From Candidatus Olsenella pullistercoris (GTDB taxonomy: Bacteria; Actinomycetota; Coriobacteriia; Coriobacteriales; Atopobiaceae), in NCBI GenBank assembly GCA_019116525.1, contig DXBM01000010.1, positions 19,603-83,602 on the forward strand: DNA of 64,000 nt. Direction: 5' to 3'. The translations under genes and the position numbers were made by a program. Positions 1 to 64,000 of the stretch are shown piece by piece; position 1 is the first letter of the stretch, and the number at the start of each line of letters is the position of its first letter. Under the pieces are notes generated by a model. That model worked only from the letters and a program-made list of their open reading frames with translations, had not been told where the DNA came from and made no database searches.

Positions 1-513
1 GGCCAAGTTGGCTTTATCCTTTCCAACCCAATCTCTTACTGCGGCGTTCTCGTACGGTTTGCACTGGAGTTCCTCAATCCGTTCGTCTTTTCAAGCGAGC
101 CAAATTCGCTTATGAATGCGCTCTCTTCGTTTCCGTTTCTTGCTCCCTCGAGACCTCTTCTGGGGCTCGTTGAGTGGGGGACTCTTGCTTTTGCGGCGGT
201 GTGCGACCGAGATACAAGCGACCGTACCTATCGAGGATTTGCGTCCAAGATGTCCGTCGTACTTGGCGTGATTGGCTCCTTCGTTCTCATTGCGACAGCT
301 TTGTACGTTTCTTTTACGCCCGTTGGGCTTCAAACGGTCAATGGAGTGCAGCATCGCTACCTCTTGCCACTTCTGGTCCCCATATTGCTTGTCTTTTCCA
401 ACTTTGCGGACAGTCCGCTCAGGAGGCGAGAAAGGTACGCTTGCTACTTTCTTTCAGTAGAGTGGGCGGTGCTCACGTTTGTGATGGCTACGATGTTCGT
501 GGTTGCATTCTAG
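1..513 (+). CDS. DUF2142-like membrane protein, C-terminal part
   Basis: The frame is open from base 1, so the true start lies upstream; the ORF-track start at 112 is an internal Met. The visible 170 residues are hydrophobic with several membrane segments. They contain 'VNGVQHRYLLPLL', which matches 'GVQGRYFIPVLPLL' near the end of the complete DUF2142 protein at 4425-6062. DUF2142 proteins are polytopic and usually sit in surface-polysaccharide loci, possibly as lipid-linked-sugar glycosyltransferases or transporters; the biochemical role is not established. It ends 13 nt before the CAP gene. Family by internal similarity is fairly sure; function is inferred. Confidence 0.7.
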   Translation, partial: GQVGFILSNPISYCGVLVRFALEFLNPFVFSSEPNSLMNALSSFPFLAPSRPLLGLVEWGTLAFAAVCDRDTSDRTYRGFASKMSVVLGVIGSFVLIATALYVSFTPVGLQTVNGVQHRYLLPLLVPILLVFSNFADSPLRRRERYACYFLSVEWAVLTFVMATMFVVAF

Positions 514-526
514 GAAAGGAGCACAA

Positions 527-1903
527 ATGAGGATGTCTCAGTTGTCAATGCGTGTTGCCGCGCTGCTCTCTGGCGTTGCTCTCGCGATCTGCCTCGCTCC
601 CACGGCGGCGGGGGCACAGCCCGTTGGGGATGCCCAGGACCTTGTCATTGAGGCTCCCGCTCAGGAGATCTCCCTCGGCAACCCTGCTGGCCAAGGGGCT
701 CCAGAGGAGTCCGTGAAGGCCGCGAGCGGTCAGTATGCCACGTTTTCGTTGCCTGTTACGGGCACGGTCCGCTATGACTACGCGTGGCAGGTGCTCAGCC
801 TTGTGAACCAGCAGCGCGAGGCGAGTGGCCTCGCTGCCCTGACCATGGACCAGGGCCTGCTCGACACCGCTGTCCTGCGCTCGGCTGAGACCGTGGTCCT
901 GTTCTCTCACGACCGGCCGAACGGACAGGACTGCTTCTCCGCGTTCCCGTCCGGCTCGACCGCGTCTGGCGAGAACATCGCTATGGGTCAGACGAGCCCA
1001 AGCCAGGTAATGACGTCCTGGATGAATTCTCAGGGTCACCGTCAGAACATCCTGAACGGCAGCTACACCACCATAGGCATTAGCTGTCTTGAGGTGAACG
1101 GCTCCCTCTATTGGGTGCAGTGTTTCGGCAACAGGCTCTCCGGCGCAGCATCCCGGCCCGGCAACCAGACCGTGACCCAGCAGGTGCAGGTTGCTCCCGA
1201 GGCGTTTGGCCTTGAGGTCTCCGTCGTTGCCACATCCTCTGACGGCAAGAACACCGTCTCGCTTCCGAGCAAGGTCGCAGCGGGCTCGACCCAGCACTTC
1301 GCCCTCGTGGTGGAGGATTCGAGCGGCGATCTCTATGAGGTTGGCGATGCGACGAGGTGGAGCTCGAGCAGCCAGGGCGTGGCGACGATTGACGCGAGCG
1401 GCACGGCAACGTTCCGCGCGAGCGGCAAGACGACCATCACGGCAACGACCTCGGCTGGCCTCACGGCGTCCGTCGATCTTGGCGTGACGGTCCTCAAGAA
1501 GGGCGAGGGCCCGGTCTACCGTCTGTACAACGTCAACAGTGGCCTCCACCACTATACGACGAGCTCTTACGAGCGCGACCATCTCGTCAGTCTTGGCTGG
1601 CGCGACGAAGGCGCTTCGTTCTGGGTATCCATTGACTCCGGGACGCGCATCTATCGCAACTATAACCCCAACGATGGAAACCACAACTGGACGCAGTCTG
1701 CCTACGAGCACAACTACCTCACCTCGATTGGCTGGGATGACGAAGGCACGGCGTGGTACATCCCCGCAGGTGCCAGCTCCCCTGTGTACCGTCTCTACAA
1801 CCCCAACTCCGGCGAGCACGTCTACACCATGAGCAAGTTCGAGTACGACCGGGTGGTCGCAGCCGGCTGGCAGGGCGAGGACATTGCTTGGATGAGCCTG
1901 TAG
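527..1903 (+). CDS. Secreted CAP-domain protein with BIG2 and three C-terminal DUF5648-type repeats
   Basis: The start is ATG 527 (MRMSQLSMR), 5 nt after an AAAGGAG site; the track start at 503 overlaps the upstream gene and has no ribosome site. There is an N-terminal signal peptide (hydrophobic 9-25, likely cut after AGA near 30). Residues about 83-198 form a CAP/SCP-PR1 domain with 'LVNQQREASGLAAL', 'SGENIA' and 'GHRQNIL'. Residues about 227-324 resemble a bacterial Ig-like (BIG2) domain. The tail holds three repeats of about 45 residues of the type 'YRLYNVNSGLHHYTTSSYERD'. The same tail occurs on three other cell-wall proteins here, so surface retention is likely. The biochemical role of bacterial CAP proteins is largely unknown. 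A stem-loop terminator follows. Confidence 0.88.
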   Translation: MRMSQLSMRVAALLSGVALAICLAPTAAGAQPVGDAQDLVIEAPAQEISLGNPAGQGAPEESVKAASGQYATFSLPVTGTVRYDYAWQVLSLVNQQREASGLAALTMDQGLLDTAVLRSAETVVLFSHDRPNGQDCFSAFPSGSTASGENIAMGQTSPSQVMTSWMNSQGHRQNILNGSYTTIGISCLEVNGSLYWVQCFGNRLSGAASRPGNQTVTQQVQVAPEAFGLEVSVVATSSDGKNTVSLPSKVAAGSTQHFALVVEDSSGDLYEVGDATRWSSSSQGVATIDASGTATFRASGKTTITATTSAGLTASVDLGVTVLKKGEGPVYRLYNVNSGLHHYTTSSYERDHLVSLGWRDEGASFWVSIDSGTRIYRNYNPNDGNHNWTQSAYEHNYLTSIGWDDEGTAWYIPAGASSPVYRLYNPNSGEHVYTMSKFEYDRVVAAGWQGEDIAWMSL

Positions 1904-1928
1904 AATGACATCTCTGTGACGGGCAAAT

Positions 1929-1968
1929 CGTGGGCCGGTGCAAACTGCCGGCCCACGCCGTTGTTTTG
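1929..1968 (+). terminator. Rho-independent terminator after the CAP gene
   Basis: A perfect 10-bp stem (CGTGGGCCGG / CCGGCCCACG) with a 9-nt loop is followed by CCGTTGTTTT. It lies 25 nt after the CAP stop codon and before the GT4 gene, so it separates the two transcription units. Confidence 0.8.
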
Positions 1969-1998
1969 GAGTTTGGGCGAGGCTTTCGGGGGAGAGAC

Positions 1999-3141
1999 AT
2001 GGAAGGATGCTCTTACGCTTTGTTTTCCGCTCAATATCCTCCGCACATGGGCGGTATCGAGAGCTTTACCCAGGGTCTTGCCAGTGCCCTTGTCGAAAGA
2101 GGCAACGACGTTCTTGTCGTGACAAACGACACGGACGGCGTCGGTTCGGGCATTGTGCGAGAACGTGGGGTAGATGTCGCTCGGCTTCCATGCCGTCCGC
2201 TCATCGGAGGGCGCTTACCTCTCGCGTTGCACAACGCTTCATGCTCTGAGGTGCTCTCGGAGGTCTCCAAGCGAAAGCTTGACGGCGTACTGGTGAACGC
2301 AAGGTTCTATCCGCATTCGCTTTTAGGTATGCGAGTTGCGCGCGAGCATGGCCTGTCGCCCGTGGTTCTCGACCATGGGTCAGCGTATCTCACTTTTGGC
2401 AATCCCGTCCTCGATGTTGGCGTTCGGATGTGGGAGCACGTTATCACGATGATGGGCAAGAGCTACGGCCCCCGGTACTATGGAATCTCCGAAAAGAGTG
2501 TCGATTGGCTACGAGCCTTTGGCATTCGGGCGTGTGGCGTCATCCCCAACGCAATTGACGCGGCATCGTATCGGGGGTCGGCCTCCAGCCGGGATTTCCG
2601 AGGCGAGTTGGGCGTTGCTGGGAGTGCACCTCTTGTTGTGTTCGTGGGCAGACTCATTCCCGAAAAGGGGGTGCGCTCGATCATAGAGGCGTCTAGGGAT
2701 AAGTCGCTTGCCGCGTTTGGAGTGACGTTCGTGTTGGCTGGCGATGGACCCCTTGCAGGGGAGGTTCGTGCTGCTGAGGGGGGTGCGCTGCGATGGGTTG
2801 GCAGGCTCTCGCGTGAGGACACCGCCGCTCTGCTCCTTCAGGCGAACCTGCTTTGTCTCCCCTCGCGTTCGGAGGGCTTCTCGACAACGCTGCTCGAGGC
2901 GGCATCGTGCGCATGTCCAGCTCTTGTGACAGATGTGGGCGGTGCGCGAGAGCTTATCCCGGACGGATCATACGGAAAAATCATGGCAGACGCCTCATCT
3001 CGGAGCATCGTGCGCGATATCGTCGCTCTTCTGGAGCGACGTGAGAATCTTGCAGCTATGGGGAGACGTGGGCAAAGACTCGTGAGCGAGCTTTTCTCTT
3101 GGGACAATACCGCTCGGGCAATCGAGCAAGCCTGCTTGTGA
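1999..3141 (+). CDS. Family 4 glycosyltransferase (GT-B)
   Basis: The start is ATG 1999 (MEGCSYALFSAQYPP) after a GGGGGAGAG site; the track start at 1930 lies inside the upstream terminator. At 380 aa this is a normal GT4 length. The N-terminal half has the acceptor-side pattern 'YPPHMGGIESF'. From about residue 214 the donor-binding half shows 'FVGRLIPEKGV' and the E-x7-E motif in 'SEGFSTTLLEAASC'. GT4 enzymes transfer a sugar from a nucleotide donor with retention of configuration, in the cytoplasm at the membrane. It begins the glycosyltransferase run, which points to a cell-surface polysaccharide. Donor and acceptor cannot be read from sequence. Confidence 0.9.
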   Translation: MEGCSYALFSAQYPPHMGGIESFTQGLASALVERGNDVLVVTNDTDGVGSGIVRERGVDVARLPCRPLIGGRLPLALHNASCSEVLSEVSKRKLDGVLVNARFYPHSLLGMRVAREHGLSPVVLDHGSAYLTFGNPVLDVGVRMWEHVITMMGKSYGPRYYGISEKSVDWLRAFGIRACGVIPNAIDAASYRGSASSRDFRGELGVAGSAPLVVFVGRLIPEKGVRSIIEASRDKSLAAFGVTFVLAGDGPLAGEVRAAEGGALRWVGRLSREDTAALLLQANLLCLPSRSEGFSTTLLEAASCACPALVTDVGGARELIPDGSYGKIMADASSRSIVRDIVALLERRENLAAMGRRGQRLVSELFSWDNTARAIEQACL

Positions 3142-3160
3142 TTCGCTTTGCATGGGCGTG

Positions 3161-3188
3161 TTGCACCCCGACGGTTTGATACCATATT
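3161..3188 (+). promoter_or_regulatory. Candidate promoter for the GT2/DUF2304 pair
   Basis: TTGCAC and CATATT are separated by 16 nt in the 96-nt gap after the GT4 gene. This is a plausible but imperfect sigma-70-type match; no other evidence. Confidence 0.35.
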
Positions 3189-3237
3189 GCAGGTTGATTC
3201 GTGAGACGGGATTTCGTTGTCAGGGAGGTATGAGAAA

Positions 3238-3951
3238 GTGAGCGCTCGGGCCCCACGCGTGCTCGTGGTCATTCCTTGCTACAACGAGCAGGACAGCGTT
3301 GTCGCGACGGTAAAAAAGGTCAGCCAGCTGGGATATGACTACGTTGTGATTAATGACGGGTCCACGGATGCGACGCTGGAGCTTTGCCGCCGTGCCGGCT
3401 TCAATGTCCTGGACCTGCCGCAGAACCTTGGCATCGGGGGTGCGGTACAGGCTGGGCATAAGTATGCACGGCGCTTTGGGTATGACATAGATGTACAAGT
3501 GGATGGTGACGGACAGCACGACCCGCTCTTCATCAAGAACGTGGTCAGGCTTGTCGAGGAGGGTGCCGATCTCGCTATCGGCTCGAGATTCATCGACGGC
3601 GCCGAGGGGTTTCGCTCCACGTTCCTTCGCCGTGTCGGCATAGCATGGCTCTCATTTTGGCTGCGTCTATTTACGGGTCGACGCGTGACTGACCCCACCT
3701 CGGGATTCAGGGCATGCGGACCCCGTGCGATTGACCTATTCTGCCGTGACTACCCGTCTGATTATCCAGAGCCGGAGTCTATTGCCAAGGCCCTCAAATT
3801 GGGTCTCAATGTTGTGGAGACGCCCGTGAGGATGCTTGAGCGTCAGGGTGGAAGGTCATCAATTGGGGGGCTCGGCACCATCTACTTCATGATCAAGGTG
3901 TCGCTGGCAATTTGGATTTCATGCTGGTCTACAAGGGGGGAGCGTTCGTGA
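3238..3951 (+). CDS. Family 2 glycosyltransferase, DPM1/polyprenyl-phosphate sugar transferase-like
   Basis: GTG 3238 is chosen because GGGAGG lies 9 nt upstream; the track start is a TTG at 3217. The 237-aa protein has the GT-A pattern 'VLVVIPCYNEQDSV', 'VINDGSTD', the metal-binding DxD in 'VDGDGQHDP', and 'GSRFIDGAEG'. Short GT2 proteins of this type resemble dolichyl-phosphate-mannose synthase and usually load a sugar onto a polyprenyl phosphate at the inner membrane face. Its stop overlaps the start of the DUF2304 gene by 4 nt (GTGA). That pairing is recurrent for this class and suggests the two proteins act together in making a lipid-linked sugar donor. The sugar is unknown. Confidence 0.88.
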   Translation: MSARAPRVLVVIPCYNEQDSVVATVKKVSQLGYDYVVINDGSTDATLELCRRAGFNVLDLPQNLGIGGAVQAGHKYARRFGYDIDVQVDGDGQHDPLFIKNVVRLVEEGADLAIGSRFIDGAEGFRSTFLRRVGIAWLSFWLRLFTGRRVTDPTSGFRACGPRAIDLFCRDYPSDYPEPESIAKALKLGLNVVETPVRMLERQGGRSSIGGLGTIYFMIKVSLAIWISCWSTRGERS

Positions 3952-4319
3952 GCGAAATACTCAGGATTGTTGCTGTCGTGGCTTCCGCGCTCTTCCTTAT
4001 GGGCGTGGTTCGACTGGTAATTCGCGGTCGGCTGCTCCTAAAATACTCACTGCTCTGGATGTTGCTCGCTGTCTTGGTCTTTCTCTGCGGTCTATTTCCT
4101 CAGATTGTGTACGAAGTCGCTCGACTCTTGGGGTTCGTATCACCTTCCAACCTTGCGCTGCTGGCGGGCGTGGTTATGTTGCTTGTCATTGCGCTTTCTT
4201 TGAGTGTTGCCGTCAGTCGTCTCGTTGTTGCGAACAAAAACCTCACGCAGAGGGTTGCCATCCTTGAGCATGAGATTGAGCGTGCGGACGCGCGGGGAGT
4301 GACCGCTCCCGAGGTTTGA
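3948..4319 (+). CDS. DUF2304 small membrane protein
   Basis: GTG 3948 overlaps the preceding TGA (GTGA), indicating translational coupling; the track start at 3912 would overlap much further. The 123-aa protein has three hydrophobic helices (about 5-22, 28-50 and 60-85). A charged, probably coiled-coil tail follows (KNLTQRVAILEHEIE). This is the layout of DUF2304 proteins, which accompany GT2 enzymes in polysaccharide loci. A role as membrane partner of the preceding GT2 is inferred from gene coupling only. Confidence 0.8.
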   Translation: MSEILRIVAVVASALFLMGVVRLVIRGRLLLKYSLLWMLLAVLVFLCGLFPQIVYEVARLLGFVSPSNLALLAGVVMLLVIALSLSVAVSRLVVANKNLTQRVAILEHEIERADARGVTAPEV

Positions 4320-4424
4320 GCGTTCGCGCGCGGCTAGCGCCGCCCATCAATGCGGTATGGTTGCATGGGCCGGCGATTGAAGTGGTGGCTCATGTCACCT
4401 TGCGATTTGGGAAGAGGCTTGCAG

Positions 4425-6062
4425 ATGACAGAACTCCCCACTAGGTCAGGCCACGCTGGGCTGAGTTTGACGACAGAGGGGAGGGGCCCCGTTCGTAGGA
4501 GCGCGACTGTGGGTGCCGCTCTCGTTCTTTTTCTGGTTGCATGTGGATGCTATCTTTTTGCTCGCTACGACAGCAAGTATACGCTCGTCATGACCGCCCT
4601 CTTCGCCGTGTTCTTGGCGGCAATAATATTGGTGCGTCATTTTGCGAGGCGGGGTTCATTTGATTGTGATGTCCCATATGTAGTTACGCTGTGCCTCACT
4701 GGCCTTGCGTTCTTTATCGTCTTTGCTCCGGGTACGGTGCCAGACGAAATCTATCACTTCAACGCAGCATATAAATATACTGATGTCTGGCTTGGGCAGG
4801 AGACGACCGACAGTTCCATTGCCATGCGCACTGACGACCTTGTTTTTGAAACTGAGGTCCTTTACTCGTATCATCAGGACCCCAATCAGTCGGTACCGTT
4901 GCTAAATAGGTCGTCCTATCGAAATACGATTCAGCACGCATCTTTATTTGTGGATAACGCCGACACTATCCAGCAGCCTGTGGACTCCTCGTATCCCATT
5001 GAGTCGAACGTTCCCCAGCTCAAATTGCCTTCAGCGATTGGCATCCTCATTGCCCGGCTGCTCAACTTGGGTGCCGTTCCTCTCTTTTATTTGGGCAGGC
5101 TGTTCAACTTTGCCTACTTTGTCGTGCTTGCTGTGGCGGCTGTGAGGCTGACCCCTGTAGGGCGGGGAGTGTTCAAGGCGATTTCCCTGCTGCCCATGAC
5201 ATTGCATCTTGCTGCGTCGTATTCTTATGATGCTGGCACGATCGGCCTTGCTATGCTCTTCAGCGCTCTTGCGCTGAGGGCGATTCTCGCAGAAGGGCGG
5301 CTTGGAAGGAGTGAGCTTGTAGCCTTGGCCTGCTCTGCGATTGCCCTTGCACCCTGCAAAGTTATCTACTCTTTGCTTCTGATTCTTCTTTTCTTCATCC
5401 CCGCTGAGAGGTTTTGCTCGCGCCGGTGGGGGATGGCGTTCAAGCTTGGCATCGTGTTCGTTTCTTTCTTGGTGGTGGTTGGCTTACGCTATGAGACGTT
5501 CCTCAACCTATTGACGGGTGAGACGGAGGCAACGACAGCACAGATCAAGTACGAGGGAGTTTCGGAGTACTACTCTCTCTCCTCTCTTCTGCTCAATCCC
5601 GTTGGGACCATTCTCCTCATGTTGCGTACGCTTGAGGGGCTGGGTGACATGTATGTGTTCAGCATGGTTGGGACCCAACTCGCGTGGTTTCAGGGCAGCC
5701 TGTATGCTCCTGACTATGTTGGCATTGCTCTTCTATTCTTGCTTGCTGTCTCCACGGTTTGCTGCCCCGAGGATGATGCTGTTTTGCCGCGCGGCGTCAG
5801 GGTCGCCCTTGTTTCTGCGTTTCTTGTCTTTGTCGTTGCTCTGCTTTTCCAGTTTGCTATCTCGTGGACCGAGGCGGGCGCGGATATCATAGCCGGCGTT
5901 CAGGGGCGCTACTTCATTCCCGTGCTGCCCCTGTTGCTCCTTGCGCTTAGGGGTGGAATGATTCGCTCCTCTGTTTCACTTGTGTCAAAGATCGAAATTG
6001 CCGAGTCCCTCATTGGGTTGCTTGTTGTCCTGAGGGTCTTTGCCATTGCCTTGACCTTGTAG
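4425..6062 (+). CDS. DUF2142 family polytopic membrane protein
   Basis: ATG 4425 (MTELPTRSG) follows a GGAAGAGG-like site. The track start at 4350 would add 25 residues with no ribosome site. The 545-aa product has many hydrophobic segments. An early extracytoplasmic loop reads 'PGTVPDEIYHFNAAY', the conserved aspartate/glutamate-rich first loop typical of DUF2142 and related GT-C proteins. The C-terminal 'GVQGRYFIPVLP' is shared with the truncated gene at the left end. A GT-C-like role, taking sugar from a polyprenyl phosphate carrier such as the one the GT2/DUF2304 pair could make, is plausible but unproven. The next gene starts 9 nt downstream, so co-transcription is likely. Confidence 0.8.
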   Translation: MTELPTRSGHAGLSLTTEGRGPVRRSATVGAALVLFLVACGCYLFARYDSKYTLVMTALFAVFLAAIILVRHFARRGSFDCDVPYVVTLCLTGLAFFIVFAPGTVPDEIYHFNAAYKYTDVWLGQETTDSSIAMRTDDLVFETEVLYSYHQDPNQSVPLLNRSSYRNTIQHASLFVDNADTIQQPVDSSYPIESNVPQLKLPSAIGILIARLLNLGAVPLFYLGRLFNFAYFVVLAVAAVRLTPVGRGVFKAISLLPMTLHLAASYSYDAGTIGLAMLFSALALRAILAEGRLGRSELVALACSAIALAPCKVIYSLLLILLFFIPAERFCSRRWGMAFKLGIVFVSFLVVVGLRYETFLNLLTGETEATTAQIKYEGVSEYYSLSSLLLNPVGTILLMLRTLEGLGDMYVFSMVGTQLAWFQGSLYAPDYVGIALLFLLAVSTVCCPEDDAVLPRGVRVALVSAFLVFVVALLFQFAISWTEAGADIIAGVQGRYFIPVLPLLLLALRGGMIRSSVSLVSKIEIAESLIGLLVVLRVFAIALTL

Positions 6063-6071
6063 GAGGTTTCC

Positions 6072-8078
6072 GTGAGAACGCTTGGCATGCCTTTGTCACA
6101 ACGCCGCCTTGGGGCGTGGCACATCTCGCGCCTGCGCATCCTGCCGGCGAACGACGGCACGGACATTGTTCGCTTTGAGGCAAGTTGTGTGGGGAGTCTC
6201 CCGGAAGAGGGTGCCTTGCCTGCCATAGTGGTTCTCGATGGCAACGACCACCCTTCCCAGCTCTCTGATCCAGTTTTGGTCGGTTCATCAAATTGTGAAC
6301 TCGCGACGTTCCCGGGCGTGCCCTGTCGTCGCCTCTGTCTTTCCGTGAGGATTTCCAGCGGGCTTGAGAAGTTCTCTCTCGTTGTGGGGACGGGGGGCGC
6401 AACGGAAGCCATTCTTGACGTGACTGCCTCGGAGGCCAAGCGTCTGCGTGACGCGTGGTGGAGTCGCATGCTGCCAGCCGAGCTTGACGAAGATTACGGG
6501 GAATGGTTCAAGAGGCACCATCTCACTGTTGATGACTATAAAGCGCAGCGTATCGCGCAGCACGACTTTGCGGTTAGGCCCCTTTTCTCGATTATCGTTC
6601 CGCTGTTCAAGACCCCTCTCGAATTCTTCCGAGAGATGGCGGAATCGGTGCTTGTCCAGACCTACGAACGTTTTGAGCTCATTCTGGTGAACGCTTCCCC
6701 GGAGGACGCCCCGCTCTGTCGCGCCTGTGCGGAGCTCGCTTTGAGGGACGATCGCGTGCAAGTGATCACCCTTGACGGAAACCGTGGAATAACCGAGAAC
6801 ACCAATGCGGGCATTGATGCCGCCAAGGGAGACTTTCTGGCATTCTTTGACCACGACGATCTGTTGGAACCGGATTGCCTCTACTGGTACGTCAAAGGAA
6901 TAAACGACTATCCTGAGACAGACCTGCTCTATTGTGACGAGGACAAGCTCGAGAACGGGTCCCTTGGCTTCCCGTTCTTTAAGCCGGACTACGACCGGTT
7001 CTTCCTTGAGACGAACAACTACGTATGTCACCTGCTGACGGTTCGGGCCTCTCTCGCTCGCTCTCTGCCACGCCCGACAGCGGAGCTGGACGGGGCGCAG
7101 GATCACAGCATGGCTCTTGCGGCGGGCGACGTCGCTCGAAACATCTATCACGTAAGAAGAGTTCTTTATCACTGGCGCGTGCACGCGAGCTCCACCGCAG
7201 GCAACGTTGCGGCAAAGCCCGAGTCGCTTGACGCGGGTCGCATCGCTATTGAGCGGCATCTCTCGCGCCTTGGCGAGGAGCGTCGCGTGACGGGCGTGCC
7301 GGGAATGCCTCATTACTACCGGGTCGTTGCCACTCAAGAGACACCTCCCGTTGCCGCTCTGCTCTACGGCGAGCCCGAAGCGGTGGAAAGACGGGTCGCC
7401 AAGCTTGTGTCAGATGGCACTGACGCTGTGCCGGTACATGGGAGAGGAGGCCTTGTTTCCGCCTTTATTGAGGCGGTTGAGCGGCTTGACGCCCCATATG
7501 TCGCACTGCTCTCTGCGAGCGTTGAGCCGGTTGGCGAGTCGTGTCTATCGGCCCTGGCTGCTATGGCGTCGAGGAAGGGTGTGGGCATTGCGGCGCCCGT
7601 TACTCTCTATCCCGATGGTACCGTGCAGGATGCAGGTGTGGCATGCTCACTGGAGGGGACAATTCGTCCAGTGCTTCGTGACATATTCTTTGACGCGAGC
7701 CCACAGATCAGGGGCCTGCTGAGATGTGCGCACACGGTCAGCGCCGCGCGAGGGCACTGCATGGTCGTTGAGAGAAGCCTGCTTCGCGAGCTCCTGAGCG
7801 CGCTGGATGGTTGTCCGGGGCTATTTTGGGACATTGCGCTGTGCCTGGAGGCGCGTCGGAAGCAGGGGCTCGCCACGCTTGTTGTTCCGTCGGCTGTCGT
7901 TCGCGCGCCGATGCCCTCGGAGGCGCTGGCCGAGAGGGCTGACGAAGTCGTGCGCGCTTACGTCAGGGCGCGCGCCTGGCTCTACGCCAATTGGCCGGAG
8001 TTCTTCTCCGATGTTGACCGGTTTTATAATCGCCAGCTCAGGCAGGATGGGTGCTATGGCCTCTCAGACTATTGCTAG
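6072..8078 (+). CDS. GT2 glycosyltransferase with a degenerate second GT2 domain
   Basis: GTG 6072 follows AGGAGG with good spacing. The 668-aa protein has an N-terminal domain of about 150 residues shared with the two tandem GT2 proteins downstream. From about 172 a complete GT2 domain begins: 'FSIIVPLFKTPLEFF', 'ITENTNAG', 'FFDHDDLLEPD' and 'YCDEDKLENG'. The second half (about 425-640) keeps scaffold features such as 'LYPDGTVQDAGV'. The position where its paralogue has 'LLLLNNDTEV' reads 'YVALLSASVEPV', so the DxD-like metal site is gone. It probably acts on a surface polysaccharide with one active catalytic centre. Confidence 0.85.
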   Translation: MRTLGMPLSQRRLGAWHISRLRILPANDGTDIVRFEASCVGSLPEEGALPAIVVLDGNDHPSQLSDPVLVGSSNCELATFPGVPCRRLCLSVRISSGLEKFSLVVGTGGATEAILDVTASEAKRLRDAWWSRMLPAELDEDYGEWFKRHHLTVDDYKAQRIAQHDFAVRPLFSIIVPLFKTPLEFFREMAESVLVQTYERFELILVNASPEDAPLCRACAELALRDDRVQVITLDGNRGITENTNAGIDAAKGDFLAFFDHDDLLEPDCLYWYVKGINDYPETDLLYCDEDKLENGSLGFPFFKPDYDRFFLETNNYVCHLLTVRASLARSLPRPTAELDGAQDHSMALAAGDVARNIYHVRRVLYHWRVHASSTAGNVAAKPESLDAGRIAIERHLSRLGEERRVTGVPGMPHYYRVVATQETPPVAALLYGEPEAVERRVAKLVSDGTDAVPVHGRGGLVSAFIEAVERLDAPYVALLSASVEPVGESCLSALAAMASRKGVGIAAPVTLYPDGTVQDAGVACSLEGTIRPVLRDIFFDASPQIRGLLRCAHTVSAARGHCMVVERSLLRELLSALDGCPGLFWDIALCLEARRKQGLATLVVPSAVVRAPMPSEALAERADEVVRAYVRARAWLYANWPEFFSDVDRFYNRQLRQDGCYGLSDYC

Positions 8079-10560
8079 CTCCGGTACTCAGCGACCGACC
8101 TTTGGCACGATTACGCGCGCTCGAGGGAAGTGCTTTATACGTCTTGGCGGGGTGCGTGATGAGGAGGCTCTGCGCTGCCGTGCGACGGGGGCGGGGGGCC
8201 AGGATCTTCCCGGTCGCGTCACTCGCACCGAACGGGGCGATGTCGTGCTTGTCGTTCCGGTCGTACCCTTTGATGTGCGCGTCGAGCTCTATTCGGTTGG
8301 CTCGTCTTATCCGATGACCCTGGTCGCCTCCAAGCTCATACGGCATCACATCGCCGCTCTAGCCTCCAAGCTGAATGCAGTGACGGGAAACCATGCGGCA
8401 CGCGCAATGCGCTCATCTGACGCGCTCCTGATCGAAGACGGGCTGTCCTTTGACCTGCTTGCCCGTGACGGGGCGACCGAGGTGTTGCGCGGAAAAGTGA
8501 TGATTGCCCGGCCGCAGGGAGATCCGTTGCTCGCTCGTGAGGTCGAGGTCGTTGCTCTTGACGCGCTTTCAGGTCGCGCCATCTCTGACGGATGGGTGTC
8601 GCTTGGGGACAGTGCCCCGCTTCGCAAGAACTATCCAGGAATATGCGAGCGAGTGGTCGACTACTCGCTGCGCGTCCCCGCTGACTCGCGCGGGCTTGTC
8701 GTATGGGCGAGGTGGACGGACGACCACACAACGATAGGCTTCTCGGTCCTCTTTGACGAGTGGAGGGAGAGCCTGCGTGACGATTGGGGGCGCAGGACTC
8801 GTTACGCTGACCGCGATCCGGCATATGAGGCGTGGTTCCTTGAGAAGCATAGGGTATCGCCATGCGAGCTAGAGCTCCAGAGATTGGCGTGGGAGACCCT
8901 TCTGGAGCGGCCTCTCTTCTCGATTATCGTGCCCCTTTTTAGGACGCCACTGGACTTCCTCGCAGAGATGGCTGAATCCATCTTGGTACAGTCCTACCCC
9001 AACTTCGAGCTAATTCTCGTGAACGCGAGCCCGGAAGAAGCCGATCTTGCTGCTGCTGTTGAGTCGCTGAGCAATCGTGACGCGAGGGTGCGAGAGGTGC
9101 GGCTTGCCTCCAACCTGGGCATTACCGAGAACACCAACGCGGGCATTCGCGTCGCGTCAGGTGATTTCCTTGTTTTTGTTGACCATGACGACACGATAGA
9201 GCCTGATGCGCTGTATCGATACGCCATGGCAGTGAACGAGCGGCCCAGTACCGACCTCATCTATTGCGACGAGGATCATCTCAGGGATGGCCATCTCCTG
9301 CTCCCGTTCTTCAAGCCCGACTGGGACATTGACCTTCTGCGGCGCGAGAACTATGTGTGCCATATGCTTGCGGTCAGGCGCGACATTGTTACGTCGCTCC
9401 CCAAACTGCCTGGCAGTGAGTTCGATGGATCGCAGGATCACAACATGACGCTTGTGGTCGGGGAGCGAGCTCGGCACATCGCGCAGGTCAGCCGAGTCCT
9501 CTATCACTGGAGAATGCACGATCAGTCCGTTGCGGGCGCCGGCATCGAGCAGAAATCGTATGCGCTCGAGGCGGAACGTCTTGCCGTTCAGAATCACCTC
9601 GAAAGGGTGGGGGAGCGCGCGCGGGCGGTCATGGGCGCGCGCGTCGCGACGCGCTGCGACATCGTTCACGAGTTCGCTCGGCACCCACTCGTCTCGATTG
9701 TCATCCCCAGCCACGACGGCGCCTCGGTGCTTGGACGCTGCCTTGACTCGATCTTCACTAAGCTAACCTGGCCTAACTATGAGGTCGTAGTCGTGGAGAA
9801 CGGTAGCCTGGAGCAGGAGACCTTTGCGCTCTACGCTGAGGCTTGCGCCAGCCATGATAACGTCCGCGTAGTAACCTGTGATTTGGAGCGCGGGTTTAAC
9901 TTCTCTCGGCTGGTCAACTGTGGTGCGCGCGAGGCGAGCGGCGAGTACCTCCTTCTGCTCAACAACGACACCGAGGTCATCTCCCCAGACGCGCTTGAGC
10001 TCATGATGGGTCATGCGCTGCGCGAGGACGTGGGGTGCGTGGGCGCCAAGCTGCTCTATCCGGACGGGCTCGTTCAGCATGGAGGAGTGACGGTCGGGCG
10101 CTCGTTTGGGCCAATGCACTTTGGCTTCCTGCTGCCCGACGCGGAGCCTGGCTACTACGAGAGAATGGTGCTGCCGCACCAGCTTAGTGCCGTGACTGCT
10201 GCCTGCATGCTGATCAGGCGCGATGTGTACGAGAAGGTGGGAGGGTTTGACGAGTCGCTGCCGGTGGACTACAACGACATCGACTTTTGCCTAAAGGTGC
10301 GCTCCGCAGGTCTTGCGGTGGTTGAGCAGACGGACGCCAAGTTTTATCACTATGAGTCCGTTTCGCGTGGTATTGAGAAGACTCCCGAGCAGTTCAGGGA
10401 GCTCGTGCGCGCACAGGGCGTCTATGCCAGCCGATGGGGCGACTTCCTTGCGTTCGGCGATCCTTTCCACGGCTCCCACTTTGCCTTTGATGACATGTAC
10501 TGCAAACTAGAGGACAATGATCTTCCGCTGGGCGCCACCTCCCTCGCGGACTTTGTCTAG
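8056..10560 (+). CDS. Tandem-domain GT2 glycosyltransferase
   Basis: The likely start is ATG 8056 (MASQTIASSG), overlapping the previous stop by 23 nt; ATG 8047 is an alternative. The track ORF extends far back inside the upstream gene in another frame and should not be used. The 834-aa protein has an N-terminal domain of about 280 residues. GT2 domain A follows ('FSIIVPLFRTPLDFL', 'FVDHDDTIEPD'), then GT2 domain B ('VSIVIPSHDGASVL', 'LLLLNNDTEV', 'LYPDGLVQHGGV'). Tandem GT2 proteins of this kind are often polysaccharide polymerases or rhamnan/O-antigen transferases that add alternating linkages. Sugar identity is unknown. It is close in design to the gene at 12776. Confidence 0.87.
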   Translation: MASQTIASSGTQRPTFGTITRARGKCFIRLGGVRDEEALRCRATGAGGQDLPGRVTRTERGDVVLVVPVVPFDVRVELYSVGSSYPMTLVASKLIRHHIAALASKLNAVTGNHAARAMRSSDALLIEDGLSFDLLARDGATEVLRGKVMIARPQGDPLLAREVEVVALDALSGRAISDGWVSLGDSAPLRKNYPGICERVVDYSLRVPADSRGLVVWARWTDDHTTIGFSVLFDEWRESLRDDWGRRTRYADRDPAYEAWFLEKHRVSPCELELQRLAWETLLERPLFSIIVPLFRTPLDFLAEMAESILVQSYPNFELILVNASPEEADLAAAVESLSNRDARVREVRLASNLGITENTNAGIRVASGDFLVFVDHDDTIEPDALYRYAMAVNERPSTDLIYCDEDHLRDGHLLLPFFKPDWDIDLLRRENYVCHMLAVRRDIVTSLPKLPGSEFDGSQDHNMTLVVGERARHIAQVSRVLYHWRMHDQSVAGAGIEQKSYALEAERLAVQNHLERVGERARAVMGARVATRCDIVHEFARHPLVSIVIPSHDGASVLGRCLDSIFTKLTWPNYEVVVVENGSLEQETFALYAEACASHDNVRVVTCDLERGFNFSRLVNCGAREASGEYLLLLNNDTEVISPDALELMMGHALREDVGCVGAKLLYPDGLVQHGGVTVGRSFGPMHFGFLLPDAEPGYYERMVLPHQLSAVTAACMLIRRDVYEKVGGFDESLPVDYNDIDFCLKVRSAGLAVVEQTDAKFYHYESVSRGIEKTPEQFRELVRAQGVYASRWGDFLAFGDPFHGSHFAFDDMYCKLEDNDLPLGATSLADFV

Positions 10561-10578
10561 CCAACCGGAAGGATCAAC

Positions 10579-11730
10579 GTGGTAGCAGCACCGACTAGCG
10601 TGTTCGTCTCCGAGCCTCGCACGCCCGCGCCGTGCGTCTCCGTGCTCGTGCCCATCTGCAACGTTGAGCGCTACCTAGAGGAGTGCCTGAACTCGCTTGT
10701 GGCGCAGACCTTCACGGACTTCGAGGCAATCTGCATAAACGACGGCTCGACCGACGGCTCCCGCGCGATCGTTCAGCGCTTCCTCGACGCTGACGCTCGC
10801 TTTCGCGTCATCGACAAGCCCAACTCAGGCTATGGCGCCTCGATGAACCTCGGCATTGCCAATGCCCGAGGCTCCTATCTCGCGATTCTCGAGTCTGATG
10901 ACTTCTTCGAACCGGATGCGCTCGAGAAGCTCGTGGGCGCTGCAGAGCGAACAGGCGCTGACGTGGTCAAGGCGGACTTCTGGCTCTACTGGTCCACCCC
11001 TGAGCCGCGGTGCGAGCCCTTCCGCATCGTTGACGACAGCCAGGCGGGTCGCACGCTCGCTCCTCTCGATGACCTTGCCGTCTTCTTTCGCAAGCCGTCC
11101 ATCTGGTCCGGTCTCTACCGACGTGACCTCATCGAACGTGCCGGCATCCGCTTCCTGGAGACCCCAGGTGCCTCTTATCAGGACGCTGGCTTCAACTTCA
11201 AGGTGCTCGTTGCCGCCCGCTCGGTGAGCTTCATTGCCGACCAGGTGCTCTTTTATCGGCAGGACAACGAGAAGTCCTCTGTCAACTCGCCCGCGAAGAT
11301 CTTCTGCGTATGCGACGAGTACGCTGCCATGGAGGACTACCTCAGGAACCATGGATCGAATCAGGGCCGCCTGCTCGCCATTCTCGAGCGCATGAAGTTC
11401 GACAGCTACATGTGGAACTACGACCGCCTCGACGAGGGGCTGCGCGAGGAGTTCGTCCTGAGGGCGGCAGAGGAGTTCAGGGAAGCGATCGCGGCCGGCA
11501 AGGTTGACATGGACCTCTTTGAGCCATGGTCCGAGGCTGACCTCCGCGCCCTCGTGAGCAGTCCGGAGCGCTTCAACGCCATGCGCTCCAAGCACACCGC
11601 CCCGGGAAAGCTCAACACGTTCCGTCACTATCTCGACCTCGGCGGGCTCCCGCTCGTTCTCAAGGTCGTTGCCTACAAGACCTTCCGACGCTCCGTGCGG
11701 CGCACCAACGAGAGCGGGGGTGCGGCATGA
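10579..11730 (+). CDS. Family 2 glycosyltransferase
   Basis: GTG 10579 follows GGAAGGA. The 383-aa protein has the N-terminal GT-A fold: 'VSVLVPICNVERYLEECL', 'CINDGSTDGS', 'GYGASMNLGIANARG', and 'LESDDFFEPDAL' as the DxD-like site. A C-terminal part of about 150 residues is rich in acidic and aromatic residues and probably fixes acceptor choice. It is 18 nt downstream of the tandem GT2 gene and overlaps the next gene by 4 nt (ATGA), so it belongs to the same operon. The product is likely a cytoplasmic, membrane-associated transferase in surface polysaccharide assembly; the sugar cannot be assigned. Confidence 0.88.
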   Translation: MVAAPTSVFVSEPRTPAPCVSVLVPICNVERYLEECLNSLVAQTFTDFEAICINDGSTDGSRAIVQRFLDADARFRVIDKPNSGYGASMNLGIANARGSYLAILESDDFFEPDALEKLVGAAERTGADVVKADFWLYWSTPEPRCEPFRIVDDSQAGRTLAPLDDLAVFFRKPSIWSGLYRRDLIERAGIRFLETPGASYQDAGFNFKVLVAARSVSFIADQVLFYRQDNEKSSVNSPAKIFCVCDEYAAMEDYLRNHGSNQGRLLAILERMKFDSYMWNYDRLDEGLREEFVLRAAEEFREAIAAGKVDMDLFEPWSEADLRALVSSPERFNAMRSKHTAPGKLNTFRHYLDLGGLPLVLKVVAYKTFRRSVRRTNESGGAA

Positions 11731-12773
11731 GTCGCCTCACCGTCATCGTTCCCTGTTACAACGTTGAGAGCTACCTGGACTGGAGCCTCGGCTCGCTCGA
11801 GGGTCAGACCCTCTCGGACATAGACATCGTCTGCGTCAACGACGGCTCAACGGACGGGACTCTCGAGGCTCTCGAGGCCTGGGCGGCTCGCGACCCTCGC
11901 GTCCGTGTCGTGAGCAAGCCCAACGGCGGTCTCTCCTCGGCCAGGAACGCCGGCATTCGTGCGACGGCCACCGATTACGTGTGCTTTCTCGACGCGGACG
12001 ACAGGTTTCACGAGAGCGCCTGCGAGAACATCGTACGTCTGCTTGACGAGACCGGCGCCGACGTCCTTACCTTTGGCGCGACCTGCTATCCGCCCGAGGC
12101 GGGCTACCCCTGGCTCGAGGGGGCGCTGAGCCCTCGCGACGCGCTCTACGAAGGATTCTCGCCCGACATACTCTTCAAGGAGGCGTCGCGGCCCTTCGCG
12201 TGGCGCACGGCGTGTAGAACGGAGTTCCTCCTCGAGAAGGGCATCTGGTTTGAGGAGGGGTTGCGCTTTGGGGAGGACCAGGCGTTCCACTTTGCCGTCT
12301 ACCCGCGCGCGGAGCGCACGGCACTGAGCTCGCTCAAGCTCTATGACTATCGCGTGGCGCGCGAGGGGTCGCTTATGAGCGCCGTGTCCGACGACTTTGG
12401 CGCCAAGATGCTCGAGCACGTGAAGATCCTCGACGTGATTCTGCGAGACTGGTCAGCGGCCGATCTGCTCTCTCGCTACGAGGAGCAGATGGTGGCCTTC
12501 TGCATGGACTTCGCCCTCTACGACGCCATCAAGCTCGACGAGGCGCCATATCGCGCGGTTGCCGAGCGGCTGAGGTCGCTCATGGGGGGCTACTGGTCGC
12601 TTCAGGAGGTGGAGCGGATGGCGCTCCCGGCCGCCACCCGTCGGATGGTCCTTGACGGATGCTATAGGATGGATCTCACGCCCATCGGGCGCAAGCGTCT
12701 CGTCCTGTCCTACTATGCGCAACAGAACGGGCGGCGCGCGCTCCTGCGGCGCCTCGTATCGGGCAAGGAATAG
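11727..12773 (+). CDS. Family 2 glycosyltransferase
   Basis: ATG 11727 overlaps the upstream TGA (ATGA), so translation is probably coupled. The 348-aa protein opens directly with the GT-A core: 'LTVIVPCYNVESYLDW', 'CVNDGSTDGT', 'GGLSSARNAGIRATA' and 'FLDADDRFHESA'. Conserved 'FGEDQAFHF' further on is typical of acceptor-side residues in this GT2 subgroup. It sits between another single-domain GT2 gene and a tandem GT2 gene, consistent with stepwise assembly of one repeating unit. Substrate unknown. Confidence 0.88.
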   Translation: MSRLTVIVPCYNVESYLDWSLGSLEGQTLSDIDIVCVNDGSTDGTLEALEAWAARDPRVRVVSKPNGGLSSARNAGIRATATDYVCFLDADDRFHESACENIVRLLDETGADVLTFGATCYPPEAGYPWLEGALSPRDALYEGFSPDILFKEASRPFAWRTACRTEFLLEKGIWFEEGLRFGEDQAFHFAVYPRAERTALSSLKLYDYRVAREGSLMSAVSDDFGAKMLEHVKILDVILRDWSAADLLSRYEEQMVAFCMDFALYDAIKLDEAPYRAVAERLRSLMGGYWSLQEVERMALPAATRRMVLDGCYRMDLTPIGRKRLVLSYYAQQNGRRALLRRLVSGKE

Positions 12774-12775
12774 CG

Positions 12776-15184
12776 ATGAGGTTGAGGAGAAGGGCGGCGT
12801 GCCGTGCGGACGGCAGGCTCTACGTTCTGCTGGATCTTGAGGGGAACACCCCCGCCGAGGCTCGTGCGGAGGCAACGGTTGAGGGGCGCGCGGTGCCCGT
12901 CGAGCTCTATCCCTATGATGCCGACCCCTCGCCCTCCCTTGCCGTTCTCGTGGTCCCGTACCTCGCCCCCTCCACGATCGAGGTTCTCTTTGTCTGTGGC
13001 GAGGAACGCGCTCGCCTCACGCTCGCGTGCCCCCTTGAGCGCTGGCGGTCGAGCGCCACGTACAGGCTTCGCCCGGAGGTGCCCGCCCTCCTCTCCGGCT
13101 CTGAGCGCCGTTGGACGCACCTTCGCCTGCGGCCATGCCTCGACCGGCTGCTGCCGGGGGACGGCTGTGACGTCTGGCGCGTGAGCGTCGCCTGGGAGGG
13201 GCCGACAGAGGTTCGACCCGTGCTCGAGCTGCTCGACGAGCGCGCTATGCCAGCTCGCGCGGAGGCGTTTCTCTTCGAGAGACGCGACCATGTGGAGCGT
13301 GCGTGGGGAGGAGCTGAGCACCTGTGCGTGTTCTCACTCCGCGTTCCAGAGGGCTGCCGCGCGCTCGTGGTGCGCGCGCGCGACGAGGCCGGCATTGCGC
13401 GCGAGGGGTTCTGCTCCCTTGACGCGCGCCTCTACGAGGACAAGCGCTACCAGACGTGGCAATTCATGCGCGACGCCCGTGCTGACGACGACCGCTATCG
13501 CCGCTGGTTCGATGAGCACCGGGCCCGCCGCGCCGACCTCGAGCTTCAGGCGGCGACGCGCCTCCCGCGCGAGCCGCTGTTCAGCCTCGTGGTCCCATGT
13601 CTTTCGTCTGATGCGCGCTACTTGCGAGAGCTCGTGGACTCCGTTCTCGCTCAGAGCTACGCGCGATGGGAGCTCGTGCTCGTTGACGCCTCTCCCGAGG
13701 ACGGCGTTGTCGCGGCCGTCGCGGCCGCGGCGGCGGACGAGCGCGTTCGCGTGGTGCCGCTTGGGGGCCGCGGCAGCATCGTCACAAACACGAACGCTGG
13801 CATCGTCGCCTCAGGCGGTGACTACGTTGCGTTTCTCGATCATGACGACCTCTTGGAGCCCGACTGTCTCTTCTGGTATGCGCGTGCTGCCGCGAGCGAG
13901 CGGCACCCGGAGGTCCTGTTCTGCGACGAGGATCTCTTCTCGGAGCGAGGGTGCTACCGTCAGCCCATCTTCAAGTCCTCTCTGCTCAACGTCGACCTGC
14001 TTTACAGCCACAACTGCGTGACCCACCTGCTGTGCGTGAGCCGCGAGCTGCTTGGCCGTATCGGCCCTTCCTCGGAGGACGTCTCTGGCGCGCAGGACTA
14101 CGACCTCACCCTGCGCGCCCTTGCCGCGGGAGCGCGCTTCGAGCATGTCCCTCGCGTCCTCTATCACTGGCGCGAGCACGCCGGCTCGACGAGTGGGGAC
14201 CAGGCTGGGGCGAAGCCCTACGCCGACGAGGCGGGGCGGGTCGCCCTCGAGCGACACCTGGCCGGGCGCGGAGTCGCGTGCTCGGTGGGGACGGCGGGCC
14301 GGCCCTTCGTGTACCGGGTGAGCTACGAGCTGCCGGAGCCGAGGCCGCTCGTGAGCGTGGTGATTCCCTCGCGCGACCATGCGGACGTGCTCGAGAGGTG
14401 CGTGGAGTCAATTCTCTCTCGCTCGACCTACGGTCGGCTTGAGGTCTTGGTCGTGGAGAACGGCAGCACAGAGGGCGAGACGTTTTCTCTCTACCACCGC
14501 CTCTGTGAGCGCGCGGGCGGGCGCGTGCGCGTCGTGGACGCGAGCGACGAGGTGCGCGACGGCTTCAACTACTCTCGCCTCATGAACAGGGGGGCTCGCG
14601 AGGCGCTCGGGGAGTACCTTCTCCTGCTGAACAACGACACCGAGGTCATCACGCCGGGGTTTGTCGAGGAGATGCTCGGTCCCCTGTTGCGTCCGGAGGT
14701 CGGCGTCGTTGGCGCGAAGCTCTACTTCCGTGACGGGCTCACCCAGCACGCGGGGATGCTCGTCGGGCCGCACGGGGCCGTGTGCCACCCAAACCAGGAT
14801 TTCCCGCCTGCGCGCGAGGGGTATCTCGCGCGGGCGGTTCGCCCCGGGAACTTCTCAGCCGTGACGGGCGCCTGCCAGATGGTCCGTCGCTCGGTCTTTG
14901 AGGAGGTGGGCGGCTACGATGAGTCCTTTGCGGTGGGCTTCAACGACGTGGACTTCTGCTTCAGGGTGCGTGCGGCGGGCTACCTCGTCACGTTCACCCC
15001 CTACGCCGAGCTCTATCACTATGAGTTCACCTCGCGCGGAAGGGAGGAGGGCGACGCAGGAAAGATGCTGCGGTGGGAGCGCGAGCGCGCTCGCTTTGTC
15101 GAGCGCTGGCTGGCCGACTTTCTCGACGGAGACCCATACACCAATCCCAACCTGGACAGGGACAGCCTCTATTACGGTCTGTGA
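12776..15184 (+). CDS. Tandem-domain GT2 glycosyltransferase
   Basis: ATG 12776 lies 2 nt after the previous stop with an AAGGA site. The 802-aa protein has the same plan as the 8056 gene: an N-terminal domain of about 250 residues ending in 'YRRWFDEHR', then two GT2 domains. Domain A has 'FSLVVPCLSS', 'VTNTNAGIV' and 'FLDHDDLLEPD'; domain B has 'VSVVIPSRDHADVL', 'LLLLNNDTEV' and 'GFNDVDFCFRVR'. The gene is notably richer in G+C than the first 6 kb of the locus. It is the last transferase of the run. The paralogy with 6072 and 8056 suggests duplication and specialisation within the locus. Confidence 0.87.
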   Translation: MRLRRRAACRADGRLYVLLDLEGNTPAEARAEATVEGRAVPVELYPYDADPSPSLAVLVVPYLAPSTIEVLFVCGEERARLTLACPLERWRSSATYRLRPEVPALLSGSERRWTHLRLRPCLDRLLPGDGCDVWRVSVAWEGPTEVRPVLELLDERAMPARAEAFLFERRDHVERAWGGAEHLCVFSLRVPEGCRALVVRARDEAGIAREGFCSLDARLYEDKRYQTWQFMRDARADDDRYRRWFDEHRARRADLELQAATRLPREPLFSLVVPCLSSDARYLRELVDSVLAQSYARWELVLVDASPEDGVVAAVAAAAADERVRVVPLGGRGSIVTNTNAGIVASGGDYVAFLDHDDLLEPDCLFWYARAAASERHPEVLFCDEDLFSERGCYRQPIFKSSLLNVDLLYSHNCVTHLLCVSRELLGRIGPSSEDVSGAQDYDLTLRALAAGARFEHVPRVLYHWREHAGSTSGDQAGAKPYADEAGRVALERHLAGRGVACSVGTAGRPFVYRVSYELPEPRPLVSVVIPSRDHADVLERCVESILSRSTYGRLEVLVVENGSTEGETFSLYHRLCERAGGRVRVVDASDEVRDGFNYSRLMNRGAREALGEYLLLLNNDTEVITPGFVEEMLGPLLRPEVGVVGAKLYFRDGLTQHAGMLVGPHGAVCHPNQDFPPAREGYLARAVRPGNFSAVTGACQMVRRSVFEEVGGYDESFAVGFNDVDFCFRVRAAGYLVTFTPYAELYHYEFTSRGREEGDAGKMLRWERERARFVERWLADFLDGDPYTNPNLDRDSLYYGL

Positions 15185-15251
15185 ACCATCTTGTGGCACA
15201 CGGTGGCCTTGCACACAAGTTGTATGTGCTGTGAATGAAGCCCGCCTGCTG

Positions 15252-15257
15252 TAATAT
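15252..15257 (+). promoter_or_regulatory. Candidate -10 element upstream of the DUF4012 gene
   Basis: TAATAT lies 42 nt before the DUF4012 start in the only AT-rich stretch of this 114-nt gap. No good -35 partner is visible at normal spacing, so the call rests on one hexamer. Confidence 0.3.
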
Positions 15258-15298
15258 GCTCAATTGCATGTTCGCGCCTATTGCAAAGGAAATGCTCC

Positions 15299-17134
15299 AT
15301 GGCCTCTCACTTTGCTGCTGACACCACTCGCTCTGGCAGAAAGACCGGATCTCACGACGCGCGAGGGCGCGCGCCTCGTCCCTCTCGGCGTGGTCGAACG
15401 GTGGCCGTTGTCATAGGTGTCATCGTTGCGCTCGTGCTCGTCGTTGGGGGCACTGTCGGGTTCATGTTCTATCGATCTGCCATGGGCGTTCGCGCGGAGG
15501 CGTCTGAGCTCATGGCCCAGGCGTCCACGCTCAAGGAGAGTCTCAAGAGCGGTGACGCTGAGGCGCTGGCCAGCTCCGTGCAGACGATCTCCGAGAAGGC
15601 CGCGTACATCGATGCCGAGGTTCACACCCCACTCTGGGGCGTTGTCTCTGCGGTGCCCGTGATTGGCGAGGACGTCCGTTCCCTTCAGACGCTTGGCTCC
15701 GTGGCCACTGACCTTGTGGACAACGCGCTCGTTCCCATTGCGAACAGCGTCTCCGGGATGAGCCTCTCGGAGATCTTTTCTGACGGCACGGTCAACATCG
15801 ATCTCGTCACTGCCGTCTCTGAGTCCTTCACCAGCGCCGCGCCAGTCATCCAGAGCTCGATGGAAACGATCTCCTCGCTTCCCGAGGCGCACATCCCACA
15901 GGTTCGTGAGGTGCTCGAGAGGATTCAGGAGCCGGTTGCGCAGGTCGATGACCTTGTCGACTCGGCGCTCCCTCTGCTGCAGCAGCTTCCCGAGATACTC
16001 GGCGCCGACGGCGCTCGCACCTACCTTATCATCGCTCAGAACAACGCCGAGCTTCGGTCGACGGGCGGTCTGCCTGGCTCATGGGGCACGCTCACCGTCG
16101 ACAACGGGGTGATCTCCCTCGGCAGCGACTTCCAGACCATCCTTCACCAGCCCGGTTTCAGCGTCTCAGCGACCGAAGAGGAGATAACCCGCATCTGTGC
16201 GAGCATCCACACCGACCCGGCCCAGGTCAACTTCACGCCCAACTTCGTGCGCGTGGGTGAGCTCTCGCAGGAGTACTGGGAGCAGGCGGGCTACGGGACC
16301 GTCGATGGCGTCATCGCCATAGATCCGGTCTTCCTTCAGAGCCTTCTCTCGCTCACCGGGGGCTTTACCGCGGTTGACGGAACGACGGTCGACGGCACCA
16401 ATGCTGCCAGGGTCCTCCTGAGCGACACGTACTGGAAGTTCGGAAACGACGGGGAGGCTCAGGACGCCTACTTCGCCTCCGTTGCCGCCGATGCCTTCTC
16501 GCACATCATGAGCAACCTTGGCAACGCCGGCCTCACTGACCTCTGGGACACGATCAGTCAGGGCGCCGAGCAGGGTCGCCTGCTCGTATGGATGTCCGAT
16601 GACGACGAGGAGGCCCTGATGGAGCAGATGGGCTTCTCGGGATCGCTCGGCTCAGACCCCTCGGCTCCCGAGCTCGGCGTTTACATCAACGACGACACCA
16701 TCTCCAAGATCAGCTGGTACACCTCCATGCACACTGAGGTTGGCGAGGGCGTCGAGAACGCTGACGGCACCACGACCTATGCCGTGACCACCACCCTCAC
16801 GAACACGATCACCGCCGAGGAGGCGAGCAGCGCACCGACCTACATCTCTGGCGGAAACTCTAACAAGAGAGACGTCACCGACATGCTCGACTACGTCTAT
16901 TTCTATGCTCCCGCCGGAGGCTCCATCTCTGACATGACGGTGAGCGAGGGCGGCCTGGTGGGCGACTTCCCGGTCACTGACACGACGGCATACGGCCTCC
17001 AGCTCGTGAGCGCGCACGTGCACGCGCGCGGGGGGGAGACCGTGACCTTCACCTATAACGTGACCGTCTCTGCGGAGGCGTCCGAGCCCCTCTCCGTGCG
17101 CACCACCCCACTTGCGCAGACGTCGCTCATGTAG
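15299..17134 (+). CDS. DUF4012 domain protein, membrane anchored
   Basis: ATG 15299 (MASHFAADTTRS) is preceded by AAAGGA; the track start is an upstream TTG. The 611-aa protein has a basic N-terminus (about 1-33), one transmembrane helix (VAVVIGVIVALVLVVGGTV, about 36-55) and a large outside domain. Conserved DUF4012 features include 'TYLIIAQNNAELRSTGGLPGSW', with 'AQNNAELR' the clearest, and 'VDGVIAIDPVFLQSLL'. The family is common in Gram-positive bacteria beside polysaccharide genes. Its function is not established, although similarity of layout to LytR-CpsA-Psr proteins invites a role in attaching or processing cell-wall glycans. A strong stem-loop follows it. Confidence 0.85.
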   Translation: MASHFAADTTRSGRKTGSHDARGRAPRPSRRGRTVAVVIGVIVALVLVVGGTVGFMFYRSAMGVRAEASELMAQASTLKESLKSGDAEALASSVQTISEKAAYIDAEVHTPLWGVVSAVPVIGEDVRSLQTLGSVATDLVDNALVPIANSVSGMSLSEIFSDGTVNIDLVTAVSESFTSAAPVIQSSMETISSLPEAHIPQVREVLERIQEPVAQVDDLVDSALPLLQQLPEILGADGARTYLIIAQNNAELRSTGGLPGSWGTLTVDNGVISLGSDFQTILHQPGFSVSATEEEITRICASIHTDPAQVNFTPNFVRVGELSQEYWEQAGYGTVDGVIAIDPVFLQSLLSLTGGFTAVDGTTVDGTNAARVLLSDTYWKFGNDGEAQDAYFASVAADAFSHIMSNLGNAGLTDLWDTISQGAEQGRLLVWMSDDDEEALMEQMGFSGSLGSDPSAPELGVYINDDTISKISWYTSMHTEVGEGVENADGTTTYAVTTTLTNTITAEEASSAPTYISGGNSNKRDVTDMLDYVYFYAPAGGSISDMTVSEGGLVGDFPVTDTTAYGLQLVSAHVHARGGETVTFTYNVTVSAEASEPLSVRTTPLAQTSLM

Positions 17135-17156
17135 GCATTACGGGCCTCAAGCGACT

Positions 17157-17190
17157 GCAAAAGCGACTGCGAGGCAGCCGCTTTTGCTAT
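17157..17190 (+). terminator. Stem-loop terminator after the DUF4012 gene
   Basis: GCAAAAGCG pairs with CGCTTTTGC over 9 bp, and an inner CTGC/GCAG adds 4 bp around a GAG loop. The T-run is inside the 3' arm rather than after it. It begins 22 nt after the stop codon. Confidence 0.65.
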
Positions 17191-17308
17191 GTGAGGTTTC
17201 GATGTTCCCCGGGGAGCCTTTCTCGAACTCCGCTACCGTATGTCCGGAACTTTGAGAACCTGCATTCAGTCCCAAATCAAGAAACCAACACACCCTTGGG
17301 AGGAACCG

Positions 17309-18985
17309 ATGCGAAACACAAGCGGCATAACCCGTCGTCAGCTCGTGAGGGCCTCTGCGCTCGGGGTGGGGACGTGCCTCGTCCTCGGCGCGGCGCCCGC
17401 GCGCGCCGAGGAGGCGCGTGAGGCGCTGCCCTCCGAGGCCCTCGACTACCTCTACATAGACTCCTCGAGCATATGCGCTGGGGAGGAGCAGAACGTGGTT
17501 ATCGCCCTGCTCGACCACGATGGCTTCACGTCTGCCACGCTCCTTCTCACGAGCGCTGACGGCTCTGAGCGCACCGTGGCCCTTACGCGTGGGGCGGATA
17601 ACGCGATGCTCTTTGCCTTTGCTGCCGAGGAGGGGGCCTGGACGGTGAGCTCGACCTCCTTTGCGGACGCCAAGGGAAGCTACTGCCTTGACCTCTCGGG
17701 GGAGGACGCCGACGTGCGATCGTTCGAGGTGGCCTCGGCCACGGTCTCCGCTCTCAGCGAGACGAGCGGGAGCTCCGAGGGGGACCTGGACGAGGAGATG
17801 ACCTTGCAGGTCTACAGCGGGGACGACGAGGGCGAGGTGATCGAGTCCTCCTCCATTGAGGACGCCGCCGCGGTGACGGGGGTCACTGCCTCGTCCTCGA
17901 GCGCACGGAGCGTGGAGAGAGCTTCCAACGTGATCGTGGCGCTCGATCCCGGCCACGTTGCCGCCGGCTCTGGCGCCTCGGGCAACGGGCTTCACGAGGA
18001 GGAGCTCACCTGGCAGATAGCGCAGTACTGCAAGGCCGAGCTCGACTCTTACGTCGGCGTCTCGTCTTTCTACACCGTTACTCCGAGCAGCGAGTCATAC
18101 GCCGGGGATGCGAAGGGTGACCTCCTGCGCCGCGTCGAGGCAGCGGTTGAGGGTGACGCTGCGGTGCTCGTGAGCCTTCACATCAACTCGAGCTCCAGCG
18201 GCGGGGCGTATGGCGCCGAGGTCTACGCTCCCTACGACGGGAGCTACAACAACAATACGCACACTGTGGGCGAGGCTCTCGCCGAGAGGATCATCGGGCA
18301 GCTCGAGGACCTTGGCCTCTTCAACCGCGGCGTGCGCTTCCGGACCATCAGCAACAACGAGAACTACGAGTACGCCGACGGCTCGGACGGGGACTACTAC
18401 GGCATCATTCGCTACGCTCGCCAAGAGGGGCTGCCCGCCGTCATCGTGGAGCACGCCTTCATCAGCAACGCGAGCGATGCCTCCAAGTTCCTGAGCTCTT
18501 CCGCAAAGTTGAAGAAGCTCGGAATTGCCGATGCCACGGGCATCGCCAACTACTTTGGCCTCTCCAAGATCCCCGGTGCCATGTACCGCATGTACAACCC
18601 CAACTCCGGCGAGCACTTCTACACCGCGAGAGCCTACGAGCGCGACTCCCTGGTCGACGCCGGCTGGAACTACGAGGGCCTCGGTTGGGTCGCGCCTGAG
18701 AAGTCCAACACCCCGGTCTACCGTCTTTACAACCCCAACGCAGGTGACCATCACTACACGACGAGCGCCTACGAGCGCGACCACCTGCGCTCGGTGGGCT
18801 GGAACTACGAGGGCGTCGGCTGGTACTCCGACGACGCCAAGTCCGTTGCCGTCTACCGCCAGTACAACCCCAACGCACGAGCCGGTGCTCACAACTTCAC
18901 GACGAGCACCTACGAGCGCGACCAGCTCGTCAAGGCAGGGTGGCATGACGAGGGCATCGCCTGGTACGCGACCGAGACCGCCTAG
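17309..18985 (+). CDS. N-acetylmuramoyl-L-alanine amidase (Amidase_3) with Tat-like signal and three DUF5648-type repeats
   Basis: ATG 17309 (MRNTSGITRRQLVRAS) follows GGGAGG; the track start at 17240 is too early. The N-terminus has a twin-arginine pattern (TRRQLV) and a hydrophobic stretch ending in ARA, so Tat export is likely. From about residue 210 the Amidase_3 zinc-enzyme motifs appear: 'ALDPGH', 'GLHEEEL', 'LVSLHINSS' and the catalytic-glutamate motif 'VEHAFIS' near 380. These supply the usual His/Glu/His ligands. The enzyme cuts the muramoyl-alanine bond of peptidoglycan. The last 135 residues are three repeats of the 'YRMYNPNSGEHFYT' type. It lies 20 nt upstream of the glucosaminidase gene, probably in one transcript. 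Confidence 0.92.
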   Translation: MRNTSGITRRQLVRASALGVGTCLVLGAAPARAEEAREALPSEALDYLYIDSSSICAGEEQNVVIALLDHDGFTSATLLLTSADGSERTVALTRGADNAMLFAFAAEEGAWTVSSTSFADAKGSYCLDLSGEDADVRSFEVASATVSALSETSGSSEGDLDEEMTLQVYSGDDEGEVIESSSIEDAAAVTGVTASSSSARSVERASNVIVALDPGHVAAGSGASGNGLHEEELTWQIAQYCKAELDSYVGVSSFYTVTPSSESYAGDAKGDLLRRVEAAVEGDAAVLVSLHINSSSSGGAYGAEVYAPYDGSYNNNTHTVGEALAERIIGQLEDLGLFNRGVRFRTISNNENYEYADGSDGDYYGIIRYARQEGLPAVIVEHAFISNASDASKFLSSSAKLKKLGIADATGIANYFGLSKIPGAMYRMYNPNSGEHFYTARAYERDSLVDAGWNYEGLGWVAPEKSNTPVYRLYNPNAGDHHYTTSAYERDHLRSVGWNYEGVGWYSDDAKSVAVYRQYNPNARAGAHNFTTSTYERDQLVKAGWHDEGIAWYATETA

Positions 18986-19005
18986 CGCCCGGAGATTGGA
19001 GCCAC

Positions 19006-20103
19006 ATGACCAAGCGGACCCATGTCCCACACATTCTTGCAGCTCTCTCCCTCGTTGTTGCCCTCTTGCTGGGAGCGCTCGTCCCCTGCGGCTCATCCGC
19101 GCTTGCAGCAGAGGCGACCGAGACAGAGGGCGTACAGATGTACCGCCTCTACAACCCCAACTCCGGCGAGCATTTTTACACCGCGAGCGCCTACGAGCGC
19201 GACTCCCTCGTCAAAGAGGGCTGGGAGAGCGAGGGCGTGGGCTGGATTGCCCCCGCGAAGTCCGACACGCCGGTCTACCGCCTCTACAACCCCAACGCTG
19301 GAGACCACCACTACACCGCCTCCGCCTACGAGCGCGACAGCCTTGTCAAGGCGGGCTGGAGGTACGAGAACGTGGGCTGGTACTCCGACGACGCTGAGGC
19401 GGTGGCGGTGTACCGGCAGTACAACCCCAACGCAGTCTCGGGGGCCCACAACTACACGACGAGCACCTACGAGCGTGACATGCTCATCAAGGCGGGCTGG
19501 AACGACGAGGAGATCGGTTGGTACGGGCTTTCCACGAGCGAGGATGACCCCTACCACGGCCTTGCCACGCGTACGCCCATCATGGGCGCCTCCTCGGTGA
19601 GCGCAGATGAGATGGTCGCCTACTTCCAGGCCTACCTCGACCGCACGGGCAAGGAGTACCCCGCGGACGTCTACGCCCAGTACGGCGCCGCAACGCTTGA
19701 GGACTTCTGCCGAATCCTGCTCGAGGAGGCCAACGCTGAGGGAGTGAGGGCAGAGGTGCTCTTTGCGCAGGTGGTGCATGAGACGGGCTACCTGCAGTTT
19801 GGCGGGCAGGTCAAGGCCGAGCAGTGCAACTTCGGCGGCATCGGCGCCACTGACGGCGGCGCTTCAGGGGCCGACTTCAGCAACAACGGCGAGGACTCGG
19901 TTCGCATCGGGCTGCGCGCGCAGGCGCAGCACCTCAAGGCATACGCCTCCACCGAGCCGCTCGAGCAGGAGTGCGTGGACCCGCGCTTCAACCTCGTTAC
20001 GCGCGGCTCGGCGCCCCTCGTCGAGAACCTCGGGAGCGGCAAGTGGGCCTCGAGCCCCTACTACGCCGAGGCGCTGACGAAGATCATATCCGCGCTGGTG
20101 TAG
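19006..20103 (+). CDS. Secreted beta-N-acetylglucosaminidase with three N-terminal DUF5648-type repeats
   Basis: ATG 19006 follows GGAGATTGGA. The 365-aa protein has a signal peptide (hydrophobic 11-31, cut near ALAAEA). Three repeats of about 45 residues (about 45-175) follow, then a glucosaminidase domain (about 200-365). The latter shows 'LLEEANAEGVRAEVLFAQVVHETG', with the conserved 'VHETG' holding the likely catalytic glutamate, and 'CNFGGIGA'. Such LytD/FlgJ-type enzymes cleave the GlcNAc-MurNAc glycan backbone. The repeats are N-terminal here but C-terminal in the amidase and CAP proteins, so the module is portable. Cooperation with the amidase immediately upstream in wall turnover is inferred. 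Confidence 0.9.
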   Translation: MTKRTHVPHILAALSLVVALLLGALVPCGSSALAAEATETEGVQMYRLYNPNSGEHFYTASAYERDSLVKEGWESEGVGWIAPAKSDTPVYRLYNPNAGDHHYTASAYERDSLVKAGWRYENVGWYSDDAEAVAVYRQYNPNAVSGAHNYTTSTYERDMLIKAGWNDEEIGWYGLSTSEDDPYHGLATRTPIMGASSVSADEMVAYFQAYLDRTGKEYPADVYAQYGAATLEDFCRILLEEANAEGVRAEVLFAQVVHETGYLQFGGQVKAEQCNFGGIGATDGGASGADFSNNGEDSVRIGLRAQAQHLKAYASTEPLEQECVDPRFNLVTRGSAPLVENLGSGKWASSPYYAEALTKIISALV

Positions 20104-20127
20104 CTGGGGCAGAGGTTTTCATGGCGG

Positions 20128-20155
20128 CCCGGGCGGGAGGACTTTCTCGCCCGGG
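20128..20155 (+). terminator. GC-rich stem-loop after the glucosaminidase gene
   Basis: CCCGGGCG pairs perfectly with CGCCCGGG across a 12-nt loop, 25 nt after the stop. There is no T-tract, so efficiency as an intrinsic terminator is uncertain. Confidence 0.5.
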
Positions 20156-20171
20156 TCACGCCTTCAGTCGG

Positions 20172-20379
20172 CTCCGACGTGCGTTGAGTTCGCCGCCTGT
20201 CGGAGACATTTTGCCAGATGGGCCCTGGGGCGAATCGGCCGACCGGTCGCGGCCCATCGGCACCAAATTGCCCCCCAACGGATTGTCGCGACTGCGCGCG
20301 TGGTTTCGGGGTAACATGTCCTCTGTGGCCAAACGGTCACGGGTATCGCGCGCAAGCGCAGCTTTTGCCCCGCGGGGCA
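20172..20379 (+). promoter_or_regulatory. Structured region upstream of the cold-shock gene
   Basis: This gene-free stretch holds three inverted repeats: CTCCGAC/GTCGGAG (from 20172), GATGGGCC/GGCCCATC (20217-20258) and a perfect 14-nt palindrome TGCCCCGCGGGGCA (20366-20379) just before the ribosome site. Cold-shock mRNAs commonly have long structured leaders. That this one acts as an RNA thermosensor is an inference only; the transcription start is unknown. Confidence 0.4.
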
Positions 20380-20397
20380 GAGAAAGAAAGGCACGAC

Positions 20398-20601
20398 ATG
20401 GCTCAGGGTACTGTTAAGTGGTTCAATCCGGACAAGGGCTACGGCTTCATCTCCCGCGAGGACGGGGACGACCTGTTCGTTCACTTCTCCGAGATTCAGA
20501 TGGACGGCTTCAAGACGCTGGACGAGGGCCAGGCCGTTGAGTTTGACATCACGACCGGCCAGAACGGCAAGCTCCAGGCCTCCAACGTTCGCAAGATCTA
20601 G
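20398..20601 (+). CDS. cspA: Cold-shock protein (CspA family)
   Basis: The 67-aa protein starts at ATG 20398 after AGAAAGAAAGG; the longer ORF in the track is an upstream extension. It contains both RNA-binding motifs: RNP1-like 'KGYGFIS' and RNP2-like 'DLFVHFSEI', plus the opening '[11 protein letters not shown]'. Such single-domain OB-fold proteins bind single-stranded RNA and DNA and melt mRNA structure at low temperature or during general growth. The gene is monocistronic, with structured DNA upstream and a terminator downstream. Confidence 0.96.
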
Positions 20602-20624
20602 TTCTGCTAGGCAGAGCGACTTGG

Positions 20625-20659
20625 GAGGGGCTCGGACCTGTGGTCCGGGTCCCTCTTTT
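20625..20659 (+). terminator. Rho-independent terminator after cspA
   Basis: GAGGGG-CTCGGACC pairs with GGTCCGGG-TCCCTC around a TGT loop with minor mismatches, then TTTTC follows. It lies about 24 nt after the stop codon. Confidence 0.8.
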
Positions 20660-20770
20660 CGTGTGGGTCGTGGTCCGGACGTGGTTGTGACACTGCGGGT
20701 GTTTCATCCCGGCGCATGGTCCTTCTCGGCTTCCTATTTGCCTCAATTCTGTCCTCCTTTCTGCCTTCTT

Positions 20771-21009
20771 TCTCACTTCCGTCAATCTGACGTTTCTGAG
20801 AGGCCCCCTGTGCTGTTTCCCTTCTCACAAACGTCATATTGACGCTTCAATGAAGGGCTGCGTGAAGAGGGCTTGCACAGATGCGTCAACTTGACGGAAG
20901 TGAGATTCCTCTCACGGAGGCTGACCCCACAGATGCGTCTGTCTGACAGAAGTGAGAAGGTGCCGGGTTCGGGCGGCATTTCACAAACGTCTGTTTGACG
21001 CTTCTGCGA
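20771..21009. repeat. Five 31-bp palindromic repeats at an exact 52-bp period
   Basis: Units start at 20771, 20823, 20875, 20927 and 20979; each is 31 bp and each gap is 21 bp. The core is CGTCA-N3-TGACG, with dyad centres at 20786, 20838, 20890, 20942 and 20994. The first unit is a complete two-part palindrome TCTCA-N4-CGTCA-N3-TGACG-N4-TGAGA; the others keep most of it. Flank similarity suggests units 3 and 4 are inverted relative to 1, 2 and 5. The period equals about five helical turns, so all sites face the same side of DNA. The array fills the space between cspA and the MarR/ABC operon. The binding protein is unknown. Confidence 0.85.
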
Positions 21010-21114
21010 AGGACGAGCAGCGTGACCGACGGGATAGTTAGGGTTCGGTTGGAAAGGGAGCTTCTCGGTACTGGAGCGGACCCTGCCCTGATCTCGTGCG
21101 CGGGAGAAACCCCC

Positions 21115-21143
21115 TTGACAACAATCCGAAATCGGACTATTGT
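21115..21143 (+). promoter_or_regulatory. Promoter with overlapping MarR-type operator
   Basis: TTGACA (21115-21120) and TATTGT (21138-21143) are 17 nt apart. The spacer and -10 carry an imperfect dyad (ACAAT-CCGA / TCGG-ACT-ATTGT, 21121-21143). MarR proteins commonly bind such dyads over their own promoter. Autorepression of the marR/ABC operon is therefore likely, but inferred. Confidence 0.65.
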
Positions 21144-21175
21144 GGCGCCTCGTGACCGTCAGGAGGGAGGGCGCC

Positions 21176-21643
21176 GTGCCAGAGCGCGCCGAGGTCGTGA
21201 GCGCCCGCGCGCTCGACGTCCTGTACCAAAAGACCGACAAGGTCTACTACGAGTTCGCCCGAGGGTGCGGCCTCTCCGAGACCGCGTACTGGATCCTCTA
21301 CGCCATCGAGGTCTCGGGTGGCCACGCGGCGCAGAGCGTCATCGCCACGGAGTTCTCGTACTCCAAGCAGACGGTCAACTCCGCGCTCAAGTCGCTTGAG
21401 GCAAAGGGGCTCGTGGAGCTCTCCTTTGCGGAGGGCAGCCGTCGCTCCAAGGTCGTCTCGCTCACGAGGGCGGGGCGCGCCTTCAGCGACGCGCGCATCG
21501 TGCCCGCCATCGAGGCGGAGGACCGCGCCTTCTCAAGCCTCACGGCACGGGAGCGCGCCGAGTTCCTGCGTCTCGCGCGGGCCTACACCGACGCCATCGA
21601 CCGAGAGCTCGCCGGCATCGCACAGAAAGGGGAGGGCAAGTGA
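21176..21643 (+). CDS. MarR-family transcriptional regulator
   Basis: GTG 21176 (MPERAEVVSARALD) has AGGAGGG 8 nt upstream; the track start at 21140 would place the start codon inside the -10 element. The 155-aa protein has a typical winged-helix MarR plan. The recognition helix lies around 'SVIATEFSYSKQTVNSALKSLEAKGLV', of which 'SKQTVNSALKSLEAKG' is the clearest part, and the wing around 'GSRRSKVVSLT'. MarR regulators respond to small molecules and usually repress a neighbouring efflux system. Its stop overlaps the ABC gene start by 4 nt (GTGA), which supports control of that exporter. Confidence 0.9.
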   Translation: MPERAEVVSARALDVLYQKTDKVYYEFARGCGLSETAYWILYAIEVSGGHAAQSVIATEFSYSKQTVNSALKSLEAKGLVELSFAEGSRRSKVVSLTRAGRAFSDARIVPAIEAEDRAFSSLTARERAEFLRLARAYTDAIDRELAGIAQKGEGK

Positions 21644-23415
21644 GCGAGAAGAAACGCGACTACAGCAAGCGCACCTCGGCGCGCCTGCTGCTCAGCCTGC
21701 TCGCGCCCTACAAGGGGCTCGTGGCGCTGATCTTTGTCACGATGATCTTTGACCTGACGGGAATGCTGTTCATTCCGACGCAGCTCTCCGCGATGGTCAA
21801 CGTTGCCGTGAACTCGCGCGACATGAGCTCGCTCATGGGCCATGGCGTCGCGATGCTGATCGCCGCCTTCGTGGGATCGGGCGGCTACATCGCCTCGGTC
21901 TACCTCTCCTCGAGGCTCTGCGCCAAGGTGGGCCGCGACCTTCGCATGCGCGTCTACGAGGCTTCGCTTGGCTTCTCCGGCTCCGACTTCAACGCGTTCG
22001 GCACGGGGTCGATGATCACGCGCACCCTCTCCGACGCCAACGTCGTTCAACAGACGCTGCTCATGTCGATCCTCATGATCGTCCCCGTTCCCATCATGTG
22101 CGCAATTGCGGTGGGCCTGGCCTTCTCCACCGACGTTGTCATGGGCTGGGTGCTCCTGGCCGTGACGCTCGTGGTCGTGGCGATTTGCGTTGCCGCCGTG
22201 GCGAAGTCGGCGCCCATCTTCACGCGCCTCCAGGGCTTCATCGACAACATGAACACGCGCCTTCGCGAGTCCATCACAGGAGTCCGCGTGATCAGGGCCT
22301 TTGGCAAGGAGTCGCACGAGCGCGCCCGTCTGAACGAGACGTTCACTGACTACGCCTCGAACGCCATCCGGGTGAACATGGTGTTCGCTCTCACGGATTC
22401 CGTCACGTTCTTCCTCATGAACGCCGTAGAGGCGGCCATCATGTGGGCCGGGGCGGACCGCGTTGGCGCTCACGCCATGCAGATCGGCTCGATCTCGGCG
22501 CTCGTCGAGTACGCGATGCTCATCATGATGTTCCTCATGATGGCGCAGTTCGCCATCCTCCAGGTGCCCCGCGCCCTCGCGTGCCTGACGCGGGCCGCTG
22601 AGGTTCTCGACGTGAGGCCCGAGATTGCCGACGCCCCTGCCACGGCCTCGATCAAGGGTGGCGAGAGGGGCGAGGAGGTCGCGCGCTTCGACCACGTGAG
22701 CATGCGCTTCTCCGACGCCGACGAGGACACGCTGCACGACATCTCCTTCGCGCTGCGCCGCGGCGAGGTGACGGCGATCATCGGCAACACGGGCTCGGGC
22801 AAGTCAACGATCGCAAAGATGCTCCTGCGCTTCAACGACGTGACGGGCGGCAGCCTCACCTTCGGCGGCGTGGACGTGCGCCGCCTCGCCCAGGCTGAGC
22901 TGCGCGAGCGCATCGCGTACGTGCCGCAGAAGGCATGGCTCTTCTCGGGCACGATCGCCGAGAACCTCCGCCACGGAGACGCGAGCGCCCCCGACGAGCG
23001 GCTCTGGCACGCGCTCGACGTCGCACAGGGCTCCTTCGTCCGAGACCTGCCCGACGCGCTCGGGACGCGCGTGGCACAGGGTGGCACGAACTTCTCCGGC
23101 GGGCAGCGCCAGCGCCTCGCCATCGCCCGCGCCCTCGTGCGAGGGGCCGACCTCTATGTGTTCGACGACTCGTTCTCCGCGCTCGACTACAAGACCGACT
23201 CCGCGCTGCGCCGTGCCCTCAAGGGGGAGCTCACGGACGCGGCCACGCTCATCATCGCGCAGCGCGTGAGCACCATCCATGACGCCGACCAGATTGTTGT
23301 CCTCAAGGACGGCGAGGTCGTGGGCCTGGGGACCCACGACGAGCTCATGGCCGGCTGCCCCACCTACCGCGCCATCGCCGACTCCCAGACGAGAGGGGAG
23401 GACTCCCATGCCTAG
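21640..23415 (+). CDS. ABC exporter half-transporter with degenerate ATP site (heterodimer subunit 1)
   Basis: GTG 21640 overlaps the marR stop (GTGA). The 591-aa protein has six N-terminal membrane helices. A C-terminal ATPase follows, with Walker A 'GNTGSGKST' near 382, signature 'FSGGQRQRLAIARAL' and Walker B 'LYVFDDSFSALD'. The residue after the Walker B Asp is Asp instead of the catalytic Glu. This is the mark of the degenerate site in heterodimeric exporters such as LmrCD, BmrCD and TM287/288. With the next gene it should form a drug or lipid exporter under MarR control. Substrate unknown. Confidence 0.92.
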   Translation: MSEKKRDYSKRTSARLLLSLLAPYKGLVALIFVTMIFDLTGMLFIPTQLSAMVNVAVNSRDMSSLMGHGVAMLIAAFVGSGGYIASVYLSSRLCAKVGRDLRMRVYEASLGFSGSDFNAFGTGSMITRTLSDANVVQQTLLMSILMIVPVPIMCAIAVGLAFSTDVVMGWVLLAVTLVVVAICVAAVAKSAPIFTRLQGFIDNMNTRLRESITGVRVIRAFGKESHERARLNETFTDYASNAIRVNMVFALTDSVTFFLMNAVEAAIMWAGADRVGAHAMQIGSISALVEYAMLIMMFLMMAQFAILQVPRALACLTRAAEVLDVRPEIADAPATASIKGGERGEEVARFDHVSMRFSDADEDTLHDISFALRRGEVTAIIGNTGSGKSTIAKMLLRFNDVTGGSLTFGGVDVRRLAQAELRERIAYVPQKAWLFSGTIAENLRHGDASAPDERLWHALDVAQGSFVRDLPDALGTRVAQGGTNFSGGQRQRLAIARALVRGADLYVFDDSFSALDYKTDSALRRALKGELTDAATLIIAQRVSTIHDADQIVVLKDGEVVGLGTHDELMAGCPTYRAIADSQTRGEDSHA

Positions 23416-25264
23416 CGAGAAGGACCTTGAGCTCGACCAGCGCGCCGAGCTCGCGCGCGGCGAGGCCGCCGTTGCGGATGAGGAGCTCGAGATGCCCGAG
23501 GACGCCCTCGGCACGGCCGCTCGCCTCTGGGGCGCGGCCTCCGGGCAGCGCTGGCGCCTCGTGGTCGCCGCGGTCTGCTCTGTGGGATACGTCGCGGGCA
23601 GCCTCGGCGCCACCGCCTACAGCGCGGGGCTCATCGACCTGCTCTGGGGCAACATCCAGGAGGCGTTCTCCCTGGGTGCGCCGTTCGTCGTGACGCTCGA
23701 GAACGGCGGGACGCAGATCCTCACCTTCCTGGGGATTTGGACGGCTGCCGCGGTGGCATACACGGTCCAGGTGCTCGTCATGGCGAGCTTTGCCGAGCGG
23801 CTGAACCTCAGCCTGCGCAACCAGATCTCCGAGAAGCTCGCGCGCCTGCCGCTCTCCTACTACGATGCGCACCAGCCGGGCGACACCATCAGCCGGGCCA
23901 CCAACGACCTCGACAAGATCTCCGAGGTGCTCCAGCGCGGGCTCCTCCAGCTCGTGATCGCGGTGTGCATGGTCGGCGGCGCCGTCGTGCTCATGGCTAC
24001 CTACGACCTCGTTCTGACGCTCGTCTTCGTGGCGTTCGCCCTGGCCGCCTCCGTGGCCACCAAGCTCGTCTCGGGCTACACGCTCAAGGTCGCCGCGGCG
24101 CGCCAGGCCTCGCTCGGCGCGCTCACCGGTCGCGTCGAGGAGGCCTACAGCGGCCGCGCCGTCATCAAGGCATTCGGTCGCGAGGGCGCGAGCCGCAAGG
24201 AGGTCCTTGCAGCCGCGGAGGAGCTTGCCCAGGCCTCGGGCACCGCTGACTTCGTGACCAACGCCATCACGCCCGCCATCCGCTTCCTGATGCGCCTCTG
24301 TCAGGTGACCGTTGGTCTTCTCGCCGGCGGCATGCTCGTCATGGGACAGATCAGCGTGGGCACCTTCCAGGCGTTCTTCCAGTACGTCATGCAGGCGTCC
24401 GAGCCGCTCACGCAGCTCTCCCTCACCGTGAACATGCTCCAGGGCGCGCTCGCTGCGGCGGAGCGCGTGTTCGCCCTGCTCGACGAGGGCGAGGTCGTGC
24501 CCGATCCGGCGGTGCCCGCCGAGCTCGCCGAGCCCGTGCGCGGGCGCGTGTGCTTCGAGCACGTGCGCTTTGGCTACTCCGCGGACCGTCCCCTCATGCG
24601 CGACGTCTCGCTCGTTGCCGAGCCCGGCCAGAAGGTGGCCATCGTCGGCGCCACGGGTGCGGGCAAGACGACCCTCATCAACCTGCTCATGCGCTTCTAT
24701 GAGGTCGATGGCGGGCGCATCACGCTCGACGGGGTGGACACGCGCGAGCTCACGCGCGCCGAGCTTCGGCGCCAGTTCGGAATGGTGCTCCAGGACGCGT
24801 GGCTGTTCGAGGGCACGATCGCCGAGAACATCGCCTACGGCAAGCCGGGCTGCACGCGCGAGGAGGTCGAGGCTGCCGCTCGCGCTGCGCACGTTGACTT
24901 CTTTGTGCGGACCCTGCCGCGCGGCTACGACACGATGCTCTCCAACGACGCCGAGAACATCTCGCAGGGCCAGCGTCAGCTCCTCACGATCGCGCGCGCG
25001 ATGCTCACCGATCCCGCGATCCTCATCCTGGACGAGGCAACCTCGAGCGTCGACACCCGGACCGAGCAGGCCATCGTGCGCGCGATGGAGGCCATCATGG
25101 AGAACCGCACGAGCTTCGTGATCGCGCACCGGCTCTCGACAATCGTTGACGCCGACCTCATCCTCGTCATGGAGCGCGGAACAATCATCGAGCAGGGCAC
25201 GCACGCCGAGCTTCTCGCCGCCGGTGGCGCCTACGCCGAGCTCTATCGCAGCCAGTTCGCCTGA
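23408..25264 (+). CDS. ABC exporter half-transporter with canonical Walker B (heterodimer subunit 2)
   Basis: ATG 23408 (MPSEKDLELDQ) follows GGGGAGGA and overlaps the previous gene by 8 nt; the track start at 23279 is too early. The 618-aa protein has an acidic N-terminal extension, six membrane helices, Walker A 'GATGAGKTTL' near 413 and canonical Walker B 'ILILDEATSSVD'. Its signature is altered to 'NISQGQRQLLTIARAM', as usual for this partner. The two altered motifs from the two subunits fall in the same composite site, so one ATP site is weak and one active. The stop codon TGA is the first three bases of a REP-like element. Confidence 0.92.
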   Translation: MPSEKDLELDQRAELARGEAAVADEELEMPEDALGTAARLWGAASGQRWRLVVAAVCSVGYVAGSLGATAYSAGLIDLLWGNIQEAFSLGAPFVVTLENGGTQILTFLGIWTAAAVAYTVQVLVMASFAERLNLSLRNQISEKLARLPLSYYDAHQPGDTISRATNDLDKISEVLQRGLLQLVIAVCMVGGAVVLMATYDLVLTLVFVAFALAASVATKLVSGYTLKVAAARQASLGALTGRVEEAYSGRAVIKAFGREGASRKEVLAAAEELAQASGTADFVTNAITPAIRFLMRLCQVTVGLLAGGMLVMGQISVGTFQAFFQYVMQASEPLTQLSLTVNMLQGALAAAERVFALLDEGEVVPDPAVPAELAEPVRGRVCFEHVRFGYSADRPLMRDVSLVAEPGQKVAIVGATGAGKTTLINLLMRFYEVDGGRITLDGVDTRELTRAELRRQFGMVLQDAWLFEGTIAENIAYGKPGCTREEVEAAARAAHVDFFVRTLPRGYDTMLSNDAENISQGQRQLLTIARAMLTDPAILILDEATSSVDTRTEQAIVRAMEAIMENRTSFVIAHRLSTIVDADLILVMERGTIIEQGTHAELLAAGGAYAELYRSQFA

Positions 25265-25298
25265 CAGAGGGTGACAGAGGGGACGGGGGAATCTGTCA
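25262..25298 (+). repeat. REP-like element, TGACAGAGGGGAC family (partial + full copy)
   Basis: A 10-bp partial copy (TGACAGAGGG) is followed by a full 27-bp copy at 25272-25298 that begins TGACAGAGGGGAC and ends AATCTGTCA. The ends TGACAGA/TCTGTCA form 7-bp inverted arms. The same 27-mer occurs at 35165 and 35194 and, inverted, at 27662. The first TGA is the stop codon of the ABC gene. Confidence 0.85.
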
Positions 25299-25312
25299 AC
25301 ACGTTGCCCCAC

Positions 25313-25383
25313 TTGCCCCACTTGTACCAGGTGCAGGTGGGGCAACACCGTGTCGCCCCATTTGTACCTGGTACAAATGGGGC
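25313..25383. repeat. Pair of palindromes, GCCCCAnTTGTACC family
   Basis: Two successive palindromes are present: 25313-25345 (arms TTGCCCCACTTGTACC with two mismatches) and 25355-25383 (perfect 14-bp arms GCCCCATTTGTACC / GGTACAAATGGGGC around one base). They are diverged copies of one another, the usual layout of a REPIN. They lie directly after the first REP family downstream of the ABC operon. Confidence 0.8.
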
Positions 25384-25445
25384 ATGCGGGACGGGCAAGG
25401 GCGTGCGGGCAGCTCAAGCGTGGGTGAACGCGTCGTCGGACGCGG

Positions 25446-25473
25446 TTGCCATTTCATTTGGAGGTGCTAAAGT
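25446..25473 (+). promoter_or_regulatory. Promoter for the NlpC/P60 gene
   Basis: TTGCCA and TAAAGT are 16 nt apart, and the -10 is extended (TGCTAAAGT). It lies about 50 nt before the ATG at 25523. Confidence 0.55.
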
Positions 25474-25522
25474 CTTCAAACGGTTTAGTGTTTGCAGCCG
25501 TTCTGATCGTTTGGAGCTTGTG

Positions 25523-27487
25523 ATGAGAGTCAAGGTGCTGCTCGCCTCGTGCGCAATCGTTCTCGCGCTGCTTGCCTGCCCGACGGAGGGTGCTGGCGCG
25601 CTCGAGAGGGGCGATGGGCCGGCAGAGTCCGTCATCGCCGCGAGCGCGGCAGGCGTCGACGAGGGGGCGCCCCTTGGTGACATCCTCACTGAGGGGGATT
25701 CCCTCGAGGAGGGCATCGTCGAGGGGGGCGCGTCCGTCAGCGCGACCGACCCTGAGAAGGGAGTAGCGCTCGAGGGCGAGACCTAAGTCCTGGTGGTAGA
25801 TGAGGGCCAGGGCGAGACGGGCGTCGCTGACTCAGACGAGCCCGAGAGCTCAACGGGCGTAACGGATACCGTGCTTGCTGGGGACGGCGAGGAGAGCGCT
25901 TCCGACGGGGTCTCTGACGAGGGTGACTCGTCTCTTGAGGATCAGGTGCCCGCTCCCGATGCTTCAGCCGTTACGGGCGACGCTGCCGAGGGGCCGCTCA
26001 TGCCCAGCGACGACATCCTCTCCCTTGATGACCCTGCGACGGACTTCTCCCTCACCGATGAGGAGGCTGCCGAGGAGGGAGTGAAGGGCGTCAGCGAGCA
26101 GTCTGACGCTGCCGCCGAAACGGCAAAGCAGGTCGCAACAGTTACAAGCTATCGCATGTACAACCCCAACTCGGGCGAGCACTTCTACACGCTGAGCACC
26201 TACGAGCGCGACAGCCTCGTCAAGGCTGGCTGGAGGTACGAGGGGGTCGGCTGGACCTCGGTGGTCAAGTCCAACACGCCGGTCTATCGCCTCTACAACC
26301 CCAACGCGGGAGACCATCACTACACGACCTCCGCGTACGAGCGTGACAGCCTCATCAGGGCAGGCTGGCGCTACGAGGGCGTTGGCTGGTACTCAGACGA
26401 CGACAAGGGGATCGCGCTCTACCGCACGTATAACCCCAACGCCTCTACGGGCACGCATCACTACACCACGAGCCTCTACGAGCGCCTCAACATCGTCTCG
26501 GCCGGCTGGCGTTATGAAGGCCTCGCCTGGTACGCGGTTGACCTTGGACCCTTCGCTCCGAGCGACGCCGATCCCGGCTGGGTCGAGAGCGGCGGAAGGA
26601 GGTTCTACGTTGGCGAGAACGGCCAGGCCGTCACGGGCTGGCAGACCATCGGCGGGACGCGCTACCACTTCGACGGGCGCGGTCGTCTCTCAACCGGCCT
26701 CTCCGACATTGATGGCACCGTCTATTATCTCAAGTCCGACGGTACCCCCGACGCCGGCTGGAAGGACATGGCGGGATATCGCTACTACTTCAACTCTGAC
26801 GGCTCCATGTACCGGAGCGGCTGGCTCACGCTCAGCGGCAAGACCTACTACCTCGACAAGACCTCCGGTGCCATGGCCACCGGCGACAAGTGGATTGACG
26901 GCGTGCTGCGCCCCTTCTCCTCCAACGGCGTCTGTCTCAAGACCGGCTACCAGGTGAGCTGGAAGGGCCTGCACCTCGCTGCCGAAAACGTTAGTCTTCC
27001 GAGCTACGCCAACGGCTCGAGCTGGAGCTACGTGCACCCGTGCACCATCTCGGCGGGCGCCACGCGCGAGCAGTGCATCGAGGCCTTCATTGCGGTCGCC
27101 TACGAGTACATGAACGCCGGCACGCCCTGGGTCGACAACAACTGCGGTCGCCCTGGCACCACGGTCGACTGCTCCGGCCTCGTCATGGAGGGGCTCTACG
27201 CGGCGGGCATGGACCTCACCGGCGTCGCGGGCGGGGACTTCAACCCCTACAGCAAGTACTACTGGAACCACAGCTTCGCCAACACGTGGCGCGAGAACCA
27301 GACGTTCCAGCCCGTCTCGCGCTCCGAGCTCGAGCGTGGCGATCTTGTCTACTGGAACGGTCACGTTGCCATCTACCTTGGCAACGGTCAGATCATCGAG
27401 TCCACCTCGGTGGCATCCAACGTGCACGTGAGGAGCCTCTACGCCGAGAACCTCATCCTCGGTTACGCGAGGCCGTTCACCAAGTAG
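25523..27487 (+). pseudogene. Secreted NlpC/P60 peptidase with DUF5648-type and glucan-binding repeats, split by an in-frame TAA
   Basis: ATG 25523 begins a good signal peptide (MRVKVLLASCAIVLALLAC). The frame stays open through an acidic low-complexity region to TAA at 25784-25786, and the same frame then continues to 27487. The track shows the halves as 25271-25786 and 25793-27487. Read through, it would have 654 residues: signal, acidic region, three DUF5648-type repeats (about 209-339), cell-wall/glucan-binding repeats (about 350-470) and an NlpC/P60 domain (about 513-652). That domain has 'VDCSGLVMEG' (catalytic Cys) and 'GHVAIYLGNGQ' (His). The downstream half alone lacks a signal peptide. 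It could be a true nonsense mutation, recent because the rest is intact, or a sequencing error. Confidence 0.8.
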
Positions 27488-27521
27488 GGCGCGCTCGCGT
27501 CGGAGCCAAGGTCGCTCGTAA

Positions 27522-27578
27522 GAAAGTGCCGCCGGTGGGTTATCTGGCAAACCAGAACTACCCACCGGTGGCACTTTC
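27522..27578. repeat. Long intergenic hairpin after the NlpC/P60 gene
   Basis: GAAAGTGCC-G-CCGGTGGGT pairs with ACCCACCGG-T-GGCACTTTC (two 9-bp blocks around one mismatch), and an inner TCTGG/CCAGA closes on CAAA. The whole 57 nt folds on itself. It could terminate transcription, but a T-tract is absent. Its right arm reads GGGTAGTT on the minus strand, as in the repeats near 62 kb. Confidence 0.75.
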
Positions 27579-27599
27579 CATGCGTTTGGCGAGAAAAAC

Positions 27600-27640
27600 G
27601 CCCCGCTGACGCCGCTTCCCACCAGCGGCGTCCGCGGGGC
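27600..27640. terminator. Bidirectional stem-loop between convergent genes
   Basis: A 16-bp stem with one mismatch (GCCCCGC-T-GACGCCGC / GCGGCGTC-C-GCGGGGC) and a 9-nt loop lies between the plus-strand NlpC gene and the minus-strand zinc-ribbon gene. It probably serves both. Confidence 0.65.
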
Positions 27641-27642
27641 TG

Positions 27643-27688
27643 GACAGAGGGGACACAGACTTGACAGATTCCCCCGTCCCCTCTGTCA
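27643..27688 (-). repeat. REP-like element, TGACAGAGGGGAC family, inverted copy
   Basis: The full 27-mer is present in inverse orientation at 27662-27688. A second GACAGAGGGGAC arm at 27643 pairs over 12 bp with GTCCCCTCTGTC at 27676. The element ends 3 nt from the stop codon of the zinc-ribbon gene. Confidence 0.8.
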
Positions 27689-27690
27689 GG

Positions 27691-27924
27691 TTAGTCGTTG
27701 TGCGGGCAGTTCTCGCACTTGCTGGGCGCTGGGGCGCCGGAACCCTTGCCGCGCTGGTCGGTGTTGTAGAAGCCAGAGCCCTTGAACACGATCCCGGACG
27801 GGTCAAAGACGCGCTCGGCCTCGTGCCCGCAGCTCGGGCAGCTCACCTTGGGGTGGGCGCTCATCGGGTGCTCCACCTCGAACGTTGCGTTGCAGCTTGG
27901 GCAGTGATAATCGTAGCGTGCCAT
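27691..27924 (-). CDS. FmdB-family zinc-ribbon protein
   Basis: ATG 27924 (MARYDYHCPSC) is chosen because GGAGGG lies 5 nt upstream on the minus strand; the track start is a GTG inside that site. The 77-aa protein has two CxxC knuckles (CPSC and CPSCGH), then 'GIVFKGSGFYNTD', the conserved signature of the FmdB/CxxC_CXXC_SSSS family. A tail follows that is rich in Gly, Ala and Pro. The family is widespread, and 'FmdB regulatory protein' is historical; the true role is unknown. It is divergent from the HAD-TPK gene and convergent with the NlpC gene. Confidence 0.88.
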   Translation of the reverse strand: MARYDYHCPSCNATFEVEHPMSAHPKVSCPSCGHEAERVFDPSGIVFKGSGFYNTDQRGKGSGAPAPSKCENCPHND

Positions 27925-28074
27925 ACTCACCCTCCGAAGGACCTTAGCTTAACCGCAGGATACTTTACCCAACCGCGGCAGCCTCCTTGGCGAGAAAGTG
28001 ACATGACGCCGAGATTACGCAGAAGCGGCCCGCTTTGGCTATCATGGGCGGGGCAAAACGACGATGGGGGAGAG

Positions 28075-29433
28075 ATGGACGTATCAGGCGCGATTTTTGA
28101 CTGCGACGGCACGCTCGTCGACTCGATGGGCATGTGGGGGAGCGCCTTCGGCTGGCTCTGCGAGCGCCATGGCGCCACGGGCGTGACCCAGGAGCAGGTG
28201 GAGTCTCTCTCGCTGCGCGACGGCTGCGCCCTTCTGCACGACGAGTACGGCGTGAGCGCCGAAGCCGACGAGCTCTACGAGGAGATCTGCGCGCGCGTCC
28301 GGGAGGCGTACGCGAGCGAGGTCCCCCTCATGCCCGGCGTCCGTCGCCTGCTCGACGAGCTCGCTGCCGCGGGGGTTCCCATGGTCGTCGCCTCCTCGAC
28401 CCCCGTTCGCGAGCTCAGGTGCGCGCTCTCCGCGCACGGCCTGGACGGCTACTTCCAGGACGTTGTGAGCACCGAGGACGTGGGCGGGCGCGACAAGGAG
28501 TTCCCGGACGTCTACCTCGAGGCGGCGCGCCGGCTCGGCACGCCCGTCGAGGGCACCTGGGTCTTCGAGGACGCTCCCTTCGGCGTGCGCACGTCCCGTC
28601 GCGCCGGCTTTCCGGTCGTGGGCATCCTGAACGAGCACGACGGCCGCCGCGAGGAGGACATCCGCCCGTGGGCAGACGTCTTTGTCCACAGCCTCGAGGA
28701 GGTTTCGCTGCCGCTCCTGCGCGACTACGAGCGACCGGCCGCCGAGAAGGGCGCGCCGCTTAGGGCCCTTGTGATCGCCGGCTCCCCGGAGCCGAGCGCC
28801 CCCTCGCTCGTGGCATCGCTCGCGCGCGGGGCCGACTACGTCATCTGCGCCGACGGCGGGGCTGACGTGTGCCGCGCCGCGGGCGTGGTGCCCGACGTCT
28901 TCTGCGGCGACGCCGACTCCGCCTCGCCGGCCGCCGCGGCGTGGGCGCGCAGCGAGGCGCGCGAGAGCGTGAGCCTCCCGGTCGAGAAGTACGCGACCGA
29001 CCTCGAGCTCGCCATCGAGTGCGCGCGACACGAGGCGTCCCGACGCGAGGCGCCGCTCGCCCTCACGCTCACGTGCGCCTCGGGAGGACGCCCTGACCAC
29101 GCGCTCGCCGTCGTGGGCCTGCTCGCCCTGTCGCGCGCCTCCTCGGCTCGCCTCGTGGAGGACGGCTACGAGATGAGGATCGTCTCGGCGTCGGGGGAGC
29201 GTGCCTGGAAGCTGGGGGAGCGCGCGCTCGGGCGCACCTTCTCTGCCGTGGCGGTGGCCCCGGACACGGTCGTGAGCGAGCGCGGCATGCAATGGGAGCT
29301 CACCGACAAGCCAATGGAGCTCCTTGGCGACCTTGGCATCTCGAACGTTGTCACGAGCGCGGGCGCGGAGGTGTCCTGCGCGAGCGGGGCAGTTGCCGCG
29401 TTTTTGCTGGGCGCTACAGAAACGCCACAATAA
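28075..29433 (+). CDS. HAD phosphatase fused to thiamine pyrophosphokinase
   Basis: ATG 28075 (MDVSGAIFDCDGTLVDS) follows GGGGGAGAG; the ORF-track start at 27661 lies in a REP element and should not be used. Residues about 1-220 are a HAD subfamily IA phosphatase with motif I 'FDCDGTLVDSMG', 'VVASSTPV' and 'VFEDAPFGV'. From about 230 a thiamine pyrophosphokinase begins: 'VICADGGADVCR', 'DVFCGDADSA', 'KYATDLELAIECA' and 'SGGRPDHALAV'. TPK converts thiamine plus ATP to thiamine diphosphate. The HAD half could dephosphorylate a thiamine phosphate or an unrelated sugar phosphate. The 452-aa reading frame is continuous with no sign of frameshift. Confidence 0.88.
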   Translation: MDVSGAIFDCDGTLVDSMGMWGSAFGWLCERHGATGVTQEQVESLSLRDGCALLHDEYGVSAEADELYEEICARVREAYASEVPLMPGVRRLLDELAAAGVPMVVASSTPVRELRCALSAHGLDGYFQDVVSTEDVGGRDKEFPDVYLEAARRLGTPVEGTWVFEDAPFGVRTSRRAGFPVVGILNEHDGRREEDIRPWADVFVHSLEEVSLPLLRDYERPAAEKGAPLRALVIAGSPEPSAPSLVASLARGADYVICADGGADVCRAAGVVPDVFCGDADSASPAAAAWARSEARESVSLPVEKYATDLELAIECARHEASRREAPLALTLTCASGGRPDHALAVVGLLALSRASSARLVEDGYEMRIVSASGERAWKLGERALGRTFSAVAVAPDTVVSERGMQWELTDKPMELLGDLGISNVVTSAGAEVSCASGAVAAFLLGATETPQ

Positions 29434-29447
29434 GTAGGGGTTTTCCC

Positions 29448-29475
29448 TTGCGGTGCCCACCGCATGTGCTATATT
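29448..29475 (+). promoter_or_regulatory. Promoter for rpmB
   Basis: TTGCGG and TATATT are 16 nt apart, and the -10 is extended (TGCTATATT). It lies about 60 nt before rpmB. Confidence 0.65.
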
Positions 29476-29534
29476 CATACAGCTGTGAAAGTAGCGGGCG
29501 CGAAAGAGCGCCGCGCCCCCGAGGAGGTACGAGC

Positions 29535-29723
29535 ATGTCCAAGGTCTGTGAGTTCTGCGGCAAGCACGCCGTTGCGGGTCACTCCATCAGCCACTCCCAC
29601 CGTGTGGTGAACCGCACGTTCAAGCCCAACATCCAGCGCGTCACGGTCGTTGTCGACGGTCACCGTCGCAAGGCCAACGTCTGCTCGCGCTGCCTCAAGT
29701 CCGGCAAGATCGCCCGCAGCTAG
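29535..29723 (+). CDS. rpmB: 50S ribosomal protein L28
   Basis: ATG 29535 follows GAGGAGG; the longer track ORF is an upstream extension. The 62-aa product starts 'MSKVCEFCGKHAVAGHSISHSH' and ends 'NVCSRCLKSGKI'. The CxxC pairs are those of a zinc-binding (C+) L28. L28 is a structural protein of the large ribosomal subunit near the exit site. The gene is monocistronic, with its own promoter and a strong terminator. C+ ribosomal proteins often have C- paralogues used in zinc shortage; none is seen in this window. Confidence 0.97.
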   Translation: MSKVCEFCGKHAVAGHSISHSHRVVNRTFKPNIQRVTVVVDGHRRKANVCSRCLKSGKIARS

Positions 29724-29743
29724 GCACATCCCATCGCACGTGC

Positions 29744-29773
29744 AAGGGGGCCGTCCACGGACGGCCCCCTTTC
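29744..29773 (+). terminator. Rho-independent terminator after rpmB
   Basis: AAGGGGGCCGTCC pairs with GGACGGCCCCCTT over 13 bp with a minimal loop, followed by TCTG. It begins 20 nt after the stop. Confidence 0.88.
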
Positions 29774-29810
29774 TGTGCGCAGCCCGCGTGGCGGCGTCGC
29801 CGCCCTGCGC

Positions 29811-29816
29811 TATAAT
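29811..29816 (+). promoter_or_regulatory. -10 element for the Asp23/DAK2/recG operon
   Basis: A consensus TATAAT lies 42 nt before the Asp23 start, after a GC-rich stretch. No clear -35 partner is seen. Confidence 0.5.
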
Positions 29817-29857
29817 CACAGGGATTGCGAGTGCCCTTCCAGGCGAGAGGAGACCAC

Positions 29858-30205
29858 ATGTCTGCTGTTGTTCCAGGAACGCTGAGGGTGTCCAACGACT
29901 GCATTGCTGACCTCGCGGGCTACGCCGCGCTCGAGTGCTACGGCGTCGTTGGCATGGCGGAGATCGACGAGCAGGCCGGCGTCGCGCGCCTGCTGCCGTC
30001 CCAGCGCCTGCGCAAGGGCATCGACGTCGCCGCCGCGGGCGGCCGCGTCTCGGTCGACCTCCACGTCATCGTTGAGCAGGGCGTCAACATGGCCTCGGTC
30101 GTCGGCAACCTCACGAGCTCCGTCAAGTTCCTGCTCAAGCAGATCGCCGAGCTCGACAACGTTGACGTGAAGGTCCACATCGAGGGTCTGCGCAACGCGC
30201 GCTAG
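29858..30205 (+). CDS. Asp23/Gls24 family protein
   Basis: ATG 29858 (MSAVVPGTLRVSND) follows GAGAGGAG; the track start at 29825 is less well supported. The 115-aa protein has family features 'IADLAGYAALECYGVVGM' (core 'LAGYAALECYGVVGM') and 'SVDLHVIVEQGVNM'. Asp23-like proteins are small envelope-associated proteins linked to cell-wall or alkaline stress and are conserved directly upstream of DAK2 kinases in Gram-positive genomes. Here the spacing is 32 nt, consistent with one operon with the DAK2 kinase and recG. Confidence 0.9.
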   Translation: MSAVVPGTLRVSNDCIADLAGYAALECYGVVGMAEIDEQAGVARLLPSQRLRKGIDVAAAGGRVSVDLHVIVEQGVNMASVVGNLTSSVKFLLKQIAELDNVDVKVHIEGLRNAR

Positions 30206-30237
30206 GCTCCCCTGACGCAGAACCGAGGTCCCTGAAC

Positions 30238-31905
30238 ATGATTGCGAACGTCATCCGCACGTGCTTCCCGGTCGCGGCCAAGGTCGTTGCCGACCGCGCC
30301 GAGGAGATCAACAAGCTCAACGTGTTCCCGGTTCCCGACGGGGACACCGGCACGAACATGTCCCTCACGCTCGGCACCGTCGTGAGCGAGGTCCAGGCGC
30401 TGCCCGCCGACGCCTCGATCGACGACATCGCCAAGGCGATCACGCATGGGTCGCTCATGGGCGCCCGCGGCAACTCGGGCGTCATCACGAGTCAGATCCT
30501 GCGCGGCATCGCCGAGGGCCTCTGCGACGCAAAGGACCAGGAGCACGCCACTCCGGGCGACGTCGCCCACGCCCTGCGCCGCGGCGTGAAGGTCGCCTTC
30601 AAGGCCGTCCGCAAGCCCGTCGAGGGCACCATCCTCACCGTCCTGCGCGACATCTCCGCCAAGGCCGACCAGCTCGAGAAGAGCCGTGAGCTCTCCTGTC
30701 GCGACATGCTCGACGCGCTTGTCGTCGAGGCCTACGAGTCGGTGGCCCGCACGCCCGACCTGCTGCCCGTTCTCAAGGAGAACGGCGTCGTGGACTCTGG
30801 CGCCTTTGGCTTCGCCGTCTTCATGGAGGCGTTCGTGAACGCAGCCACCGGCAAGTCCGGCGAGCTCACCGACTTCAAGACCACCGTAGACGCCAAGGCC
30901 GACGTCTCTGCCAAGGTGCAGATCGAGCTCAACGACGACTGGGAGGGCTCGGAGTTCCGCTACTGCAACGAGTTCCTCTTCAAGGCCGAGAAGCCCTTTG
31001 ACGTCGACGAGTCCCTGGCGTATCTCGCGACGCTCGGCGACTGCGAGCTCATCGTGGGCGCCTATCCTGACTTCAAGGTGCACGTGCACTCCAACGAGCC
31101 CAACCGCGTGCTTGCCTACATGCTCCAGTTTGGCCAGGTGTACGAGGTCTTCATCCACAACATGGACATGGAGTCCCACGACCGCACCGCCAAGATCGCC
31201 GCTGACCAGGCGGAGGCCGCCGAGGCAGCGGGTCCGCGCAAGGAGCTCGGCTTCGTTGCCGTCGCCGCTGGCTCCGGCGAGGAGGAGATCCTCCGCTCGC
31301 TCGGCGTTGACGTCGTGGTCTCGGGCGGACAGACGATGAACCCCTCGACCGCCGACATCCTCTCCGCGATCGAGTCCGCCAACGCCGACAGCGTCATCGT
31401 GCTGCCCGGCAACGGAAACATTCGCATGGCCGCCGAGGCGGCTGCCTCTGCCTGCGAGGACTCCCAGGTTGCCGTCGTCCCCACCAAGACGGTGCTCCAG
31501 GGCTTCTCGGCCATGTTCGCCGTTGACCCCGAGGCGAGCCTCGAGGACAACGTCGAGGCCATGACGGAGGCCATCGCCGGCGTTCGCGGCGGCGAGGTCA
31601 CGACCGCCGTGCGCGACTCCCAGGCCGCCGACGGCTCGCCCATTCACGCCGGTGACGTCATGGGCATCCAGGACGACTCCATCGACGTCGTGGGCTCCGA
31701 CGTGGCTCAGGTCACGCTCGACCTCATCGCTATGATGCAGGACGAGGAGGAGGGCGACTCCCTCACGATCCTCGCCGGCGAGGACATGGACGACGAGGCC
31801 TTCGAGGCCCTCGTCGCGGCGATCGAGGAGGCCCAGCCCGACCTCGAGGTCGACCCGCACCGTGGCGAGCAGCCCCTCTATCCCGTTATCTTCTCGATCG
31901 AGTAG
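30238..31905 (+). CDS. DAK2-domain kinase (FakA/YloV family)
   Basis: The 555-aa length matches the FakA/YloV family. The N-terminal DAK2 nucleotide-binding domain shows 'NVFPVPDGDTGTNM', whose aspartates bind Mg-ATP, followed by 'GARGNSGVI'. The C-terminal half carries 'VSGGQTMNPSTADIL' and 'LPGNGNI', also typical. FakA phosphorylates fatty acids presented by a DegV-type FakB partner, allowing exogenous fatty acids into phospholipid. No FakB gene is in this window, but plsX, which uses the same acyl-phosphate pool, lies 5 kb downstream. Substrate assignment is by family only. Confidence 0.9.
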   Translation: MIANVIRTCFPVAAKVVADRAEEINKLNVFPVPDGDTGTNMSLTLGTVVSEVQALPADASIDDIAKAITHGSLMGARGNSGVITSQILRGIAEGLCDAKDQEHATPGDVAHALRRGVKVAFKAVRKPVEGTILTVLRDISAKADQLEKSRELSCRDMLDALVVEAYESVARTPDLLPVLKENGVVDSGAFGFAVFMEAFVNAATGKSGELTDFKTTVDAKADVSAKVQIELNDDWEGSEFRYCNEFLFKAEKPFDVDESLAYLATLGDCELIVGAYPDFKVHVHSNEPNRVLAYMLQFGQVYEVFIHNMDMESHDRTAKIAADQAEAAEAAGPRKELGFVAVAAGSGEEEILRSLGVDVVVSGGQTMNPSTADILSAIESANADSVIVLPGNGNIRMAAEAAASACEDSQVAVVPTKTVLQGFSAMFAVDPEASLEDNVEAMTEAIAGVRGGEVTTAVRDSQAADGSPIHAGDVMGIQDDSIDVVGSDVAQVTLDLIAMMQDEEEGDSLTILAGEDMDDEAFEALVAAIEEAQPDLEVDPHRGEQPLYPVIFSIE

Positions 31906-31908
31906 CCC

Positions 31909-34071
31909 ATGGGGTCGCGCCCCGCGCTCCCATCGGCAGCAGAGAGGGTGCAGAGGACCTGCGCCCTCTCTGACTCTGTGTCGCGCCTGCGCTACGTTCG
32001 CGGCGCGCGCGGGGAGGCGCTCGACCGGCTTGGCATCGAGCGAGTCCGTGACCTGCTCCTGCACGTTCCCCATCGCTACCTTGACTTCACGCACGTCACG
32101 AAGGTCGCCTTCGCGGACGTGGGGGAGGACGCCACGATAGTGGCGACGGTCGACAAGGTCAACCTCAAGCGACCACGCCCCAGGATGCAGATCGTCGAGC
32201 TCTACGTCATGGACGACACGGGCGTGCTCGTGGCGACCTTCTTCCGTCAGCCCTGGATCGCCGAGCAGGTCAAGCCGGGCGACATGGTGGCGCTTTCGGG
32301 CAAGGTGACCTTCGCCTACGGCTTTCGCCAGATGAAGGCGCCCTTCTATGAGGTCCTCGGGTCCCCGGGGGAGGCGAGCTCCTACGCCCGCGTGCTCCCC
32401 GTCCACTCGGTCGGGGAGGGCGTCACCGCCCCGTGGATGCGCCGGATCGTCTCGGCTGCACTTGCTGACGTCGGGGACGTTGCCGACTGGCTCCCCGCGC
32501 GCCTCGCGGCCAGCCATGGCCTCATGACGCTCGCGAGGGCGCTGCGCGAGGTGCACTTCCCGTCCTCCCTTGCCGCCGCCGAGCGAGCTCGGAGGCGCCT
32601 GGCCTACGACGAGCTGCTCTGCCTTCAGCTCGCCCTGCTCACGCGCCGCGACCTCGAGCTCTCGGACGTCGAGCCCGTTGCCCACGTCACGAGCGGGCCT
32701 CACCTCGAGGCCCTTCTCGACGCCCTGCCCTTCTCGCTGACCGACGAGCAGCGCCTCGCCGCCGACCAGATCCTCGCAGACATGGCCGCGCCGCGCGTGA
32801 TGAACCGGCTTCTGTTGGGAGACGTCGGCACCGGCAAGACCGCCGTCGCTGCCGTCGCGCTCGCCGCCTGCGCTGACACCGGGACCCAGGCTGCCGTCAT
32901 GGCCCCCACCTCGGTGCTGGCCCGGCAGTACGCCGAGAAGCTCGGGCCAGTGCTCGACGCTGCCCACATTAGCTGGGCGCTCGTTACCGGCTCCACGCCG
33001 GAGGGGGAGCGCGCGGCCACTGAGCGCGCGGTCGCCGAGGGAGCCCTCACGGTGGTCTTTGGCACGACGGCCCTGCTCTCTGGCTCGCTCGAGTTCTCGG
33101 CGCTCTCGCTCGCGGTCATCGACGAGCAGCATCGCTTTGGCGTGGACCAGCGCGCCGCGCTCCGAAGGAAGGGCGAGGGCGCCGACCTTCTCGCCATGAC
33201 GGCGACACCCATCCCCCGCACGCTCGCGCTCTCGCTCTACGGGGACGTTGACATCTCGCGCATACGCCGTCGCCCGCGCCCGGGGGCCGGCGTCTCAACC
33301 AAGGTCGTTCCCCCCGAGAACCTCGACCTGGCGTGGGGCGCCGTGCGGGACGCAGTGGCCGCGGGGCACCAGGCCTACGTCATCTGCCCGCTCGTCGACG
33401 AGGCCGATGACGGGGCCGACCTTGACGACGTCCCCGAGCCGCTGCGCTCGTCGGCCGCTCGCCCGCACGCGGCCAGCTCGACGATCGAGGAGCTGCGCCG
33501 CTCCGTCCTGCCCGGGATAACGTGCGGGCTGCTCACCGGCAGGATGCCCGCTGCCGAGAAGGACCTCGCGATGGAGCGCTTTCGCTCTGGCAAGACCCAG
33601 GTGCTCGTGGCCACCACCGTCGTCGAGGTGGGGGTCGACGTGCCCAACGCCACCGCGATGGTTGTGCTCGACGCCGATCGCTTTGGCCTTGCGACCCTGC
33701 ACCAGCTGCGCGGGCGCGTTGGGCGAGGCGACGACGCGGGCGTTGTCTTCCTCTCGTGCGCCGCGCGCCGGGGCTCGCGGGCGCGCGACCGTCTCGCGGC
33801 GCTCGAGGCCACATCGGATGGCTTTGAGCTCGCCGAGCTTGACCTTCGGCTGCGACGCGAGGGAGAGGTGCTGGGGTACCGGCAGAGCGGCGGCGTGACG
33901 CTGCGCATCTCCGACCTCGACGCCGACCGCGACCTCGTGGAGGCGGCCCATGTCGACGCGCGCGAGCTTGCCGCGGAGGACGGGCGCCTCCGCATGCCCG
34001 AGCACCGCCCGATGGCGCTCGAGGTCCGTGACAGGTTCGGTGCCTACTTCGAGGAGCTGGAGCGCGCATGA
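31909..34071 (+). CDS. recG: ATP-dependent DNA helicase RecG
   Basis: The start at ATG 31909 is 3 nt after the previous stop and has a weak ribosome site; translation may depend on coupling. The 720-aa protein has an N-terminal wedge/OB domain ('RLGIERVRDLLLHVPHRYLDF', core 'LLLHVPHRYLDF'). Helicase motifs follow: Walker A 'GDVGTGKTAVA', DEQH box 'VIDEQHRFG', 'MTATPIPRTLAL', 'VVEVGVDVPNAT' and 'LRGRVGRG'. RecG remodels stalled replication forks and branch-migrates Holliday junctions. It overlaps rsmD by 4 nt; recG-rsmD-coaD is a conserved actinobacterial and firmicute order. Confidence 0.96.
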   Translation: MGSRPALPSAAERVQRTCALSDSVSRLRYVRGARGEALDRLGIERVRDLLLHVPHRYLDFTHVTKVAFADVGEDATIVATVDKVNLKRPRPRMQIVELYVMDDTGVLVATFFRQPWIAEQVKPGDMVALSGKVTFAYGFRQMKAPFYEVLGSPGEASSYARVLPVHSVGEGVTAPWMRRIVSAALADVGDVADWLPARLAASHGLMTLARALREVHFPSSLAAAERARRRLAYDELLCLQLALLTRRDLELSDVEPVAHVTSGPHLEALLDALPFSLTDEQRLAADQILADMAAPRVMNRLLLGDVGTGKTAVAAVALAACADTGTQAAVMAPTSVLARQYAEKLGPVLDAAHISWALVTGSTPEGERAATERAVAEGALTVVFGTTALLSGSLEFSALSLAVIDEQHRFGVDQRAALRRKGEGADLLAMTATPIPRTLALSLYGDVDISRIRRRPRPGAGVSTKVVPPENLDLAWGAVRDAVAAGHQAYVICPLVDEADDGADLDDVPEPLRSSAARPHAASSTIEELRRSVLPGITCGLLTGRMPAAEKDLAMERFRSGKTQVLVATTVVEVGVDVPNATAMVVLDADRFGLATLHQLRGRVGRGDDAGVVFLSCAARRGSRARDRLAALEATSDGFELAELDLRLRREGEVLGYRQSGGVTLRISDLDADRDLVEAAHVDARELAAEDGRLRMPEHRPMALEVRDRFGAYFEELERA

Positions 34072-34655
34072 GAATAGTGGGGGGCAAGTGGCGCGGGCGC
34101 AGGGTCGAGGCGCCCGAGGGCCGGGGGACGACGCGCCCGACGACGGACCGCGTGCGCGAGCAGATCGCCTCGATGGTGCTCTCCGCGCGCGGGCTCGACC
34201 TCACGGGGGACTCCGTGCTCGACGCGTTCGCCGGCTCGGGCGCCATGGGTCTCGAGCTGCTCTCCCGAGGGGCGGCGCGGGCGACCTTCGTGGACCGCGA
34301 CCGCTCGGCGGCGGCGCGCGTTCGTCGCTCCGCGACGGCGCTCGGCGCCCGAGGCGACGAGGTGCGCTCGCTGGCGGGCGACGTCTTCGCGCTCGCAGCG
34401 CGCGGGCTTGTCGGCGCCCCCTTTGACGTCGTGTTCCTTGACCCGCCCTACGCGCTGGGGGCGGAGCGCGTCTCGGGGCTCGTGGGCGCGCTCGCCGCGA
34501 CGGGGCAGCTCGCGCGCGGTGCGGTCGTGGTCTACGAGCACGCCGCGGACGCCGGCGGGCTCAGCTGCGAGGACCTTGCCCTCGCAAAGTCCAAGCGGCA
34601 CGGGATCACCGCCGTCGACCTGTACGTCTTTGGCATCGAGGAGGACAGCCGATGA
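34068..34655 (+). CDS. rsmD: 16S rRNA (guanine966-N2)-methyltransferase RsmD
   Basis: ATG 34068 overlaps the recG stop (ATGA). The 195-aa class I methyltransferase opens 'MRIVGGKWRGRRVEAPEG'. It contains the SAM-binding 'VLDAFAGSGAMGLELLSRG' (core 'DAFAGSGAMGLE') and the catalytic 'VFLDPPYAL', the DPPY motif of N2-guanine methyltransferases. It methylates G966 (E. coli numbering) of 16S rRNA during 30S assembly. Its stop overlaps the coaD start. Confidence 0.95.
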   Translation: MRIVGGKWRGRRVEAPEGRGTTRPTTDRVREQIASMVLSARGLDLTGDSVLDAFAGSGAMGLELLSRGAARATFVDRDRSAAARVRRSATALGARGDEVRSLAGDVFALAARGLVGAPFDVVFLDPPYALGAERVSGLVGALAATGQLARGAVVVYEHAADAGGLSCEDLALAKSKRHGITAVDLYVFGIEEDSR

Positions 34656-35167
34656 GCGAGAGCACCATCACGCACGTTGTCGTGCCGGGCACCTTCGACC
34701 CGGTGACGCTCGGACACATTGACGTCATTCGCCGCGCGCGAAGGCTCTTCCCGAAAGTCACGGTCGCTGTTGCGGCGTCCGCCAACAAGCACGGGCGGGG
34801 AACCGCCTTCACGCTCGAGGAGCGGGTGGAGATGATCCGCGACGCGCTCGCGGGCGAGGGGCTGCCCCCTGACATCGAGGTGGCTCCCTTCACGGGCCTT
34901 CTCGTCAGCTTCTGCGCCGAGATCGGCGCGGGCGGGGTGGTGAAGGGGCTGCGCGCGATGACCGACTTCGAGTACGAGCTGCAGCAGGCCGACCTCAACA
35001 GCCACCTTTCGCCGGGCCTTGAGTCGGTGTTCGTCATGTCCAGCCCGGAGTTCGGGTACGTCTCGTCCTCCATCGTGCGTGAGATCGCGTCGACGGGCTC
35101 GGACGTGAGCATCCTCGTCCCGAGCAACGTCAACGAGCGCCTCCTCACGCATTACCGGCGCGCATGA
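34652..35167 (+). CDS. coaD: Phosphopantetheine adenylyltransferase
   Basis: ATG 34652 overlaps the rsmD stop. The 171-aa enzyme has the nucleotidyltransferase motif 'GTFDPVTLGHIDVI' (T/HxGH type), 'VVKGLRAMTDFEYE' and 'YVSSSIVREIA'. It catalyses the penultimate step of coenzyme A synthesis, 4'-phosphopantetheine plus ATP to dephospho-CoA. The stop codon TGA at 35165-35167 is the first triplet of a REP-like element, the same arrangement as at the end of the ABC operon. Confidence 0.96.
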   Translation: MSESTITHVVVPGTFDPVTLGHIDVIRRARRLFPKVTVAVAASANKHGRGTAFTLEERVEMIRDALAGEGLPPDIEVAPFTGLLVSFCAEIGAGGVVKGLRAMTDFEYELQQADLNSHLSPGLESVFVMSSPEFGYVSSSIVREIASTGSDVSILVPSNVNERLLTHYRRA

Positions 35168-35240
35168 CAGAGGGGACGGGGGAATCTGTCATGTGACAGA
35201 GGGGACGGGGGAATCTGTCAGGTCTTTGTCCCCTCTGTCA
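35165..35240 (+). repeat. REP-like cluster, TGACAGAGGGGAC family (two full copies plus inverted partial)
   Basis: Identical 27-bp copies lie at 35165-35191 and 35194-35220 in direct orientation. An inverted 13-bp partial copy (GTCCCCTCTGTCA) follows at 35228-35240. Direct plus inverted copies can fold into a cruciform or a terminator-like RNA hairpin after coaD. Confidence 0.88.
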
Positions 35241-35308
35241 GAATTTGGCTCAGCGGGCAGTGAAGAGGCGTTGACAAGCTGCGTCGATGTGTTTCCTCTC
35301 GTTCAATC

Positions 35309-35317
35309 TGCTACTAT
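35309..35317 (+). promoter_or_regulatory. Extended -10 promoter for the SepIVA-like gene
   Basis: TGCTACTAT matches the extended -10 form seen at several genes here. A TTGACA exists at 35271 but is 35 nt away, too far to be its -35. Confidence 0.5.
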
Positions 35318-35378
35318 GCAATGATACAGGGCCCAGGCCCAGCCAGGCATCCGATGAGTCACGCGAAAGGAACCATAG

Positions 35379-35876
35379 ATGCAGCCAGGTGAGGAAATCG
35401 AGAGCTTGGTCGACGAGCTCGAGCAGATTCTCAACGAGGCCAAGTCCCCGCTCATGGACAACGGCCAGAAGAAGATCGTGGAGTCCCAGGACGTCTATGA
35501 GATCCTGGACGAGATTCGTCGCGTCTTCCCGCAGGAGTTCGCCGACGCGCGCCGCATCCTCAAGGAGGAGCAGGAGATGCTTGACCGCGCGCAGCAGCAG
35601 GCAAGCTCCATCATTGCCGACGCGCAGCAGCAGGCCATGATCCTCGCCGGGGACCAGGAGATCGTCCGCCTCGCGCAGCAGCAGGCTGACGGCATCCGCG
35701 ACCAGGCGGAGCAGTACGAGCGCGACACCCGCTACAACGCGGAGGAGTACGCCGACACCGTCCTCGCGCACCTCGAGGAGAACCTCAAGAGCCTGACGAG
35801 CTCCGTCACGCGCGTGCGCCAGACCCTCGACGAGAACTCCGGCCCGCGCAACACCACCAACAACGTGCCCTGGTAG
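35379..35876 (+). CDS. SepIVA/DivIVA-like coiled-coil protein
   Basis: ATG 35379 follows GAAAGGA. The 165-aa protein is almost wholly helical and charged, with a Gln/Ala-rich coiled coil ('AQQQASSIIADAQQQ') like ATP-synthase b-subunit or DivIVA-type proteins. It has no membrane segment. Its place just upstream of DUF177, followed by rnc and smc, matches mycobacterial SepIVA (Rv2927c, then Rv2926c DUF177, rnc, smc). SepIVA is a DivIVA-domain septation factor. A role in division or polar growth is inferred mainly from gene order; sequence similarity could not be tested here. Confidence 0.65.
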   Translation: MQPGEEIESLVDELEQILNEAKSPLMDNGQKKIVESQDVYEILDEIRRVFPQEFADARRILKEEQEMLDRAQQQASSIIADAQQQAMILAGDQEIVRLAQQQADGIRDQAEQYERDTRYNAEEYADTVLAHLEENLKSLTSSVTRVRQTLDENSGPRNTTNNVPW

Positions 35877-35878
35877 CC

Positions 35879-36466
35879 ATGGAGCCGCTTATCATCTCCC
35901 TGGACGAGCGCCTTGCGAGCGCGGGTGACGCGCTGCCGCTCGCGGGGCACCTTGACCTTGTCTCCTACGAGCTCGGCGACCACGAGTTCGCGCTTCCCGA
36001 GGGCGTCGACTACGACCTCGTGCTCACCAACGCCGGCGAGGGCATCCTCGCCACGGGCATCGTGCGCGCGCACGCGGTGGGCACCTGTGACCGCTGCCTC
36101 GAGCGCGCGGAGCTTGACATCGCCGGCGAGGTCGACGGCTACTACCTCTTCGAGGAGCCCGAGCGCCTCGCCGAGGACGAGGACGAGGCTGACTTCGAGC
36201 TCGTGTCGGCCGACCGCACGATCGACCTCTCCGGCGCGCTGCTCTCTGCCATCGTGATGGAGACCCCGTTCGTGGTGCTGTGCCGTGAGGACTGCGCTGG
36301 CCTCTGCCCGGTCTGCGGCGCCAACCTCAACGAGGAGGACTGCGGCCACGCGGCGGAGCTCGCCGAGCAGCGCGAGCGGGAGCGTGCGGAGTCGTCGCCC
36401 TTCTCGGCGCTCGCAGGCCTTGACCTCGGTGGGGAGGGGAGCGACGAGGACGCTTCCAACGAGTGA
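35879..36466 (+). CDS. yceD: DUF177 / YceD family protein
   Basis: ATG 35879 is 2 nt after the previous stop. The 195-aa protein has the DUF177 pattern: a central 'GTCDRCLERAELDIAGEV' (core 'CDRCLE') and a cysteine cluster near the end 'CREDCAGLCPVCGANLN'. YceD is conserved immediately upstream of rpmF in most bacteria and is thought to take part in 23S rRNA or ribosome maturation; its exact activity is unclear. Here rpmF follows after a 122-nt gap with its own promoter. Confidence 0.92.
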   Translation: MEPLIISLDERLASAGDALPLAGHLDLVSYELGDHEFALPEGVDYDLVLTNAGEGILATGIVRAHAVGTCDRCLERAELDIAGEVDGYYLFEEPERLAEDEDEADFELVSADRTIDLSGALLSAIVMETPFVVLCREDCAGLCPVCGANLNEEDCGHAAELAEQRERERAESSPFSALAGLDLGGEGSDEDASNE

Positions 36467-36501
36467 AGAATTGCTGTTCTCGCGCGATTGCCCGCAAGTC
36501 G

Positions 36502-36510
36502 TGCTATAGT
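36502..36510 (+). promoter_or_regulatory. Extended -10 promoter for rpmF
   Basis: TGCTATAGT lies about 80 nt before rpmF, soon after the yceD stop. No -35 at standard spacing stands out, as expected for an extended -10 promoter. Confidence 0.6.
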
Positions 36511-36588
36511 ATCGCCTTGCATGAATCTGGTGATTATGCGCCACCGCGCGCACGGTGGGCGTAGGTACGGAACAAGAGAGGTTTTGAC

Positions 36589-36768
36589 ATGGCAGTACCC
36601 AAGCAAAAGAAGGGCCGCAGCGCCACTCACACCCGTCGCTCCGCCAACAGCAGGCTCGACGCCCCGGCGCGTTCCGTCTGCCCGCAGTGCGGCGCTCCCA
36701 AGCTTCCGCACCACGTGTGCCCCAACTGCGGTCACTACAAGGATCGCGAGGTCATCGTCACCGAGTAG
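36589..36768 (+). CDS. rpmF: 50S ribosomal protein L32
   Basis: This gene is absent from the ORF track because it is short. ATG 36589 follows GAGAGG. The 59-aa protein begins 'MAVPKQKKGRSATHTRRS' and has the zinc-ribbon 'CPQCGAPKLPHHVCPNCGHY' with two CxxC pairs, so it is the zinc-binding form of L32. L32 is a structural protein of the large subunit. The yceD-rpmF-plsX-acpP order couples ribosome and fatty-acid genes as in many bacteria. A clear terminator follows, so plsX is transcribed separately. Confidence 0.97.
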   Translation: MAVPKQKKGRSATHTRRSANSRLDAPARSVCPQCGAPKLPHHVCPNCGHYKDREVIVTE

Positions 36769-36791
36769 CCCTCGGAACAGATTGGCTTGCC

Positions 36792-36823
36792 AGGCCGGCT
36801 CCCGCGTGGGGGCCGGCCTTTTT
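36792..36823 (+). terminator. Rho-independent terminator after rpmF
   Basis: AGGCCGGC pairs with GCCGGCCT over 8 bp, with inner CCC/GGG, then TTTTT. It begins 23 nt after the stop codon. Confidence 0.9.
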
Positions 36824-36854
36824 GCTGGTCAGGCGGGCGCGTGCTGGGCATGGC

Positions 36855-36963
36855 CCCTCTCAAACCTACGGTTTTCTCGCTGAAACGTTGGTTTGGGAGG
36901 GTTCAACTTGCTTAATGCCGATTGAACCCACACTTTGGTGCGACTTCCGTTGGTTTGGGAGGG
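36855..36963. repeat. Intergenic repeat cluster, CGTTGGTTTGGGAGGG family
   Basis: Two direct copies of CGTTGGTTTGGGAGGG lie at 36886 and 36948 (62 bp apart). An inverted, diverged copy (CCCTCTCAAACCTACG) lies at 36855. Between the direct copies GGGTTCAA (36899) and TTGAACCC (36922) form a hairpin. The cluster fills the gap between the rpmF terminator and plsX, with a GGCGAGAA motif at 37004. No gene is seen in 36769-37085. Confidence 0.75.
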
Positions 36964-37085
36964 AGCTTCGCTCACGGCGAGGGGCAGCGGGTATCTCGCG
37001 GCCGGCGAGAAGAACGCGCGCTCCCGGCTTGCGGCATAATAGTCGCGTATGTGACGGGGCCTCTCGGTCCCACGAAGGAGGAAGC

Positions 37086-38075
37086 ATGACCTGTGTATGC
37101 GTTGACGTCATGGGCGCCGACAAGGAGCCCGCGGTCCTGCTCGAGGGCGTGTCCGCGGCGCTCGCCGCGGACAGCGAGCTTGAGGTGCTCGTCGCCGGAG
37201 ACGCGAGCGTCGTCGAGCCGTTCGCGCGCGAGCACGACCGGGCCCGCGCGCTCGTGACGACCGAGGTCATCTCCATGTCCGAGCACCCGGCCCAGGCCGT
37301 GCGCCACAAGAAGGACGCGAGCATCGTGCGCGCCGCCTCTGCCGTGCGCGCGGGCGAGGCCGACGCGCTCTTCTCGGCCGGCTCCACCGGCGCCGTGCTC
37401 ACGGCGGCAACCTTTGGCATTGGCCGGCTCAAGGGCATCAAGCGCCCGGCGCTCGCGCTGGCGTTCCCCGGCATCTCGGGCAGGAGCACCGTGTTTCTCG
37501 ACATGGGCGCAAACGCCGACGTGCGGCCGGACGTGCTCGTGCAGTTCGCCCAGATGGGCCGCGCCTACGCCCGCGCGGTCCTGGGCGTGGCCGAGCCGCG
37601 CGTGGGGCTTCTCTGCAACGGCTCCGAGGACACCAAGGGCTCGGAGATGGCGCTCGCCTACCACGCCGCGCTCGCCGAGGGCGACTGCGGGTTTGCGGGC
37701 AACGCCGAGGGCACCGATCTTCTCGCCGGCACCTTTGACGTAATCGTTGCCGACGGCTTCACCGGAAACGTCGCGCTCAAGTCCGTGGAGGGTGCGGGCA
37801 AGTTCGTGCTCAGCCGCCTCAAGGCGGCGATGGGGGAGTCGCTCAAGAACAAGGTCGGCATGGCGCTTCTCGCCGGCTCGCTCAAGTCCATGGCGGCCGA
37901 GCTCTCGGGCGACGAGTACGGTGGGGCCATCCTGCTCGGCCTGCGCGCGCCCGTGCTCAAGGGGCACGGTGCCACGAGCGCCCGGGCCGTCGAGCGCGGC
38001 ACCCTCTTCGCCGCCTCCGTCGTGCGCGCCGGCCTCGTCGAGAGGGTCGCTGACCTCTGCGACGTCTCCGCCTAG
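37086..38075 (+). CDS. plsX: Phosphate acyltransferase PlsX
   Basis: ATG 37086 follows AAGGAGG; the track ORF starts far upstream in rpmF. The 329-aa protein has the PlsX signatures 'VDVMGADKEP', 'SAGSTGAVLTAATF', 'FLDMGANADV', 'ADGFTGNVALK' and 'GGAILLGL'. PlsX converts acyl-ACP to acyl-phosphate, the donor for PlsY in phospholipid synthesis, and works at the membrane surface. It lies 63 nt upstream of acpP, the carrier of its substrate, probably in the same transcript; acyl-phosphate is also the product of the FakA-type kinase upstream. Confidence 0.95.
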   Translation: MTCVCVDVMGADKEPAVLLEGVSAALAADSELEVLVAGDASVVEPFAREHDRARALVTTEVISMSEHPAQAVRHKKDASIVRAASAVRAGEADALFSAGSTGAVLTAATFGIGRLKGIKRPALALAFPGISGRSTVFLDMGANADVRPDVLVQFAQMGRAYARAVLGVAEPRVGLLCNGSEDTKGSEMALAYHAALAEGDCGFAGNAEGTDLLAGTFDVIVADGFTGNVALKSVEGAGKFVLSRLKAAMGESLKNKVGMALLAGSLKSMAAELSGDEYGGAILLGLRAPVLKGHGATSARAVERGTLFAASVVRAGLVERVADLCDVSA

Positions 38076-38086
38076 CGCGCCCGCGG

Positions 38087-38092
38087 GGTAGA
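38087..38092 (+). promoter_or_regulatory. Candidate internal -10 before acpP
   Basis: TAGAAT lies in the 63-nt gap between plsX and acpP, about 47 nt before the start codon. It might give acpP extra transcription. Only the hexamer supports it. Confidence 0.3.
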
Positions 38093-38138
38093 ATCGTTTC
38101 AGAAACGCACGGGGAACGCCCCCAGTCAAGGAGGAACC

Positions 38139-38378
38139 ATGGATCACGACGCCATTCTCGCCAAGGTCATCGAGGTCGTGAACGACACTCTCGAGCTCGG
38201 CTCCGAGGTCGAGCTCACCGAGGCGACCAACCTCAAGGAGCTCGGCGCCGACTCGTTCGACCTGCTCGAGCTCGTCACCGCACTCGAGGATGAGTTCTCC
38301 CTCACCTTCGACGACGACGCGGTGGGGACGATCGTCACGGTCGGCGAGGTCGTTGCCGCCATCGAGCGCGCCCAGTGA
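38139..38378 (+). CDS. acpP: Acyl carrier protein
   Basis: ATG 38139 follows AAGGAGG. The 79-aa acidic protein has the 4'-phosphopantetheine attachment motif as 'GADSFDLLELV', with Ser the modified residue. The more usual form is DSLD, so Phe replaces Leu. It carries growing acyl chains for fatty-acid and phospholipid synthesis. It overlaps rnc by 4 nt (GTGA) and follows plsX; acpP-rnc-smc is a conserved order. Confidence 0.95.
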   Translation: MDHDAILAKVIEVVNDTLELGSEVELTEATNLKELGADSFDLLELVTALEDEFSLTFDDDAVGTIVTVGEVVAAIERAQ

Positions 38379-39121
38379 GCGAGGCCCGCACGTTGGACGC
38401 AAAGCAGCGCGTGGCAGAGGCGGAGCGCATCTGCGGCCACGCATTCGGCGACAAGAGCCTGATCTCCGCGGCGCTCACCCACCCGTCCGCCGCCGAGGGC
38501 AAGCCCGTCTCGGCCTCCTACGAGCGGCTCGAGTTCCTGGGCGACTCCATCTTGGGCGCCATTGTGGCGACGGACCTCTTCGAGCGCTTCCCGGACATGG
38601 ACGAGGGCGGCCTGACCCAGGCCAAGATCAGCCTCGTCTCGGGCAAGATGCTCTCCTCGATTGCCGAGGGCCTCGGCGTCGCTCCGCTCATCGTGATGGG
38701 GGAGTCGGAGCGCGGTACGGGCTCGCGCGGGATGCACTCAGCCCTCGAGAACGTCTACGAGGCGCTCGTGGGCGCGCTCTACCTTGACGCCGGCTACGGT
38801 CCCGCCCATGCCTTCGTGCAGCGCACGCTCGGCCCCGAGGTGTCCCCGGCGCTCGCGCTGAGGCCGATCAGCCCAAAGTCGCGGCTGCAGGAGATCACCC
38901 AGCACGACATGCACTGCGGCCCCGAGTACAAGCTCGTCTCGGAGGAGGGTCCGGCGCACGACCCCACGTTCACCTCCGTGGTCATGGTTGAGGGTCGCCG
39001 CATCGGCCGTGGCTCCGGGTCCTCGAAGAAGGCCTCCGAGAGCGCCGCCGCCGTCGACGCGCTCGTCCGTCTCGGGTACGCCGACAAGGGCGACTTCGAC
39101 GGCGCCGGAACCACCAACTAG
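38375..39121 (+). CDS. rnc: Ribonuclease III
   Basis: GTG 38375 overlaps the acpP stop. The 248-aa protein has the catalytic signature 'ERLEFLGDSILGAIVA' and a second acidic set at 'ENVYEALVGALYLDAG', with Glu and Asp binding Mg2+. A C-terminal double-stranded RNA-binding domain ('SRLQEITQHDM ... GSGSSKKASESAAA') follows. RNase III cuts double-stranded RNA, including rRNA precursors, and could process the long intergenic hairpins of this genome if they are transcribed. smc follows 20 nt later. Confidence 0.96.
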   Translation: MSEARTLDAKQRVAEAERICGHAFGDKSLISAALTHPSAAEGKPVSASYERLEFLGDSILGAIVATDLFERFPDMDEGGLTQAKISLVSGKMLSSIAEGLGVAPLIVMGESERGTGSRGMHSALENVYEALVGALYLDAGYGPAHAFVQRTLGPEVSPALALRPISPKSRLQEITQHDMHCGPEYKLVSEEGPAHDPTFTSVVMVEGRRIGRGSGSSKKASESAAAVDALVRLGYADKGDFDGAGTTN

Positions 39122-39141
39122 CCCAGGGAGGACGTTCCCGC

Positions 39142-42100
39142 GTGTATCTGAAGTCGCTGACACTCAAGGGGTTCAAGTCGTTCGCCGACAAGACCCACAT
39201 GGCCTTCGACCCCGGCCTCACCGTGGTCGTGGGCCCAAACGGCTCGGGCAAGTCCAACGTCTCCGACGCCATCCTCTGGGTCCTCGGCGAGCAGAGCGCC
39301 AAGCAGCTGCGCGGCCAGGCGATGGAGGACGTCATCTTCTCCGGGTCCTCGGCGCGCGGGGCCGTGGGCGTTGCCGAGGTCACGCTCGTCCTTGACAACT
39401 CCGATCACACCCTGCCCATCGACTTTTCCGAGGTGGGCATCACGCGGCGGATGTATCGCTCAGGCGAGTCGGAATACCTCATCAACGGCGCTCCAAGCCG
39501 CCTCATGGACGTTCAGGACATCCTGCACGACTCGGGCCTCGGCAAGGACACGCACTCGATCATCTCCCAGGGCAAGCTCGACTCCATCCTCTCGAGCCGC
39601 CCCGAGGAGCGCCGCGCCCTCATAGAGGAGGCCGCCGACATCTCCAAGCACCGCCGCCGCAAGGAGCGGAGCCTGCGCAAGCTCGTCTCCATGGACGAGA
39701 ACCTCGCGCGCGCCAAGGTCGTTGCGCGCGAGCTCCAGCGGCAGCTGAGGCCGCTCGAGCGCCAGGTTGACCGCGCCCAGCGCGCACGGGCGCTCGAGGA
39801 GGAGCTCTCCGCGCTTGAGGTGCAGCTCGCCGTTGACGACCTGAGGAGGCTCCAGGAGAGCTACGGTCGCCTCTCGTCACGCGGCCAGGAGGCTGACGCC
39901 GCCTGCGAGCTCGCCCAGTACCGTCTCGACGAGAAGAGCCGGGAGCTCGAGAAGCTCCAGTCCCTGCTCGAGCAGAAGGGCCTCTTCGTGGGCGACCTCG
40001 GGGAGCAGCGTCGCCGCATGCAGGACATCCTCGGCAGGATGGACTCTGACATGCGCCTGCTCGAGGAGAAGGGCAAGAACATGGTCTCTCGCCTCTCCGA
40101 CATGCGCATGCAGCTCTCAACGACCGAGAAGCAGCGTGCCGACGCCCTCGGGGAGCGCGAGCGGGCGCTCTCGGACCTCTCTGACGCGCGCGTGCGCGAG
40201 GAGTCGCTGAGGGCCACGGTCGACGAGCTCGAGGACACGTCCAAGAAGGCCGCCGAGCGCCGGCGCGCGCTCGACCGCGAGCTCGCCGGCATCACTGCGG
40301 AGGAGCGCGAGGCGCGCGCCGAGGCGGACCGCGAGACGCTCGCCTATGCCAAGCTCGAGGAGCAGATCTCGTCCGCCGAGGTCGAGGACCAGATGTTCGC
40401 CTCGCGCCTCGAGCAGATCGACGAGGCGGTGAGAAACGCCGAAGAGGTGCTCGCCAACCGCCTTGAGCGCGCCGAGGAGCTCGACGAGCTCATCGCCGCC
40501 GCGCGCGAGCGCGAGGAGGAGCTTGCCAAGCTCATCGACGAGCGCGATGCGGCGCTCAAGGACGCTCGCGCTCGCGAGGGCGCAGCGCGTGCCAGCCTCT
40601 CAGCGGCGCAGGCAACGCTCGACGCTCTTCGCGCCGTTGACGCGGACGTGGAGAGCGCGAGCCCGCTCGTTGCCAGGCTCGCGGACCTTGCTGGCGAGAG
40701 GCTCGAGTGCCGCTTGGCCGACCTTGTTGACGCCGACCCCTCGGTGGAGGGGCTCGTCGAGCGCCTGCTCGGCGACGACCTCGCCGCGCTCGTGGTTCCC
40801 GACGCGCGCACCGCGTCCGGGCTCGCGGCCGACGCGCTGGGCCTTGGTGCCGCCGAGGGTCGCGCCACGATCGTTCCCAAGTCACCAAGCGCCGTGGCTG
40901 CAGTCTCGGACGCTCCCGGAACGGCGCTCATGGGCCGCCTGCGCGTGAGCGACGAGGGCCGCGCGCTGCTCGAGGCCCTTCTCGGCAACGTCCGCCTGGT
41001 GGAGGACGCAGACGCTGCTATGCGCGCTCACGAGCAGTGCCCGTCGTGCCTCTACGTGACCCCCGACGGCATCTGCGTTCTGCCTGACGGGCGCGTCCGT
41101 GTGGGCGCTGCCCCCTCGGCCGAGACCGGCGCGCTTGAGCGCAAGCGCAAGATTCGCGAGCTTCAGGGCAGCCTTCCCGAGCTCGAGCGCGCCCTTTCCG
41201 GCGCGAGCGAGGACGTCGTCTCGGCCGAGCGGGCTCTCGCCGAGGCTCGCGAGGACGCCACCGAGGCAAAAGGCCAGCTCGCTCGTCTCACGGCAGAGCT
41301 TGCCTCGGTCACGTCCGAGCGCGGCAGGCTCGAGGCCCAGCTGACCAGCGCCTCCTCGGAGCGCGCGCAGGTGACCAAGAGGCGCGCCGCAGCCGCCGAG
41401 CGCGCCGCTGAGGCCCACGAGCAGATTGACGCCCACCGCAGCGCTGCGCGCGCCGCGAGCGAGCGCGCCGCCGAGCTTGCGCGGTCGCTCGACGAGCGCT
41501 CCTCGGAGCACGAGGAGGCCGTCCGCGAGCAGAGCAAGGCGAGCCGCGAGCTCTCCGACGCGCGCCTCGAGCTTGCCATGGTCTGCGAGCGGCGCGCCAA
41601 CCTCGAGCGCAGGGAGCGCGAGCTCCAGGGGCGCGTGCGGGAGCTCGACGGGCGCATCGCTGCCACGGCTCGCTCGTCGCGCGCCCTCGAGGTCGTGCGT
41701 CTGCGCGTTGACCCGCTGCACGAGCGCTACGACGCCATCCGCGAGCGTGCCCTCGAGTGGGCCGCGCGCCTCAAGGACCGCGCCTCGCTCGCCGAGGCCG
41801 ACTCGGACTCGCTCAAGCGCACGATAGGCGGCGCTCGCGAGGCCGTTGCCGCCGCGACGCGCGAGCTCGACGCCGCCCGCGAGGCGGCCAACGAGGTGAA
41901 GGTGGACCTCGGTCGCCTCGAGGTGCAGGTCGAGACGGCGGTGAACGCAATCGTGGCGACGGGTGCCGTGCTCGACGAGGCACTGCTCCTTCCCGAGCCC
42001 GACGACCGGGAGGCCGCCGAGCGCCGCGTCTCCTCCCTCAAGCGCGAGATCGAGGCCATCGGCCCCGTGAACGCCGTCGCGATGGACGAGTACCTGCGCC

Positions 42101-42678
42101 TCAAGGAGCGAGCCGACTACATCGGCGAGCAGGTCGCAGACCTCGAGAGCGCGCGCACGTCGCTCAAGAAGATCACCGCGGCGATCGATCGCAAGATGCG
42201 CAACCGGTTCCTTGCAGTGTTCGAGCGAGTGAACCGCAACTTCGCTGAGATCTTCTCGCTTCTGTTCCCGGGCGGCCAGGCGCACATCGAGATGACGAAC
42301 CCCGACGACCCCTCCGAGACGGGCATCGAGATCATCGCGCAGCCGAGAGGCAAGAAGCTCGCAAAGATGATGCTCATGAGCGGCGGCGAGAAGTCCCTCA
42401 CGGTGCTCGCGCTCCTGTTTGCCGTCTATCAGGTGCGAACGGTTCCCTTCTATGTCTTTGACGAGGTCGAGGCCGCCCTTGACGACTCGAACCTCTCCAA
42501 GCTGCTCGACGCGATCGAGCGGCTCAAGCAGTCCACGCAGCTGATCGTCATCTCTCACCAGCGCAGGACGATGGAGCAGGCGGACGTTCTCTACGGCGTG
42601 TCCATGCAGGCCGACGGCGTGAGCCGGGTGGTCTCGCAGAGGCTCGACCGAGCAACCGGAAAGGTGGTTGATGCGTAA
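39142..42678 (+). CDS. smc: Chromosome segregation protein SMC
   Basis: GTG 39142 (MYLKSLTLKGFKSFADKT) is preceded by GGAGGA. The 1178-aa length is normal. The N-terminal head has Walker A 'VVGPNGSGKSNVSDAI' (core 'GPNGSGKSN'). Long coiled coils flank a hinge at about 503-640, and the C-terminal head has the signature 'LMSGGEKSLTVLALLFA' (core 'SGGEKSL') and Walker B 'YVFDEVEAALDD'. SMC dimers with ScpAB extrude DNA loops and organise the nucleoid. The coding sequence is extremely rich in GAG/GCG codons, which creates many false antisense ORFs. It overlaps ftsY by 8 nt. Confidence 0.97.
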   Translation: MYLKSLTLKGFKSFADKTHMAFDPGLTVVVGPNGSGKSNVSDAILWVLGEQSAKQLRGQAMEDVIFSGSSARGAVGVAEVTLVLDNSDHTLPIDFSEVGITRRMYRSGESEYLINGAPSRLMDVQDILHDSGLGKDTHSIISQGKLDSILSSRPEERRALIEEAADISKHRRRKERSLRKLVSMDENLARAKVVARELQRQLRPLERQVDRAQRARALEEELSALEVQLAVDDLRRLQESYGRLSSRGQEADAACELAQYRLDEKSRELEKLQSLLEQKGLFVGDLGEQRRRMQDILGRMDSDMRLLEEKGKNMVSRLSDMRMQLSTTEKQRADALGERERALSDLSDARVREESLRATVDELEDTSKKAAERRRALDRELAGITAEEREARAEADRETLAYAKLEEQISSAEVEDQMFASRLEQIDEAVRNAEEVLANRLERAEELDELIAAAREREEELAKLIDERDAALKDARAREGAARASLSAAQATLDALRAVDADVESASPLVARLADLAGERLECRLADLVDADPSVEGLVERLLGDDLAALVVPDARTASGLAADALGLGAAEGRATIVPKSPSAVAAVSDAPGTALMGRLRVSDEGRALLEALLGNVRLVEDADAAMRAHEQCPSCLYVTPDGICVLPDGRVRVGAAPSAETGALERKRKIRELQGSLPELERALSGASEDVVSAERALAEAREDATEAKGQLARLTAELASVTSERGRLEAQLTSASSERAQVTKRRAAAAERAAEAHEQIDAHRSAARAASERAAELARSLDERSSEHEEAVREQSKASRELSDARLELAMVCERRANLERRERELQGRVRELDGRIAATARSSRALEVVRLRVDPLHERYDAIRERALEWAARLKDRASLAEADSDSLKRTIGGAREAVAAATRELDAAREAANEVKVDLGRLEVQVETAVNAIVATGAVLDEALLLPEPDDREAAERRVSSLKREIEAIGPVNAVAMDEYLRLKERADYIGEQVADLESARTSLKKITAAIDRKMRNRFLAVFERVNRNFAEIFSLLFPGGQAHIEMTNPDDPSETGIEIIAQPRGKKLAKMMLMSGGEKSLTVLALLFAVYQVRTVPFYVFDEVEAALDDSNLSKLLDAIERLKQSTQLIVISHQRRTMEQADVLYGVSMQADGVSRVVSQRLDRATGKVVDA

Positions 42679-43579
42679 GATGGGCCTTCTCGACAGCCTC
42701 AAGAACGGGCTCAAGCGGTCGCGCGAGGCGATCAACGAGATCTTCTACATGGGCGGGCAGGTCGACGAGGAGTTCTGGGAGGACCTCGAGGACACGCTCG
42801 TGATGGGCGACATGGGCGCTGAGCTCGTCATGCGCGTCGTGGACGACCTGCGCGAGCAGGCGGCGCGACAGAACCTCACGCGTGCCGAGCAGATCCGCGA
42901 CGCGCTCGCCGAGCGCCTGGCGGCAGAGTTCCCCGAGGCCGCGCGGGACCCGTTCACCGACGTGCCGAGCTGCGTTCTGTTCGTTGGCATCAATGGCGCG
43001 GGCAAGACGACGACCGTCGGGAAGCTCGCCGGCCGCGCGAAGGCGGCGGGCGTCCCGTGCCTCATCGGGGGTGCCGACACCTTCAGGGCGGCTGCCATCG
43101 AGCAGCTCGAGGTGTGGGGCGAGCGCGCCGGCGTTGACGTGGTGACGCGCGAGCGCGGTGCCGACCCGGCGAGCGTGTGCTACGACGTGGTGGAGGAGGC
43201 CGAGCGCAGGGGCGCCGAGCTCGTGCTCGTTGACACGGCGGGCCGCCTGCACACCTCCGCTGACCTCATGCGTGAGCTGGCCAAGGTCGTGAACGTCACG
43301 CGCAAGCGCTCCTCGGCGCCCGTCTCGGTCGTGCTCGTCATCGACGCCACCACCGGGCAGAACGGCCTCAACCAGGCTCGCGAGTTCAACGAGGCGCTCG
43401 AGCTCGACGGGCTCATCGTCACCAAGCTCGACGGCACCGCCAAGGGTGGCATCGCGCTTGCCATATCCAGCCAGCTGGGCCTCCCCATCTACCGCATTGG
43501 GGTGGGGGAGTCCCTTGACGACCTCCAGACCTTCGATGCGCTCGACTTCTGTCGCGCGCTCGTGGGCGAAGGGATGTGA
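42671..43579 (+). CDS. ftsY: Signal recognition particle receptor FtsY
   Basis: ATG 42671 (MRKMGLLDSLKNGLK) follows AAGGTGG; ATG 42680 is an alternative, and the track start is a TTG. The 302-aa protein is a minimal FtsY with N and G domains and no long acidic A domain. GTPase motifs are G1 'GINGAGKTTTVGKLA', 'GADTFRAAAIEQL', 'DTAGRLHTS' and 'TKLDGTAKGG'. FtsY docks SRP-ribosome complexes at the membrane for co-translational insertion. The start overlaps smc, and the partner ffh follows after 2 nt, so SRP and its receptor are co-expressed. Confidence 0.96.
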   Translation: MRKMGLLDSLKNGLKRSREAINEIFYMGGQVDEEFWEDLEDTLVMGDMGAELVMRVVDDLREQAARQNLTRAEQIRDALAERLAAEFPEAARDPFTDVPSCVLFVGINGAGKTTTVGKLAGRAKAAGVPCLIGGADTFRAAAIEQLEVWGERAGVDVVTRERGADPASVCYDVVEEAERRGAELVLVDTAGRLHTSADLMRELAKVVNVTRKRSSAPVSVVLVIDATTGQNGLNQAREFNEALELDGLIVTKLDGTAKGGIALAISSQLGLPIYRIGVGESLDDLQTFDALDFCRALVGEGM

Positions 43580-43581
43580 CC

Positions 43582-44958
43582 ATGTTCAACTCGCTCTCCG
43601 ACCGTCTCCAGGACACCTTCGAGCGCCTGCGCTGCAAGGGACGCCTCACCGAGGACGACATCAACGTCGCCATGCGCGAGATTCGCATGGCGCTGCTCGA
43701 GGCTGACGTCAACTACCGCGTGGTCAAGGAGTTCGTGGGTCGCTGCAAGGAGAAGTGCCTTGCCGCCGACGTCCTCGACTCCCTCACGCCTGCGCAGAAC
43801 GTCGTTCGCGTGGTGCTTGACGAGCTGACCGTTCTGCTCGGCTCGACTGACTCCAAGCTCACGCTTGCGCAGAACCGCACCCCCAACGTCATCATGCTCG
43901 TGGGCCTTCAGGGCTCGGGCAAGACGACCGCGGCCGCCAAGCTCGCCTACCTGCTCAAGCGCGAGGGGCACAGCCCGCTGCTCGCCGCGTGCGACACGCA
44001 CCGACCTGCCGCTGCCGACCAGCTCGCGACGCTCGGCGGCGAGATCGGCGTGGCGGTCTTCCGCGGCGAAGGCAAGGACGCCGTTGCCGTTGCCTCGGGC
44101 GCCATCCAGGAGGCGGTCGACCACCTGAACGACATCGTGATCGTGGACACCGCGGGCCGCCTGCAGATCGACGAGGAGATGATGGAGGAGGCCGTCGCGA
44201 TCAAGCGGGCGGTTCGCCCGGACCAGGTCCTCATGGTCGTCGACGCCATGACCGGCCAGGATATCGTCAACGTGGTCACGGAGTTCGCCAACCGCGTGGA
44301 CTTTGACGGCGTCATCATGTCCAAGCTCGACGGCGACGCGCGCGGCGGCGGCGCGCTCTCGGTGCGCGAGGTCACGGGCAAGCCCATCAAGTTCGTCTCC
44401 ATGGGAGAGAAGCCCGACTCTCTCGAGGTCTTCCACCCCGATCGCATGGCCAAGCGCATCCTTGGCATGGGCGACGTTGTCGGCATCATCGAGCAGGCGC
44501 AGAAGGTCGCTGACGAGCAGCAGGTCGCTGACGCGGAGCGCATGCTGCGCGAGGGCTTCACGATGGACGACCTGCTCTCCCAGATGCAGCAGATCAGGAA
44601 GATGGGCGGCCTGCAGAAGCTCATGGGGATGATCCCCGGCATGGAGCGCGCGATGGCGCAGGCACCCGGCGCGATGGACGAGTCCCAGATGACGCGCATG
44701 GAGGCGATCATTCACTCCATGACCAAGGAGGAGCGCGCTCGCCCGAAGATCATCAACGGCCAGCGCCGCAGGCGCATCGCCCAGGGCTCGGGGCGCTCCG
44801 TGCAGGAGGTCAACCAGCTCATCAAGCAGTGGGGCGAGATGAACAAGATGATGGGCAAGGTCAAGGGCATGATGCAGCCAGGGATGGGCGGCAAGAAGGG
44901 TCGTCGCGCCATGCAGCAGATGATGCGCAACATGGGCGGCGGACGCATGCCGTTCTAG
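43582..44958 (+). CDS. ffh: Signal recognition particle protein Ffh
   Basis: ATG 43582 (MFNSLSDRLQ) matches the family N-terminus and has AAGGGA upstream; the track GTG at 43576 overlaps the ftsY stop and is possible. The 458-aa protein has the NG GTPase ('GLQGSGKTTAAAKLA', 'DTHRPAAADQL', 'DTAGRLQID', 'SKLDGDARGG'). A methionine-rich M domain follows ('MGGLQKLMGMIPGM', 'GRSVQEVNQLIKQ') and binds signal peptides and 4.5S RNA. It ends the rnc-smc-ftsY-ffh operon and is followed by a strong terminator. The usual rpsP-rimM-trmD genes do not follow. Confidence 0.97.
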   Translation: MFNSLSDRLQDTFERLRCKGRLTEDDINVAMREIRMALLEADVNYRVVKEFVGRCKEKCLAADVLDSLTPAQNVVRVVLDELTVLLGSTDSKLTLAQNRTPNVIMLVGLQGSGKTTAAAKLAYLLKREGHSPLLAACDTHRPAAADQLATLGGEIGVAVFRGEGKDAVAVASGAIQEAVDHLNDIVIVDTAGRLQIDEEMMEEAVAIKRAVRPDQVLMVVDAMTGQDIVNVVTEFANRVDFDGVIMSKLDGDARGGGALSVREVTGKPIKFVSMGEKPDSLEVFHPDRMAKRILGMGDVVGIIEQAQKVADEQQVADAERMLREGFTMDDLLSQMQQIRKMGGLQKLMGMIPGMERAMAQAPGAMDESQMTRMEAIIHSMTKEERARPKIINGQRRRRIAQGSGRSVQEVNQLIKQWGEMNKMMGKVKGMMQPGMGGKKGRRAMQQMMRNMGGGRMPF

Positions 44959-44999
44959 GCGCCCTTGGCTAGATGCGGGCTTGCCTTTCCCGACGCACT

Positions 45000-45036
45000 A
45001 AGAACCCCCAGGCAGAGCGCCTGGGGGTTCTTGCTT
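45000..45036 (+). terminator. Rho-independent terminator after ffh
   Basis: A perfect 14-bp stem (AAGAACCCCCAGGC / GCCTGGGGGTTCTT) with a 5-nt AGAGC loop is followed by GCTT. The T-rich 3' side lies inside the stem. Confidence 0.92.
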
Positions 45037-45085
45037 GAGGCGTCCGCGCGGCGCCCTCCGGGCTCTTTGGAGCACGTGCACTCAT

Positions 45086-45207
45086 GTGTTGGGTGATTCT
45101 GCTGGCGCACATAAAGTGCTGTTTCGTAGGTGCCATTTCTCTAGCTGCGGTTCTTTGGATGATGAAGGCTCTCGTACTCCTTGCCATCTCATAAAACCAC
45201 CCAACAC
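45086..45207. repeat. Intergenic inverted repeat, GTGTTGGGTG family
   Basis: GTGTTGGGTG (45086-45095) and CACCCAACAC (45198-45207) are perfect inverted arms. Similarity extends a few bases to either side. The 102-nt interior includes a GCAC-ATAAA-GTGC hairpin and is less GC-rich than the surroundings. It occupies the otherwise gene-free stretch between the ffh terminator and the SpoU promoter. No ORF in it looks real. Confidence 0.65.
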
Positions 45208-45250
45208 TTGCGAGGGGTGGCGCACGGCTCGCTCGGGAAGGACGACTCGC

Positions 45251-45256
45251 TAGAAT
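45251..45256 (+). promoter_or_regulatory. -10 element for the SpoU methyltransferase gene
   Basis: TAGAAT preceded by CGC lies 32 nt before the GTG start, the only AT-rich hexamer nearby. The -35 is not clear. Confidence 0.4.
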
Positions 45257-45288
45257 CAACATGATGAAAAGCGACGAAGGGAGAGAGC

Positions 45289-46107
45289 GTGGCACGGCTA
45301 GCTCAGCTGGGAACGATCGACGACAAGCGGCTGGACGTCTTTGCCCGTCTCTCCGAGCACCAGCTCAAGAACGCGCTCGAGGTCGAGCGCGGCGTGTTTA
45401 TCGCTGAGTCCCACCTCGTTGTTGACGTCGCGCTCGACAGCGGGGCGGAGCCGCTCGCCTTTCTCGTGGACGAGCGCGACCTGCCCGCAAGCGAGCGCAT
45501 CCTCGCCCGGACGGGGGATGACGTGCCCGCATACGTGCTTCCGCACGAGCAGGTCTCGCGCCTCACCGGGTTTCATCTCACGCGCGGGTTGCTGTGCGCC
45601 ATGCGTCGGCCACGCGCCCTCTCGCTCGCCGAGGCGCTTGACGGCGCCCGTCACGTGGCCGTGCTCGAGGACCTGGTTGACGTAGCCAACGTGGGCGCGC
45701 TCTTCCGCAACGCTGCCGCGCTCGGCGTCGACGCGGTGGTTCTCTCGCCGCGCTGTGCCGACCCGCTCACTCGCCGCGCGCTACGAGTGTCGATGGGCTG
45801 TGCCCTCAAGCTCCCGTGGGCTCGAGCGGCGGAGGGGGAGTGGCCGGAGGGCGCCTTTGACGTCCTGCACGAGCTTGGGTTCGAGTGCCTTGCGATGGCG
45901 CTCGACGAGCGCGCCGTTCCCCTTGACGACCCAAGTCTCGCGCGCGCCGGCAGGCAGGCTCTCGTCTTTGGGAGCGAGGGCCCCGGGCTCACGGCTCGCG
46001 CGCTCGCCGCGTGCGACCGCACCGTCATCATCCCCATGGGCCGCGAGGTTGACTCCCTGAACGTTGCCGCCAGCTCTGCCATCGCCTTCTGGCAGCTCTT
46101 CAGATAG
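45289..46107 (+). CDS. TrmH/SpoU-family RNA 2'-O-methyltransferase
   Basis: GTG 45289 follows GAAGGGAGAG. The 272-aa protein has an N-terminal substrate-binding domain ('VFIAESHLVVDVAL'). A SPOUT knot domain follows with motif 1 'LEDLVDVANVGALFRNAAALG' (core 'VANVGALFRNA'), motif 2 'LVFGSEGPGL' and motif 3 'IPMGREVDSLNVAASSAIA' (core 'SLNVAASSAI'). Such enzymes transfer methyl from SAM to ribose 2'-OH in tRNA or 23S rRNA; the target nucleotide cannot be told. Single gene, convergent with ftsH. Confidence 0.92.
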   Translation: MARLAQLGTIDDKRLDVFARLSEHQLKNALEVERGVFIAESHLVVDVALDSGAEPLAFLVDERDLPASERILARTGDDVPAYVLPHEQVSRLTGFHLTRGLLCAMRRPRALSLAEALDGARHVAVLEDLVDVANVGALFRNAAALGVDAVVLSPRCADPLTRRALRVSMGCALKLPWARAAEGEWPEGAFDVLHELGFECLAMALDERAVPLDDPSLARAGRQALVFGSEGPGLTARALAACDRTVIIPMGREVDSLNVAASSAIAFWQLFR

Positions 46108-46110
46108 CAA

Positions 46111-46143
46111 GACCCCCTCTGGCACCGAGGGCCAGAGGGGGTC
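46111..46143. terminator. Bidirectional terminator between SpoU and ftsH
   Basis: A perfect 13-bp stem (GACCCCCTCTGGC / GCCAGAGGGGGTC) with a 7-nt loop lies between two convergent stop codons. It should work for both strands. Confidence 0.8.
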
Positions 46144-46167
46144 GGAATCGCTGGGGGCGTTGCGTCG

Positions 46168-48069
<1,902 letters not shown>

Positions 48070-48171
48070 CGTTTGCGCTTACCCTTCGTAGTGTTGGCAC
48101 TTGGGTTGATTGATACCCAGTTTATCCGCCTTAGTCGCGCGAGGCGCGCCGATGCGCACAGATTCCCCGCG

Positions 48172-50079
48172 TCAGGCCTGGCCGCGGGCGGTCCGCTCGG
48201 GGAGCTCGCCGGCTCGGTAGGCGGCGAGAAGGGCGCGCAGGTCGGCGATCTGCTCGCGGATGTCGGCGCCGGTGTCGGTGTCCCCGACGGTGAGCGGAGC
48301 GGGGCGAGCCTCGAACCGGTCGTCGTCGCTCATGATGTCGGCGTTGAGGTCGAGCACGTCGTCGATCGACGCGAAGGGCCTGTGCGCCTTGATTCGCATC
48401 CCTCGGGGGTCCGAGATGAGCGTGTAGCCGGCGATTCCGGTCGTCTTGTGGTAGGCCTCGCAGAAGCCGCCGTCGATGACGACGAGCCTTCCGCCCGCTC
48501 GAACGGGCCTCTCGCCCTTGGAGGCGTGCACGGGCGTGTGCCCGTTTATGACGTGGCCGTGCACGGGGTCGCACCCAAAGTCCTCGAGCACCCGCGCGCA
48601 CGCGGCGGGGTCGTCCATGAGCCGGTAGTAGGGGTCGCGCGGCTCGTCCCACGTGGAGCGGTCGGTGAAGTAGGTCCGCTCGAAGGTCTTGACGACGCGC
48701 CCCGAGAGGGGGGAGTACCGCCCGCACCAGAGGTACCACATCCAGTCGAGCGAGACCTGGTCGTGCTCGAGCCAGGCGCGGCGGGCGAGGCGGTCGGCGT
48801 AGTCGTAGTAGGCCCTTCCGGCGAGCAGCTGCCCCTGGTGGTTCACGGGGTGGAACGTGCCGTCCTCGTCCATGGGAACGCAGGCGTGGAAGAGCACGTT
48901 GTCGTTCGACACGAGGTACGCGCTCCCGTGCTCGTAGAGGAAGTTCACGTGCGCGCGGAGCTTGTCGGAGGTGCGGACCGCCTCGAGGAGGTTGTCCATG
49001 ACGCGGGCCTCCTCGGCGGTGAGCTCGTAGGGCCGCGACGCGTCGAGCGTGGGGAAGTCGCGCGTGCGCAGCTCGTAGGCCCTCCCGCCCACCTCGCACG
49101 TCCCGCGCTGCGGGTCGACGTGCCCGAGCAGCAGCCGGTCCTCCATCCCCCAGTTGGGGTGGCGCGAGATGGTCTGCCCCTCCAGCTTGAAGAGGATGAC
49201 GGAGATGGCCTTCTCCACCGGGCTCATCCCGTCGTCGGCGCGATAGGTCGCCTCCGCGAAGAGCGCGAGCTCACGCAGCGACACTCCGTAGGCGCTCTCC
49301 AGGATCTTGAGGCTGTCATAGTGGATGTTGTTGCGGATGACGGCGGCGAGGCACGCGGCGGACCCTGCGGCTGCGCCCATCCACACGATGTCATGGTTGC
49401 CCCACTGCAGGTCGACGGAGTGGTAGCCCATGAGGCTGTCGATGATCTTGTCGGCGTGCGCGCCGCGGTCGAACACGTCGCCGACGACGTGGAGGTGGTC
49501 CACCGCGAGGCGCTTCACGAGCGAGGCGAGGCTCACGATGAAGTCGTCTGCCGAGCCCGTCTCAACGATCGTGTCGATGATGCGCCGATGGTAGCGCTGG
49601 CGCTCGTCGCCCTCCCCGGGGGAGGCGTGGAGCAGCTCGTCGATGATGTAGGCGTACTCGACGGGCATGGCGCGGCGCACCTTGGAGCGAGTGTAGGAGT
49701 CGGAGAGGAAGCGCGCGAGGCGCACGAGGCGCATGAGCGTGATCGCGTACCACTCGTCCGTGGCGCGGCCCTCCTCCCGCAGGCGGCGGAGCTTGCGGTG
49801 GGGGTAGTAGATGAGGGTGCAGAGGTCGGCCTGCTCTCCGAGCGTGAGCTCAAAGCGGAACGTGTCCGCCACGCGCTCTCGAATGACGCCGGAGCAGTTG
49901 GAGAGGATGTGCTTGAACGCCTCGTACTCGCCGTGCACGTCCGAGACAAAGTGCTCGGTGCCCTTCGGCAGGTTGAGGATGGCCTCGAGGTTGATGATCT
50001 CCGAGTACGCCGAGCGCGCGGTGGGGAACTTCTCGGACAGGAGCTCGAGGTACTTGCGGCTGGGTTCTGTCTGTGACAT
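48172..50079 (-). CDS. fbp: Fructose-1,6-bisphosphatase, class III
   Basis: ATG 50079 follows GGAAAGGA on the minus strand. The 635-aa length and the calcineurin-like metallophosphatase motifs mark the large class III enzyme: 'FVSDVHGEYEAF', 'GDVFDRGAHADKI', 'WGNHDIVWMG', 'INGHTPVHASKG' and 'VIDGGFCEAYHKTTG'. This class is otherwise typical of Firmicutes. It hydrolyses fructose-1,6-bisphosphate in gluconeogenesis. The gene is alone and divergent from the T-box leader of ileS. The long plus-strand ORF opposite it (47770-50076) is a shadow. Confidence 0.95.
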   Translation of the reverse strand: MSQTEPSRKYLELLSEKFPTARSAYSEIINLEAILNLPKGTEHFVSDVHGEYEAFKHILSNCSGVIRERVADTFRFELTLGEQADLCTLIYYPHRKLRRLREEGRATDEWYAITLMRLVRLARFLSDSYTRSKVRRAMPVEYAYIIDELLHASPGEGDERQRYHRRIIDTIVETGSADDFIVSLASLVKRLAVDHLHVVGDVFDRGAHADKIIDSLMGYHSVDLQWGNHDIVWMGAAAGSAACLAAVIRNNIHYDSLKILESAYGVSLRELALFAEATYRADDGMSPVEKAISVILFKLEGQTISRHPNWGMEDRLLLGHVDPQRGTCEVGGRAYELRTRDFPTLDASRPYELTAEEARVMDNLLEAVRTSDKLRAHVNFLYEHGSAYLVSNDNVLFHACVPMDEDGTFHPVNHQGQLLAGRAYYDYADRLARRAWLEHDQVSLDWMWYLWCGRYSPLSGRVVKTFERTYFTDRSTWDEPRDPYYRLMDDPAACARVLEDFGCDPVHGHVINGHTPVHASKGERPVRAGGRLVVIDGGFCEAYHKTTGIAGYTLISDPRGMRIKAHRPFASIDDVLDLNADIMSDDDRFEARPAPLTVGDTDTGADIREQIADLRALLAAYRAGELPERTARGQA

Positions 50080-50227
50080 GGCTTCCTTTCCGACAGCGTC
50101 TCACCAATGGTGGGTTGTCCCCCGGGATCGTGGCAACCCTTTTTCGGCGAGAAGGGCGCGCGGCTGTGGCTTTGGGCGCGACTCCTCGTCCTTCTCGGCG
50201 ACGGCGCGCCCGGGTCCGCGCAAACGT

Positions 50228-50236
50228 GCTACCATG
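50228..50236 (+). promoter_or_regulatory. Extended -10 for the ileS T-box transcript
   Basis: TGCTACCAT lies just before the first conserved T-box sequence and fits the extended -10 form used elsewhere in the window. No -35 is obvious. Confidence 0.45.
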
Positions 50237-50247
50237 CTCTCCGAGGC

Positions 50248-50512
50248 GTTGAAGGGGAGAGTACCCGGGAGCGCGCGGCCCAGAGAGAGCGGGGACGGTG
50301 GGAGCCCGCGGTCGCGTCCCGGCGAAGATCACCCCCGAGCCGCGGCCCCAAAGCGCCGCCGAGAAGCACGGTCTTCTCGCCGCGCGAGTAGGCGTCGCCG
50401 GAGTGGCCGCCGACACAGGCCAGCCGAGTACGGCGGATATCCGCTCGCTGGGTGGTTCACAAGCGAAGTCGCGCAGGCGCTTCGTCCCAGCAGGAGGGAC
50501 GGGCGCCTTTTT
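50248..50512 (+). promoter_or_regulatory. Isoleucine T-box leader of ileS, with transcription terminator
   Basis: The leader has the canonical order. GAGAGTA (50257) opens Stem I and 'CAGAGAGAGC' with 'GGTGGGAGCC' forms its distal AG-bulge and loop. The specifier loop is 'GAAGATCACC', with ATC (Ile codon) at 50328-50330. The T-box bulge TGGT at 50453-50456 can pair with the ACCA end of tRNA-Ile (discriminator A). GCTGGG (50447) pairs with CCCAGC (50486) in the antiterminator. The competing terminator AGGCGC-TT-CGTCCC / GGGACG-G-GCGCCT then TTTTT spans 50475-50512. Uncharged tRNA-Ile should therefore favour read-through. Control is by transcription attenuation, unlike the short translational ileS T-boxes of many actinobacteria. 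Confidence 0.92.
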
Positions 50513-50524
50513 GGTGTCCGAGGC

Positions 50525-50598
50525 GATGAGACGAAGGGACAGTCCCTTTGTCTCATCAAACGAGAAATGAGACAAAGGGACTGTCCCTTCGTCTCATC
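50525..50598. repeat. REPIN: two inverted palindromes, GATGAGACGAAGGGAC family
   Basis: Left unit 50525-50557 has arms GATGAGACGAAGGGAC / GTCCCTTTGTCTCATC with one mismatch pair. The right unit, 50567 to about 50598, is its reverse complement with about one change. A 9-nt spacer separates them. It sits between the T-box terminator and the ileS ribosome site, so every full-length ileS mRNA contains it. Confidence 0.88.
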
Positions 50599-50610
50599 GA
50601 AGGAGGAAGC

Positions 50611-53442
50611 GTGGCAAAGAACGAGTACAAGCAGACGACCAACCTGCCCAGCACGGACTTCCCGATGCGCGCGGGGCTGCCGGCCAACGAGCCAAAGCGC
50701 CTGGCGATGTGGGAGGAGAACCAAGTCTACGAGCAGATGATCGCCAAGAACGAGGGGCACGAGAAGTTCGTTCTGCACGACGGCCCCCCGTACGCCAACG
50801 GCCCCATCCACCTCGGCCACGCCCAGAACAAGATCTCCAAGGACATCATCAACCGCTACTGGTCCATGCGCGGCTATCAGACGCCCTACGTCCCTGGCTG
50901 GGACTGCCACGGCCAGCCCATCGAGCACAAGGTCGAGACCATGCTCGGCACGGAGAAGTTCAACCAGCTCCCCACCGAGAAGATCCGCGAGCTCTGCCGC
51001 AAGATGGCCGTCGAGCAGGTAGACACGCAGCGCCAGGGCTTCAAGCGCCTCGGCGTGCTCGGCGAGTGGGACAACCCCTACCTCACCTACGTCAACGACT
51101 ACGACGCCACCGACGTCGAGATCTTCAAGGCGATCTTCGATGCCGGCGCGATCACGCAGGGCTCCAAGCCCGTCCACTGGTGCTCGCACTGCCACACGGC
51201 CCTCGCCGAGGCCGAGATCGAGTACGGCGACGAGGTCAGCCCCGCCATCTTCGTGCGCTTTGAGATGACCACCGTGCCCGAGGGCCTCGAGGCATGGGCC
51301 GATCGCCTCTTCGTTGACATCTGGACCACCACGCCCTGGACGCTCCCCGCCGACGACGCCGTGATCCTGCACCCGGAGGCCACCTACGTCGCGCTCGTCC
51401 ACGAGGGGCGCGCCGAGATCGTGGCCGAGGCGCTCGCGTCCCGCCTCGTGGAGAAGTTTGGCTACGGCGAGCTCGAGCTCGTGCGTGGCGCTGACGGCGA
51501 GCCCTGGCGCGCCACCGGCGAGGCGCTCGCTCACAACCGCTACAAGCAGCCCATCTTCGGCGACCAGGGCGAGACGGGCGAGTTCATCTACGCCGACTAC
51601 GTCACCCTCGACGACGGCACGGGCATCGTTCACTGCGCGCCTGGCCACGGCGTGGACGACTACCTCGCCGGCCAGAAGTTCGGCATCCCCACGGTCATGC
51701 CGGTCGACGACGACGGCCGCTTCTTCGTTGGCGACAAGATCGGCACGGGCGGCCCGTGGTCCGGCATGGAGGTCACCGAGGCCAACCCCAAGATCATCGA
51801 GTGGCTGCGCGAGCGCGACATGCTGATCCTCCACGAGGACATCAACCACAGCTACCCGCACTGCTGGCGCTGCAAGGAGCCGGTCATCTTCCGTGCCACG
51901 AGCCAGTGGTTCGTCTCGATGGACAAGCCGCTCCGCGGCGGCAAGAGCCTCCGCGAGCAGGCGCTCGAGGAGCTCTCGAAGGTCCAGTTCTATCCGGGGC
52001 ACGCCATCAAGCGCATCGGCTCGATGGTCGAGGGCCGTCCCGACTGGTGCATCAGCCGCCAGCGCAACTGGGGCGTCCCCATCCCGGCCTTCACCTGCCA
52101 GGACTGCGGCGAGACGGTCATGAACGACGACACGCTCGACGCCGTGATCGAGCTCTTCCGCACCAAGGGCTCCGACGCCTGGTTCACCGACGACCCGGCG
52201 AGCTACCTCGGCGACGCCTGCGTGTGCCCCAGATGTGGCGGGCACCACCTCAAGGCCAACCGCGACATCCTGGACGTGTGGTGGGACTCCGGCGTCTCCC
52301 ACACCGCCGTCTGCCGCCACCGCGACTACCTCAAGTTCCCGGCCGACATGTACCTTGAGGGCTCCGACCAGCACCGCGGCTGGTTCATGAGCTCGCTCAT
52401 GACCTCCGTGGGCGCCTACGGCGTGGCGCCGTACAAGTCCGTGGTCTCCCAGGGCTTCACGCTCGACGGCCAGGGCCGCAAGATGTCCAAGTCGCTCGGC
52501 AACGTCATCGACCCCAACGCCGAGTGCGACACCCGCGGCGCCGACATCCTGCGCCTGTGGGTCACCTCCGTCGATACCTCCAACGACATCCCCTGCGACG
52601 GCACGATCCTCGACCACGTGGGCGAGGCCTACCGCCGCTTCCGCAACACCCTGCGCTTCCTGCTTGGTGAGATCGAGGGCCAGTTTGACCCGGCGACCGA
52701 CGCCGTGCCCTACGACGAGCTCCTCCCGTACGACAAGCTCACGCTCGCGCGCCTGTGCCAGGTCCACGACCAGGTGAGCGCCGCCTACGAGTCCTATCGC
52801 TTCAACGTGGTCTACCGAACGCTCTACGACTACGTGATCACGGAGCTGTCCAACGGCTACCTCAACGCCACCAAGGACCGCGTCTACTGTGACGAGAGGG
52901 ACTCCTTCGAGCGCAGGAGCGCGCTCACGGTGTGGGCGCAGATCCTCTCGATGCTCGTCCACGACCTTCAGCCCATCCTCGTCTACACCTGCGACGAGGT
53001 CATGGCCTACCTTCCCGCCTCGCTGCGCGACGGGCAGGAGTTCGCGGCCCTTCTCGACTGGTACCTGGCGCCCTGGTCGGCCGAGGAGTACGAGCGCTAC
53101 CTCGGCGCCTACGACGCCGTGGTCGAGGCCCGCGCCGCGTTCACCAAGGCCTATGAGACCGCCCTCGCCGACGGGGTCCTCGCCGAGAAGACCACGCAGG
53201 CCGCCCGCGCTGAGCTGACGGCGCCGGCCGAGGCCTACGCGCTGCTCACCGGCGAGCTTGGCTGCGACCTCGCCGAGCCCTTCGTGTGCTCCGAGGTCAC
53301 GGTCTCCGAGGGCTCTGAGCTCTCCTGCGCCGTCGAGCCCGCCCACGGCGAGAAGTGCCCGCGCTGCTGGAACTTCCGCGACCTCGGCGAGGACGGTCTG
53401 TGCGAGCGCTGCGGCCACGCCGTCGCCGCGCTCGGCGAGTAG
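50611..53442 (+). CDS. ileS: Isoleucyl-tRNA synthetase
   Basis: GTG 50611 (MAKNEYKQTTNLP) follows AAGGAGGAAGC; the track start at 50548 lies in the REPIN. The 943-aa class I synthetase has the HIGH motif as 'NGPIHLGHAQNK' near 66, a large editing domain, 'WCISRQRNWGVPIP', and KMSKS as 'GRKMSKSLGN' near 624. A C-terminal zinc finger reads 'CPRCWNFRDLGEDGLCERCG'. This is the bacterial zinc-containing IleRS. It charges tRNA-Ile and edits Val. Regulated by the T-box leader. Followed by a terminator, so the TIR gene is a separate unit. Confidence 0.97.
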   Translation: MAKNEYKQTTNLPSTDFPMRAGLPANEPKRLAMWEENQVYEQMIAKNEGHEKFVLHDGPPYANGPIHLGHAQNKISKDIINRYWSMRGYQTPYVPGWDCHGQPIEHKVETMLGTEKFNQLPTEKIRELCRKMAVEQVDTQRQGFKRLGVLGEWDNPYLTYVNDYDATDVEIFKAIFDAGAITQGSKPVHWCSHCHTALAEAEIEYGDEVSPAIFVRFEMTTVPEGLEAWADRLFVDIWTTTPWTLPADDAVILHPEATYVALVHEGRAEIVAEALASRLVEKFGYGELELVRGADGEPWRATGEALAHNRYKQPIFGDQGETGEFIYADYVTLDDGTGIVHCAPGHGVDDYLAGQKFGIPTVMPVDDDGRFFVGDKIGTGGPWSGMEVTEANPKIIEWLRERDMLILHEDINHSYPHCWRCKEPVIFRATSQWFVSMDKPLRGGKSLREQALEELSKVQFYPGHAIKRIGSMVEGRPDWCISRQRNWGVPIPAFTCQDCGETVMNDDTLDAVIELFRTKGSDAWFTDDPASYLGDACVCPRCGGHHLKANRDILDVWWDSGVSHTAVCRHRDYLKFPADMYLEGSDQHRGWFMSSLMTSVGAYGVAPYKSVVSQGFTLDGQGRKMSKSLGNVIDPNAECDTRGADILRLWVTSVDTSNDIPCDGTILDHVGEAYRRFRNTLRFLLGEIEGQFDPATDAVPYDELLPYDKLTLARLCQVHDQVSAAYESYRFNVVYRTLYDYVITELSNGYLNATKDRVYCDERDSFERRSALTVWAQILSMLVHDLQPILVYTCDEVMAYLPASLRDGQEFAALLDWYLAPWSAEEYERYLGAYDAVVEARAAFTKAYETALADGVLAEKTTQAARAELTAPAEAYALLTGELGCDLAEPFVCSEVTVSEGSELSCAVEPAHGEKCPRCWNFRDLGEDGLCERCGHAVAALGE

Positions 53443-53466
53443 CCCCTTCGCGCACGCGTCAATCCC

Positions 53467-53505
53467 AAGGGCCCGGAGCCTCCGGTCGGAGCTTCGGGCC
53501 CTTTG
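53467..53505 (+). terminator. Rho-independent terminator after ileS
   Basis: AAGGGCCCG pairs with CGGGCCCTT over 9 bp, with an inner CTCCG/CGGAG stem, then TTG follows. It begins 25 nt after the stop. Confidence 0.8.
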
Positions 53506-53540
53506 CCGTAGGGGTGCCAGCCGCTGTCCTTTCGTCGCTC

Positions 53541-53546
53541 TATACT
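53541..53546 (+). promoter_or_regulatory. -10 element for the TIR/GNAT-kinase/luxS unit
   Basis: TATACT lies 35 nt before the TIR gene start, after the ileS terminator. A -35 is not clear. Confidence 0.45.
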
Positions 53547-53580
53547 GAAGTCACAGCGAACCCTCGTGGAGAGGCCGGCC

Positions 53581-55023
53581 ATGGCAAAGCGCGACTCGAT
53601 CTTCATCAGCTACGCCCATGATGACGACAAGAACTCCAACAACTGGATCAGCCTCTTCAAGGACGTCCTCCAAAACGAGCTTGACATCCAGTCCGGCCAG
53701 CACGTGAACATCTTCTTTGACAAGGACGCCATCGACATCGGCGAGGAGTGGAAGCCCAAGATCGACAGGACCCTGGAGGAGCGGACCTCCCACTTCATCG
53801 CCTTCATTTCGATGGCATATCTCCACAGCGAGGTCTGTCTCTACGAGCTTGAGAAGATGCTCAGCGTCGAGCAGGCCCTCGGCGAGGCGGGCATGGTGCT
53901 GCCCATCTACTTCATCGGCAGCGGCCCCATGGAAGAGGTTGACAACCCGCTCATCAAGAGGGTCGTCGAGAAGAACTACTACGACTGGCGGCAGTTCCGC
54001 TACACCCCGCCCTCTGAGACGGAAATCCGCAAGAAGGTCGCGAAGGTCGTCAGCGTGATTCTTGAGCTCAGGGGCTCCGAGGCGGGCGCGGGTGCCCCCA
54101 AGGGCAAGGCGGGGCAACCCGTGGGCCGCCCCCTCTCGCGCAAGGCCGCCGAGCGTAAGCTCGCGACCATCAGCGGCTATGTTGCGCCGTCCAAGACCAT
54201 GGCGGCCGGCAACGATGACGTCTTCATCCGGCGCGAGTCCTGCTACGACGAGGTCTTCTCGCGCGCGGTGGACAACGCGCTGCGCCGCCACGAGGGCAAG
54301 GCGATCGTGCTCGACCTCGACTGCCGTGGCCACGAGCAGGCGCACCATCACCTTGACGTCCTAGGCGAGCGCGCCGCGCACCTTTTTGCGCGCGTCTCCA
54401 GGAAGGAGCTGCTTCCCGCGGAGGGGGGCGAGGCAGACCCCAACGTCACCTACTTTTGCCTGCCGCAGTCCGAGCGCTTCTTCGAGGAGCTCTGCGCCGT
54501 GTGGGAGACGAACGGCTTTCCCGCGCCGGACCTCATCTACTCGGACACCCTCTATCGCAAGGTGGACGACCTCGAGGACATGCTGGTCTCGCTGCGCCGC
54601 GGCTTTCTGAGCAAGACGGGCGGCGTCGTCTTCAAGTGCTTCGACGACGGAACCAAGATCTGCTATCCCGACGATGACGTGCTGCTCAACATCATCTACA
54701 AGACGGCGGACCTGCCGTTCGTCTCCGACCGCTTCAACGGACGCAAGATGCACGCCTCGCTCGCGCTGAGCGGCTACGGCTCGATTGCCTGCGAGTACCT
54801 CATCAATGACACCCTCGGCAAGAGCATCGACGAGCGTCTCGAGCTCTTCAGCGAGAGCTTTGCCTACCGGCTCAGCTACTTCGAGAAGCGCGCCGGAGAA
54901 GACTTCGCAAATGACGATGCCTACCTAGAGATGAAGCGCGACCTCAGGCATCTTCGCCTGCTGTTCTGCCGTGACGACTTCTTCTACGCGGAGACGAACA
55001 TGTTCCTCTCTGCGACCCGCTAA
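53581..55023 (+). CDS. TIR-domain protein with methyltransferase-like C-terminal region
   Basis: ATG 53581 (MAKRDSIFISYAHDD) has GGAGAGG 6 nt upstream; the track GTG at 53566 overlaps that site. Residues about 1-150 are a TIR domain: 'DSIFISYAHDDD', 'VNIFFDKDAIDIGEEW', 'FIAFISMAYLHSEVC' and 'CLYELEKML'. The last has Glu where catalytic TIR NADases have theirs. After a Gly/Pro/Lys linker (about 160-205), residues about 210-370 resemble a class I methyltransferase: 'KAIVLDLDCRG' at strand 1 and 'DLIYSDTLYRKVDDLEDM', core 'DLIYSDTL'. The glycine motif is imperfect, so SAM binding is doubtful. No signal or membrane segment. It is 9 nt upstream of the GNAT-kinase gene. Confidence 0.8.
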   Translation: MAKRDSIFISYAHDDDKNSNNWISLFKDVLQNELDIQSGQHVNIFFDKDAIDIGEEWKPKIDRTLEERTSHFIAFISMAYLHSEVCLYELEKMLSVEQALGEAGMVLPIYFIGSGPMEEVDNPLIKRVVEKNYYDWRQFRYTPPSETEIRKKVAKVVSVILELRGSEAGAGAPKGKAGQPVGRPLSRKAAERKLATISGYVAPSKTMAAGNDDVFIRRESCYDEVFSRAVDNALRRHEGKAIVLDLDCRGHEQAHHHLDVLGERAAHLFARVSRKELLPAEGGEADPNVTYFCLPQSERFFEELCAVWETNGFPAPDLIYSDTLYRKVDDLEDMLVSLRRGFLSKTGGVVFKCFDDGTKICYPDDDVLLNIIYKTADLPFVSDRFNGRKMHASLALSGYGSIACEYLINDTLGKSIDERLELFSESFAYRLSYFEKRAGEDFANDDAYLEMKRDLRHLRLLFCRDDFFYAETNMFLSATR

Positions 55024-55032
55024 GGAGGATCC

Positions 55033-56607
55033 ATGAGCGTGACGTTTCGTCCCATGACGATCGAGGACTACGACGCGGCAGTCGCCCTGTGGAAGACCGA
55101 CGAGCACCTTGGCTTCTCCGAGTCCGACGAGCGTGCGAGGATCTCTCGCTACCTCGAGCGCAACGCGGGCTGCAGCTTTGTCGCCCTGGACGGCGAGAAG
55201 GTCGTGGGCACGGTACTTGCCGGAGAGGACGCCCGTCGCGGCTTCATCAACCACCTCTTCGTCCTGGAGGACCATCGCGGGCTGGGGATAGGCGGGTCAC
55301 TGGCCGCCCTGGCCGAGCGGGCCCTCGCCAAGACCTCCTCTACGAAGTCCTATGTCTTCGTGAAGCACGACAACGAGGCGGCGGCGCGCTTCTGGCAGCG
55401 GCGCGGGTACTACCTCTGCGACGACTTCTGCACGATGCGCCGCAGCCTCTCGGACGAGCCCTACGCTGCCTACGTTGAGCTTGACGAGGCCGGTGTCCGC
55501 GACTACCTCGTTTCTCACCAGCTCGCGCCTGCCGCGGCAGGGCTTTCCGTCGAAGAGTTTGGCGACGGAAACATGAACCACATCTTCCGCGTTTCCTGGG
55601 ACGACGCCTCGCTCATCGTGAAGCAGTCCATGCCCCACGGAAAGATTGACGTCACGTGCTTCGAGCCCGTCTGCAGGGGCGTCTTTGAGAGCCGCTACGT
55701 CAGCTTCTATGAGAAGGTCATCCCCGAGATGATCGAGGGTCGCTTGCTCGCAGACGAGACCATGGCGCTCTCCGTCTACAGGGACTACTCGGGTTTCTCG
55801 ACGCTTCGCCGGGAGCTCATGGCAGGCCGCGCGGTTAGTGGCTTCGGAGACTTCTGTGGCCGCTACCTTGCTCGCGAGCTTTTCCACTCCTCCGTTCTGG
55901 GGCTGGGCATCGAGCGCAAGAAGCAGCTCGAGCCCTCCTTCTCGAACCTTCGCTCGCGCAAGCTCACCGAGGACTACATCCTTGTGAGCCCCTTCTTTGA
56001 CTCCCCGGACAACTGCGTCGACGCCGTCTCGCGTCTGCTCGTCGAGCCCCTGTGGGAGGACGTCGAGGTCGCGGGCGCCGCAAGGCTGCTCGCGATGGAC
56101 TTCGTCTCGAACAAGCAGTGCCTCATCCACGGCGACTTCCATCCCGGCAACCTCTTTGTTGGCGAGAGGGACTTCATTGTCTCCGACTTTGACTTTGCCA
56201 GCTGGGGCCCCGTTGCCTACGACCTTGGCACCATGGTCGGCAACCTGGTGCTCTCGCACCGCACGCAGCGCGAGGGGAGGGGGAACCCTGACGCAGTGCG
56301 CGCGAGCATCTGCTGCGAGATCGCTTCCATCTACGACAGCTTTGAGGAGGAGCTCGAGCGACTTGTCCCGGAGCTGAGCGCTGCCGCCGTTCGGCGCTTC
56401 TGTGAGGGCGTCTTTGTCCGGTCGCTCGGCTACGCCGGCTGCACCGTGGCCGGTCGCAGCTACGGATACTGCCGCTTCCCTGAGATCACCTCTATCAATG
56501 ATGACGACATCCGTGCTAAGGTGCTCACAGCGCTGCTCGACGATGTCCGTTTCTTGCTGCTCGACGCCCATGACGCGAGCGAGCTTGTCGAGCGCCTCTG
56601 TCGCTGA
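55033..56607 (+). CDS. GNAT acetyltransferase fused to a methylthioribose-kinase-like domain
   Basis: ATG 55033 follows TAAGGAGG. Residues about 1-139 are a GNAT domain with 'LFVLEDHRGLGIGGSLAAL' (acetyl-CoA loop 'HRGLGIGG') and 'KHDNEAAARFWQRRGYY'. Residues about 160-510 are an APH-fold kinase closest to S-methyl-5-thioribose kinase (MtnK). It has 'GDGNMNHIFRV', 'LIVKQSMPH', 'RKLTEDYILVSPFF', the catalytic loop 'HGDFHPGNLFVG' and metal site 'DFDFASWGPVAYDLG'. MtnK phosphorylates methylthioribose in methionine salvage. luxS starts 12 nt downstream, which supports a place in the methyl cycle. The fusion itself is unusual; the GNAT substrate is unknown. Confidence 0.82.
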   Translation: MSVTFRPMTIEDYDAAVALWKTDEHLGFSESDERARISRYLERNAGCSFVALDGEKVVGTVLAGEDARRGFINHLFVLEDHRGLGIGGSLAALAERALAKTSSTKSYVFVKHDNEAAARFWQRRGYYLCDDFCTMRRSLSDEPYAAYVELDEAGVRDYLVSHQLAPAAAGLSVEEFGDGNMNHIFRVSWDDASLIVKQSMPHGKIDVTCFEPVCRGVFESRYVSFYEKVIPEMIEGRLLADETMALSVYRDYSGFSTLRRELMAGRAVSGFGDFCGRYLARELFHSSVLGLGIERKKQLEPSFSNLRSRKLTEDYILVSPFFDSPDNCVDAVSRLLVEPLWEDVEVAGAARLLAMDFVSNKQCLIHGDFHPGNLFVGERDFIVSDFDFASWGPVAYDLGTMVGNLVLSHRTQREGRGNPDAVRASICCEIASIYDSFEEELERLVPELSAAAVRRFCEGVFVRSLGYAGCTVAGRSYGYCRFPEITSINDDDIRAKVLTALLDDVRFLLLDAHDASELVERLCR

Positions 56608-56619
56608 GGAGGGAATGAC

Positions 56620-57114
56620 ATGGCCGAAATGGAGAAGATCGCGAGCTTCCAGGTGAACCACCTGACGCTCGAGCCGGGCGTGTACGTGAGCCGCATCGAC
56701 CGCGACCCGGAGACCGGGGCCGTCACCACGACCTTTGACATTCGCCTGACCTCGCCCAACCGCGAGCCCGTCCTGAACACGGCCGAGTGCCACACGCTCG
56801 AGCATCTCGGTGCCACCTACCTGCGCAACCATCCCACGTGGGCCTCGCGCATCGTGTACTTTGGACCGATGGGGTGTCGCACCGGCTGCTACCTTGTGGT
56901 CTTTGGCGAGGTGACGAGCGAGGAGATTCTGCCGCTCGTCCGTGGGCTCTTCGAGTTCGTGCGCGACTTCGAGGGTGAGATCCCGGGTGCCCGCCCCGAG
57001 GAGTGCGGCAACTACCTTGACCAGAACCTCGGCATGGCAAAGTGGGTCGCTCGCCGCTACCTCGAGCGGGACCTCGATCGGCCCGACGGCGCCCGTACGC
57101 GCTACGGCGCATAG
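56620..57114 (+). CDS. luxS: S-ribosylhomocysteine lyase (AI-2 synthase)
   Basis: ATG 56620 follows GAGGAGGG. The 164-aa protein has the metal-binding 'HTLEHLGATYLR' (HxxEH, near 58-62) and catalytic cysteine region 'FGPMGCRTGCYL', plus a third ligand region 'CGNYLDQNLGMAKW'. LuxS splits S-ribosylhomocysteine into homocysteine and DPD, the precursor of autoinducer-2. It follows the MtnK-like fusion by 12 nt. Ribosylhomocysteine and methylthioribose are the two parallel products of the Pfs/MTAN nucleosidase, so the pairing is metabolically coherent. lspA begins 9 nt later. Confidence 0.96.
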   Translation: MAEMEKIASFQVNHLTLEPGVYVSRIDRDPETGAVTTTFDIRLTSPNREPVLNTAECHTLEHLGATYLRNHPTWASRIVYFGPMGCRTGCYLVVFGEVTSEEILPLVRGLFEFVRDFEGEIPGARPEECGNYLDQNLGMAKWVARRYLERDLDRPDGARTRYGA

Positions 57115-57123
57115 GCGGCAGCG

Positions 57124-57636
57124 TTGGCATCCTCTGACCTTAGGCGCGCGCGCCTGGCACGGCTTGCGCTGTTCGTGCTCGTTGCCGCTGCCGTCGTTCT
57201 TCTCGACCAGCTGAGCAAGGCCGCCGCGCGCGCCGAGCTTGTGCCGGGCGAGCCCGTGACGCTCATTCCCGGCGTCATTGACCTCTCGCTCATCTACAAC
57301 ACCGGCGCCGCCTTCTCGCTCGGCGAGGGAGCGGGACCCCTCTTCGTGTTCATTGCCGCCGTCATCTGCGGGGCGGGGCTCTGGGTCGCGTGGAGGCGTC
57401 CGGACGTGCCGATGCCGCTGCTTTTGACCGTGGCCTGCGTCGCCGGGGGAGGCGTGGGCAACGCCATCGACCGCGTTGCCCTCGGTGCCGTGACCGACTT
57501 CTTCAAGACCACCTTCATGGACTTCGCCATCTTCAACGTGGCGGACATCTTCGTCACCTGCGGGGTGCCGATAGCCCTCGTCCTGTGGTGGCGATGGGAC
57601 GTCGAGCACGAGCGCGCGGCCGCCGCGGGGGAGTGA
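57124..57636 (+). CDS. lspA: Lipoprotein signal peptidase
   Basis: The start is TTG 57124 (MASSDLRRARLARLALF); no better codon is near. The 170-aa protein has four membrane helices and the two catalytic aspartate motifs, 'GNAIDRVALGAVTDFF' and 'FNVADIFVTCG', plus 'NTGAAFSL'. LspA removes the signal peptide from diacylglyceryl-prolipoproteins in the membrane. lspA followed by an RluA-family pseudouridine synthase is a very common gene pair. Here they are separated by 142 nt containing an inverted-repeat element. Confidence 0.95.
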   Translation: MASSDLRRARLARLALFVLVAAAVVLLDQLSKAAARAELVPGEPVTLIPGVIDLSLIYNTGAAFSLGEGAGPLFVFIAAVICGAGLWVAWRRPDVPMPLLLTVACVAGGGVGNAIDRVALGAVTDFFKTTFMDFAIFNVADIFVTCGVPIALVLWWRWDVEHERAAAAGE

Positions 57637-57668
57637 GCGTTTCCGTGCCCACGTTCTTCTCGCCTTCG

Positions 57669-57745
57669 AATAACACGCAGAATCAGGTACAACTATCTAT
57701 ATCCCCAGTTGTTTTTTCGGGGAAACCCGGATTCTGCATGTTATT
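57669..57745. repeat. Intergenic inverted repeat, AATAACACGCAGAATC family
   Basis: AATAACACGCAGAATC (57669) and GATTCTGCATGTTATT (57730) match over 15 of 16 bp as inverted arms. The 45-nt interior has CCCC (57703) / GGGG (57719). TTCTCGCC lies just to the left (57657). AGGTACAACTA in the left half is the reverse complement of TAGTTGTACCT found in a repeat near 61.9 kb. It lies between lspA and the pseudouridine synthase gene, and the RNA could act as a hairpin. Confidence 0.75.
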
Positions 57746-57778
57746 ACTCGCCAGACACCCCCGAGGAGGTGCGCGCCC

Positions 57779-58810
57779 ATGCCAGCTCGAGTCGTGAACC
57801 TGCTCGTGGGGCCCGACGCCGACGGCATGCGGCTCGACGCCTTTCTCGCCACGGGCGAGGGCATGCCGTCGCGCTCTGCCTGCGCCAAGCTCGTGGAGGA
57901 GGGCTCCGTCACCATCAACGGCACCCTTGCCACGTCAAAGTCCGAGAAGGTCCTTCTGGGCGACCGCGTGAGCGCGACCGTCGAGGAGCAGGAGGCGCCG
58001 GCAGGGCCGATCGTCCCCAACCCCTACATCCCGCTTGACATCCGCTTTGAGGACGACCACCTCATCGTGCTCTCCAAGCAGGCGGGGCTCGTCTGCCACC
58101 CGAGCCCCGGGCACGTGGACGACACGCTGGCCAACGCGCTCGTGGCGCACTGCGGCTACGCCCACCTCGGCATGCTCCAGGGCGAGGAGCGCCCCGGCAT
58201 CGTGCACCGGCTCGACATGGACACCACCGGCCTCATGGTGGCCGCCAAGGACGACGAGACGCAGCGCGCCCTGCAGGACCTCATCCGCCTGCGCGTGCTC
58301 GACCGCCGCTACGTCACGCTCGTGCACGGGCCCATCGCCCACGACGAGGGCACCATCGAGACGGGCATCGCCCGCTCATCTCGTGACCGCCTGCGCATGG
58401 CGGTCTCCTCGGCGCCCGGGGCGCGCGAGGCCATCACCACGTTCCGGGTGCTCGAGCGCTTTGAGGCGGGGAGGCGCGACGAGGGCTACACCCTCATCGA
58501 GTGCCACCTCTACACCGGCCGCACGCACCAGATACGCGTTCACCTCCGCCACGTGGGCCACCCGCTCGTGGGGGACCAGCTCTACGGCCGCGGCGACGCC
58601 CGGCTGAACCTCGGCCTCGCCCGACAGTTCCTCCACTCGTGGCACATCCGCTTCGACCACCCCGTATCGGGAGAGACGATAGAGCTTGCCGATCGGCTCC
58701 CGGACGACCTGCTCTCTGTACTAGAATCACTCGCCGACAGGTCCATGGGCCGCACGGCGGCGGGCGAGAAGATCTGCCCGGCGCTCTGGCCCGCGGACGG
58801 GACCAACTGA
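57779..58810 (+). CDS. RluA-family rRNA pseudouridine synthase
   Basis: ATG 57779 follows GAGGAGG. The 343-aa protein has an N-terminal S4 RNA-binding domain ('MRLDAFLATGEGMPSRSAC', core 'RLDAFLA'). The catalytic motif is 'GIVHRLDMDTTGLMV', with the Asp that attacks uridine, and 'GRTHQIRVHLRHVGHP' (core 'HQIRVHLRHVGHP') follows. The C-terminal 25 residues are extra. The position after lspA is that of RluD/YlyB, which modify the helix 69 region of 23S rRNA; the exact target is inferred. The membrane GT2 gene starts 15 nt downstream. Confidence 0.93.
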   Translation: MPARVVNLLVGPDADGMRLDAFLATGEGMPSRSACAKLVEEGSVTINGTLATSKSEKVLLGDRVSATVEEQEAPAGPIVPNPYIPLDIRFEDDHLIVLSKQAGLVCHPSPGHVDDTLANALVAHCGYAHLGMLQGEERPGIVHRLDMDTTGLMVAAKDDETQRALQDLIRLRVLDRRYVTLVHGPIAHDEGTIETGIARSSRDRLRMAVSSAPGAREAITTFRVLERFEAGRRDEGYTLIECHLYTGRTHQIRVHLRHVGHPLVGDQLYGRGDARLNLGLARQFLHSWHIRFDHPVSGETIELADRLPDDLLSVLESLADRSMGRTAAGEKICPALWPADGTN

Positions 58811-58825
58811 CCCAAGGGAACGCCC

Positions 58826-60127
58826 ATGCCGATGATGGAGTTCAATCGCTTCGGTGCGACGCCGATCGTCATCTTCAACCTTGTCATCTGGCTCTTCTTT
58901 ACCTTTGCGTACCTCTATCAGATGCTCTACGTCCTGCTCGTGGTCGCCCGGGGCACCGTACGCCTTCCCGAGGCGCGCCGCCAGCATCGCTACGCGTTCT
59001 TCGTTGCGGCGCACAACGAGGAGGCGGTCATCGGCAACCTCGTCCGCTCGATCCTCTCGCAGGACTACCCGCGCGAGCTCCTGGACGTCTTCGTCGTCTG
59101 CGACGCGTGCACGGACGACACCCACGCCCGCGCCGAGGAGGCGGGCGCCATCGTCTGGGACAGGAACGACCTCGCGCGCCGCGGCAAGAGCTGGGCCCTC
59201 GACTACGGCTTTGACCGCATCCTCAACGAGTACGGCGACAAGTACGAGGCGTTCGTCGTGATGGACGCCGACAACCTCGTCTCGCCGAGCTACATCTCGG
59301 TGATGAACCAGGCGTTCGACGCGGGCTACCTCGTCTGCACGGGGTACCGCAACTCCAAGAACTTCGACTCGAGCTGGATCAGCTCCGCCTACGCGCTGTG
59401 GTTCCTCCGCGAGGCGAAGTTCCTCAACAACGCGCGCATGATGTCGGGCACGAGCTGTGCCATCTCCGGCTCCGGCTGGCTCGTCTCGGCGAGCATCGTG
59501 CGCGGCATGCACGGATGGGACTTCCACACCCTGACCGAGGACATCCAGTTCTCAACGTTCTGCAGCGCCAACAACGTGCAGATCGGCTACGCCCCGGCCG
59601 AGTTCTTCGACGAGCAGCCCGTCACCTTCAAGGCATCCTGGGTGCAGCGCATGCGCTGGACGAAGGGGTTCTACGAGGTCTTCTTCAGCTACGGGCGCGA
59701 CCTCGCCAAGGGCATCTCCAGGGGACAGTTCGCAAGCTATGACATGCTGATGACGGTGGCGCCGGGCATGATCTTGACGCTGCTCTCGTTCTTCGTGAAC
59801 GCCACCTACCTCATCGTGGGCTCGCTCAGCCACGGCTTCATTGCCACGCAGGCGGAGCTCGACATGTGCGTTGGGTCGCTCGTGATGACGTTCGTCTCGA
59901 TGTACGCGGTGTTCTTCCTCCTTGCGATCATCACGACCGTCTCCGAGCGCGCTCACATCCACGCGCGCAAGCGCTGGCGCATCGTGACGAACCTCTTCAC
60001 GTTCCCGCTGTTCATGATGACCTACATTCCCATCACGGTCGCAGCGCTCTTCAAGAAGGTCGAGTGGGTTCCCACCAAGCACGACATTGTGGTCGACGTG
60101 GACGACGTGGTGGGCGACGGCGCCTAG
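58826..60127 (+). CDS. Membrane-bound processive-type GT2 glycosyltransferase
   Basis: ATG 58826 follows AAGGGAA. The 433-aa protein has one N-terminal membrane helix (about 12-40) and a GT2 catalytic domain: 'FFVAAHNEEAVIGNLV', 'VVCDACTDDT', 'VMDADNLVSP', TED motif 'LTEDIQFS' and 'VQRMRWTKGFYE' (the Q/RxxRW motif of processive GT2 enzymes). A C-terminal group of three or four helices follows. This plan resembles cellulose/hyaluronan/poly-GlcNAc synthases, which polymerise and export a glycan. It stands apart from the main polysaccharide locus, between a pseudouridine synthase and guaB. Product unknown. Confidence 0.9.
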   Translation: MPMMEFNRFGATPIVIFNLVIWLFFTFAYLYQMLYVLLVVARGTVRLPEARRQHRYAFFVAAHNEEAVIGNLVRSILSQDYPRELLDVFVVCDACTDDTHARAEEAGAIVWDRNDLARRGKSWALDYGFDRILNEYGDKYEAFVVMDADNLVSPSYISVMNQAFDAGYLVCTGYRNSKNFDSSWISSAYALWFLREAKFLNNARMMSGTSCAISGSGWLVSASIVRGMHGWDFHTLTEDIQFSTFCSANNVQIGYAPAEFFDEQPVTFKASWVQRMRWTKGFYEVFFSYGRDLAKGISRGQFASYDMLMTVAPGMILTLLSFFVNATYLIVGSLSHGFIATQAELDMCVGSLVMTFVSMYAVFFLLAIITTVSERAHIHARKRWRIVTNLFTFPLFMMTYIPITVAALFKKVEWVPTKHDIVVDVDDVVGDGA

Positions 60128-60172
60128 ACTCTGCCCTTCTCGGTGGACGGCAGCTCGGACGCCGTGAACGGA

Positions 60173-60181
60173 TGCTACAAT
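60173..60181 (+). promoter_or_regulatory. Extended -10 promoter for guaB
   Basis: TGCTACAAT is a good extended -10, about 52 nt before the ATG and after the GT2 stop. No standard -35 is required or obvious. Confidence 0.6.
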
Positions 60182-60232
60182 TGCCTGAATATCGGCCCAG
60201 CCTCATTCGCACGTCGAAAGGAGCCACGTCAC

Positions 60233-61744
60233 ATGGCAACGTTCTTTGAGGGGGAGTCCCACACCTTTTCCGAGTACCTGCTCGTTCCCGGCTACTCCTC
60301 AGCGGAGAACGTCCCAGACAACGTGTCGCTCAAGACGCCCCTCGTGAGGTTCAACAGGGGAGAGGAGCCCGCGCTCTCCCTCAACATCCCCATGGTCTCC
60401 GCCATCATGCAGTCCGTCTCGGGCGTTGACATGGGCGTTGCCCTCGCCATCGAGGGCGGGCTCGCCTTCATCTACGGCAACCAGACGCCCGAGTCCGAGG
60501 CCGCCATGGTCAAGGCCGTCAAGGACCACAAGGCCGGCTTCGTCGAGTCCGACTCCACCCTCACCCCCGACATGACGATGGAGCAGGTCATGGAGCTCAA
60601 GGCGCGCACCGGCCACTCCACCATGCCCGTCACTGACGACGGCTCCTCCCGCGGCAAGCTGCTCGGCATCGTCACCAGCCGCGACTACCGCCCCTCGCGC
60701 GACGACCCCCAGAAGCTGGTCCGCGAGTTCATGACGCCGCGCGAGAAGCTTATCGTGGGCGACAAGGACATCACGCTCAAGCGCGCCAATGACGTCATCT
60801 GGGAGAACAAGCTCAACGCGCTGCCCGTGGTCGACGAGAACGACCACCTCGTCGGCATCGTCTTCCGCAAGGACTACGACCAGCACAAGTCCAACCCCAA
60901 CGAGCTTCTCGACGCCAACAAGCGCTACATGGTGGGCGCCGGCATCAACACGCGCGACTACGCCACGCGCGTGCCGCTGCTCGTGGAGGCTGGCGCCGAC
61001 GTGCTGTGCATCGACTCCTCCGAGGGCTTCTCCGAGTGGCAGAAGCGCACGCTCGAGTGGATTCGCGCCAACTACGGCGACTCGGTCAAGGTGGGCGCGG
61101 GCAACGTCGTCGACGAGGACGGCTTCCGCTTCCTCGCGGACTGCGGGGCCGACTTCGTGAAGGTGGGCATCGGCGGCGGCTCGATCTGCATCACGCGTGA
61201 GACCAAGGGCATCGGCCGCGGCCAGGCCTCGGCCGTCATCGACGTCTGCCGCGCGCGCGACAAGTACTTCGAGGAGACGGGCGTCTATGTGCCCGTCTGC
61301 TCTGACGGCGGCATCGTCTACGACTATCACATGACCCTTGCGCTGGCCATGGGCGCCGACTTCATGATGCTCGGCCGCTACTTCGCCCGCTTTGACGAGA
61401 GCCCCACCGAGCGCGTGAACGTGAACGGCCAGTACATGAAGGAGTACTGGGGCGAGGGTTCCGCGCGCGCCCGCAACTGGCAGCGCTACGACCAGGGCGG
61501 CGCTTCCAAGCTGGGCTTTGTTGAGGGCGTCGACTCCTACGTGCCCTACGCCGGATCGCTCAAGGAGGGCGTCGGCCAGACGATCTACAAGATCAAGTCC
61601 ACGATGTGCAACTGCGGCGCCAAGACGATCAAGGAGCTTCAGGAGAAGGCACGCCTCACGCTCGTGAGCTCCACCTCCATCGTCGAGGGCGGCGCACACG
61701 ACGTCGTGGTCAAGGACTCGCAGCACTCCGTGAGCTACCGCTAG
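60233..61744 (+). CDS. guaB: IMP dehydrogenase
   Basis: ATG 60233 ([12 protein letters not shown]) follows GAAAGGAG; the track start at 60143 reads through the promoter. The 503-aa protein has two CBS domains (about 100-220) within a TIM barrel. The catalytic loop is '[12 protein letters not shown]', with Cys attacking IMP, and the phosphate-binding region is '[13 protein letters not shown]'. It oxidises IMP to XMP with NAD+, the first committed step to GMP. The flap region '[19 protein letters not shown]' (core '[13 protein letters not shown]') replaces the common YRGMGS pattern, as in a distinct IMPDH subgroup. Confidence 0.93.
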
Positions 61745-61777
61745 CGGTTCGGCCGGCGAGAGGAACGTTCGACACGC

Positions 61778-61806
61778 GGCCCCGACGCCCCTGCGGCGCC
61801 GGGGCC
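61778..61806 (+). terminator. GC-rich stem-loop after guaB
   Basis: GGCCCCG-A-CGCC pairs with GGCG-C-CGGGGCC around a short loop, 33 nt after the stop. No T-tract follows, so it is a weak terminator candidate. Confidence 0.45.
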
Positions 61807-61856
61807 GTCTCGCGTCTTGCGGCTGCGGCACGCTCGAAGGACGTGCTCTTGTCCGC

Positions 61857-62086
61857 GCGCTTAAGAAAACGGGGCAGTTGCACTTTGGCGGCTGACTCTT
61901 GCTTAGGAATCCAGGGTAGTTGTACCTCTGCTTGCGGCGAGAAGGGCTTCTCGGCAGCAAAGGCCCAGTTGGCGCCGGGCTGTCCGTCCTTCTCGCCCTC
62001 CCATGGCGTCCTCGGGGCTGCAACTACCCCGGATTCCTAAGCACGAAACCGTCCGGAGCATGCAACTACCTCGTTTTCCTAAGCGC
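61857..62086. repeat. Nested inverted repeat of four 25-bp units upstream of leuS
   Basis: Units begin at 61859 (+), 61901 (+), 62018 (-) and 62060 (-). All fit GCTTAGGAA-(AAC/TCC)-GGGGTAGTTGCA with few changes. The outer pair has the AAAAC form and the inner pair the AATCC form, so outer pairs with outer and inner with inner. The two units of each arm are exactly 42 bp apart. Between the arms, GGCGAGAAGG (61936) and CCTTCTCGCC (61988) add a perfect 10-bp inverted pair. The gap 61745-62159 holds this, the guaB stem-loop and the leuS start signals, and no gene. Confidence 0.85.
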
Positions 62087-62159
62087 CACTCGCTCCGGAG
62101 GCCGGCCAAGTTGATGTAGACTGTCCCAGTTGACCATCACGCACGAAGGAGCCACGCAG

Positions 62160-64000
62160 ATGAGCGACGCCGAGAAGAACTTCGAGGTCCCGGCCTACGA
62201 CGCCGAGGAGATCGAGACCCGCTGGCAGGCCGAGTGGGACGCCGAGGAGCTCTACAAGACTGAGGAGAGCCCCGAGAAGCCCAAGAAGTACGTTCTGGAG
62301 ATGTTCCCGTACCCCTCCGGCGACCTGCACATGGGCCATGCCCGCAACTACACGATCGGCGACGCCATGGCCCGTCAGGCCCGCATGCGCGGCTTTGACG
62401 TGCTGCACCCGATGGGCTACGACGCCTTTGGCCTGCCCGCTGAGAACGCCGCCATCAAGCACAACACGCAGGCGAGCGTCTGGACGCACCAGAACATCGC
62501 GCAGGCAACCAAGACCATGCGCCGCATGGGCTTCTCCTACGACTACGACCGCATGTTCAACACCTGCGATCCCGAGTACTACAAGTGGGGCCAGTGGATC
62601 TTCCTCAAGATGTGGGAGAAGGGCCTCGTCTATCGCGACAACTCGCCGGTGAACTGGTGCCCGGGCTGCCAGACGGTGCTCGCCAACGAGCAGGTCGTCG
62701 ACGGCAAGTGCTGGCGCTGCGGCTCGGTCCCCGAGAAGCGCGCCCTCTCCCAGTGGTACTTCAAGATCACCGACTACGCCCAGGAGCTTCTCGATGACCT
62801 CAAGAAGCTCGAGGGCAAGTGGCCCGAGCGCGTGCGCGCGATGCAGTCCAACTGGATCGGCCGCTCCGAGGGCGCCGAGATCGACTTCACGCTCGCTGAC
62901 GTCGACGGCGTGACGCCGACCGACACCAAGATCACCGTCTTCACCACGCGCCCGGACACGCTCTTTGGCGTGAGCTTCTTCCTGCTGCCGCCGGAGAGCC
63001 CGCTTGCCGCCGAGCTCGTGGCAGGCACCGACCACGAGGCCGCGTTCCTCGAGCTCAAGGCCGCCGCGGAGAAGGTCTCCTCGGTCGACCGCCAGGGTTC
63101 CGAGCGCGAGAAGCACGGCGTCTTCACCGGCCGCTACGTCATCAACCCGGTGAACGGCCGCCCGGCGCCCATCTGGGTCGCCGACTACGTCCTCATGGAC
63201 TACGGCACCGGCGCCGTCATGGGCGTTCCCTGCGGCGACCAGCGCGACTTCGACTTCGCCAAGAAGTACGGCCTTGAGATCGCCCCGATTATCTGCGAGA
63301 AGGACGACCCGCTGTACGAGCGGCTCAAGGACGAGCGCGAGCTCGTCGTTACCTCGGTCAACTGGGACCACGCGATGGAGGCCGAGGGCTACCTCGTGCA
63401 GTCCGGCCAGTTCACCGGCATGAAGGGCGGCAAGCACTCCGAGGCCGTCGACGCCATCATCGACTGGCTCGGCGAGCAGGGCCTCGGCCGCAAGACCGTG
63501 CAGTTCCGCCTGCGCGACTGGCTCATCAGCCGCCAGCGCTACTGGGGCAACCCGATCCCGATGATCCACTGCGACGACTGTGGTGACGTGCCGGTGCCCT
63601 ATGAGGACCTGCCCGTCACGCTGCCGGACGCGCTCGACCTTGGCGCCGGCGAGACGCTCGCCGCCTACGCGCCGTTCTACGAGACCGTGTGCCCCAAGTG
63701 CGGAAAGCCCGCAAAGCGCATCACCGACACCATGGACACCTTCACGTGCTCCAGCTGGTACTACCTGCGCTACTGCGACCCGCACAACGAGGAGCTGCCC
63801 TTCTCGCGCGAGGCGGTGGACCGCTGGATGCCGGTGGACAACTACATCGGCGGTATCGAGCATGCCATCCTGCACCTGCTCTACAGCCGCTTCTTCACCA
63901 AGGTCCTGCGCGACCTCGGCATGATCGGCATTGACGAGCCTTTCGAGAACCTGCTCTGCCAGGGCATGGTCAAGGATGCCAACGGCGACACCATGTCCAA
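62160..64000 (+). CDS. leuS: Leucyl-tRNA synthetase, N-terminal part
   Basis: The gene is missing from the track because it has no stop in the window. ATG 62160 ([19 protein letters not shown]) has GAAGGAG upstream. The visible 613 residues include the HIGH motif '[15 protein letters not shown]', a zinc site '[15 protein letters not shown]...CWRCG', the editing-domain threonine region '[10 protein letters not shown]', '[14 protein letters not shown]', and the start of the KMSKS-like motif (MSK) at the last bases. The editing motif reads '[10 protein letters not shown]' where most bacterial LeuRS have '(A/G)HDQRD' or '(A/G)HDERD'. It charges tRNA-Leu. No T-box is seen upstream. Confidence 0.96.

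Follow-up and report, generated by a model that had tools for sequence, protein, structure and literature searches.

Genomic context of the palindromic array

The window analyzed here is a stretch of 64,000 nucleotides from Candidatus Olsenella pullistercoris, which forms part of contig C60 of a draft assembly (1.88 Mb, 81.5% complete). A palindromic array is located in it between cspA, which encodes a cold-shock domain protein (20398..20601, + strand), and an ORF for a MarR-family regulator (21140..21643, +; start codon uncertain), which is followed on the same strand by two ABC exporter half-transporters (21640..25264; 21640-23415 and 23279-25264). The array lies beyond the probable cspA terminator, a hairpin with CTCTTTTC at 20634..20661 (+). 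A promoter-like site for marR (21115..21143, +; TTGACA-17-TATTGT) is separate from the array, about 100 bp beyond it, and bears an imperfect palindrome of its own without the array core. Judging from these terminator-like and promoter-like sites, the array region is probably untranscribed. Three cell-wall hydrolase-like proteins, each with a DUF5648 domain, surround the region (17240-20103 and 25793-27487).

The array consists of five dyads at 20769-21011, with centers at 20786, 20838, 20890, 20942 and 20994, so that each step is exactly 52 bp. This agrees with the sequence-only reading, which had reported five palindromic sites at that period, and the result is far from chance: when the window was shuffled 200 times, not even three loose cores were ever found at 52-bp steps, as against the chain of five in the real window. 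The perfect CGTCA-N3-TGACG core, previously assigned to all five units, is present in units 1-3 only (three perfect cores in the window, with 0.11 expected by chance), and the cores of units 4 and 5 deviate. Conserved bases extend about 17 bp to either side of the dyad (CTCA at -14 to -11 and CGTCA at -6 to -2, giving CTCA...TGAG arms); the unit is therefore about 35 bp long and the linker 17 bp, which replaces the earlier description of 31-bp units with 21-bp gaps.

Each unit is a hetero-palindrome that joins half-sites of two types, and the units occur in mixed orientation, as had been seen from their flanks. Unit 1 (20769..20803, +) reads TTTCTCACTTCCGTCA-ATC-TGACGTTTCTGAGAGG and is followed by unit 2 (20821..20855, +); unit 3 (20873..20907, -) has the half-site TTCCGTCA at its right, unit 4 (20925..20959, -) has the degenerate core CGTCTGTCTGACA, and the core of unit 5 (20977..21011, +) is CGTCTGTTTGACG. 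The four linkers, to which no strand is assigned, fall within 20804..20976 (20804-20820, 20856-20872, 20908-20924 and 20960-20976), and their sequences are mutually unrelated except for one weak inverted match.

A family of arrays in one genome

Arrays were located in the draft genome by a core pattern search, and a profile (R1) was then built on 33 units. At least seven arrays are present, on contigs C12, C34, C43, C60 (the window array) and C61 and twice on C70; they hold the 33 units, with four to five units per array. Neither the core search nor the R1 profile revealed a clear singleton unit in the draft genome, and no further units adjoin the seven arrays; the profile indicated one more weak place, on contig C11 (E 0.3).

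All seven arrays are found downstream of a gene, five between co-directional genes, two between convergent genes and none between divergent ones. In addition to the window array between cspA and marR, the co-directional sites lie between a DUF956 gene and efp (EF-P), between a DUF3516 helicase and a HelD-like gene, between tgt and recJ, and between tRNA-Leu and an uncharacterized gene. The convergent sites lie between the uncharacterized gene next to the tRNA-Leu array and opp, and between an aldolase and lctP (lactate permease). In the window the array stands outside a terminator-like hairpin, and inspection by eye indicates the same at the tRNA-Leu and opp sites. No cognate gene was seen adjacent to the seven dispersed arrays. 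The site between efp and the DUF956 gene contains other palindromic elements or nothing in congeners, which suggests that such elements are repeatedly acquired at this intergenic site. The efp regions of congeners (L078, L084, L086, L088, L067 and L081) carry differing extragenic palindromic elements, mostly between efp and a DUF956-type gene, and some of these elements belong to one common family (AATCCCGAGTTACGC). The array-bearing genome also encodes four divergent RAYT-like Y1 transposases (L283, L285, L286 and L287), and the gene at L287 is flanked by hairpin repeats of its own (CCCCACTTGTACCAGGTACAAGTGGGG).

Arrays in related genomes

At E 0.01 the R1 profile found no second genome among the 140 genomes of the family (0 of the 139 others), so the arms are species-specific. 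Two further genera share the CGTCA-N3-TGACG core and the style of array but have different arms, with spacings of 52/41 bp in one and 61 bp in the other. A search of named genomes for two cores at array spacing gave at least two loci in Atopobiaceae bacterium RGIG5859 (G141, from sheep jejunum) among the matches listed, the majority of these being coding repeats or chance hits with no relation to the arrays. Some ten array loci are present in G141; their core is that of the window array and their arms are GGCCAGTCCGTCA / GCRAAGTAGCGTCA; forward units at 52 bp are followed by an inversion at 41-42 bp and then by reverse units, again 52 bp apart. A CGTACG box is conserved in the G141 linkers. 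Genus g50, with G132 and its relatives, has units of the form CTCCGGCGTCA...TGACGCCGGAG with the array core, spaced at 61 bp (60-62, 122, 123), and seven of its eight species have at least 85 matches per genome (listed range 85 to at least 150, both strands counted).

A three-unit similarity scan, run de novo on 400 kb of each of two congeners, G007 and G125, showed differently sequenced inverted arrays at 40-42 bp in both, with forward units first and reverse units after them. Arrays of 63 bp and 52 bp are found in G143 and G154. The sequence-only reading had expected a phased array to differ from single, randomly spaced units and to keep its 52-bp spacing in close relatives; the former is true of this genome, but the latter does not hold, since relatives use 40-42, 41/52, 61 or 63 bp. 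Outside the family, Pseudoalteromonas aurantia S3788, a gammaproteobacterium, has CGTC-core repeat arrays at about 62, 52 and 61 bp, which is near whole turns (L127, L159 and L112). In the order relative G328, pairs of the form CGTCATTTTGACG - 42 bp - CGTCAAAATGACG, whose interiors differ, are dispersed over L276 and four other places; the one that was read lies directly after a gene's stop codon.

Spacing and helical phase

The unit spacings in the seven arrays are 63, 62, 63 and 62; 63, 62, 52 and 52; 63, 63, 63 and 61; 53, 53, 51 and 52; 62, 52 and 52; 63, 62 and 63; and 52, 52, 52 and 52 bp. All 26 thus fall at 51-53 bp (five helical turns) or at 61-63 bp (six), and the two classes are one helical turn apart. 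Circular concentration of the 26 spacings is high near a period of 10.5 bp (Rayleigh R 0.94, with a maximum of 0.58 for random spacings). Within one array the linkers are unrelated in either orientation; the exceptions are a few weak inverted matches, of which the window array has the largest (z 3.7). These observations uphold the earlier proposal that the spacing of the dyads is under selection.

Pooling 84 spacings from five species gave a best period of 10.45 bp (R 0.90), a descriptive value, as related arrays are not independent. The genome of the window combines whole-turn spacings with free linker sequence, as expected of a helically phased DNA-binding array, but g50 departs from this, its 61-bp period corresponding to 5.84 turns and its pairs at 119-123 and 183 bp falling off the same face. 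Because multiples of 61 bp drift off one face, and because one column pair in g50 varies in a compensatory way, we limit strict phasing to this species and G141, where whole-turn phasing is well supported; in the wider family regular spacing may be common without strict phasing.

Double-stranded DNA or hairpins

Each unit combines two half-site types, TCACTTCCGTCA and variants that mostly end in AAACGTCA. In this genome the arms of a unit are complementary in 68.9% of cells, as against 72.4% when arms were re-paired at random, and 498 of 500 such shuffles scored at least as high; partner arms also resemble each other less than random partners do (p about 0.02 for mean arm identity). Since the arms show no hairpin-like co-variation, double-stranded DNA carrying two types of half-site is the best reading of the array, and not a series of RNA hairpins, in keeping with the recognition as double-stranded DNA that the sequence-only reading had implied. 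As a single strand the array folds far better than shuffled sequences (z -6.0 and -6.6), which does not decide the matter, since any series of like palindromes folds well. The preservation of a stem-loop by compensatory change, a property of REP/BIME elements, is not seen in this genome and is weakly positive in g50, where the one column pair varies between C-G and G-C as it would in a hairpin.

Functional interpretation and alternatives

On balance, we interpret the window array as one member of a family of extragenic palindromic arrays in Atopobiaceae, dispersed and lineage-specific, that resemble BIMEs or REP clusters and are read as double-stranded DNA by a putative protein with an architectural role. 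Each unit would be bound by a putative dimeric (or two-domain) DNA-binding protein of fast-evolving specificity, and neighboring complexes on one face of the helix may contact each other. Placed between transcription units, the resulting nucleoprotein cluster would have an architectural effect, through topology or insulation, and would probably not be an operator of the MarR/ABC genes. An architectural action through gyrase or IHF has been proposed for BIMEs. Whole-turn spacing, free linkers and non-complementary arms together point to selection on protein-DNA geometry and not on an RNA hairpin.

It is doubtful that the arrays are plain REP/BIME repeats spread by a transposase, either a RAYT or one since lost, with a functionless spacing inherited from a founder array, although much of their distribution would suit such an origin. 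Like REPs, they are scattered intergenic repeats that are confined to one species and placed downstream of genes (PMC3733652, PMC2817692), REP dimers have likewise been reported with spacers of like length and different sequence (PMC3733652), RAYT-like genes are present, and matches are numerous in g50. However, no array unit was found within 1.5 kb of RAYT genes in this genome (81.5% complete), in G143 or in genus g50, no array motif was found beside the RAYT genes of G007, G003, G024 and G001, and no RAYT was found in G125 and G141, both of which bear arrays. The existence of two spacing classes that differ by one turn, together with the saturated linkers, also argues against a functionless spacing, as does E. 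coli MG1655, whose BIMEs showed regular spacings without a helical period in a rough scan with a permissive pattern (R 0.25). An array of transcribed hairpins, serving as a terminator, mRNA-stability or processing element, would account for the position downstream of genes, the strong folding and the compensatory pair in g50. We regard it as improbable, because the arms in this genome pair worse than chance re-pairing, the units lack T-runs, the window array lies past the terminator that cspA already has, RNA has no need of helical spacing, and an Rfam scan gave no match at gathering score.

The phased dyads also resemble nucleoprotein partition sites, and there are several arrays per chromosome; nevertheless, centromere-like or chromosome-organizing sites are quite unlikely when the arm sequence is confined to one of 140 family genomes and g50 has dozens of units per genome. 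The single partition site that had been suggested is made unlikely by the presence of at least seven arrays. The suggestion of a phage or plasmid relic is not supported either, as searches of phage, plasmid and viral records gave no relevant match and the arrays adjoin ordinary chromosomal genes at seven scattered places. An operator array local to the MarR/ABC exporter or to cspA, close to the control array for the exporter that was originally envisaged, would fit the location upstream of marR, but its probability is very small: such sites would be expected at the promoter and to be specific to the operon, and what we find is a separate marR promoter-like site and, next to unrelated genes (EF-P, HelD, tgt/recJ, tRNA-Leu, opp and lactate permease), six sister arrays, two of them between convergent gene ends.

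Returning to a protein-bound architectural array, a broader version may be offered tentatively: Atopobiaceae could carry a putative DNA-binding protein that evolves rapidly and assembles short nucleoprotein clusters, in helical phase, at gene ends, with the site sequence turning over between species and the phasing grammar kept. If this is true, the putative clusters would be a new class of chromosome-architectural element. Extragenic palindromes are common and the reason for their persistence is unsettled; the small size of the present family (four to five units in each of seven arrays, and relatives with other sequences and spacings) makes the question directly testable.

Comparison with known repeat elements

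Several kinds of elements share single features with the arrays. CRISPR arrays consist of near-identical direct repeats in one orientation; the units here have about 72% column identity and mixed orientation, and this assignment was rejected. CRISPR-like arrays with a period of about 66 bp and a repeat containing GTCAG..TGAC (G306:C162, G323:C29 and G064:C8) came up in a loose core search and were set aside. In Streptomyces (L100, L109, L128, L134, L169 and L194), a promoter-like stretch upstream of a gene that looks like nadA (read in L128) is surrounded by three CGTCA-N3-TGACG-like sites, spaced at 23 and 34 bp. These sites probably belong to an unrelated NAD regulator and were not counted with the arrays. 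The mycobacterial NrtR motif (PMC6800001) differs from the array core.

The arrays share lineage-specific extragenic repeats and a genome with RAYT-like genes with the RAYT-mobilized GTAG REPs, but the GTAG/GGAG head at the foot of the palindrome that defines these (PMC2817692) is absent from the unit alignment. Closer at first sight are the CGTC-tagged REPs of Di Nocera et al. (2013, PMC3733652), which share the CGTC motif, species-wide families, clustering, convergent or unidirectional positions and the lack of a dedicated transposase. In those elements CGTC is an unpaired tag followed by a stem of 8-9 bp, a loop of 4-5 nt and a CCA-like tail, whereas in the arrays of this species CGTCA pairs with TGACG after 3 nt, and the unit alignment shows no such arrangement of tag, stem, loop and tail.

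Plasmid par sites and iterons are phased operator or partition arrays, which place several dyads on one helical face. The arrays of this species differ from them in being dispersed over seven places with no adjacent cognate gene seen. REPs in general are extragenic, clustered, lineage-specific and mostly downstream of genes (PMC2817692, PMC3733652), and the present family conforms in consisting of short extragenic palindromes in dispersed copies, clustered in both orientations, with a low copy number (33 units). The likeness is greatest to the BIMEs of E. coli, which are dispersed, lineage-specific intergenic clusters of palindromic units of 30-40 bp in both orientations and at regular spacing (PMC2817692). 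Unlike them, the arrays in this species combine whole-turn spacing and unrelated linkers with arms that are not self-complementary, always keep four to five units together, occur in low copy number and have no RAYT link that we could find. They are best filed as BIME-like extragenic arrays of an unusual type, read as double-stranded DNA, whose units in this species stand a whole number of helical turns apart.

Follow-up and report, generated by a model that had tools for sequence, protein, structure and literature searches.

The intergenic region in front of leuS in our window (the whole 64,000-nucleotide stretch analysed here) contains a nested inverted repeat, which raises the question of whether it is a structured regulator of leuS, a miniature mobile element, or part of a system of a different kind. 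In window coordinates, the guaB stop lies at 61744 and the leuS start near 62160, and a repeat of four units sits in between. All four units of about 25 bp were located where a preliminary description had placed them, in the order ++-- with 42 bp within each arm. The outer and inner units of the left arm lie at 61857-61883 and 61899-61925 on the + strand (PWM scores 34.3 and 36.5), and the inner and outer units of the right arm lie at 62018-62044 and 62060-62086 on the - strand (41.5 and 34.3), giving start-to-start distances of 42, 119, and 42 bp. With up to 3 mismatches allowed, the unit pattern matched 4 times in the window versus 0.00 expected from shuffles.

The 10-bp pair previously reported inside the arms was also present as GGCGAGAAGG/CCTTCTCGCC, with GGCGAGAAGG at 61936-61945 on the + strand, left of the core, and its partner at 61988-61997 on the - strand (CCTTCTCGCC on the + strand); GAGAAG motifs recur inside related elements. 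A motif search placed a central core, CAGCAAAGGCCCAGTTGGC (consensus CGACAAAACCSCAGKTGRC), at 61955-61973 on the + strand, phased to both arms. This core, the 10.5-bp steps into which distances are quantised, and the array-flanked nuclease gene family described below were all missed in the earlier sequence-only account.

An intergenic array family in Thermophilibacter

The window repeat is one copy of an undescribed intergenic array family in the genus Thermophilibacter (Atopobiaceae); searches of open-access papers for intergenic repeats of Olsenella/Coriobacteria, for DUF559 repeats, and for repeats linked to homing endonucleases brought up no match to the arrays. The genome-wide search proposed in the preliminary description recovered the nested arrangement on contigs C24, C28, and C47 of the source genome and, more weakly, on C27. 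Across copies the ++-- order was the norm, a repeated, designed structure in which the 42-bp spacing corresponds to four helical turns. A PWM built from 254 units (consensus GCTTAGGAANNNNGGGTNGTTGCA) gave 254 matches at a score of at least 11 versus 1 in reversed sequence, and window-family units can be written as GCTTAGGAA...GGGTAGTTG or GGGTAGTTGC. Among 61 relatives the unit was essentially limited to one genus, with 0 to about 20 arrays per genome and 1 to 5 units per arm (extremes at loci L069 and L098).

As far as sequence can define it, the cassettes follow one plan, with at least one ~25-bp unit per arm pointing at a central core, helical-repeat distances, and an intergenic position; according to gene calls from a simple home-made predictor, all elements were between predicted genes and none inside. 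The neighbours were unrelated housekeeping genes (such as gdhA, pnp, ispD/ispF, hisA/hisF, ftsH, and cysE), on which ground an aaRS or operon regulon was rejected, and arrays were found even between the two genes of the ispD/ispF and hisA/hisF pairs. Divergent promoter regions were the rarest array context (8 of 70).

Comparison with sister genomes, another check suggested earlier, revealed empty or differently occupied sites. Synteny of guaB and leuS is kept in nearly all congeners, with a window-type element at this site in G000, G004, and G025 and a reduced one in G007; the gap is short in several species, and most congeners have no window-type element there. In G001, G003, G005, and G011 the gap held arrays of other sequence on the same plan (GGTTATGCGCA, with a GCAGGTA-like core), and the ispD-ispF gap was 13 bp in G002 versus 309 bp in G025 and G004. 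Judging by these site comparisons, cassettes are present or absent at fixed positions between species, and one and the same site can carry different arm sequences in different species. Within one genome, copies differ in their spacers and keep their units and core. At occupied and empty sites we read no clean target-site duplication and saw no standard terminal repeats or clear ends, and the flanks beyond the outer units showed no conservation among elements.

The GGTTATGCGCA arrays (L121 in G001, L122 in G005, L130 in G003, L136 in G011) have exact 19-bp steps, mostly with 73 bp between arms; this step is not a whole number of helical turns, and the pitch differs from that of the window family. 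Everted (- +) unit pairs, whose starts lie 77 bp apart on either side of a CTACCTG...CAGGTAG inverted repeat, were observed in G025 (C3:304362-304466 and 305546-305650) and at L108 and L099/L107. The two back-to-back G025 C3 elements were considered as an autonomous unit and rejected, as by sequence reading they flank apparent MATE-type transporter remnants.

Helical spacing and sequence constraint

Of 114 pairs of neighbouring units within an arm, 110 were spaced by 41 or 42 bp. From one inner unit to the other, the distance took discrete values of 88, 97-99, 107-109, 118-120, and 128-131 bp, with a best period of 10.45 bp across 30 mutually non-orthologous loci (R = 0.91, Monte Carlo p = 5e-5). 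Between the arms, 47 of 56 elements contained the oriented core CGACAAAACCSCAGKTGRC (motif AAAACCSCAGKTGR) with a score exceeding the 99% level of shuffled sequence, mostly 21, 31, or 41 bp from one arm and 33 or 43 bp from the other, in steps of about 10.4 bp. Based on these helical-repeat steps and the phasing of the core to both arms, we concluded that the elements are phased on B-DNA.

Units, core, and GAGAAG motif are, as ortholog comparison indicates, under constraint. Between orthologous elements of sister species, strong unit positions diverged by 4.7%, the core by 9.2%, and the GAGAAG motif by 3.1%, compared with 20-22% for spacers, interior, and flanks (interior remainder 21%); the core and GAGAAG values are unbiased by copy discovery, and the unit value is partly biased. 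Since most elements of G004 and G025 are orthologous, the system would be mainly vertical and its movement slow at best.

A predicted nuclease associated with the arrays

A search for genes with inverted, repeated intergenic sequence on their flanks led to a paralogous protein family that recurs as array-flanked, with several copies per genome. In G025, 8 of 9 paralogs were at most 600 bp from a repeated inverted element versus 24.6% of all genes (p = 9e-5), and several had their own arm sequence (e.g., GTGTACGAAGTTGCA, CTCGTGAATTCACGAG, ACCAAGAATCCCG, GGTTTGGGTTCG). Scanned for nested phased arrays with no sequence assumed, 30 nuclease loci from as many genomes gave 18 with an array (14 at 41 bp), 30 RAYT loci gave none, and 200 random genes, all from G025, gave 15 (p = 1.5e-10); at the threshold applied, the other 12 nuclease loci had no such array. 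This stricter scan replaced a first, looser one that was unspecific (56 of 150 random genes). Arrays were usually on both sides of the nuclease gene.

The nuclease flanks in G004 and G018 were window-type units, and those in G000, G020, and G021 were variants related to them; in G001, G011, and G027, both sides of the nuclease carried a GGTTGGAGG variant at 41 bp. The dispersed arrays of G018 and G020 have the same 41-bp spacing as their nuclease flanks. A nuclease-plus-array cassette adjoining rubrerythrin was present in G004 and G018 and absent in G025, a genome with many window-family arrays, yet no nuclease flanked by a window-type unit. In the source genome (assembly 81.5% complete), the nuclease on contig C8 had at its flanks a unit, GGGAAGTGC, that is related to the window type but distinct from it. 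Arm motif and nuclease similarity were weakly associated in a Mantel test (r 0.20, p 0.045), partly through GAGAAG words. All 31 of 31 congeners contained the nuclease.

The protein, 364-370 aa long in G004 and G000, had no assignment in Pfam, NCBIfam, or PADLOC. An alignment of 21 sequences revealed invariant E184, H252, and D261, near-invariant D228, and an E or D before Y247, and the structural model (pLDDT 88) had strands and helices in the order expected of PD-(D/E)XK enzymes. Its fold matches were weak but consistent with PD-(D/E)XK nucleases, TnsA and I-Bth0305I among them; the best, TnsA, covered part of the protein only (E 0.05, TM-score 0.14-0.19), and the sequence match to 3R3P was not significant (E 0.5). 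The E/D/E/H/D conservation and the confident model point to a predicted PD-(D/E)XK nuclease with a conserved acidic active site in an alpha/beta core. The array-flanked genes for this predicted enzyme, in turn, point to what may be a new kind of enzyme-plus-repeat system.

Proposed mechanism and comparison with known systems

We consider it rather probable that the feature in front of leuS is one of the dispersed copies of an intergenic repeat cassette linked to a nuclease, a REPIN/RAYT-like system of another enzyme class for which we infer DNA binding, cleavage, and movement. The earlier suggestion of a miniature mobile element comes close to this reading; the tie to leuS offered as its alternative fell with the unrelated neighbours of the other copies. 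Nuclease protomers would bind units four turns apart on one DNA face, and the arms would bring the protomers together on the core. Cutting or nicking at the core would then be followed by repair from another copy, which may occasionally copy or homogenise the cassette and the nuclease gene, and the outcome would be a selfish repeat population, mostly vertical, like REPIN/RAYT or homing elements. If this is true, REPIN-like intergenic repeats of bacteria would have behind them, besides Y1 transposases, a second and unrelated class of enzyme, part of the confusing palindromic intergenic DNA in Coriobacteriales would be explained, and the spread of such repeats by nuclease-directed gene conversion would become testable. 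The paralogs and their arrays would also be natural pairs of enzyme and site whose specificity switches while the geometry stays fixed.

Several known systems share parts of this organization. Tn7 ends have several transposase sites each, and TnsA of the TnsA/TnsB pair is the closest, though weak, match to our nuclease model, but the array elements are far shorter. In lambda-type attP, the arm-type sites surround a core and are in helical phase, whereas the arrays here are many and dispersed and are linked to an enzyme other than a tyrosine recombinase. I-Bth0305I, an EDxHD/Vsr-like homing endonuclease, is described as reading a long target as a dimer (PMC3943268). Such endonucleases have a similar predicted nuclease domain with conserved acidic and His residues; in contrast, the gene described here has no intron or intein host, is array-flanked, and is accompanied by many dispersed arrays.

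The closest analogue in behaviour is REP/REPIN with RAYT, a Y1 HUH transposase, in which a genome contains several families of short intergenic inverted repeats, each family next to an enzyme gene in single copy and largely vertical (PMC3116915). Short intergenic inverted repeats, an enzyme gene, and vertical descent are common to both, whereas the predicted PD-(D/E)XK nuclease, the 41-42-bp nested steps, and a central core shared among arrays are all on the array side. The unit PWM is not self-complementary, unlike palindromic REP with its conserved 5' tetranucleotide (GTAG or similar), and the unit's GTAG-like position varies between A, C, and T. Among 30 RAYT loci, none had a Y1 (PF01797) transposase gene flanked by the window unit, which led us to reject RAYT as the partner enzyme and sets the arrays outside the REPIN/RAYT family. 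RAYT genes of the genus (L235, L213, L215, L220, L234) were flanked by their own REP-like repeats, such as GGGGACAGGTTCATTTGTC and GTGACAAAGGGGTCGTAGCCGACTGTCAC, the latter in tandem at 40 bp.

Alternative explanations

A structured RNA or cruciform controlling leuS seems to us scarcely credible. The window copy does have a strong predicted fold (z -9.3), a value that any inverted array would give, and no Rfam family was matched at gathering score (best E 0.17). The preliminary description had suggested conservation of the folded form, or copying of one arm from the other, because variant bases matched by position between the outer partners (AAAAC) and the inner partners (AATCC). That matching is correct for the window copy but is no family rule. 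In 23 elements, partner units matched at 21.6 and crossed units at 20.9 of the 34 variable positions, which makes partners no more alike (p = 0.36), and complementarity of the 15-bp spacers was 38% versus 34% (p = 0.07), no clear sign of pairing; it is thus not a fold that is conserved. The loop length, moreover, is quantised at the pitch of B-DNA, which fits protein assembly on double-stranded DNA and for which an RNA loop would have no reason; most congeners have no window-type element at leuS, and other copies stand beside unrelated genes.

Two readings that accept a protein on the DNA or a mobile repeat have more in their favour. The arrays may serve the host as chromosome-organising or operator sites under host selection, with the nuclease-like proteins, or another host binder, mainly binding DNA; the strong constraint that orthologs show on units and core, the vertical inheritance, and the retention of arrays at gdhA and guaB-leuS across species despite diverged sequence would all agree with this. 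We nevertheless regard it as unlikely, given patchy presence between close species, neighbours that do not resemble a regulon, the rarity of divergent promoter contexts, and arm turnover at one site. A MITE or REP of the usual kind, belonging to one of the known transposase classes (DDE or Y1/RAYT), with the nuclease association incidental, is more improbable still: RAYTs and REP-like hairpins are common in the genus and elements come and go at fixed sites, but neither these units nor nested phased arrays occurred at any of the 30 RAYT loci, copies in one genome keep units and core and differ in spacers, and the terminal repeats and target duplications standard for such elements were not seen.

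Core elements across the Coriobacteriales

In G025, whose genome was read almost in full, about 30 further intergenic cores lay away from window-type units, many of them between different inverted repeats. By a wider count only ~20-38 of 199 repeated inverted elements in this genome held the core, which thus marks a subset of the genus's palindromic repeats. The core was matched in 39 of 151 genomes across the order, with few control matches, and in most inspected Coriobacteriales contexts different inverted arms stood alongside, whereas viral matches had no such arms. A phage origin was rejected, as the one viral unit match and the six viral core matches, without arrays or inverted arms, are ascribed to chance. 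In the class, 66 of 150 genomes, most of them Coriobacteriales, contained the nuclease, with up to 14 matches in one genome.

More tentatively, and with some doubt on our part, there may be order-wide systems in the Coriobacteriales in which paralogous PD-(D/E)XK nucleases, several to a genome and each with a changing arm sequence of its own but with the 41-42-bp geometry and the core in common, would maintain and copy dispersed arrays by targeted cutting and repair. If true, this nuclease/array class would represent a mobile-DNA mechanism outside the known transposases, integrases, and introns.

Other repeats were observed in the window itself. At 45083-45210, a core-type element has other arms, ATGTGTTGGGTGATT ... 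AACCACCCAACACTTG, around the reversed core CTAGCTGCGGTTCTTT, and a further family, with nested inverted repeats (TTCTCACTTCCGTCAATCTGACG... / ...GCGTCAACTTGACGGAAGTGAGA) and no clear core, is represented at 20770-21000. The window also contains GGCGAGAAG sites; the pattern GGCGAGAAGNAC occurs 407 times in G025 versus 6 for the reversed pattern, and its 9-mer is ~40-fold over-represented between genes, with codon use explaining part of the coding copies but not the intergenic ones.
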